A DNA stretch of 32,194 nt. Source: Bacillota bacterium. GTDB lineage: Bacteria; Bacillota; Clostridia; Clostridiales; Clostridiaceae. Below are positions 1 through 32,194 of the stretch, one piece after another. Every line of letters begins with the position of its first letter. The stretch's first letter is position 1. Below the pieces are notes generated by a model, which made no database searches, was not told the DNA's origin, and saw nothing but the letters and a program-made list of their open reading frames with translations. The translations under genes and the position numbers were made by a program. The stretch lies in NCBI GenBank assembly GCA_021781655.1, contig JAJXWJ010000038.1, positions 1-32,194 of the forward strand, read 5' to 3'.

Positions 1-1390
<1,390 letters not shown>

Positions 1391-1416
1391 TCATAACTGC
1401 CCTATTAATCGACATA

Positions 1417-1445
1417 ATTTTATCATTAAATGTATACGATGTAAA
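1417..1445 (-). promoter_or_regulatory. Predicted sigma-A promoter of nifJ
   Basis: On the minus strand, TTTACA (1445-1440) is followed after 17 bp by TAAAAT (1422-1417). Transcription would begin near 1410 and give a leader of about 45 nt ending in the strong nifJ ribosome site. This is a consensus match only. Confidence 0.55.
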
Positions 1446-1494
1446 GGCATGACCATGTTATTTACCCTTGCTGTCAGAGTACCTTTAGATTATT

Positions 1495-1535
1495 AATTAT
1501 CAAGCATTTTTGTTGCACAAAAATGCTTGATAATT
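1495..1535. repeat. 19-bp perfect inverted repeat upstream of nifJ
   Basis: Arms 1495-1513 and 1517-1535 are perfectly complementary around a 3-nt spacer (TGC). The repeat sits about 50 bp upstream of the predicted nifJ -35 box. Neither side has a clear T-run, so it is not a standard intrinsic terminator. It could be an operator, or a terminator or RNA-processing hairpin for the upstream metallo-hydrolase transcript. Confidence 0.75.
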
Positions 1536-1620
1536 ATTTAACGACTTAATTATAATACTACTATATTTCTTTTACAATATAAATTTAAAATATTCATTAT
1601 AATTTTAGTATTTTTAGTCG

Positions 1621-1655
1621 CTGTAATATAACACATGCATAAAAATAGTACAGTT
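1621..1655. repeat. 35-bp direct repeat, copy 1
   Basis: This block is nearly identical to 1675-1709, with 2 differences in 35 bases, and the starts are 54 bp apart. Each copy begins CTGTA and ends TACAG(TT), so each is itself a dyad, with ATGCAT near its centre. It lies between the 3' end of the metallo-hydrolase gene and nifJ and contains no ORF. Confidence 0.8.
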
Positions 1656-1674
1656 ATTTTTTGATTTTGTCATT

Positions 1675-1709
1675 CTGTAATATAACACATGCATGAATAT
1701 AGTACAGTT
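1675..1709. repeat. 35-bp direct repeat, copy 2
   Basis: Second copy of the 1621-1655 block, ending 10 bp from the metallo-hydrolase stop codon. The five-helical-turn phasing and CTGTA/TACAG ends look like a paired site for a dimeric regulator, but no regulator can be assigned from sequence. Confidence 0.8.
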
Positions 1710-1719
1710 TTAATCATGT

Positions 1720-3252
1720 TTATTTTATAGCATCTCCAATTTGCTTTAATAAAAGTTCTTTGCTTATATCATCTAAATTATCAATAGAATCTAGCAATCT
1801 AATAATTTTTTCTTTTCTGTTCACTTTGTTTTCTAATGATTCAACCTCAGAAGTTTTCTCCTCATTTATATAAATAACTTGACCTGGCTTCATTATTTCA
1901 GAGTTAAATCCTTTTTCCTCAATAAAGCCCTTAAAACCTTCTTGAGCCTCTTTATCCCCGTGTACTAGAAGAATTTGTTTTGGTTTTTCATTAAAGGCTT
2001 CAATCCATTGTAGTAATCCTTCTTTATCAGCATGACCAGACAAACCTGGTAAATTATATATGGATGCATTAACTGCAATCTCTTCTCCAAAAAGCTTAAC
2101 CTTTTTTGTACCATTTAAAATTGCTCTTCCAAGAGTCCCCTCGGCCTGATAACCAACAAAAACGATAGAACATTCTTTTCTCCACAAATTGTGTTTTAAA
2201 TGATGTCTTATCCTACCTGCGTCACACATTCCGCTTGCAGAAATAATAACTGCTCCACTTTGAATTTTATTGATTTTTGCTGAATCTTCTGGAGAGTGAG
2301 TAAATACAAGACCTTCAAACTCCAAAAAATTATTGCCTTTAAAAAATTCTTTTTTTGCTTCATCATCGAAATCATCGATATGATTTTCAAATATTTTAGT
2401 AGAATTCATAGCAAGAGGGCTATCAACAAATACTGTAAGTTCTTTAAAAATATGATTTTCAATATACTTATCTAGTTCAAATAAAAGCTCCTGCGCTCTA
2501 CCTACTGCAAAGGATGGGATTATTACATTTCCACCTTTTTTAAAGGTGTCTTTTATAATATTTGCTAGTGCTTCAAATTGGCTATCTGTCTTTTCATGAA
2601 GCCTATCACCATAAGTAGTTTCCATTATTAAATAATCGGCATAATCCAAAATGGTCGGATCTTTTAAAATTGGAACGTTTACATTCCCAACATCTCCAGT
2701 AAATACTATTTTAATTTCTTCTTTATCCCCTTCTTTTATAAACAATTCTACAAAAGCTGAGCCTAAAAGATGACCTGCATCTCTAAATCTAACTTTGAAA
2801 CCATCAAAAAGTTCTGTTGTAGCATTATAAGGTACTGAATTAAATAGATACATAGAAAGTTCCGCAATTTTTGCAGTATACAAAGGTTCTACTGGCTCAA
2901 GACCTTGTCTTCTCCTTCTTTTATTTTTCCATTCAATATCAAACTCCTGAATATGACCACTATCTGGAAGCATTACACTGCAAAGCTCTTTTGTTGCATC
3001 TGTACAAATAACCTGACCCTTAAAACCTTTTTTGTATAGTAGAGGTATTCTTCCACTATGATCGATATGAGCATGAGATAAAATCACATAATCGATTTCC
3101 TTAGGATTAAAGAAAAACTCATCATTCCCTCTCTCTTTCTCATCTTTTCCTTGAAACATCCCACAATCAAGTAATACATTTTTACCATTAACCTTAATAA
3201 GATGGCTTGAACCTGTTACACATCCTGCTGCCCCATAAAATTCAATTCTCAT
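1720..3252 (-). CDS. MBL-fold, beta-CASP family RNA-type metallo-hydrolase (YSH1/COG1236-like)
   Basis: A 510-residue cytoplasmic metallo-hydrolase. The zinc motif HAHIDH is at residues 60-65, a further His lies in GHLLGS, and an Asp in FTGDVG. A beta-CASP insert follows (DSPLAMNS region), then the late LSGHADKEG motif. Family members are ribonucleases related to CPSF-73 and bacterial RNase J, but the substrate of these clostridial proteins is not established. A charged tail of roughly 60 residues follows the catalytic core. The ATG at 3252 is preceded by AGAGGTGAAAGGG. The gene lies 35 bp downstream of murG on the same strand and may be co-transcribed with it. Confidence 0.9.
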   Translation of the reverse strand: MRIEFYGAAGCVTGSSHLIKVNGKNVLLDCGMFQGKDEKERGNDEFFFNPKEIDYVILSHAHIDHSGRIPLLYKKGFKGQVICTDATKELCSVMLPDSGHIQEFDIEWKNKRRRRQGLEPVEPLYTAKIAELSMYLFNSVPYNATTELFDGFKVRFRDAGHLLGSAFVELFIKEGDKEEIKIVFTGDVGNVNVPILKDPTILDYADYLIMETTYGDRLHEKTDSQFEALANIIKDTFKKGGNVIIPSFAVGRAQELLFELDKYIENHIFKELTVFVDSPLAMNSTKIFENHIDDFDDEAKKEFFKGNNFLEFEGLVFTHSPEDSAKINKIQSGAVIISASGMCDAGRIRHHLKHNLWRKECSIVFVGYQAEGTLGRAILNGTKKVKLFGEEIAVNASIYNLPGLSGHADKEGLLQWIEAFNEKPKQILLVHGDKEAQEGFKGFIEEKGFNSEIMKPGQVIYINEEKTSEVESLENKVNRKEKIIRLLDSIDNLDDISKELLLKQIGDAIK

Positions 3253-3287
3253 ACCCTTTCACCTCTTTCAGTTAATAATTGCTTATA

Positions 3288-4361
3288 CTATTTTATCGAA
3301 TATTTTTTGATAACATTTACAATATTTTTTACCCCATTATCAATTTCACAGTTATTCATAGCATTTATAAATTTATCTTTATTATTTGACATCTCTTTTA
3401 GTTTTTGAAGCAGAAGTTCTTTGCTTAAAGCTTCTTCATGGATTACTAAACTGTATCCATTTCTACTAAAAGAATCAGCATTAAGAATTTGATCCCCTCT
3501 ACTTGATTTTTTTGAGAGTGGAATCAATATATTGGGCTTCTTAAGAGCTAATAATTCAAAAATTGCATTTGCTCCTGCTCTAGAAATAACAACATCTGCA
3601 GCATACATTAAATGAGTAAGTTCATCATTTACATATTCAAATTGCTTATAGCCTTCCTTATTTTTTAAATTTTTATCTATATTACCCTTACCGCAAATAT
3701 GAATAATATTGTATTCTATTAAAATATCATCAATACAAGATCTTATCGTCTCATTTATTGTAACAGATCCAAGACTACCGCCAATTATCAAAAGTATTGG
3801 TTTGTCATTTGAAAAACCGCATATTTTCAACCCTTTTGCTTTATTTCCTTTAAATAAAGCTTCTCTTATAGGCGTTCCCGTCAAAACTCCTTTATCTTTT
3901 TTAATCTTTTTAAGGGATTCAGGAAAGGTTACGCACACTTTATTGCAAAATGGCATAGATATTTTATTTGCCAGACCTGGAGAATAGTCAGACTCATGTG
4001 TAATTACTGGAACTTTGCACAATTTTGCTGCTATAACCACTGGCACAGAAACAAATCCACCTTTAGAAAATACTATATTAGGTTTTTCTACTTTAATTAT
4101 TTTTTTCGCTTCAAAAATCCCTTTAATAACATTAAACGGATCCGTAAAATTTTTTATATCAAAATATCTTCTAAGCTTTCCACTAGAAATCCCAAAATAC
4201 TTTATTTTTTCACTTTCTATTATCCCCTTCTCTATTCCATCTTTAGAACCAATATACCTTATATCATAGCCTGATTTTTTTAAGCTAGGAACTAAGGCTA
4301 AATTAGGTGTGACATGTCCTGCTGAACCTCCGCCAGTCATAATGATTTTAAACTTTGACAA
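3288..4361 (-). CDS. murG: UDP-GlcNAc:undecaprenyl-PP-MurNAc-pentapeptide GlcNAc transferase MurG
   Basis: MurG adds GlcNAc to lipid I to form lipid II on the inner face of the membrane, the last cytoplasmic step of peptidoglycan precursor synthesis. The 357-residue product matches the family length and carries the glycine-rich [11 protein letters not shown] loop near the N-terminus, GGSLGS in the second Rossmann domain, and the donor-site segment [23 protein letters not shown] chose the TTG at 4361-4359 because GGGGGG lies 8 nt upstream; the next in-frame ATG (4340) would remove the first beta strand. The gene lies outside any division/cell-wall cluster and beside a beta-CASP hydrolase, as is common in Clostridium. 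Confidence 0.95.
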
Positions 4362-4399
4362 ATTAATAACCCCCCAAAATACTTTTGAAGTAAATTTTA

Positions 4400-4427
4400 A
4401 ACATAAAATAAACTTTTATTTTATGTT
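4400..4427. repeat. 13-bp inverted repeat in the murG / HAD divergent region
   Basis: Arms 4400-4412 and 4415-4427 are perfectly complementary with only 2 nt between them. All but two base pairs are A-T. It lies in the 195-bp region between two divergent genes. It may be an operator, but AT-rich palindromes arise easily here. Confidence 0.45.
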
Positions 4428-4556
4428 CTTCTTAAATATAAGATACCATAAATAGAACTATATTTCTATAGTATACCTTTTCTTAAAAACTTATCTGTTT
4501 TTTTATTTGAATAATGATATAATTTTATTATTAAATGAAAGGAATCAAAATATATT

Positions 4557-5228
4557 ATGATAAAAAATAACAAATTAAAAGCAGTAATTTTTGATCTTGA
4601 TGGAGTAATTATAGACAGTGAACCTATACATCATAAAGTATTAAACGAAATCTTAAAAGATTATAATGTTGTAATTGAAGATGAAGAATACAATACCTTT
4701 ATTGGTACTTCAAACGCTTCTTTGTGGAAGAAAATAATAGACAAGTATAATTTGAAGCTAGAAGTGGAAGATATGTGCCTTCTCACGTTAAAAAATAATT
4801 TTGAATATTTGAAAAATAATGAAGTACTGCCTATAAAAGGCGTTACTGCCCTACTGGAGCAGTTAAAAAGCAATAATATTTTAATAGGACTAGCTTCATC
4901 TTCGCCATTAGACAGCATTGAGCTTATTTTATCCATTTTTAATATAAGAACATATTTTAAAATTGTAGTTAGCGGCGAAAGTGTGTCAAAAAGCAAACCG
5001 TCTCCCGAAATATTTTTAAAGACAGCCAAACTTTTAGGCGTTGAGCCAAAAAACTGTGTTGTAATCGAAGATTCTAAAAATGGAGTTACCGCTGCAAAGA
5101 GTGCTACTATGAAATGTATCGGCTTTAAAAATAAAAATTCTGGTGATCAGGATATTTCTAAAGCAGACAAAATAATTACTTGCATGACAGATGCAACCTT
5201 GGAGTTATGTATCGATATTTTTGAGTAA
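4557..5228 (+). CDS. HAD-superfamily hydrolase, beta-phosphoglucomutase-like
   Basis: A 223-residue cytoplasmic phosphatase or mutase of HAD subfamily IA. Motif I VIFDLDGVIIDSEP holds the nucleophile D13 and acid/base D15. A helical cap follows, then motif II ASSSP, a Lys in SKSKPSPEIF and motif III VVIEDSKNGVTAA. The layout matches beta-phosphoglucomutase/PGMB and phosphatases of that group; sequence alone does not tell mutase from phosphatase, and no maltose or trehalose genes lie nearby to support PgmB. The gene is monocistronic and divergent from murG. A GAAAGGA site lies slightly far (about 13 nt) from the ATG. Confidence 0.88.
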   Translation: MIKNNKLKAVIFDLDGVIIDSEPIHHKVLNEILKDYNVVIEDEEYNTFIGTSNASLWKKIIDKYNLKLEVEDMCLLTLKNNFEYLKNNEVLPIKGVTALLEQLKSNNILIGLASSSPLDSIELILSIFNIRTYFKIVVSGESVSKSKPSPEIFLKTAKLLGVEPKNCVVIEDSKNGVTAAKSATMKCIGFKNKNSGDQDISKADKIITCMTDATLELCIDIFE

Positions 5229-5360
5229 AATAAACAGATTAAAATGAAGTTTGTTTTGTAGAAAATAGAAAGAATATGCGCACTTTTGGGGTTTGGGCGT
5301 GCCCATGTGATTCTTGAACAAACATTTTGCAGTCTTAAAATCTGAAATGATAAAAAGTGA

Positions 5361-5415
5361 AACGCATAGGGTTTTAATTGACAGTTGTACATTGTCAATT
5401 AAAACCCTATGCGTT
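5361..5415. terminator. 23-bp perfect hairpin between convergent genes (probable bidirectional terminator)
   Basis: Arms 5361-5383 and 5393-5415 are perfectly complementary around a 9-nt loop. On the minus strand the stem is followed by TCACTTTTTAT, so it could end the 5503-6099 transcript; on the plus strand the T content downstream is weaker. It also embeds TTGTCA (5392-5397) 17 bp before TATAAT (5415-5420), a promoter-like pair reading rightward. The stem is longer than most terminators. Confidence 0.6.
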
Positions 5416-5502
5416 ATAATTTCTAAGGATTTTTATAGAGGAAACTTGCGTCGCCTTCTTAAAATATTATGTGTCTCGCTAGATTTCGCAATATTCCGAC
5501 AA

Positions 5503-6099
5503 TTATATATGTGTCAAATATTTTTCTTTCTGATGATTTAATTCGGAATCATCACAAACAAAAAACTCGCACTTTGGAACATCAATAACCAACCTATTTA
5601 TACAATCTTTATTATAAAACGCTGTAGCTATAATAATATATTTAGGTATGTATTTTTCTACAACTTTTTTTAATAACAAAGACATAATGTTACTTTCATC
5701 GATGACTGACTTAGCAATGATAACAGTATCAATTCTTTCGCCTCTACCTATTCCAGGTAAAAAAAGCGATTTAGTTATTTCTCTGCCATCTACATAGTCA
5801 AAATCAATATACCCTCTTTTGCAATTTGGGAAAAGATTAGATACTCCTTTAGCAAAATAATCATAATCTTCTTTACTACTGATAATAAGACTGGGCTTAT
5901 CAAGAACTGTTAATCCATGAAACATACAATCTTCACATGTTACCAAATCTGCATTTTTCACAAACTCATGTCCAATAATTTCTTTTGCAATATATTCACC
6001 TATGAAAAGCAGAGACTGATGAACTTCATCTATTGCTGTCTCAGTATTTTGAATTTTTGTCTGAAGCATTGTCACAAAAGGACTCTCAATTTTATACAA
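5503..6099 (-). CDS. Unknown protein; C-terminal half resembles a phosphoribosyltransferase fold
   Basis: I do not recognise a named family. The C-terminal 90 residues, from RIDTVIIAKSVIDESN through YIIIATAFYN to CEFFVCDDSELN, follow the strand-loop-helix order of the last half of uracil-type phosphoribosyltransferases, but the PRPP loop is altered (VIDESN in place of VIDPMLATG), so catalysis is doubtful. The N-terminal half has two cysteines in TCEDCMFHG. No signal peptide or membrane helix is visible. A TTG at 6099-6097 is the likely start because AAGGGGTGA lies a few bases upstream; an in-frame GTG at 6108 lies inside that ribosome site. It converges on the HAD gene. Confidence 0.65.
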   Translation of the reverse strand: MYKIESPFVTMLQTKIQNTETAIDEVHQSLLFIGEYIAKEIIGHEFVKNADLVTCEDCMFHGLTVLDKPSLIISSKEDYDYFAKGVSNLFPNCKRGYIDFDYVDGREITKSLFLPGIGRGERIDTVIIAKSVIDESNIMSLLLKKVVEKYIPKYIIIATAFYNKDCINRLVIDVPKCEFFVCDDSELNHQKEKYLTHI

Positions 6100-6202
6100 G
6101 AATATCACCCCTTATTTCAACTAATCATTTTCATCATAATTATATTTTACACAAAATAATTTAAAAATACTAGCTTTTTGAGAAAAAAAATATACAAAAT
6201 AT

Positions 6203-6240
6203 GAAAAAAAATAAGCATTACCCATTGAAGGATAATACTT
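6203..6240 (-). terminator. Intrinsic terminator of msrA
   Basis: Read on the minus strand, arms at 6240-6230 and 6223-6213 form an 11-bp stem (two G-U pairs) with a 6-nt loop, followed directly by ATTTTTTTT. It lies 31 bp after the msrA stop codon. Confidence 0.8.
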
Positions 6241-6270
6241 ACATATTTCTTACATAACATTATAATATAA

Positions 6271-6741
6271 TTAAAACTTTATGTGACAATATCCATTTGG
6301 ATTTTTCTTCAAATATTTTTGGTGATATTGTTCAGCATCATAAAAACATCTTAAAGGCTCTATTTCAGTAACAATCTCTTTAACATATTTCTTTTGCTCC
6401 ATAGCCTTACTTTCATTAATGATATCCAAATCTGAGTCTTCTTTATAAAATATACCTGTTCTATACTGAGTACCAACATCATTGCCTTGTCTATTTAAAA
6501 TTGTTGGATCGATAATTGCCCAATATCTATTTAACATGCTTTTTAAGCTAACTACTTTTTCATCGAATTTAATATAAATTGCTTCAGCGTGTCCTGTTGT
6601 ATTAGAACAAACTTCCTCATAGGTTGGATTTTCAGTATTTCCATTTGCATATCCAACCTTTGTTTCCTCTACTCCTTCTATCCTGCTGAAATACTCCTCT
6701 ACTCCCCAAAAACATCCTCCTGCTAATACTATCTCTTTCAT
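6271..6741 (-). CDS. msrA: Peptide-methionine (S)-S-oxide reductase MsrA
   Basis: MsrA reduces methionine-S-sulfoxide in proteins and repairs oxidative damage in the cytoplasm. The 156-residue product has the catalytic GGCFWG with nucleophile C10, the [14 protein letters not shown] substrate segment, TGHAEA and the C-terminal EQYHQKYL motif, all diagnostic of MsrA. There is no fused MsrB domain and no C-terminal cysteine pair, so recycling is probably by thioredoxin through other residues. The ATG follows GAAAGGAGAAAGAGT. It stands alone and ends at a clear terminator. Confidence 0.96.
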
Positions 6742-6933
6742 ACTCTTTCTCCTTTCAAGCTTCAGTTTACTTCAATAGTAAAATATAACTTAGTATGCTA
6801 CTTAAAACCTTTATTATTTACTATTATACTTTATTTTATTTTCATTTTAAACAATCATAAGGCAACAATATTCTTGACAGCTGTAACAATCAATAATATA
6901 GTCAATATTATAATAAAATTTAAGAGGTGGAAC

Positions 6934-7806
6934 ATGATAAAACTTGAAAATAAACATATTATTATTGAAGTAAATGAAGCTGGTGCTGAATTGAACAAGC
7001 TTTATTCAAAAAAATATAATCTTGATTTCTTATGGTGTGGAGATTCAAAATATTGGGGAAGGAAGTCTCCTGTGCTATTTCCTATAGTAGGAAGGCTAAA
7101 AGACAACGAAACTTATATTGAAAATGAAATATTTAAAATGGGGCAGCATGGCTTTGCGCGAGACAGCATTTTTAAATTAATTGATACTACAAATAGTAGC
7201 GTAACTTTTTCTTTAGCTTCAAAAGAAAGCTCAATGGAAAATTTTCCATTCTCATATAGATTAAATATTACATACGAATTAACAGACAATAACTTAGCTG
7301 TAACCTGGAATGTAATTAACACTGATGATAAACCAATATATTTTTCCATAGGTGCTCATCCTGCTTTTAATGTTCCTTTTTTTAAGGAAGATAAATTAGA
7401 AGATTATTATTTAACATACAAAACTAAAGAAAAAATAAATCATTATATTTTTGAACCACCTTATATAAAAGAATCTAAAGTTTTAGAAAATTTGCCTGAA
7501 GCTACACTTAAACCAACTTTATTTAAAAATGATGCTTTAGTATATAGTGGTGTAGACAATGTTACAATAAATTCTAAAAAAAGTACTGCCGCTATTTCTC
7601 TTTCTTTTAAAGATTTTCCTTTTGTAGGAATATGGTCGCCTTACTATAAAAAAACTGACAGTATAGCTCCATTTCTTTGCATTGAACCGTGGTACGGAAT
7701 AGCGGATTTCGTTAACGGGAATAAAAAATACAAAGATAAATTAGGAATAAATAAGCTAGAAATCGGTGGTGATTTTTCAGCAACGTATACTATAAGCTTA
7801 TTATAA
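6934..7806 (+). CDS. Aldose 1-epimerase family protein (YeaD/galactose mutarotase-like)
   Basis: A 290-residue cytoplasmic protein of the galactose mutarotase superfamily. GQHGFARD and IGAHPAFNVPF carry the usual sugar-binding histidines, and CIEPWYG carries the likely catalytic Glu. Relatives include glucose-6-phosphate 1-epimerase-type proteins, so the substrate is uncertain. I start at ATG 6934 because AAGAGGTGG lies just upstream; an in-frame extension to 6874 has no ribosome site and codes for unrelated residues. It precedes the Mntp/YtaF gene by 94 bp on the same strand and may be read through into it. Confidence 0.88.
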   Translation: MIKLENKHIIIEVNEAGAELNKLYSKKYNLDFLWCGDSKYWGRKSPVLFPIVGRLKDNETYIENEIFKMGQHGFARDSIFKLIDTTNSSVTFSLASKESSMENFPFSYRLNITYELTDNNLAVTWNVINTDDKPIYFSIGAHPAFNVPFFKEDKLEDYYLTYKTKEKINHYIFEPPYIKESKVLENLPEATLKPTLFKNDALVYSGVDNVTINSKKSTAAISLSFKDFPFVGIWSPYYKKTDSIAPFLCIEPWYGIADFVNGNKKYKDKLGINKLEIGGDFSATYTISLL

Positions 7807-7815
7807 TTATTTAGG

Positions 7816-7897
7816 ACAATCTATCACAAAATATAATTACCTCCATAATATATATCAAAGATTGTATCGTGATATAAAATAATATTAGGAGGTAATT
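7816..7897 (+). promoter_or_regulatory. Structured 5' leader able to sequester the ribosome site of the Mntp/YtaF gene
   Basis: AATTACCTCC (7835-7844) is perfectly complementary to GGAGGTAATT (7888-7897), which contains the Shine-Dalgarno sequence 8 nt before ATG 7901. Inside this stem a second 7-bp stem (7851-7857 with 7870-7876) presents a 12-nt loop. Loop bases GATTGT (7860-7865) are complementary to ACAATC upstream (7816-7821), so a pseudoknot is possible. The layout resembles a translational riboswitch or protein-operated leader. I cannot match it to a known class; in particular I see no yybP-ykoY consensus. Confidence 0.6.
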
Positions 7898-7900
7898 TTT

Positions 7901-8497
7901 ATGAGTTTTTCAGCTTTAATAGTAACGGCAATAAGCGTATTTTTATTAGCTTTAACCTTAAGCGCAGATGATTTTTCAGTTGGCGTGGCTTATGGTCTTT
8001 TCAAAATCAAAATACCACTAAAAATATTATTAATAACAATTTTGGGCTCAGCAATTTCTACTTGGGGTGTTATGTTTATCAGTAACTTCATTTTTAGTGC
8101 GATGCCGAATTATGTATCATCATTGATAAGCACAATAATCCTGGGCGTAATAGGTTTAAAAATGATTTATTCTGGGTGGAAAGAAGAACTTACCAGCTCC
8201 AATATCGTCATAAATCATCCCTTATCCTCTTGTGATTCAAAATCAATAAGTATATTAGAAACTTTTTTAATTGGACTAGGACTTGGTGTAGATGATTTTG
8301 CACAGGCAATCGGACTCACTGGTGCAGGTTTTCCAATAATTATGACAGTAATATTATTGGAGTTATCTGAACTTTTAGCAATTTTATGTGGTAATTATCT
8401 AGCTTTTAAGGGTTTCTCAAAAAAAGTTAATGGACGTTTACAAATAATTCCAGGTATTATTTTACTAATAATCGCGCTATATCAAGTTATTTCATGA
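7901..8497 (+). CDS. Mntp/YtaF-family (PF02659/DUF204) membrane protein
   Basis: A 198-residue integral membrane protein with about six hydrophobic helices arranged as two related halves. Each half carries an acidic signature within the membrane: ALTLSADDFSVGVAYG in the first and GLGLGVDDFAQAIG in the second. This is the hallmark of the family that includes the manganese exporter MntP and the sporulation protein YtaF; the KIPLKILLIT segment after the first motif looks more YtaF-like. Mn2+ export is possible but not shown. The ribosome site AGGAGGT lies 8 nt before ATG and sits inside a predicted hairpin. Confidence 0.82.
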   Translation: MSFSALIVTAISVFLLALTLSADDFSVGVAYGLFKIKIPLKILLITILGSAISTWGVMFISNFIFSAMPNYVSSLISTIILGVIGLKMIYSGWKEELTSSNIVINHPLSSCDSKSISILETFLIGLGLGVDDFAQAIGLTGAGFPIIMTVILLELSELLAILCGNYLAFKGFSKKVNGRLQIIPGIILLIIALYQVIS

Positions 8498-8555
8498 AAT
8501 AATCGTAAATTATCCTTAATCAAATTATGTTTCACAAAAATTAATAATGACAATA

Positions 8556-8606
8556 TACTATAGTGAAATATTTAAAAGCAAATTATTTAAATATTGATAT
8601 ATAGTA
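8556..8606. repeat. Long imperfect hairpin upstream of the Cys/His-rich gene
   Basis: Two nested stems, 8556-8562 with 8600-8606 (7 bp) and 8567-8576 with 8586-8595 (10 bp), are separated by a small internal loop. The structure ends 21 bp before the ribosome site of the gene at 8638. It may be an operator, a leader structure, or the end of the upstream transcript; it lacks a T-run. Confidence 0.5.
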
Positions 8607-8637
8607 ACCAAATCATAATTTGAAAGGAGTAATTCAA

Positions 8638-9120
8638 ATGAATAAACATGATAAACAAAATAAGGATACACAATTAGTAATTACTAATGTTCTTGATTCA
8701 ATAGATATTAGAGATCCTAAAACTACTAATGGCTCCCACAGCTTACGTCATTCCAGCGAACACCACCATACAAGCAATTCACATAAACAATGTTGTATAT
8801 GCGATTTGTGCGATACTATTAAAGCTGACCCTACTGATATAGAGAGAAATGGCGGAAGGTTAATTTCCGTTAAAATAACCGTTACAAACGTATGCTACGA
8901 TAAGCAAATATATGTTGCTTGCATAATCTACGATAGATGTGATAGGATAGTTGCCTTCAAAGGCTTTAAAGCAAAACTATGCAATGAAAGCGAAGCTATA
9001 AAGAAGGAATGCGGAACAATAGAGAGAAAATTATTATTTGTACTTCCTGATGATGAAATATTCGATCCAAAAGAATTAGAAGTTAAAACCTTGGCAAATT
9101 ATATTTACCCTTGTGAGTGA
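8638..9120 (+). CDS. Small Cys/His-rich protein of unknown function
   Basis: A 160-residue protein I do not recognise. The N-terminal third is polar and His-rich (SEHHHTSNSHK), followed by a cysteine cluster C52, C53, C55 and C58 (CCICDLC). The remainder is predicted beta-rich with spaced single cysteines (TNVCYDKQIYVACIIYDRCD) and ends NYIYPCE. It has no signal peptide or membrane helix. Cysteine-rich soluble proteins of this size in clostridia are often spore-surface or metal-binding proteins, but that is only a guess. I start at ATG 8638, 8 nt after GAAAGGAGT; an in-frame start at 8620 lacks support. A hairpin at 9135-9160 follows. Confidence 0.75.
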   Translation: MNKHDKQNKDTQLVITNVLDSIDIRDPKTTNGSHSLRHSSEHHHTSNSHKQCCICDLCDTIKADPTDIERNGGRLISVKITVTNVCYDKQIYVACIIYDRCDRIVAFKGFKAKLCNESEAIKKECGTIERKLLFVLPDDEIFDPKELEVKTLANYIYPCE

Positions 9121-9134
9121 AATTTTGTATAGAA

Positions 9135-9160
9135 GCTGTTGAATAATATTTTTCAACAGC
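9135..9160. terminator. Hairpin shared by two convergent genes
   Basis: Arms GCTGTTGAA (9135-9143) and TTCAACAGC (9152-9160) are perfectly complementary. The hairpin overlaps the DUF134 stop codon and follows the Cys/His-rich gene by 14 bp. T-runs are weak on both sides, so it may act as a modest bidirectional terminator. Confidence 0.55.
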
Positions 9161-9494
9161 CCCATTTACATTTGCCACAGCTTAAACATCTACAATTGCA
9201 GCCATTCTTAGTATAATCTCCTCCGCTTATATTTATAGCTTTACCTTCAATTATCGCTGTGGCAATTTTTTTTCTTGCACTATCAATAATATTTTGAAAA
9301 GTTTGCCTTGATATTTGCATCCTTTCTGCACATTCTTCTTGATTCAAATCTTCTATATCTTTAAGCCTCATTGCTTCAATTTCTTCAACCTTAATATTAA
9401 TATCTTCAATTTCGCATTTTTTTCTATCAGCTGGAATAAAATAAGTATATTGCGGTAAATTCTCCACTCTTCTACATTTAATCGGTCTTGGCAT
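9153..9494 (-). CDS. DUF134 (UPF0251) predicted DNA-binding protein
   Basis: A 113-residue protein starting MPRPIKCRRVENLP, the standard DUF134 opening. The sigma-70 region 4-like helix-turn-helix spans roughly EEIEAMRLKDIEDLNQEECAERM and SRQTFQNIIDSARKKI. The tail contains six cysteines (CNCRCLSCGKCKWGC), suggesting metal or Fe-S binding. These proteins are usually found beside NifX/NifB-type PF02579 proteins, as here, and are presumed regulators, though their target is not established. The ATG follows a weak GGGGGAATATAT site. A 15-bp inverted repeat separates it from the upstream gene. Confidence 0.92.
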   Translation of the reverse strand: MPRPIKCRRVENLPQYTYFIPADRKKCEIEDINIKVEEIEAMRLKDIEDLNQEECAERMQISRQTFQNIIDSARKKIATAIIEGKAINISGGDYTKNGCNCRCLSCGKCKWGC

Positions 9495-9522
9495 ATATAT
9501 TCCCCCAAAAAATTTTTATATA

Positions 9523-9588
9523 AAAATAACTATTATGTTATACAAAAGAAAGATAATATCATTCTTCTAATATCATAATAGTTATTTT
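9523..9588. terminator. 15-bp inverted repeat between the NifX-like gene and DUF134
   Basis: Arms 9523-9537 and 9574-9588 are perfectly complementary, and the 36-nt interior folds again (AAGAA with TTCTT around a GATAATATC near-palindrome). On the minus strand it is followed by TTTTTATAT and later TTTTTT. It could terminate the NifX-like transcript or act as an operator for the DUF134 gene. Confidence 0.55.
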
Positions 9589-9608
9589 AGATAAAAACAA
9601 CAAATTAT

Positions 9609-9956
9609 TTAATGCTCACAATGATGCTGGCATATTTCATTTTTATCTTCAAGTGTACCTTCTAAAAACTTTTCCACAACAGCTTTATATTCTCCGGTAG
9701 CACCTTTAACCACCTTTAAGCCATATTGCTTTAAGCCAGAAATTGCTCCTGCTCCGATGCCACCAGTAATAACCTGTGTTACACCTTTTTTAACAAGCAT
9801 ATCAGCTAAACCTTCGTGTTGATGTGCCAATTGTACTGTAGATACTTCTTCTGATTCTTTAATTTTATTATCTTCCACTGTTACAATTACAAAGGATTTA
9901 CTAGTACCAAAGTGCGGATTTACCATTTCTCCTATGTTGGGCAATGCAATTTTCAT
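9609..9956 (-). CDS. NifX/NifB-type dinitrogenase iron-molybdenum cofactor family protein (PF02579)
   Basis: A 115-residue soluble protein with the compact PF02579 fold: MKIALPNIGEMVNPHFGTS at the N-terminus, the GITGGIG-like VITGGIGAGA loop in the middle, and a C-terminal CQHHCEH that could bind metal. Family members carry iron-molybdenum cofactor or Fe-S clusters, but orphan copies with no nif genes nearby are common in clostridia and their role is unknown. The ATG follows AGGAGGAGATT. A strong promoter with flanking direct repeats lies just upstream, and DUF134 follows on the same strand. Confidence 0.9.
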   Translation of the reverse strand: MKIALPNIGEMVNPHFGTSKSFVIVTVEDNKIKESEEVSTVQLAHQHEGLADMLVKKGVTQVITGGIGAGAISGLKQYGLKVVKGATGEYKAVVEKFLEGTLEDKNEICQHHCEH

Positions 9957-9972
9957 ATAATCTCCTCCTATA

Positions 9973-10030
9973 TTATTGTCATATGCTAATTAAATAATAT
10001 CACCTATAGGAGTTATTGTCAAATGCCAAT
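9973..10030. repeat. Pair of 18-bp direct repeats flanking the NifX-like promoter
   Basis: 9973-9990 and 10013-10030 differ at 2 of 18 positions (core TTATTGTCA) and start 40 bp apart. One copy contains the -35 box and the other covers the transcription start/leader. This spacing is typical of paired operator sites; the regulator could be the neighbouring DUF134 protein. Confidence 0.6.
9994..10022 (-). promoter_or_regulatory. Sigma-A promoter of the NifX-like gene
   Basis: On the minus strand, a perfect TTGACA (10022-10017) is followed after 17 bp by TATTAT (9999-9994). The gene start is 38 bp downstream of the -10 box. Direct repeats at 9973-9990 and 10013-10030 overlap the -35 and the start region. 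Confidence 0.72.
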
Positions 10031-10043
10031 ATCTTTTATATGC

Positions 10044-10406
10044 TTATTCAACCTTACCTAAAATAAAACTAATCATTAATATGATAAATACTAAAGAAGT
10101 AATCTTTACATATAAATAATCTTTTTCTTTTACAAAAACAATTATGGAAACACCAACTCTAAATACTGGAGTTGCAATAAGTACCAAAAGTCCTGTTAGT
10201 ATTATTCCATAAGGTTTTAACTGCACTAACCCTCTAAAAATATTTATAGGGTTTGTTGGGTATGTGCTTCCAGGATACCCACTTTTACCTGTAACTAAAA
10301 ACATCATAAAACCAATGAAAATAATAATTGCACTCAATACAACACCAAACATCAAAAATTTACTAATAACAATTTCTACTTCATCTATATTACTTTTTTC
10401 CATCAT
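10044..10406 (-). CDS. DUF1634 family membrane protein
   Basis: A 120-residue protein with three hydrophobic helices: residues about 15-38, 65-88 and 98-117. The PTNPINIFRGLVQLKPYGIILTG stretch between helices is typical of DUF1634. Its start codon overlaps the stop of the TauE/SafE gene (AATGATG), so the two are translationally coupled. DUF1634 proteins nearly always sit beside a TauE/SafE permease and are thought to be accessory subunits; the function is inferred only from this pairing. Confidence 0.9.
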   Translation of the reverse strand: MMEKSNIDEVEIVISKFLMFGVVLSAIIIFIGFMMFLVTGKSGYPGSTYPTNPINIFRGLVQLKPYGIILTGLLVLIATPVFRVGVSIIVFVKEKDYLYVKITSLVFIILMISFILGKVE

Positions 10407-11242
10407 TTAACACCAAACCCTTTCACTATCATTTCAATAGAAACGTAAGCTAGAACAGGTATAAATAACATTCTTATAGTTTTGCTTTTTAAATTTTGCA
10501 TAATCCTTGTTCCTATAGTCGCTCCAAACAAAACACCAAGTGCAACTGGTGCTGATATTTTAGGGTCTATATCTCCTCTTAAAAGATACACACCAGCACT
10601 TGCTGCAGCAGTAACACCAATCATAAAATTACTAGTGGCACTAGAAACCTTTAGTGGCATTTTCATAAACAAATCCATTGCCATAACCTTAAATATTCCA
10701 CTTCCTATTCCAAGGAGTCCAGAAACTACTCCTGCAACGTACATCATTCCAAAGCCACCATAAACACCGTCAACATTGTATGCAACCTCTCTGCCTAAAA
10801 CTTTGTCGTAATATTCGCTATTTAATTTTAACTTTTTAGCTATAGGGTGAAGCTTTACATCAACCGGAAGTTCACCCTTTGCTTTTTTAATCATAGCAAG
10901 TGCAGAATATAATAATAAAATTCCAAAAATAAAGTAAAGATATTTTGGGCTCAAAATCCCACTAAGAAAGGCACCGGTTATTGCACCTGTGGTCGTTGCA
11001 ATTTCTAAAAACATACCTATTCTAACATTTGTTATTTTGTCTTTAATATATGCAATGGCCGCCCCACTAGAAGTTGCAATTACAGATACTATACTTGCTC
11101 CAATTGCATATCTTATGTCTATTCCAAAAAATAATGTTAATACTGGAGTTATTATTATTCCTCCACCTAAGCCTAAAATTGAACCTAATAATCCTGCTAA
11201 TATTGATATTACAAATATTTTAATCGCTATTGCTGTTATCAT
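10403..11242 (-). CDS. TauE/SafE family sulfite/organosulfonate-type permease
   Basis: A 279-residue integral membrane protein with about eight helices in two halves. The first half has LLGSILGLGGGIIITPVL and the second SGLLGIGSGIFKVMAMDLF, the repeated glycine-rich signature of PF01925. Family members export sulfite, sulfoacetate or related sulfur anions. Here it precedes DUF1634 and follows an ArsR regulator and a rhodanese on the same strand, which supports a role in sulfur or thiosulfate/sulfite traffic. The ATG at 11242 follows AAGGAGGT. Confidence 0.92.
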   Translation of the reverse strand: MITAIAIKIFVISILAGLLGSILGLGGGIIITPVLTLFFGIDIRYAIGASIVSVIATSSGAAIAYIKDKITNVRIGMFLEIATTTGAITGAFLSGILSPKYLYFIFGILLLYSALAMIKKAKGELPVDVKLHPIAKKLKLNSEYYDKVLGREVAYNVDGVYGGFGMMYVAGVVSGLLGIGSGIFKVMAMDLFMKMPLKVSSATSNFMIGVTAAASAGVYLLRGDIDPKISAPVALGVLFGATIGTRIMQNLKSKTIRMLFIPVLAYVSIEMIVKGFGVK

Positions 11243-11363
11243 GACTCAAATCTACCTCCTTTGCTTATTTAATTATATTATAACTACTTTTAACCATTTT
11301 GGCAATAAGTTTTATAATAATTTGTATAAAGTTATTTTACAATAATTTATTTTTTTTATTACA

Positions 11364-11418
11364 AAAAACATAAAATAAAAGCTATGAATTAAACTCACAG
11401 CTTTTATTTTATGTTTTT
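11364..11418 (-). terminator. Terminator after the rhodanese gene
   Basis: Arms 11364-11383 and 11399-11418 form a perfect 20-bp stem with a 15-nt loop. The stop codon of the rhodanese gene (11419-11417) lies at the stem edge. On the minus strand the right side of the stem ends in a T-run. It separates the rhodanese from the TauE/SafE operon 120 bp downstream, so that operon probably has its own promoter or depends on readthrough. Confidence 0.75.
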
Positions 11419-11737
11419 ATCTTTCTAATGGCTTAATATAAGAACCTGTACCACCTGCTACATTAATAACCTTATAACCAGCTTCTGATAAGTCATTGCA
11501 GGTTCTTAAACTTCTTGCACCAGATTGACATATTATATGATATTCCTTATCTTTATTAAGATATTGCTCTGGATTTGATAAAATTACACCCATAGGAATA
11601 TTTTTAGCTGTTGGCACATGTCCACTGTCAAATTCATATACTTCTCTCACATCAATTAAATCTACCTTACCTATCTTATCATATAAATCGTGCACATTTA
11701 TAGTTTCAAAACTATTATTTTCAAAGAATGAAAACAT
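11417..11737 (-). CDS. Single-domain rhodanese-like sulfurtransferase
   Basis: A 106-residue cytoplasmic protein covering one rhodanese domain: VDLIDVREVYEFDSGHVPTAKNIPMG followed by the active-site loop IICQSGARS with the catalytic Cys. Such proteins carry persulfide sulfur and transfer it to thiol acceptors. The C-terminus VINVAGGTGSYIKP is the usual closing segment. It follows the ArsR-family gene by 114 bp on the same strand, with an inverted repeat and ribosome site between them, and belongs to the sulfur block. The ATG follows GAGGAGGAATTTGT. Confidence 0.93.
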   Translation of the reverse strand: MFSFFENNSFETINVHDLYDKIGKVDLIDVREVYEFDSGHVPTAKNIPMGVILSNPEQYLNKDKEYHIICQSGARSLRTCNDLSEAGYKVINVAGGTGSYIKPLER

Positions 11738-11760
11738 ACAAATTCCTCCTCATGTATATC

Positions 11761-11794
11761 ATAATATTAGTATTTTCTTATATACTAATATTAT
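11761..11794. promoter_or_regulatory. Probable ArsR-type operator upstream of the rhodanese gene
   Basis: Arms 11761-11773 and 11782-11794 form a perfect 13-bp dyad, 24 bp upstream of the rhodanese start. The right arm contains TTATATACTAATAT, which recurs exactly at 12184-12197 just upstream of the ArsR gene. A shared dyad beside both genes fits autoregulation plus control of the rhodanese by the ArsR protein. Confidence 0.6.
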
Positions 11795-11851
11795 TGCATT
11801 TTTATTGTTTTGTCAATAATATTTTTTAACCTTCCAGCACTAATTTTCTAT

Positions 11852-12136
11852 TTACAATTCGCAGTAATTTTCTTTCAAGGACATAATTATATTTCGAATT
11901 CTATCATCATGTATGGAATAAGTAATCGAAAGTCCATTTTTATTCGAACTCAAAATTTTATGAGCCTTTAATATAGCTAAATGTTGTGATAAAGCGGATT
12001 GAGTAAGTTTATCCATCCTTTGATGAAGTTCGCTAACTGTCATTGAAGATTCCATAAGATTACAAACTATAAGCAATCTGTTTTCATTGGCTAATACTTT
12101 TAATAATTCCGCTATATTTTTTGCATTTTCTATCAC
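11852..12136 (-). CDS. ArsR/SmtB family regulator, persulfide-sensor (SqrR/BigR/YgaV)-like
   Basis: A 94-residue winged helix-turn-helix repressor. The recognition segment is LTQSALSQHLAILKAHKIL, followed by the wing SSNKNGLSITYSI. It has exactly two cysteines, one after the first helix (LLIVCNLM, C25) and one at the C-terminus (ENYCEL, C92), the positions used by SqrR/BigR-type sensors that form a tetrasulfide bridge with reactive sulfur. The DxHxxH metal motif of ArsR/SmtB zinc sensors is absent. I prefer the GTG at 12136 because GGGAG lies 7-8 nt upstream; an in-frame ATG at 12157 has no clear ribosome site. Rhodanese and TauE genes follow. Confidence 0.85.
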   Translation of the reverse strand: MIENAKNIAELLKVLANENRLLIVCNLMESSMTVSELHQRMDKLTQSALSQHLAILKAHKILSSNKNGLSITYSIHDDRIRNIIMSLKENYCEL

Positions 12137-12183
12137 AAAACCACTCCCAATAATCATTTTCTTATCACTATATTACAAGTTTA

Positions 12184-12200
12184 TTATATACTAATATATT
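12184..12200. promoter_or_regulatory. Second copy of the candidate ArsR operator
   Basis: TTATATACTAATAT (12184-12197) is identical to bases 11778-11791 of the rhodanese operator. It lies 48 bp upstream of the preferred ArsR start and overlaps the last codon of the ROK gene. The dyad is less complete here than at the rhodanese gene. Confidence 0.5.
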
Positions 12201-13320
12201 AACTTATACTTTTATAATTTGTCAAACTACTTTCAAAAACTATTACCGCTGCTCCAACTGCTATAGATTTGTTAAAGAAATATCCTCCTCTCTCAAAAAC
12301 CACATTATTGTTTTTGATTCCACACTTATCCATTGCAACCTTTATGCTTTCTTCAAAAAACAATTTGCTGTCTTTAACTAGTGGACCACTTAAAATTATT
12401 AGTTGTGGATTTAATAATCTTATGTAATTTGCAAGCCCAATTCCAAAATGTTTTGCAGCTGTCAATAAAATATTTATTGCAGTTTCATTACCACTTTCGG
12501 AAAGCTTAATAATATAATTATAGTCTACTTTGTTTAAATCTACATTTTCAATACTGGCTATAAACTTATCTCTTATCTTTTCAATGGATGCATAAGCTTC
12601 AACACAGCCCAGATTTCCACAAAAGCAAGGCTCCCCATCTGTATCTACAATCATATGGGCTAAAGCATCCTCCGAATTATTTATAGTTCTAATAAGAACT
12701 CCTTTAGAAATTACACCTGTTCTTATTCCTACACCGCAGTTTATATAAGCTAAATTTTCTTTATCTTTTCCAAGTCCAAAAAAATATTCACCAATTACAG
12801 CAGCATTAGAACCATTTTCAACGTAAATTGGTATTTCAAATTGTTTATTAAGTGCAATTTGAAGCTCGTCAATTTGGATGCCTTCATAAATTCCTATTCC
12901 AATTCCTATTAGCATATCTTTATTTATTTTAAGATTATCACAAAGTTCACTTATTGTTTTTGTTATCGTATCTTTATAATTAGTTAAATCGTATATTATT
13001 TTTTCTCCAATTATTTTTGCTTTTAAATCAATTATAACAATTTGAATATACATTCTTGAAATATCTACTCCTACACTATAAAGTCCGTATGGATTTATAT
13101 CAAATAATACAGGTTTTCTACCTCCAGTAGATTCTCCAATGGCTTTTTCTAATATTAGGGTTCTATCTAAAAGCAATTGAATATCTCTATTTAATGTAGT
13201 TAATTTCATTTTAGTTCTATCTATCAATTCATTTTTTGTTATCGGACCATGCTTTTGTATTATATCAAAAATTAGCTTACACCTTTCATTTAATGAATTT
13301 AATTTCTCGTACGCATTCAT
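12199..13320 (-). CDS. ROK family (NagC/XylR-type) transcriptional regulator
   Basis: A 373-residue cytoplasmic regulator. The N-terminal helix-turn-helix (about residues 18-60, GPITKNELIDRTKMKLTTLNRDI) is followed by a sugar-kinase-like ROK domain with YSVGVDISRMYIQIVIIDL, a phosphate-binding IGIGIYEG and YINCGVGIRTG, and the zinc motif GEPCFCGNLGCVEAYAS. ROK regulators respond to sugars or sugar phosphates, often amino sugars or xylose, but the ligand cannot be told here. It is upstream of the ArsR gene and downstream of the lysozyme gene on the same strand, with a terminator separating it from the latter. The ATG follows TTAGGAGC. Confidence 0.9.
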   Translation of the reverse strand: MNAYEKLNSLNERCKLIFDIIQKHGPITKNELIDRTKMKLTTLNRDIQLLLDRTLILEKAIGESTGGRKPVLFDINPYGLYSVGVDISRMYIQIVIIDLKAKIIGEKIIYDLTNYKDTITKTISELCDNLKINKDMLIGIGIGIYEGIQIDELQIALNKQFEIPIYVENGSNAAVIGEYFFGLGKDKENLAYINCGVGIRTGVISKGVLIRTINNSEDALAHMIVDTDGEPCFCGNLGCVEAYASIEKIRDKFIASIENVDLNKVDYNYIIKLSESGNETAINILLTAAKHFGIGLANYIRLLNPQLIILSGPLVKDSKLFFEESIKVAMDKCGIKNNNVVFERGGYFFNKSIAVGAAVIVFESSLTNYKSIS

Positions 13321-13404
13321 ATCTCAAAGCTCCTAAAATTATAATATTGATTTATCTAGCTATAAGTATAATACTAACTTAAAAGCTACACAACTAAAAA
13401 ATAA

Positions 13405-13445
13405 AAAGCTATGGAAGCTTACAATATAAGTCATTCCATAGCTTT
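13405..13445 (-). terminator. Intrinsic terminator of the GH25 lysozyme gene
   Basis: Arms AAAGCTATGGAA (13405-13416) and TTCCATAGCTTT (13434-13445) are perfectly complementary. Read on the minus strand the stem is followed by TTTTATTTTTTAG. It begins 25 bp after the lysozyme stop codon. Confidence 0.82.
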
Positions 13446-13470
13446 AATTTAAATATTAGTGTGCATACAG

Positions 13471-16395
13471 TTAATTAAAAATTAGACTATTAAATTTATC
13501 TAAATCTATATTACCTGTTACACCGCTTACAGATCCAGTATCAGTATACTGCCAGCTCACACTAGGATATTGAGGAGGCTGTGCTCCATAACTTGCTATC
13601 CAAGTAGGAACATTGAAATTGCTGTCTGCAAGATAATCATTATAGAAATTTAAACCTGAGTAAATACCTATCTTATATCCTCTTGCTTGAACATAGTTTA
13701 TAAACTCTCTAGTGAATGAAGCAGCTTGCTGCTTATTCCAATCACCTTCATTTTCAATGTCTAACCAAAGTACAGTATCTGAGTGTAATCCACTTATAGC
13801 ATTTAAAAAGTGTTGTGCTTGTCCATCTGGATTATTATCATTATCTGCATAATGATAGAAACCAACTAAGAAACCATTACTTGCCAAATTAGTTGCTCTA
13901 TAATTTAGTAAGCTATCAACATAGGTTTCACCTTGAGTTGCTTTTTGAATTACAACTTGTACACCAGATGCTTTAAACTGCTGATAATTTGATATATTAT
14001 CTCCTTCATAAACATCTGCGCCTTGATATATTGATAAATTACCAACAACTATTAACAAACTTTGACTTACAGATAATCCTGAATTTCCAACAGCTGTTAC
14101 AGTTAATCTATGTGCTCCAGCTGATAAACCTGAAACATTTAAACTGTAGTTAAATCCGCTATTAGATATATTGTATGCAGGGAATACATTTTGAACATCA
14201 GGTCTTGCTATACCTAAAGTAGCTTGTCCAACATTTTGACCATCTACAAGTACATCAACTTCTTTCATTCCCTTTACATCTAACGCCCATCCAGCTACAG
14301 AAATTGTACCATTTACATTTTGTAAATCTGTAGGTGTATCGATGTTCATCATATCTGCTGGTCTATTGATAGTTCTGCTTTGTGAAGTAACTGTTCCATC
14401 ATTTCCAATAGCATTAACTGTTATTGTATGAGCTCCTCCAGAAAGGCTTGATAAATCTAAATTATAGTTGTATCCGCTAGATGAATTGTTGTAGGCTGGG
14501 AATACATTAGCAACATCTGGTCTTGCTATACCAATTGTTGCAGTTCCAACTTTATTTCCATCTACAAGTACATCAACTTCTTTTGTACCAGTAACATTTA
14601 ATGCCCATCCTGCAACTGTAACAGAATTTCCTACATTTTGATTATTGCTTGGATAATCAATACACATAATATTACTTGGTCTATTAATAGTTCTACTTTG
14701 AGATGTTACTGAACCATCATTTCCAATAGCATTAACTGTTATTGTATGGGTTCCACCACTTAAATTTGATGTATCTACTGTGTAGTTGTAACCGCTAGAT
14801 GAATTGTTGTATACAGAGAAAACTCTAGCCACATCTGGTCTTGCTATACCAATTGTTGCAGTTCCAACCTTTTGGTTATCCACAAGCACATCAACTTCTT
14901 TTATTCCAGCAACATTTAATGCCCATCCTGCTACTGTAACAGAATTTCCTGCATTTTGATTATTGCTTGGATAGTCAACACACATAATATTATCTGGTCT
15001 TGTTACTGTGGTGCTTTGAGTATTTGTTGTACCATCATTTCCGATAACCTGAATGGTTATTGTATGAGTTCCTCCACCTATAAGAGAAGTGCTCAAGTTA
15101 TAATGGTAACCGCTATTACTATCATTATAGTTTGGAAAAACTCTTTGTACATCTGGTCTTGAATCTCCTATTGTAGCTGTTCCAACCTGATTATTATCTA
15201 CTAAAACATTAATTTGTTTAACTCCAGAAGAATTTAATGCCCACCCAACTACTGGTATAGTTGGACTATTTCCATTAATTATGCCTCTTGGAGTATCTAT
15301 GCATGACATAGCTGGCAAACCCTTTTGAAATTGTACTGATTTAGTATCTGTATCTCCATTTGCAGCTGTATATGTTATAGTAAGAGTATGCTTTGCATTT
15401 GATAATGCTCCAATATTTAGTGTTGTTGAGTAACCACTAGTCCCACTATTACTGTAATTTGGAAATACTTTCGCAACATCTGGTCTTGGCTGATTTATAG
15501 TTGCAGCGGTTGATGCACCACCATCAATACTAACATTTACGCTAGTAATTGCAGATGAATCCATTGCCCATCCTGATACATTCAAGCTTTGTCCGTATAC
15601 AACATTTGATTGTGGAAAATCAATACAATCGATCAATCCAGCAATATTTATTTGTCTAGTTAAAGTTATATTGCTTCCATCATTACCAGTACAAACTAAT
15701 GTAATAGTATGACTTCCACTTTTAAGTCCATTTGTATCTAAAGAGTAGCTGTATCCGCTAGTATCAGCACCTGCATAACCTTGATATACATTTTGTACAT
15801 CTGGCCTTGCTATTCCTAACTGTGCTTGTCCTTTTAAATTTCCGTCAACATAAACATTTACTGACTTCATTCCTGAAGGATTTACTGCCCATCCTTGCAC
15901 CGAAATTGGACTATTATAATAAGTTGCTCCATTTGGAACAGTATCTATAACTCCCATTGGTACTTCACTATAAGTGGAAAAATTTCTATTTAAATAAACT
16001 GTATTCCCACTATTATCAATTGTTTCAACTGTAAGCTGATGATTACCAGAAGACAATGCTGAAACATCAAGGGAGTATGAATATCCACTGTTTGTTGCAT
16101 TTGAATAACTAGTATATACATGAGCTACATCTGGTCTAGCCTCACCTATAGTTGCATTTCCAACCACCTTGTTATCTACTAGTATTTCAACTTGTTTGAC
16201 ACCTGCATCACTTAACGCCCATCCTGCAACATTGAGTTTTGCTTGTGAAATTGCGGTACTGTAATTTACAGTTGGTGTATCTATACACTCAATTGTAGGA
16301 TTTGCAGCATGAGCAATAACACCTTGAGCTAATAAAGCATCCCCCATAGTAAACAGTAGTGTTATTGCAATAATCTTAATCTTCTTATTAATCAT
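13471..16395 (-). CDS. Secreted GH25 (Chalaropsis-type) lysozyme with seven Ig-like repeats
   Basis: A 974-residue exported muramidase. A signal peptide (MINKKIKIIAITLLFTMGD, cleavage after AHA) is followed by seven repeats of about 105 residues, each with GWAL, a VDxxLVD strand, ARPDV, an SGY turn and a closing HTITV strand with GNDG; these look like bacterial Ig-like wall- or sugar-binding modules. The last 190 residues are the GH25 domain, from YQGADVYEGDNISNYQ through LWLDIENEG (catalytic Asp/Glu) to SVSWQYTDTG and NIDLDKF. It cleaves the MurNAc-GlcNAc bond of peptidoglycan outside the cell. Repeats 5 and 6 are nearly identical. The ATG follows AAGGTAGGT. A DUF4309 lipoprotein gene lies 53 bp upstream. 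Confidence 0.93.
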   Translation of the reverse strand: MINKKIKIIAITLLFTMGDALLAQGVIAHAANPTIECIDTPTVNYSTAISQAKLNVAGWALSDAGVKQVEILVDNKVVGNATIGEARPDVAHVYTSYSNATNSGYSYSLDVSALSSGNHQLTVETIDNSGNTVYLNRNFSTYSEVPMGVIDTVPNGATYYNSPISVQGWAVNPSGMKSVNVYVDGNLKGQAQLGIARPDVQNVYQGYAGADTSGYSYSLDTNGLKSGSHTITLVCTGNDGSNITLTRQINIAGLIDCIDFPQSNVVYGQSLNVSGWAMDSSAITSVNVSIDGGASTAATINQPRPDVAKVFPNYSNSGTSGYSTTLNIGALSNAKHTLTITYTAANGDTDTKSVQFQKGLPAMSCIDTPRGIINGNSPTIPVVGWALNSSGVKQINVLVDNNQVGTATIGDSRPDVQRVFPNYNDSNSGYHYNLSTSLIGGGTHTITIQVIGNDGTTNTQSTTVTRPDNIMCVDYPSNNQNAGNSVTVAGWALNVAGIKEVDVLVDNQKVGTATIGIARPDVARVFSVYNNSSSGYNYTVDTSNLSGGTHTITVNAIGNDGSVTSQSRTINRPSNIMCIDYPSNNQNVGNSVTVAGWALNVTGTKEVDVLVDGNKVGTATIGIARPDVANVFPAYNNSSSGYNYNLDLSSLSGGAHTITVNAIGNDGTVTSQSRTINRPADMMNIDTPTDLQNVNGTISVAGWALDVKGMKEVDVLVDGQNVGQATLGIARPDVQNVFPAYNISNSGFNYSLNVSGLSAGAHRLTVTAVGNSGLSVSQSLLIVVGNLSIYQGADVYEGDNISNYQQFKASGVQVVIQKATQGETYVDSLLNYRATNLASNGFLVGFYHYADNDNNPDGQAQHFLNAISGLHSDTVLWLDIENEGDWNKQQAASFTREFINYVQARGYKIGIYSGLNFYNDYLADSNFNVPTWIASYGAQPPQYPSVSWQYTDTGSVSGVTGNIDLDKFNSLIFN

Positions 16396-16448
16396 TTAAC
16401 TACCTACCTTAAAAATTATTTACACCATAACATTTCTTCCATTATATA

Positions 16449-17147
16449 CTACCATTGTCTTCCAGGATCTCCTGCCATTGAATTAACAGTTCCTGCTGGA
16501 TATAATATTGAATAGTGTAACAATGCTGGATTTGTAGCACCTACATTAAATACAAACAAGATTTTAAATTCATCTGATATTTTGTATCCTATAATGTTCT
16601 GACCATCTGAGGTTACATTATATTGTGGTGTACCAAATTTGCTTTCTACATCTGAAAGCTTTAAAGCACTTAGAGAGGTATCTGTAGATCTAACTTCAAA
16701 AACTTGATCTCCCTTATTTGCTCCCAAAACTATATTATGTTTTGAATAAGTATAATACATACCTTTTGCAGCAGTTATCCAACTAGAACTATCAGCATTT
16801 CCCCATTGTGCTTTAACATCAGACATAGTTGTTTCTTTAGCTGCAAAATCACAATTGATAACCTTACCACTATTTGCAGCATCTGAAATGCTATCTAGTA
16901 GCTTTTGAGAAGCACTGCTAATTGTAGAGGTTCCACTTGTGGAATTAGAAGCACTATTAACTGCAGTGCTATTGGTAGTATTACTTGAGCTATTAGTTGT
17001 ATTGCCTGTACTATTAGATGTATTATTAGCAGAATTTGCAACATTATTTGAATTAGATGTACTACTTGAATTGCATCCATACATACTTAATGAGGCAATT
17101 ATAATAAATGAACTAATAATTATTTTTTTCCCTGACAAAATTTTCAT
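16449..17147 (-). CDS. DUF4309 (YjgB-type) lipoprotein
   Basis: A 232-residue membrane-anchored exported protein. The N-terminus has a basic start, a hydrophobic core and a lipobox-like SMYGC with C25 as the likely lipidated residue. A long Ser/Asn/Thr-rich linker (about residues 26-90) is followed by a C-terminal globular domain of the DUF4309/YjgB type (SDVKAQWGNADSS, VESKFGTPQYNV, YILYP-like end). The function of this family is not known; Bacillus YjgB is an exported stress-associated protein. I start at ATG 17147 after GAAGGTGATTTT; an in-frame ATG at 17213 would spoil the signal peptide. It lies directly upstream of the GH25 gene and is probably co-transcribed with it. Confidence 0.85.
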   Translation of the reverse strand: MKILSGKKIIISSFIIIASLSMYGCNSSSTSNSNNVANSANNTSNSTGNTTNSSSNTTNSTAVNSASNSTSGTSTISSASQKLLDSISDAANSGKVINCDFAAKETTMSDVKAQWGNADSSSWITAAKGMYYTYSKHNIVLGANKGDQVFEVRSTDTSLSALKLSDVESKFGTPQYNVTSDGQNIIGYKISDEFKILFVFNVGATNPALLHYSILYPAGTVNSMAGDPGRQW

Positions 17148-17484
17148 AAAATCACCTTCTTTCTTTGTCAAAAGTAGCAGCAAACAAATAGGCCAAATTT
17201 TTAGTCCATCCATTTACTATTTTAACACATAAAAACCTTTAATTACATAAATTCTGAATTTTTTATCAACTTTCTTTCAAAATACTCAGATATAAAAACT
17301 CTTTCATAATTTTTATCGTCAATTTTTATAAATTATAAAGGGGTAAATGCAAAATTATGTTTGTTTTTTTAACTTTCTATTAAGAAATATTAAATTAATC
17401 ATTAAATCCACATAAATCAAACAAAAAATTTATAATAACTTTTTAATAAAGACTTGTCGCATTAGTGACAGCTCATATATCTTC
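17148..17484. other. Intergenic region upstream of the lipoprotein gene
   Basis: Very AT-rich with no credible gene. I see the lipoprotein ribosome site near 17150-17160 and a small dyad TGTC-N8-GACA near 17456-17471. No clear -35/-10 pair could be assigned. Confidence 0.5.
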
Positions 17485-17883
17485 CTATTTTATTTTAATT
17501 TTTATTGGAGTAATATTTGTATATGGAGCTCCTGGTAAATAATTAAGCTGACTTATTACTAAATATAGATTTTTAGGTTTTGTATAGTAACAACTATTTA
17601 TTCCATCAAACTTTTCATAATCATCTATATAAGTTATTTTACTAATTTCCTTAAGTTGATCTGTAGCCGTATTTATAAGTATTCTTATTAACCACGTGGT
17701 GAATAATTTTGGTTCTTTAAGTTTATTAATGTTTAAATAAGCTTTAAATACTGTAGAACTTACTATGTCTAAAGCATCTTGTTCATTTTTCACATACAGA
17801 TATGATATTCTATAAAGTTTTTCTTTGTTAAAATCAATTAATTTTCCAAAAGATAAATCATCTCCTTTAATAGCCTTTTTTAT
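17485..17883 (-). pseudogene. Remnant of an ECF sigma factor, fused to a non-sigma tail
   Basis: Reading in one frame from 17883, the sequence gives KKAIKGDDLSFGKLIDFNKE, then LYRISYLYVKNEQDALDIV and KLFTTWLIRILINTATDQL: the N-terminus and region 2 of an ECF sigma factor. A TAA stop lies two codons before this and no ATG, GTG or TTG is available until a GTG at 17793, deep inside region 2, so the gene cannot start properly. Region 4 is missing; after DDYEKFDGINS the frame runs into CYYTKPKNLYLVISQLNYLP and a KIKIK end that does not look sigma-like and may be the tail of the adjacent anti-sigma gene joined by deletion. It abuts the CRISPR array's distal end. Confidence 0.75.
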
Positions 17884-17942
17884 TTATAATTAACCAAAGC
17901 CTCAAATATTTCTTTACAATTATTTTTGTATGCCAAAAGGCT

Positions 17943-20090
17943 ATGAATTTTCCAGTATGGATAGATTAAAACCATTAGTAAAACCAGCATCTATGTTAGG
18001 GTCAAGCGTATTTACATTCCAGTATGGATAGATTAAAACTGTTCCAATGCCTACAAGATTGCCAGAGTTTTTTAAATTTACATTCCAGTATGGATAGATT
18101 AAAACCATAACAGTTTCAACAACAGTTCCAAATCCTACGATAATTTACATTCCAGTATGGATAGATTAAAACTATAGGCAATATTTACGATAATCCAGAG
18201 TTATTAGGATTTACATTCCAGTATGGATAGATTAAAACTTGATTTATGTCTATTTTTTTTATACACTATTCAAAAATTTACATTCCAGTATGGATAGATT
18301 AAAACATCCATTTTCCATGCGTTTGCACCTTGGTTAATGTTATTTACATTCCAGTATGGATAGATTAAAACTTATCTCCTAACTGCGAAATAATCTGAGC
18401 AGTCATTATTTACATTCCAGTATGGATAGATTAAAACTCTTGCTCTATCTTTAAATTATTCTGTAGTTCTCTAATTTACATTCCAGTATGGATAGATTAA
18501 AACTATCATCAAACAACTTTTCTTCTTCTTTTTCTTCGTTATTTACATTCCAGTATGGATAGATTAAAACTACAATATAAGAAAAATACATAATTATGAT
18601 TAATAAATTTACATTCCAGTATGGATAGATTAAAACCACTTCATCATCTAACATATAACTTCTTATTCCAGTATTTACATTCCAGTATGGATAGATTAAA
18701 ACGTAAATTTCTATCTCTAAAAACAGCTGTGCAAGTTGTATTTACATTCCAGTATGGATAGATTAAAACTCAAAACCTTTATTAAAATTAGGTTCAAGGG
18801 GTTTAGATTTACATTCCAGTATGGATAGATTAAAACAATTGCTAAACAGGGAAAATCATAATAACAGACAAATTTACATTCCAGTATGGATAGATTAAAA
18901 CTTGATTTTGGTTTGTCAACCCTGTTGAATTTTCTTTTATTTACATTCCAGTATGGATAGATTAAAACAACTTGATGAAAGAATTAAACATCATAGGGAA
19001 CTACATTTACATTCCAGTATGGATAGATTAAAACTATACGATATGTGGAATAACATGTTTAATAATTCTATATTTACATTCCAGTATGGATAGATTAAAA
19101 CTGATTTTGCGATACGAAGAAGAGTTAAGAAAATTAGATTTACATTCCAGTATGGATAGATTAAAACGAATTGGAGGTTATATTTTTATGATTGAAATTG
19201 TTAATTTACATTCCAGTATGGATAGATTAAAACAATAATAGTATGTTGTAATAAATTTAAAAACTCTTAAATTTACATTCCAGTATGGATAGATTAAAAC
19301 CAGCGACACCGCACAATACCTAGTTAATCGTGTATTATTTACATTCCAGTATGGATAGATTAAAACCAAATTCTTTAAGTTTTACATCTCTTGGGTCTGC
19401 TTCATTTACATTCCAGTATGGATAGATTAAAACAAGCAGCGAGCTTGCCTAGAACTAATCTATTCCCTATTTACATTCCAGTATGGATAGATTAAAACCC
19501 TTGCTGTATTTTTCTACGCTGTATTTTTCTACAATATTTACATTCCAGTATGGATAGATTAAAACATAATCTTCTTCTTTGAAATATAATATAGCTTTAT
19601 CATTTACATTCCAGTATGGATAGATTAAAACGATATTTATTTAGGAGCAGATAGTCAAGATTATCAGATTTACATTCCAGTATGGATAGATTAAAACCAT
19701 TGAAACATATACATTTTCAGAAGCTTTAGAATTATTTACATTCCAGTATGGATAGATTAAAACCATTCCAAGTTCTGTAAACACACTCATAGCACTTCAT
19801 TTACATTCCAGTATGGATAGATTAAAACTAGCAGTTATTTTTCTAGTAAATGATTTTTATGTAATTTACATTCCAGTATGGATAGATTAAAACTTATGTA
19901 AATGATAGCTCTCTAAAAATTTATTTAAAATTTACATTCCAGTATGGATAGATTAAAACTACAAATACAGGCTACCGTTCAGCAGCTACAAATACATTTA
20001 CATTCCAGTATGGATAGATTAAAACTATGGTATAATAAGTACATAAGATAAGTTAAAGAAATTTACATTCCAGTATGGATAGATTAAAAC
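17943..20090 (-). CRISPR. Type I-B CRISPR array, 33 repeats of 30 bp and 32 spacers
   Basis: Thirty-three repeats start at 17943, 18010, 18076, 18143 and so on to 20061, separated by spacers of 35-37 bp. Read on the minus strand each repeat begins GTTTTAATCTATCCATAC and ends GGAATGTAAAT; the last eight bases ATGTAAAT form the usual I-B crRNA 5' handle, as in Clostridioides difficile. Repeats 2-33 look identical. The repeat at 17943-17972 differs at four positions in its handle end, marking the leader-distal end. The array is therefore transcribed leftward from the leader at 20091-20278, so the newest spacers are on the right. I saw no duplicate spacers. Confidence 0.99.
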
Positions 20091-20278
20091 AGACCAATCA
20101 TTTAAATACCTATTGATGGGCGTTGCCACCATAGCTTTTGTCGATGTCTTTTTATTTTATATATTATTGTAATAATATTATTATAATTTTAAGACTTATC
20201 AATGTAAACCCTTAACCTGCAAGGTTTTGTCGTACTCTCATTGTTTTCACACTATGTCACATCGACAGCACATTAGTA
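20091..20278 (-). promoter_or_regulatory. CRISPR leader with array promoter
   Basis: The region between cas2 and the first repeat. On the minus strand TTTACA (20208-20203) is followed after 17 bp by TATAAT (20185-20180), so transcription should start near 20173 and include about 80 nt of leader before the first repeat. TGTCGATGT (20139-20147) and ACATCGACA (20259-20267) form a widely spaced 9-bp inverted repeat enclosing the promoter. A GC-rich dyad (GGC-GTT-GCC) lies near 20119-20127 and a small hairpin at 20214-20226. Leader sequences of this kind direct transcription and new spacer insertion. Confidence 0.8.
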
Positions 20279-20557
20279 TTAAAAAAAGTTAGATAATGCA
20301 TCATCCTTTTTACCCCAAAATTCTTTATCAAGCCATCTTTCGTTTCTACTTTTAAATATTATCACAGAATCTAAATCTTTTCTAATAAATTTATTTAATT
20401 CCATATTTAATTTTACTATTTGACTTTCTGTTATCTCACCTTCAAATACAGAATTTTGAATATGCGTTAAATATTTTTTGCAAATTTTAAATACCTTTCC
20501 TAATGCCCTTTGTCCATTTTCATCTCCACTTATATCATACACCAAAACAACATACAT
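20279..20557 (-). CDS. cas2: CRISPR adaptation protein Cas2
   Basis: A 92-residue ferredoxin-fold protein that forms the structural core of the Cas1-Cas2 integrase during spacer acquisition. MYVVLVYDISGDENGQRALG carries the first strand with the conserved Asp, and NSVFEGEIT and SVIIFKSRNERW match the family's second and third strands. The length is normal. It is the last gene of the cas operon, 15 bp after cas1, and lies next to the leader. The ATG is 9 nt after GGAGAA. Confidence 0.96.
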   Translation of the reverse strand: MYVVLVYDISGDENGQRALGKVFKICKKYLTHIQNSVFEGEITESQIVKLNMELNKFIRKDLDSVIIFKSRNERWLDKEFWGKKDDALSNFF

Positions 20558-20572
20558 ATCAGAATTCTCCTT

Positions 20573-21565
20573 CTACCACCATATTTTAAAACCTTCATAC
20601 TCCTTTTCAGCCATTAAATGTTTTATTAATTTATAACACTCTAGCCTTATTAAATGTTGGTATGTCACATCTTTTGATAACTCTTTATGATAAATTGTTG
20701 TTTTTAACATTTCATCAAACTTCATTGATATTGTTCTAGATGCATCTTTAGTTAAATGAAGATAATTTAATTCTTTTGTAAAACAGCTAGGTGTTATTTG
20801 ATTTCTATTTAACAATGAAAAAATTAACCTATCTCCCAAAATTGGTTTAAATACTTCAGCTAAATCTAAACTTAATGAAAATCTCCTTAATCCAGGTTCA
20901 TGTAAATAACTGATGGTAGGGTTAATTTGAGTTCTATATATTTCTCCAAGTACTCTCGTATACACTAGTCCGTTAACAAATGAAATCATAGTATTAATCA
21001 TATTGTCGGGAGGATTTTTTACTCTCTTTTCAAAATCTATTTTTTGATCAACAATGATATTCCACGCTGAATAATATTGTTTTCTAATATTACCTTCCAC
21101 GCCCATTAGTTCATTAATACTCTCTGTTTTTAAAATCTTTTTTCTAAGAGATTCAATTTCTATCATTGCTTTTTCAACATCTTTACCTCTACCGTTATAG
21201 TATCTTAGATTTCGATAAATATTAGCAGCTGCAGCGTCTATAAACTTTTGTGCTAAACAAATTCTTTTTTGTTGATCTTCGTAATGTCTAACTTGTCTTA
21301 CTAGCAAATTGCCTGCAAGTAAAGCCTCCTTTGGGTAAAAGCTGCCCGTGTAAAAACTATAATAATTAAAAAAATGTATAGGTATTTGATATTTTGATGC
21401 AAAATTTATAAACTTTGTATTAAATGTCATTTCGGACATGATATATAAATCTTCAACTTGCTCTATAGGAATATCTCTTGTTTCATTATCACTATTTGTA
21501 AATTGTAGTGTATTGTCTTTCCTATGCATCTCTCCATTATTATATATATAATAGCTCCGTTTCAA
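20573..21565 (-). CDS. cas1: CRISPR adaptation integrase Cas1 (type I-B)
   Basis: A 330-residue metal-dependent integrase that inserts new spacers at the leader end with Cas2. The N-terminal beta domain (YIYNNGEMHRKDNTLQF) is followed by the helical catalytic domain with the Glu in NELMGVEGNIRKQYYSAW, the His in ISYLHEPGLRRFSLSLDLAE and the following acidic residues. I use the TTG at 21565-21563 because GGGAGGAG lies 5 nt upstream and the protein then begins at the family's usual position. It follows cas4 by 18 bp. Confidence 0.96.
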   Translation of the reverse strand: MKRSYYIYNNGEMHRKDNTLQFTNSDNETRDIPIEQVEDLYIMSEMTFNTKFINFASKYQIPIHFFNYYSFYTGSFYPKEALLAGNLLVRQVRHYEDQQKRICLAQKFIDAAAANIYRNLRYYNGRGKDVEKAMIEIESLRKKILKTESINELMGVEGNIRKQYYSAWNIIVDQKIDFEKRVKNPPDNMINTMISFVNGLVYTRVLGEIYRTQINPTISYLHEPGLRRFSLSLDLAEVFKPILGDRLIFSLLNRNQITPSCFTKELNYLHLTKDASRTISMKFDEMLKTTIYHKELSKDVTYQHLIRLECYKLIKHLMAEKEYEGFKIWW

Positions 21566-21583
21566 AGTGACTCCTCCCTTTCA

Positions 21584-22078
21584 TTAAATATAACACAATT
21601 CAAAATATGCACAACTCTTGCAAATCTTCCTTTTTTCAAGTAGTGGCGGTAAGGATGCATTTACAATTTCTTTTAAATCTATTAAGGATGATTCTATATA
21701 CTTTTCATCTTTATCTGTTAATTCTATATCAATACTTTGCTTTAGAAGAGGATAATCAACTTTACCCTTAATTCCTTCTACTCCCTTATGTTTTAGATAG
21801 TATAAATAATATTTTACCTGAATTATTCCAGCTTCCTCTATTTTTTTACTCTTTTTAACTTCATGCAACATACACTTACTTTTTATATAGTCAATATTAA
21901 TTACATCGTCTATATTAATATGTTTCTCTTCTCTTTTATAAACATTTTCATCAAGAACCTTTCCTATTTTTACATTTTCATTGTCTCCTTCCATTTGTAT
22001 CTGATTGTAAAAGTACCATAATTTTCTCTTGCAAACAATGTAATAATATATCATCATACCGCTAATTGGCTTATCCAT
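21584..22078 (-). CDS. cas4: CRISPR adaptation nuclease Cas4 (RecB-like, Fe-S)
   Basis: A 164-residue RecB-family nuclease that trims prespacers and helps select PAM and orientation. Four cysteines, C16 (VCKRKLW) and C153, C156 and C162 (CKSCAYFELC), are placed to bind a 4Fe-4S cluster. The nuclease core includes a GKVLDENVY region, IKGKVDYPL (Asp) and the QVKYYLYYLKHKG motif (as IIQVKYYLYYL). The ATG at 22078 follows GGGAGGTGTTGTT; an ATG at 22093 lies inside that ribosome site and would overlap the cas3 stop codon. Confidence 0.95.
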   Translation of the reverse strand: MDKPISGMMIYYYIVCKRKLWYFYNQIQMEGDNENVKIGKVLDENVYKREEKHINIDDVINIDYIKSKCMLHEVKKSKKIEEAGIIQVKYYLYYLKHKGVEGIKGKVDYPLLKQSIDIELTDKDEKYIESSLIDLKEIVNASLPPLLEKRKICKSCAYFELCYI

Positions 22079-22092
22079 AACAACACCTCCCA

Positions 22093-24318
22093 TTACAAAA
22101 AATTATCAAAGTTTTCTTCTATTCCATTTATTTCTTTGGATGTTAATCTTATAAATCCCCATTCTTCATACTGACAATTTACAACATTTATAAATTCATT
22201 TCTACTTATTTGAATCTTCTTAATAATTGCATCTGTTCCTTTAAAATAAATATCATATCTACCTACTGGTACAGTATACTTTTTAATTTCTTCTTTTAAC
22301 TTTATTTTTTCTAATTTTACTTTTTCCAACTCTTTTTTACCCAAATTTCGATTTGCAACCTCTAATAGTTTTCTAGATCTTTCATCTATTTTATCTTTAT
22401 GTTTTTGGTAAATTTCATTTGGTATTACATCATAGGATATGATGTTTCTTAAATTTACATCTCTTTTATCCATACTGTAAGGCTCTAAGTCTTCTATCCA
22501 CTTTAAAAATCTACGATAATTTCTTAAATAATCACTGCCTTCTAAATTTTGTGTTGTTAAATATTTATTTATAATATTTAATTTGTCACTTTCTGTTAAT
22601 AATCCTTTTACATCTTTTATTGCTTCTTTTGATAATTCATATATTTTTTTATCAATAAATCCCTTATTCCCATTTGTTAAAAGATTATTATCTATGTTTA
22701 AAAATACAAAACAATTTGGTTCTGCTATAGATTTTATTCCCTTTCTGTTACACCTTCCAAGTCTTTGAAATAAGCCACTAATATCTGAAAGTTCTGTAAA
22801 CAAATAATCAAAATCGATATCTAAACTTGCCTCTACAATTTGCGTAGATATCCATATACACTGCCCACTATTTTCCGTTTTTCCAAACTCTAATATTTCA
22901 TTTTCCTTTGCTGCTCTGTCACATTTTATAAATTTACTATGCAATATATTTATATTTGATATTCCTTTTTCTAAAAGTTCCTTGTATATTTGTTGCGCTT
23001 TTTTAACCGTATTACAAACTACAAGTATTTTATTACTAATACCTTTTTCACTATTTTCTTGAAATTTATTGTATATACTATCAGTGTCCATATGGCTATT
23101 ATAAACCTTCACATTATGCCTTTTTATATCATTTATAAATGTTTTTTCTTCAAACTCAATTGAATTTTCTCCCGTTTTTAACAGATCCTTTATAAATGGA
23201 GCTAAAGTTGCTGTCAAAATTGCAATCTTTCCTCCAAATTTATTTACTGTTTTAATACCATAAACCAAATATGCAAGTAAATCTGATCCATACATTTGAA
23301 TTTCATCAATGACTATTTTTGAATAGGACAAAGTAGCAAGTTTAAGTTCATATCCTTGGTATTTAAAAACAAAGTCAAATAATTGATCTAATGTTGAAAT
23401 GCTAAGAGGTATAGAAAGTTGTTTACTCTGATTGTAATAATCCATAATATCCATTTCAATATTTTTATTGTTATTATAATAACTTAGTGCATCAGAATGA
23501 AGCAATGCTAATTTAGATTCAATATGGTTTTTATCTAAAATATCTTCTTTAACTCTTTCATATATGGAATTTATAGCTGTTTTTAAAGGCAATATGAAAA
23601 AGCCTTTATTATTGCCTATCCAATGAAGTCCTGCTTCCGTTTTCCCCATACCAGTTTGAGCAACAACTACAATGTTCTTATTTGTGTTTCCCTTGCAAAA
23701 CTGTTGAAGCTCATTCCAATTATAATTATTATTGTTACTTTTCCATTTCTTTAATAAATTATCAAGTCCACGATTTAAAAAATTATTTTCATATTCAATT
23801 GGAATTTCTCCACTTGAACTGTAGTCGCATTTGTGGAGAAAACCTTTTATTAAAATTGCATCCTCATTATCTTTTATTTTTTTTATATTACCAGGTGTAC
23901 TCATTTTAATAAAATTTACTTTAAAATCACTCAATAAGTTTTTTGTTAATTCTTTACATTCTTTATTTTGTATTGCTCTTAAACAATCACAATAGTCATG
24001 ATGATATAAAACTGCAAATGCTACCTTATAATAATCTTCTTTATTTTCAAATTCATTTTCATTTATAAAATACAGAGATAGCACGTTATGTGCCATCTCT
24101 GTATTTTCGTTAAACTTAGTATTATTTTCTATCCTTTTCTGAAATTCTCTGTTTGCTTTACCATAATCGTGATATTCACAAGCGATTTTGGTAAGCTCAT
24201 ATATATGCTGTTTTTTGATATAATTTAAACTTAGTAATACATCAAGATTTTCCAATAATTCATCTGTGTGCTGCCTTATAGTCTTGTTAGGTTTTGCTTT
24301 ATAAATAGATAAATCCAT
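22093..24318 (-). CDS. cas3: CRISPR interference helicase-nuclease Cas3 (HD plus DExD/H helicase)
   Basis: A 741-residue protein that unwinds and degrades target DNA after Cascade binding. The N-terminal HD nuclease has H17 and the H50-D51 pair (CEYHDYGKA) with further His at YHHDYC. The SF2 helicase has Walker A AQTGMGKTEAG (about 220-230), the DEAD-box variant VIDEIQ (336-341), TATLAP (motif III) and QIVEASLDIDFD and QRLGRCNRKG (motifs V and VI). The order HD then helicase is normal for type I-B. I start at ATG 24318, 6 nt after AGGGGTGTG; a GTG at 24327 overlaps the ribosome site. Its stop is next to the cas4 ribosome site, giving tight coupling. Confidence 0.96.
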   Translation of the reverse strand: MDLSIYKAKPNKTIRQHTDELLENLDVLLSLNYIKKQHIYELTKIACEYHDYGKANREFQKRIENNTKFNENTEMAHNVLSLYFINENEFENKEDYYKVAFAVLYHHDYCDCLRAIQNKECKELTKNLLSDFKVNFIKMSTPGNIKKIKDNEDAILIKGFLHKCDYSSSGEIPIEYENNFLNRGLDNLLKKWKSNNNNYNWNELQQFCKGNTNKNIVVVAQTGMGKTEAGLHWIGNNKGFFILPLKTAINSIYERVKEDILDKNHIESKLALLHSDALSYYNNNKNIEMDIMDYYNQSKQLSIPLSISTLDQLFDFVFKYQGYELKLATLSYSKIVIDEIQMYGSDLLAYLVYGIKTVNKFGGKIAILTATLAPFIKDLLKTGENSIEFEEKTFINDIKRHNVKVYNSHMDTDSIYNKFQENSEKGISNKILVVCNTVKKAQQIYKELLEKGISNINILHSKFIKCDRAAKENEILEFGKTENSGQCIWISTQIVEASLDIDFDYLFTELSDISGLFQRLGRCNRKGIKSIAEPNCFVFLNIDNNLLTNGNKGFIDKKIYELSKEAIKDVKGLLTESDKLNIINKYLTTQNLEGSDYLRNYRRFLKWIEDLEPYSMDKRDVNLRNIISYDVIPNEIYQKHKDKIDERSRKLLEVANRNLGKKELEKVKLEKIKLKEEIKKYTVPVGRYDIYFKGTDAIIKKIQISRNEFINVVNCQYEEWGFIRLTSKEINGIEENFDNFL

Positions 24319-24331
24319 ACTAATCACACCC

Positions 24332-25408
24332 CTAGTTAAAGTTAACTATATATGACTTTTCTTTACTTATATCAAAATAAAGATTATCACTTCCTACTTC
24401 CGCTGAATATAATGACGTGTACACAACTTTCTTTTTTTGAAAGATTCGTTTATTATCCTCAATCACATAATTTTTATTTATATAATACTTAGTTCCATTA
24501 GCTGATATTTTATCTCCCAACCTTAAATAAACAGATTCATTTTTTATAAGTTCATAGTCTATATAAGCAGAATATTCACTTGTTATGCCTTCTTCAATAC
24601 TATCTACAACATCTACAAAGCAAACCTCTTTAATATCTACAAAATCTTCACTTCTACCAATTGATTTTAAATTGTATATATTATCTTTAATATCAGTAAG
24701 AGTATCTTTATCGCTCCTTATGTGAAGGATTAATTCTACATTATTTAAAATTTCATAATATTTTAAAGATGTTGTAAGACTCGCAAATTTAGAATAGGGA
24801 ATTTCATACTCCTTATTTTTATAGTCTTTAAATCTATACTTAATTTTTTTTTCTAATTCCTTTATTTCTTTTTCTCTTTTGGAAATCATCTTAAATATAG
24901 TGGAATTTGACTCCCATTTTTTCTTTTTATCTGATAATGTTTTTTTACGTTTTTTTATAGCATCTAATACTTTATCAATTCTTTTCGATTTAAAATTAGC
25001 TAATTTTTTAGCTAATTCTTTTAATTCTCTATATTCTTCTAAAAGTTCTCTATCTATAACTCCTATTGCAATGTCTTTCCTAAAACTGCTTCCTTGAACT
25101 TTAGATTTAGCCACCTTGTCAAACGCAGTTGACAAAAGATTTTCATTTTTCATTTTTACCAAAATACCCCTATCATCTTCAGTAAACTTTAAAAAGCAGT
25201 GATCAATATACGTTTTTTTATGCATAGATTCATATTTTCCCTGAATGCTTACATCCATAGGGTGGTATGATCTATACCCGCATGCACTATGCAATGCTCC
25301 AATTATTGTTGAAAATGGTGGCAATGGATAGGTCATTTTATTATAAACAGTCTCTTCTTTTTTATAATTTGCACTGCTTTGCGTAAGTATAATTCTTAAA
25401 ATCTCCAT
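24332..25408 (-). CDS. cas5: Cascade subunit Cas5 (type I-B, Cas5t-like) with a coiled-coil insert
   Basis: A 358-residue RAMP protein that caps the crRNA 5' handle in Cascade. The N-terminus MEILRIILTQSSANYKKEET and YPLPPFSTIIGALHSACGY is the standard Cas5 opening with its glycine-rich turn. Typical Cas5 proteins are about 230-250 residues; the extra length here comes from a Lys/Glu-rich helical segment at about residues 118-200 (for example LKELAKKLANFKSKRI and SKREKEIKELEKKIK) that is predicted to form a coiled coil. The core resumes at YEIPYSKFASLTTSLKYYE. The ATG is 2 bp after the cas7 stop, and the ribosome site GAGGTG lies in the cas7 end. Confidence 0.92.
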   Translation of the reverse strand: MEILRIILTQSSANYKKEETVYNKMTYPLPPFSTIIGALHSACGYRSYHPMDVSIQGKYESMHKKTYIDHCFLKFTEDDRGILVKMKNENLLSTAFDKVAKSKVQGSSFRKDIAIGVIDRELLEEYRELKELAKKLANFKSKRIDKVLDAIKKRKKTLSDKKKKWESNSTIFKMISKREKEIKELEKKIKYRFKDYKNKEYEIPYSKFASLTTSLKYYEILNNVELILHIRSDKDTLTDIKDNIYNLKSIGRSEDFVDIKEVCFVDVVDSIEEGITSEYSAYIDYELIKNESVYLRLGDKISANGTKYYINKNYVIEDNKRIFQKKKVVYTSLYSAEVGSDNLYFDISKEKSYIVNFN

Positions 25409-25410
25409 AC

Positions 25411-26298
25411 TTACACCTCAAAATATGTGTTGATTTGCTTCCTTAAATCCTCAAAAAATTTAGTAACACTAATTAATGGTAATTCACTTTTAATTTCAAC
25501 TTCATTTTTGAAATTTCCACCTTCAAGCAATGCCACACTACAACCTTTTCCTATTCTATCTTTTAGGTCTTCTGTAATTAATAGCTTATCTTCTTTAACC
25601 TTTACCACGTTTTCAAAATAATGAGTTTTTCTATCAGTTAAGCCACCTACAACAAATAGTGGTTCAGCATTATCTAAGTTTCCTTTTACCACTAAATTAA
25701 GATTTTCAACTGCGTCTAATATAGCAATAACTCTATCTGCTTTTTCTTTAGCATCAGCTTCTGGTGTGTCAAAATTTTCGTCTTTACCTATCATATCAAG
25801 GTCAATGGTTAAGCTGTACATTTTCATAGTTTTATCAAATTCATATTGATAAGGCATAAGCCCACATTTCCCTGCATCAGCCTGTAAATTCAAATTGTTA
25901 TTTTTCGCATAGTTTGATGCTAAATGTAAATTATTATGAAATCTCGTTTCGTTTACAAAATCATCACAAGCAATTGCATCAGTTAAATAAAAAGAGCTCT
26001 TTCGAATATATGTATTTCCAATTGTATTCATGTAGCCACCCTCTAAGGCCCTACAATTTGTCGCATTAAGTTTATCAGAAACAACTTTTTGATTTACTTT
26101 TTTATCTACAACTGTTTGTAAATCATCATACATTCCACTTTGTACCATTATAGCGTTTTTAAGACTCTCTCTGCTTCTTGTTGCATAACTTTTACCATTT
26201 TTAAAAACCTTTTGAACACTTGAAATATTACCAAGACCTTCACCGTAATTAGATGTCATATTTGCAACAACTGTAAGTGTTAATGCTTTTTTATTCAT
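25411..26298 (-). CDS. cas7: Cascade backbone Cas7 (Cst2/DevR family)
   Basis: A 295-residue RAMP protein that forms the Cascade backbone along the crRNA spacer. MNKKALTLTVVANMTSNYGE followed by RSRESLKNAI, the NETRFHNNLHLAS segment and MYSLTIDLDMIG mark the Cst2/DevR branch used in type I-B (Tneap) loci. I use the ATG at 26298 because GGAGGAGAGAA lies just upstream; an ATG at 26313 precedes that ribosome site. The start lies inside the end of cas8b (8-bp overlap), so translation is coupled. Each Cascade needs several copies, in keeping with the strong ribosome site. Confidence 0.95.
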   Translation of the reverse strand: MNKKALTLTVVANMTSNYGEGLGNISSVQKVFKNGKSYATRSRESLKNAIMVQSGMYDDLQTVVDKKVNQKVVSDKLNATNCRALEGGYMNTIGNTYIRKSSFYLTDAIACDDFVNETRFHNNLHLASNYAKNNNLNLQADAGKCGLMPYQYEFDKTMKMYSLTIDLDMIGKDENFDTPEADAKEKADRVIAILDAVENLNLVVKGNLDNAEPLFVVGGLTDRKTHYFENVVKVKEDKLLITEDLKDRIGKGCSVALLEGGNFKNEVEIKSELPLISVTKFFEDLRKQINTYFEV

Positions 26299-26569
26299 TT
26301 TTCTCTCCTCCATTATCTTTATTTAGTGCATTTATAAACGTATAAGCTATATTTTTATTTCCTTCAAAATTCTCAAATAGATCATATGCAAAGTCAAAAA
26401 CAACTCCAGAATAGGAAGATAACTGTAATAGTATTTCACAGAACCTTTCATAATCTTTAAATGTTATTGCACTAATTAACTTCTGCTTGTAACTATCAAC
26501 TTTGTTTTCTGGAATTTCTGCCATTACTTTTTTAGCACTTTTATAAGCAGATTTCATTTGCTTGTCCAT
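26291..26569 (-). CDS. cas11b: Predicted internal product Cas11b (small subunit from within cas8b)
   Basis: Inside cas8b, codons TAT GGA GGG GAT AAA ATG place a GGAGGGG ribosome site 5 nt before the in-frame ATG at 26569-26567. The product would be 92 residues, starting MDKQMKSAYKSAKKVM, helical throughout, and ending with the cas8b stop. It is known that several type I systems, including I-B, make the Cascade small subunit by internal initiation near the 3' end of the large-subunit gene. The size and helical content fit that subunit. Expression is inferred, not shown. Confidence 0.75.
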   Translation of the reverse strand: MDKQMKSAYKSAKKVMAEIPENKVDSYKQKLISAITFKDYERFCEILLQLSSYSGVVFDFAYDLFENFEGNKNIAYTFINALNKDNGGEKNE

Positions 26570-27631
26570 TTTATCCCCTCCATAAATTAATATATTAATT
26601 CTTATAAGTGTCTTGATATTATATATATAATTTGATTTTGATTTTAATAGAATTTCTATTAATGCATCAAGTTTTATATTATTTAATATGTTATCAGTTA
26701 CTTCTTTTTCAAAATCCATATAATAATTGTCATTTACTTTATATTTCATCTTAATAGCTTTATAATTTTCAATTTGTGAGAAAATTATAATTGCAGCTTT
26801 CCTAATATATAATGTTTCAAAATAATCCTTATCCCTGTTCTTAATAATTACCTCAACATCAAAATCTATAAAATCAGCAGAATTTTTTAAATCACAAAAT
26901 AATGTACTTCTAGGATTATCACTATTACTAATTAAGTTATTCGTATTAAAAAGTTGCTTTATTGAATAGTTATTATTTATAAAAAATGCTTCATATGACT
27001 TTGAAAATGCAAATGGAATAAAATCAAATTCCTTCTCATCATCAAATTTATATGTTTTGAAATCCCAATTGTATGAAATTGATTTACTCTTTCTAGGAAT
27101 GTCTTCAATATAATAATTTTGTATTCTACAAATGTTATCCGGTTCTACCAATAAACTATTGGCATTTGCAAAATTGGAATACAAACTTTTTCCTGTCCTA
27201 TAGGTTTCTTTTATCAATACTAATCTATTTTCTTTAATTCTTTGTAATATGATTTCTTTATTTTCACCAGAAAATTTAAGATCTCCAAGAACCTTTTTTA
27301 TAATAGCAATATTAGCTTTTAATTTATCATTAACCAATTTTATTTGTTCATCAGTAAATTCACTATTTACTAATATTTGCTCTATTATCCTATGATGCAT
27401 AGCACCTTCAAAATAATATTCAACAAATAGCAAATATCGTTCCTCTGTAATAGATTCACTATTATATGATATTACATCATCATCAATATTATATAAGTTG
27501 GATTCAACTTCGTATCCCATAGCCACAAGATAATCAAAATATTTTATAAGACCTACTATGCTTGCACTATATCTCCAATCAGATGTTTCCATCGTAGTAT
27601 TGAATTTCCCATTTTCTATTTTGTTTTTCAT
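26291..27631 (-). CDS. cas8b: Cascade large subunit Cas8b (Cst1 family)
   Basis: A 446-residue protein that recognises the PAM and anchors target DNA. The N-terminus SDWRYSASIVGLIKYFDYL is characteristic of the Cst1/Cas8b1 group, which pairs with Cst2-type Cas7 as found here. Sequence in this family is poorly conserved, so the assignment rests on this opening plus gene order between cas6 and cas7. It overlaps the cas6 stop by ATGA and is preceded by AAGGAG. The last 92 codons begin with an in-frame ATG that has its own very strong ribosome site, predicting a separate Cas11b (see the internal feature). Confidence 0.92.
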   Translation of the reverse strand: MKNKIENGKFNTTMETSDWRYSASIVGLIKYFDYLVAMGYEVESNLYNIDDDVISYNSESITEERYLLFVEYYFEGAMHHRIIEQILVNSEFTDEQIKLVNDKLKANIAIIKKVLGDLKFSGENKEIILQRIKENRLVLIKETYRTGKSLYSNFANANSLLVEPDNICRIQNYYIEDIPRKSKSISYNWDFKTYKFDDEKEFDFIPFAFSKSYEAFFINNNYSIKQLFNTNNLISNSDNPRSTLFCDLKNSADFIDFDVEVIIKNRDKDYFETLYIRKAAIIIFSQIENYKAIKMKYKVNDNYYMDFEKEVTDNILNNIKLDALIEILLKSKSNYIYNIKTLIRINILIYGGDKMDKQMKSAYKSAKKVMAEIPENKVDSYKQKLISAITFKDYERFCEILLQLSSYSGVVFDFAYDLFENFEGNKNIAYTFINALNKDNGGEKNE

Positions 27632-28365
27632 ATGGTCTCCTTCCTGATTATTTCAATCAATCCAAAACCACTTGATTTACGACTTGCCACTCCACTTGTA
27701 TATAAATAATTTAGCAATGCTATATTACCCGTGAGCCTAAACATACCTAATGTCACCTCTATGAATTGTGAATGGTGTCTAACAACAGTTTTTTTACATT
27801 CTATTGGTATCATAGAAAAACCCTCTAAAATCGAAGTTGGTAGCGTATTAGAATTAGCTATTTGCGCTTCTAATACTTTATTAAACGCTTCATTAAAGCC
27901 TTCTTTTTCATAAGAATAATATATATCCTTGTTACTTTCTTTTATATGTTCTCTTACACACAAAGGAGATTTAAATATAACATCAATTGAACTTGTCGTA
28001 ATTGCAAATTCTTTTTCAATTAAAATATTTTTTACAATCATTGAATTTTCATATGCCAAAGGGTAACCTTTGTTTTTTTGCATCAGTAAAGCATTAAAAA
28101 ATACTATACCTGTTCCCATATCTCCTGTACTAAAAGTAATATCAATTTTTCTATTCTGAACTAATATCATCTTTTTTGTAAATGTACTACTTGGTATACC
28201 TACTGCAAATGTAAACGGTTTGTCTTTCCCTATTTCATAATAATTACTATAATGTTTACTATTCTCATATACAGTTAAACAATGTTTAAACAAACTAATT
28301 ATGGATGGTCTATAATCTAATGGTAACTGTGCATTTTTTAACTCCAAATCTATTTTTAATCTCAC
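27628..28365 (-). CDS. cas6: crRNA-processing endoribonuclease Cas6
   Basis: A 245-residue RAMP protein that cuts the array transcript within each repeat, leaving the ATGTAAAT 5' handle. The double ferredoxin fold opens with MRLKIDLELKNAQLPLDYRP, and the C-terminal glycine-rich motif SGVASRKSSGFGLIEI is diagnostic. Candidate catalytic histidines include the HH in VVRHHSQF. The start is GTG at 28365, preceded by GAAAGGAGAAAAAA. It is the first gene of the cas operon, and its stop overlaps the cas8b start. Confidence 0.95.
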   Translation of the reverse strand: MRLKIDLELKNAQLPLDYRPSIISLFKHCLTVYENSKHYSNYYEIGKDKPFTFAVGIPSSTFTKKMILVQNRKIDITFSTGDMGTGIVFFNALLMQKNKGYPLAYENSMIVKNILIEKEFAITTSSIDVIFKSPLCVREHIKESNKDIYYSYEKEGFNEAFNKVLEAQIANSNTLPTSILEGFSMIPIECKKTVVRHHSQFIEVTLGMFRLTGNIALLNYLYTSGVASRKSSGFGLIEIIRKETI

Positions 28366-28852
28366 TTTTTTCTCCTTTCAAAATAAAAATTTCATTTTGG
28401 TAAACTTCTTATTTCTACTACAAGTGCAAAAATAAGTTGTTACCCTATAATTATCATGTATAAAAAGCATTTAATCATTTATAATATTCTACATAATCCC
28501 AAATATTCCTTCTTATTTCAACAAATTATTTTAAAAACAAGAAACAAAAATTTTCTTTTCAATTAAAGCTCTTCCTACCTAAAATTTCCCACAACCACCT
28601 ATGTATCAACTCTTCCATTAAATTCATTAATGCTCTGATAAAATGCTATGTCAAGCTTTACTCTTGAGTTACCTTTATATAATGTGATCACTATATCCGA
28701 ATATTTGAAATTATCGTTTTATCCTCTTGAGCTTGGTGAATTTGAATCAAACCTAGTTATTTAATAGCATTATCAGATATGATAAAATAGAGTTAAATAC
28801 ATCTATAATAAACTACGAGTTTCTGAGTATTCCCGTGATATTGGAGGAAAGT
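28366..28852. other. Intergenic region between cas operon and AraC gene
   Basis: No credible gene is seen. The left part must hold the cas operon promoter, but no good -35/-10 pair stands out. Near the AraC gene, TTATCA-N4-TGATAA (28770-28785) is a dyad that could be an operator, and TTGAAT (28742-28747) lies 17 bp before TAGCAT (28765-28770), a weak promoter match. I found no CRISPR-repeat-like sequence here. Confidence 0.5.
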
Positions 28853-29683
28853 ATGGTAACAGATATATTATGTCAAATACATTACTGTAAAAGGCAAAAA
28901 TTAAAGGATCCTGGAAAAGTTACATACGGAGTTACAAGGACATTGCAACATCATGAAATAATCTTTGTTTGCGAGGGTAATGGCCATATTGTGATTGGAG
29001 GAAACAGATATCCGATGAAAAAGGGAATGCTGTTCTATATTCCTCCAGGTGTACAACAAACAATCGAACCACGCGATAAAAATCCCGAACATTATATGAC
29101 GGTGCATTTTAGTAGCTCGCGTATGGTACTGGATTCTGATAGAAAATGGAAGCACCTGGAGAACATCCAAACCTTACACCAACCGTCGGCCCAGAAAATA
29201 ACGGACTATACCCCTTTAGAAGAGCTGTTTGAAAAACTGTTGGATACTTGGAATGACAAGGGGCAAAGTTATGAGTTTGTTGCCGGAACATTACTTCGAC
29301 AATTGCTTATTTGGGTTTCTCAAAACAATAAAAAGCAAATTAAAAATCATGCCATATCTTTAAAGATTGACCAAATAATAGAATATATGCTCCAGAATAT
29401 CAATAGGAAGGTCACTTTAGAGGAATTATCCGGGATAGCAAGATTGTCCACATTCTATTTATCTAGAACATTCAAAGAATCAACTTGCTATCCGATCATT
29501 ACGTACTTTAATAAAATGAAAATTGAAAAGGCCAAAGAGCTGCTTATTGAGGACAATAAAAAAGTGAAAGAAGTGGCATATGAGCTGGGATACACCAATG
29601 AGTTCTATTTCAGTAGGATATTTAAAAGATTAGAAGGCTTAAGCCCAAAAGAATTTTATAGCAAGAATGTGTATGAGTTTTAG
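28853..29683 (+). CDS. AraC family transcriptional regulator
   Basis: A 276-residue regulator. The N-terminal cupin-like sensor domain contains HEIIFVCEGNGHIVIGG and MLFYIPPGVQQTIEP. The C-terminal pair of helix-turn-helix motifs runs from VTLEELSGIARLSTFYLSRTF to VKEVAYELGYTNEFYFSRIF and ends with GLSPKEFY, the AraC signature. The ligand is unknown. I start at ATG 28853, shortly after TTGGAGGAAAG; a GTG at 28835 precedes that ribosome site. It is followed 82 bp later by an MFS exporter on the same strand, which it may control. Confidence 0.92.
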   Translation: MVTDILCQIHYCKRQKLKDPGKVTYGVTRTLQHHEIIFVCEGNGHIVIGGNRYPMKKGMLFYIPPGVQQTIEPRDKNPEHYMTVHFSSSRMVLDSDRKWKHLENIQTLHQPSAQKITDYTPLEELFEKLLDTWNDKGQSYEFVAGTLLRQLLIWVSQNNKKQIKNHAISLKIDQIIEYMLQNINRKVTLEELSGIARLSTFYLSRTFKESTCYPIITYFNKMKIEKAKELLIEDNKKVKEVAYELGYTNEFYFSRIFKRLEGLSPKEFYSKNVYEF

Positions 29684-29714
29684 AATTGTGTATGGTTTTC
29701 AACAGTTATTCCTT

Positions 29715-29753
29715 CTAAAATAAAGAAGTAAATGAAGGTCAATTTTATTTTAG
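29715..29753. repeat. 10-bp inverted repeat before the MFS gene
   Basis: CTAAAATAAA (29715-29724) and TTTATTTTAG (29744-29753) are perfectly complementary, ending just before the GGGGAGGA ribosome site of the MFS gene. It could be an operator or an attenuator-like leader structure. Confidence 0.45.
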
Positions 29754-29765
29754 GGGAGGAAATTT

Positions 29766-30983
29766 ATGCTTGTTTGGAAAAGAAATCTGTATGTGTGCTG
29801 GATCGGAGTTTTCATCGCAGCAATCGGAATGAGCGAAGTAGCACCTATTCTGCCGCTTTATATCCGTCATCTTGGTATTCAAAATACATCGCTGGTGTCG
29901 CAGTTATCAGGAATCATTTTCGGAATTACTTACCTAATTACGGCAGTATTCTCACCAATATGGGGGCATGCCGCCAATATAGTTGGTCGAAAACCTATAA
30001 TCCTTCGGGCGGCTATTGGACTTAGCATCATCTATTTACTTATGGGCTTCGTTCCTAATGTATATTTTCTGATTGCACTCAGCGTGCTACAAGGGGCTTT
30101 CACAGGATATAGCACAGCCTGCAATACGCTGATTGCAACACAAACAGACAGGAAACATGTGGGTTATGCCTTAGGGACACTTTCAACGGCAGGTGTTGCC
30201 GGTTCTTTATTGGGACCTACGCTCAGTGGATTGATAGAAGCTACTCTGGGTTTGCAGACCGTATTTTTCATTATAAGCGGACTCCTTTTGATTGCTTTTT
30301 TTATCACTCTACGATTTGTACAGGAATCCTTTGTCCGGGATGATAAAAAATCACAAGGGTTGCGGGAAATATGGAATGAAGTTCCGCAAAAAGAACTGAC
30401 AGTCGTAATATTGATAACCTTTTTTGTCATGGGCATAGGGCTATATTCCATTGAGCCGATTATGACTGAGTACGTATCTATGCTAAGCCCAAACACCAGT
30501 CATATTGCACTTATTTCAGGGTTGGTTTTCTCGGCTACAGGCCTTTCAAATATTATCTCCGCCCCAAGGCTGGGAAAACTTTCTGATAAAATCGGTGTGC
30601 ATAAGATAATTATTATTTCATTGATAGTAGCCGGTGTCCTTTACATTCCTCAGGCTTTTGTTCAAAATCCTTGGCAACTACTGGTACTTCGCTTCTTATT
30701 GGGATTTGCAATGGGAGGGCTAATACCGTCCGTAAGTATCATGATTAAAAAGATTACGCCGGATTTTCTCACAGGTCGGATTTTCGGACTGAACATGTCG
30801 GTTGGATATCTGGGAGTTGCCGCAGGTTCCACTTTAGGTGGACAAATCGCCGGAAGATTCAGTTTTCAGTATGTTTTTTATATCACCAGCTCATTGATGT
30901 TCATCAATGCTGTATGGGTCTATTTCAGAGTGTATAAGAAATGGGACAAAGTCCTTTTGAGTGAATCCTTAGGAAAGGAATGA
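29766..30983 (+). CDS. Major facilitator superfamily efflux transporter (MdtG-like)
   Basis: A 405-residue membrane protein with about 12 helices. The opening VCWIGVFIAAIGMSEVAPIL, the A-loop-like GHAANIVGRKPII between helices 2 and 3, and the helix 5 motif GVAGSLLGPTLSGL (motif C, typical of drug/proton antiporters) point to an exporter; the second-half loop GKLSDKIGVHKII mirrors the first. The substrate cannot be read from sequence. The ATG follows GGGGAGGAAATTT. It forms a cassette with the AraC gene upstream and a metallo-hydrolase downstream. It is visibly richer in G and C than the cas genes. Confidence 0.9.
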   Translation: MLVWKRNLYVCWIGVFIAAIGMSEVAPILPLYIRHLGIQNTSLVSQLSGIIFGITYLITAVFSPIWGHAANIVGRKPIILRAAIGLSIIYLLMGFVPNVYFLIALSVLQGAFTGYSTACNTLIATQTDRKHVGYALGTLSTAGVAGSLLGPTLSGLIEATLGLQTVFFIISGLLLIAFFITLRFVQESFVRDDKKSQGLREIWNEVPQKELTVVILITFFVMGIGLYSIEPIMTEYVSMLSPNTSHIALISGLVFSATGLSNIISAPRLGKLSDKIGVHKIIIISLIVAGVLYIPQAFVQNPWQLLVLRFLLGFAMGGLIPSVSIMIKKITPDFLTGRIFGLNMSVGYLGVAAGSTLGGQIAGRFSFQYVFYITSSLMFINAVWVYFRVYKKWDKVLLSESLGKE

Positions 30984-31041
30984 ACTGTAATTTACAAAAA
31001 ATCAATACGAACGAGGTTTTATAAAAGGAAGGAGATTTCAC

Positions 31042-31686
31042 ATGAAAATTAAATGGTTTGGGCATTCGTGCTTCAGGCTCACCGCTGAAAATGGAACAAA
31101 AATCATTATTGACCCGTATCACAATATGCTTGGCTATAAACTGCCGGAGATTGACGCGCACATAGTCACAACCAGTCACGATCACGGCGACCATAACAAT
31201 GTCGGCGCGGTTAAGGGGGACTTTGTGCATATCAAGGACTCAGGAAAGTTTTCGCAGGAAGGAATCGAAATTAAAGGCATACAAACCTTTCATGACAAGG
31301 TTTCTGGGAAAAAAAGAGGCAAAAATATCGTCTATAGTTTCAGGATAGACGGATTAAATGTCTGCCATTGCGGCGATCTAGGACATCCCTTGAGCCTTGA
31401 ACAAATCAATGAAATTGGAAAAGTGGACATACTGATCCTTCCTATAGGTGGAAGAGCCGTACTGGATGCCATCGGTGCAACGGAAGTCATGAAGCAGCTC
31501 AATCCGGCAGTGGTGATACCGATGCACTACAGGACGAAAGCATTGGGAATTCTCGGATTCATATTTGGAAAGGTCGATACCTTTATAGCCGTTTCAAAAA
31601 AAGATGCAAAAAATTATAAGGAGCTTGATGTTAATTTATCAAATATCAAAGGTCTCCCAGGAATTGCAGTTCTACAATATAATTGA
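31042..31686 (+). CDS. UlaG-like (UPF0173) metal-dependent hydrolase, MBL fold
   Basis: A 214-residue cytoplasmic metallo-beta-lactamase-fold protein. MKIKWFGHSCFRL is the family's standard start, SHDHGDHNN is the zinc motif (His-x-His-x-Asp-His), and CHCGDLGHPL plus VVIPMHYRTK carry the remaining ligands. UlaG is an ascorbate-6-phosphate lactonase; the wider family has unknown substrates, and no ascorbate genes lie nearby. The ATG follows AAGGAAGGAGATTTCAC, 58 bp after the MFS gene. A hairpin at 31697-31727 ends the cassette. Confidence 0.92.
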   Translation: MKIKWFGHSCFRLTAENGTKIIIDPYHNMLGYKLPEIDAHIVTTSHDHGDHNNVGAVKGDFVHIKDSGKFSQEGIEIKGIQTFHDKVSGKKRGKNIVYSFRIDGLNVCHCGDLGHPLSLEQINEIGKVDILILPIGGRAVLDAIGATEVMKQLNPAVVIPMHYRTKALGILGFIFGKVDTFIAVSKKDAKNYKELDVNLSNIKGLPGIAVLQYN

Positions 31687-31696
31687 GTGCAATTTA

Positions 31697-31727
31697 CAGT
31701 ACCCGGACTGAAGGCGTCAGGGTACTG
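31697..31727 (+). terminator. Hairpin terminating the AraC-MFS-hydrolase cassette
   Basis: CAGTACCC (31697-31704) and GGGTACTG (31720-31727) pair perfectly, and inner GAC/GTC bases extend the stem. The following T-run is poor (CAATCCTCTTTAAT), so termination strength is uncertain. It is 10 bp after the hydrolase stop. Confidence 0.6.
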
Positions 31728-31772
31728 CAATCCTCTTTAATACTAGATTAAAATAGAGCAGTATATAAATAA

Positions 31773-32003
31773 CTATTGCTCCTTTTGAATTATGAACCCA
31801 TCATTTAATTCATCCTTCAATAATTCATAAATAAAACTTGGGCTTTCTTTATATAGCCCAGTTTCCACATCTAATATTTTTTCAAATATTTTAGAATTAT
31901 ATACAATTTCCATGGCTTGTTCTATGCTATATTCTTCATCTTCACACAAAAATTTTATTAATTCTTGGATAATAGCTTCAATTAGTTCTTTTCTAATATC
32001 CAT
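31773..32003 (-). CDS. Small helical protein of unknown function
   Basis: A 76-residue acidic, all-helical protein beginning MDIRKELIEAIIQELIKFLC and containing ETGLYKESPSFIYELLKDEL. I do not assign a family with confidence. Similar small clostridial proteins with a helical body and an ETGLY..SP.Y.YELLK-like end are often found beside DUF3791/DUF3990 genes in toxin-antitoxin-like clusters; no such neighbour is visible here, though the window ends soon. The ATG at 32003 follows AAGGAGGTTAAT; a longer frame to 32051 lacks a ribosome site. Confidence 0.65.
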   Translation of the reverse strand: MDIRKELIEAIIQELIKFLCEDEEYSIEQAMEIVYNSKIFEKILDVETGLYKESPSFIYELLKDELNDGFIIQKEQ

Positions 32004-32051
32004 ATTAACCTCCTTGCATTTTTTAACACTACTCTTAATATTTAGTTTCAA

Positions 32052-32194
32052 ACTAATTTAAGATAAGTTGTTAAACGTCAAATTACGCCTAATTGAAACA
32101 TCATTTTATTTCTAATCTTATTGAATGACTTACGTCAGATTACTACTATAGAAGCACTTTCTAGCTATAAAAAATGCTTTTTGCCACTACTTTT
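32052..32194. other. Right-end intergenic stretch
   Basis: No gene visible. AGCA (32153-32156) and TGCT (32175-32178), with partly paired bases between and a following TTTTT, could form a weak terminator-like hairpin reading rightward. Confidence 0.35.

What the first reader, a model, noticed from the sequence alone, without database searches (positions are those of the whole stretch)
26291..26569. Internal translation start in cas8b predicts a separate Cas11b small subunit
The sequence shows GGAGGGG exactly 5 nt before an in-frame ATG at codon 355 of cas8b. This is a better ribosome site than most gene starts in the operon, and it lies inside coding sequence. The 92-residue product is helical and right-sized for a Cascade small subunit, which the operon otherwise lacks. 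Internal initiation of Cas11 is established for several type I subtypes; applying it to this gene is inference.
Basis: partly seen in the sequence, partly recalled or inferred. Interest (0 to 1): 0.7.

Follow-up and report, generated by a model that had tools for sequence, protein, structure and literature searches.

The report
Hidden small-subunit gene inside CRISPR cas8
The last 92 codons of this CRISPR large-subunit gene carry their own well-conserved ribosome-binding site and start codon, so the gene very probably also makes a separate small Cascade protein (Cas11), a known trick here seen in the little-studied Csx8 family.

Summary
One detail is wrong: the gene is a Cas8a1/Csx8-type large subunit (TIGR02670), not Cst1. 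In 65 intact csx8 genes (window plus 64 of 67 loci, down to 33% identity) every one has a start codon at this column (59 ATG, 5 TTG, 1 GTG) with a Shine-Dalgarno match before it (mean -9.7 kcal/mol; other columns average -1.8, next-best separate column -6.1). The signal exceeds what the encoded amino acids require (0 of 2000 synonymous redraws as strong). The three broken csx8 genes keep the site too. The pipeline finds one such column in type I-C Csd1, which is known to make Cas11 internally (30 of 30), and none shared by type I-E Cse1 (best 3 of 9). The product is predicted as a five-helix bundle beginning at the ATG; full-length Csx8 best matches type I-B Cas8. No separate small-subunit gene lies in the operon. 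A genome carrying the Acetobacterium woodii CRISPR repeat, a system proven functional, has the site. Internally translated Cas11 is established for types I-B, I-C and I-D: a new member of a known kind. Expression was not shown here.

The parts
26291..27631 (-). cas8 large subunit, Cas8a1/Csx8 family (446 aa)
   Evidence: TIGR02670 E 4.4e-160; PADLOC Cas8b models of CAS-I-B E 1.4e-161 and Cas8a/Csx8 E 1.2e-160; AF2 model matches type I-B 8fcj_I, Z 10.7 over 345 residues
26575..26581 (-). internal Shine-Dalgarno GGAGGGG, 5 nt before the ATG
   Evidence: SD match at or below -5.5 kcal/mol before this column in 65 of 65 intact homologues
26567..26569 (-). internal start codon ATG (codon 355)
   Evidence: start codon (ATG/TTG/GTG) in 65 of 65 aligned homologues
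26291..26569 (-). predicted internally translated small subunit Cas11 (92 aa)
   Evidence: AF2 five-helix bundle, pLDDT 91; helix 354-372 starts at M355 in the full-length model
27628..28365 (-). cas6
   Evidence: TIGR01877
25411..26298 (-). cas7 (Cst2/DevR family); likely ATG at 26298, whose Shine-Dalgarno lies in the last csx8 codons
   Evidence: TIGR02585; SD -9.3 at 26298, 0.0 at the ORF-list start 26313
24332..25408 (-). cas5
   Evidence: TIGR02593 over cut-off; TIGR01895 below cut-off
22093..24327 (-). cas3 (ATG at 24318 has the better SD)
   Evidence: TIGR01587, TIGR01596 over cut-off
21584..22093 (-). cas4 (ATG at 22078 has the better SD)
   Evidence: TIGR00372 58.8 bits, below its cut-off of 65
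20573..21565 (-). cas1
   Evidence: TIGR03641
20279..20557 (-). cas2
   Evidence: TIGR01573
17943..20100 (.). CRISPR array, 33 copies found of the 30-nt repeat ATTTACATTCCAGTATGGATAGATTAAAAC, the copy at 17943 degenerate (right end approximate: the last 3 copies were not printed)

Best explanation
The csx8 (cas8) mRNA is translated twice. Ribosomes starting at 27631 make the full large subunit; ribosomes starting at the internal GGAGGGG-ATAAA-ATG (26569) make the free C-terminal helical domain, a 92-residue Cas11 small subunit. By analogy with solved type I-B and I-C Cascades, several Cas11 copies would line the belly of Cascade beside the identical C-terminal domain of Cas8 and hold the displaced non-target DNA strand during R-loop formation. 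Shown here: the site, its conservation, its selection at nucleotide level, the predicted domain boundary, the absence of another small-subunit gene in the operon. Inferred: that it is translated, and its role in Cascade.
For: Exact site. Start codon at this column in 65 of 65 intact genes, the six non-ATG codons being five TTG and one GTG. Mean SD energy -9.66 versus -1.77 over other columns, z -7.8; with 35 representatives under 60% identity -9.48, z -7.6; other in-frame ATGs reach -5.5 in only 28 of 452. Synonymous redraws of the seven upstream codons average -8.11 and reach the observed mean in 0 of 2000. Codon choice: GGC is 0 of 52 Gly codons at -4 (15% elsewhere); GGG 14 of 28 at -3 (15% elsewhere); GAG 11 of 18 Glu at -4/-3 (668 of 2650 elsewhere). 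mRNA less folded around the site than elsewhere in the same gene in 57 of 65. The SD core falls in all three codon frames (49, 11 and 5 of 65, motifs as searched). Three broken csx8 genes (L032, L075, L082) keep SD+ATG. Controls: Csd1 30 of 30, Cse1 best 3 of 9. Structure: pLDDT 91 bundle, helix 354-372 starts at M355; the full model's three best VIA rows are chains of type I-B Cascade entries, 8fcj_I (Z 10.7) and 8h67_L (7.3) over the whole length, 8ip0_J (6.6) over residues 11-313 only. Prior art: internal Cas11 in I-B, I-C, I-D (PMC11899642, PMC11096372, PMC7684278; passages read).
Against: No expression data. Foldseek gave no significant hit (best E 1.4 for the small model, 0.37 for the full one), and the VIA matches of the 92-aa model to chains of class 1 effector complexes (Z up to 6.4) are interleaved with unrelated helical proteins (Z 6.2, 6.0, 5.5) and below what a helical bundle can reach by chance. 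Amino acids alone explain much of the SD signal (redraw mean -8.11), since Gly-Gly is common there. PMC13199841 reports that the internal start of T. maritima cas8b1 made no Cas11 in E. coli, so such a site need not work in every host. Eight relatives have weak SDs (-5.6 to -6.9).
Confidence: 0.93

Rival explanations
1. Protein-level constraint only: a Gly-Gly-x-x-Met loop before the C-terminal domain is needed by Cas8, and the GGAGG is a by-product; no internal translation.
For: Gly at -4 in 26 of 35 and at -3 in 14 of 35 representatives under 60% identity; redrawing codons still leaves a mean of -8.11.
Against: Synonymous choice is biased to the SD (0 of 2000; codon counts); the loop sequence varies (KGVTIM, SLEVEM, KNMEDNM, YEKREGNM); where Met is replaced (6 of 65) it is by Leu-TTG or Val-GTG, which are start codons.
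Confidence: 0.04
2. The SD is a ribosome pause site that helps co-translational folding between the large-subunit body and the C-terminal helical domain, not an initiation site.
For: It lies at the predicted domain boundary.
Against: A pause needs no start codon at fixed spacing; the start codon is present in 65 of 65 and the spacing of the core is 4-11 nt, 7-10 nt in 55 of 65.
Confidence: 0.02
3. The small domain is made by proteolytic cleavage of Cas8 (as first proposed for short Cas8b fragments in C. thermocellum and M. maripaludis, according to PMC11899642, passage).
For: Would give a similar fragment; no tool result speaks for it.
Against: Does not explain conservation of SD, start codons and open mRNA.
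Confidence: 0.01

Closest known systems
Cas11b of Synechocystis sp. PCC 6714 type I-B (PMC11096372, passages read)
   Same: C-terminal portion of Cas8b, made from an internal ribosome-binding site; helical bundle; reported complex Cas8b1-Cas7b7-Cas5b1-Cas6b1-Cas11b3.
   Different: Its large subunit was first named Cmx8 (Myxan group), while this one is Csx8; there the complex was purified and solved, here the subunit is predicted.
Cas11b of Haloferax volcanii (PMC11899642, abstract and passages read)
   Same: Initiation at an internal Met of cas8b gives Cas11b, needed for effective interference.
   Different: Archaeal, with a potential SD of GGATG; shown by experiment there.
Cas11c of type I-C Cas8c/Csd1 (PMC7684278, passages read)
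   Same: Same gene-within-gene arrangement; the same pipeline finds one SD+start column in 30 of 30 Csd1 genes.
   Different: Subtype I-C, other Cas8 family; the column lies about 128 codons from the end instead of about 94 (medians).
Cst1/CXXC-CXXC Cas8b (TIGR01908)
   Same: L014, which matches TIGR01908, also matches the Csx8 model weakly (E 5e-8); of 23 loci found with it, 22 have an SD plus start 99-113 codons from the end.
   Different: Separate large-subunit family; the window protein does not match its model.

Membership tests
Cas8a1/Csx8 (TIGR02670) | Profile match over curated cut-off | tested here: met
   533.5 bits against 201.75
Cst1-type Cas8b (TIGR01908) | Profile match | tested here: not met
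   No match at E<=1 for the window protein
[quoted passage not shown]
Internally translated Cas11 of type I-B/C/D | Own ribosome-binding site and start codon, conserved beyond protein need | tested here: met
   controls
Internally translated Cas11 of type I-B/C/D | No separate small-subunit gene in the operon | tested here: met
   Window cas genes overlap or lie at most 18 nt apart; in 63 of 64 loci an ORF of 200 codons or more follows csx8, median gap -4 nt, largest 177 nt in L043. The rest of the genome was not searched for a small-subunit gene.
Internally translated Cas11 of type I-B/C/D | Small all-helical bundle | tested here: met
   By prediction: five helices, pLDDT 91.1
Internally translated Cas11 of type I-B/C/D | Fold match to solved small subunits or small-subunit-like domains | tested here: inconclusive
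   Csm-complex chains 9g9d_A (665-753) Z 6.4, 8bmw_B Z 6.4, four more Z 3.7-4.5; I-B CAST 8fcj_I (395-498) Z 5.0; low for helical bundles and interleaved with unrelated proteins
Internally translated Cas11 of type I-B/C/D | Protein is made and joins Cascade | not testable with these tools
   Needs proteomics, ribosome profiling or purification

The most novel reading that the evidence does not exclude
The free Cas11 of Csx8 systems has a role separate from full-length Cas8 (for example a Cascade-independent or regulatory one), so that selection keeps its start site even where the csx8 reading frame is broken upstream (L032, L075, L082).
Probability: 0.06. Interest if true: 0.55.

Novelty: new member of a known kind. 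Interest (0 to 1): 0.36.

Why it matters
A mechanical ORF list, and any annotation that gives one product per frame, misses this gene, so Csx8-type I-B systems look as if they lack a small subunit. Anyone moving such a system to another host, or into eukaryotic cells, would probably have to supply Cas11 as its own gene. The Acetobacterium woodii Csx8 system already works for interference and editing (PMC10328091), so the prediction can be tested there at once.

Tried and rejected
Considered and rejected: chance SD plus ATG; a constrained Gly-Gly loop alone; a pause site; proteolysis. The next-best separate SD-like columns in csx8 (residues 23-25, mean about -6) have almost no start codons (0 to 3%); they follow the conserved Trp-Arg, TGG AGA in the window, which makes an SD-like string by itself (my reading).

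Led nowhere: viral contigs (41 stretches matched a pattern, none a relative), plasmids (no match), sequence search of solved structures with the small-subunit and full-length profiles (2 and 1 hits at E 1.4 or worse), Foldseek on both models (no E<=0.001). McBride et al. 2020, the founding paper, is not held, so I could not see whether Csx8 was in its survey. Paper searches: 'csx8+cas8+small subunit' (0 papers); 'csx8' (17 papers; judged by title only two concern CRISPR, PMC10328091 and PMC6677821, read in passages); 'cas8a1+cas11+crispr' (3, not opened); 'cas11+clostridium+type i-b+internal' (8, four of them read in passages); two more on internal translation of Cas11. In what I read of these I saw no statement that Csx8 makes Cas11; subscription papers are not covered. 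PMC8473940 and PMC12669027 were read in passages and gave nothing on it.

Rows dropped: of 67 loci, 3 with broken csx8 frames (L032, L075, L082) were left out of the counts; L028 was first set aside (its match runs past its stop) and restored. Of 16 intact csx8 genes from the genome search, all with the site, 14 are the same DNA as one of the 64 loci, one is the window and one (L018) is extra and not in the counts. Cse1 control: 11 loci were tried; L126 runs off its locus, and on re-checking L122 turned out to be a neighbouring ORF wrongly taken by my script, so the first figure (3 of 10) was rerun as 3 of 9. Csd1: 30 loci fetched; 43 of 291 genomes had a match. In one search one of 23 loci (L152) is cut by its contig end and the script took the neighbouring ORF; this count is not column-aligned, and only L014 was tested against TIGR01908. 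For alignments A2 and A3 I gave 56 and 53 of the 65 sequences. In one search a start codon was looked for from 14 codons before to 11 after the aligned column; in 64 of 65 the best one sat on the column. The column scan covers 427 columns that hold a window residue and at least 70% of the sequences.

Full report
Observation. On the minus strand of the window the sequence GGAGGGG (26581-26575), then ATAAA, then ATG (26569-26567) lies in frame inside the ORF 26291..27631, at codon 355 of 446; translation from it gives 92 residues. The family name is not: the protein matches TIGR02670 (Cas8a1/Csx8) at 533.5 bits, and no Cst1 model at E<=1; PADLOC's type I-B Cas8b models and its Cas8a1/Csx8 model both match it. 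The operon is cas6-csx8-cas7-cas5-cas3-cas4-cas1-cas2, with an array of 33 copies of a 30-nt repeat beyond cas2. The same gene order is reported for the csx8 locus of Clostridium tetani (PMC6677821, passage read).

Strength of the site. By duplex energy with the 16S tail the internal site scores -9.8; the operon's own starts score cas6 -9.0, csx8 -9.4, cas7 -9.3, cas5 -9.4, cas3 -9.8, cas4 -14.0, cas1 -11.5, cas2 -9.3 (for cas7, cas3 and cas4 at the in-frame ATG with the better SD, the mechanically listed starts scoring 0.0). It is as good as a real gene start.

Conservation. A profile of 14 csx8 proteins found 67 loci in the genome collection, mostly clostridia by title, but also records titled Fusobacteriaceae, Veillonella and Eggerthia (class Erysipelotrichia), down to 33% identity in the best segment. 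With the window, 65 intact genes were aligned. The column of Met355 is a start codon in 65 of 65: 59 ATG, 5 TTG, 1 GTG; no other of the 427 columns examined exceeds 72%. The SD energy before it averages -9.66, against -1.77 (sd 1.02) over the other columns; 65 of 65 reach -5.5, whereas 28 of 452 other in-frame ATGs do. Thinning to 35 sequences under 60% identity changes little (-9.48, z -7.6). One gene (L059) has its best-scoring start 7 codons further on. The three loci with broken csx8 frames also keep SD plus ATG.

Beyond protein need. The residues before the Met vary: YGGDKM, KGGENM, KGVTIM, SLEVEM, YEKREGNM, KNMEDNM, SLEWGEDM, and in one gene (L019, the same DNA as L043) about 20 extra residues are aligned in between, yet the SD stays next to the start. 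Redrawing the seven upstream codons from the same gene's synonymous codons gives a mean of -8.11; none of 2000 redraws reaches -9.66 (35-sequence set: -7.92 against -9.48, 0 of 2000). Gene by gene the effect is modest (14 of 65 in the 10% tail). Hence much of the signal follows from the common Gly-Gly, and part is selection on the nucleotides. Gly codons there avoid GGC (0 of 52 at -4) and favour GGG at -3 (14 of 28, 15% elsewhere); Glu is GAG in 11 of 18 (668 of 2650 elsewhere). The 50 nt around the start are less folded than elsewhere in the same gene in 57 of 65, mean z 0.80.

Controls. The same method run on Csd1, the type I-C large subunit whose internal Cas11c is established (PMC7684278, passages), finds one column with SD and start in 30 of 30 genes, 128 codons (median) from the end, next best 20%. 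On Cse1, type I-E, where the small subunit is a separate gene (PMC13199841, passage), the best column has 3 of 9. On Csx8 (64 loci, threshold -6) it finds 91%, next best 6%. Of 23 loci found with L014, a protein that matches Cst1/CXXC-CXXC Cas8b (TIGR01908), 22 show an SD plus start 99-113 codons from the end (not column-aligned; the 23rd locus is cut by its contig end).

Structure. AlphaFold2 predicts the 92-residue product as five helices with mean pLDDT 91.1. In the full-length model (pLDDT 88.1) the helix 354-372 starts at Met355 after a short loop. The full-length model's best structural match by VIA-align is 8fcj_I of a type I-B CAST Cascade (Z 10.7, 345 residues, rmsd 4.8), then 8h67_L (7.3) and 8ip0_J (6.6, residues 11-313 only) of type I-B Cascade, with type I-C and Cas10d chains lower down. 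The small domain alone gave its two top VIA rows in Csm complexes (9g9d_A residues 665-753 and 8bmw_B, Z 6.4), with 8fcj_I residues 395-498 at Z 5.0 and four more Csm-complex chains at 3.7-4.5, but unrelated proteins stand between them (Z 6.2, 6.0, 5.5), values this low are no proof for helical bundles, and Foldseek itself gave nothing significant.

Link to a working system. Acetobacterium woodii has a Csx8-type I-B system shown to interfere and used for genome editing (PMC10328091, passages read). Its published repeat occurs 46 times without mismatch in genome G312, about 6 kb from the csx8 gene held as L018; that gene has GGGGGAGAAGTG-ATG 96 codons before its stop. So a system already shown to work very probably carries the site; that G312 is A. 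woodii or a close relative is inference.

Known or new. Internal translation of Cas11 from cas8 or cas10d is established for types I-B, I-C and I-D (PMC11899642, PMC11096372, PMC7684278, PMC10212523: abstracts or passages read), following McBride et al. 2020 (not held, known to me through those papers). My searches showed no paper on Cas11 in Csx8 systems (limits in Tried and rejected). A caution from PMC13199841 (abstract in the listing and passages): the internal start of T. maritima cas8b1 did not work in E. coli. The finding is therefore real and well supported, a new member of a known kind; that the protein is made and sits in Cascade is still inferred.

Noticed in passing
L032 5992-7344, L075 6001-7343, L082 5962-7445: csx8 reading frame broken in three relatives (Eubacterium MAG, C. 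sartagoforme AAU1, Parvimonas sp. oral taxon 393) while the internal Shine-Dalgarno and ATG are intact; sequencing error not excluded.
   Followed up: partly
L134-L156: Loci found with a Cst1/CXXC-CXXC-type Cas8b have a strong SD plus start 99-113 codons before the stop in 22 of 23, often with GTG.
   Followed up: partly
window 26291-26313: The last csx8 codons (Asn-Gly-Gly-Glu) double as the cas7 Shine-Dalgarno; csx8 and cas7 overlap by 8 nt if cas7 starts at 26298.
   Followed up: partly
window 17943-17972: The repeat copy at the cas2-distal end of the CRISPR array is degenerate (ATGAATTTTCC in place of ATTTACATTCC), as is common at the leader-distal end of arrays (recalled).
   Followed up: no
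window 13471-16395: 974-aa protein with Pfam Big_7 Ig-like repeats (7 stretches) and a C-terminal glycosyl hydrolase 25 domain, perhaps a secreted cell-wall lytic enzyme.
   Followed up: no
L085 4244-6067: Csx8 of a Clostridioides MAG is 608 aa from its first listed start, longer than any other in the set, but keeps the internal site.
   Followed up: no
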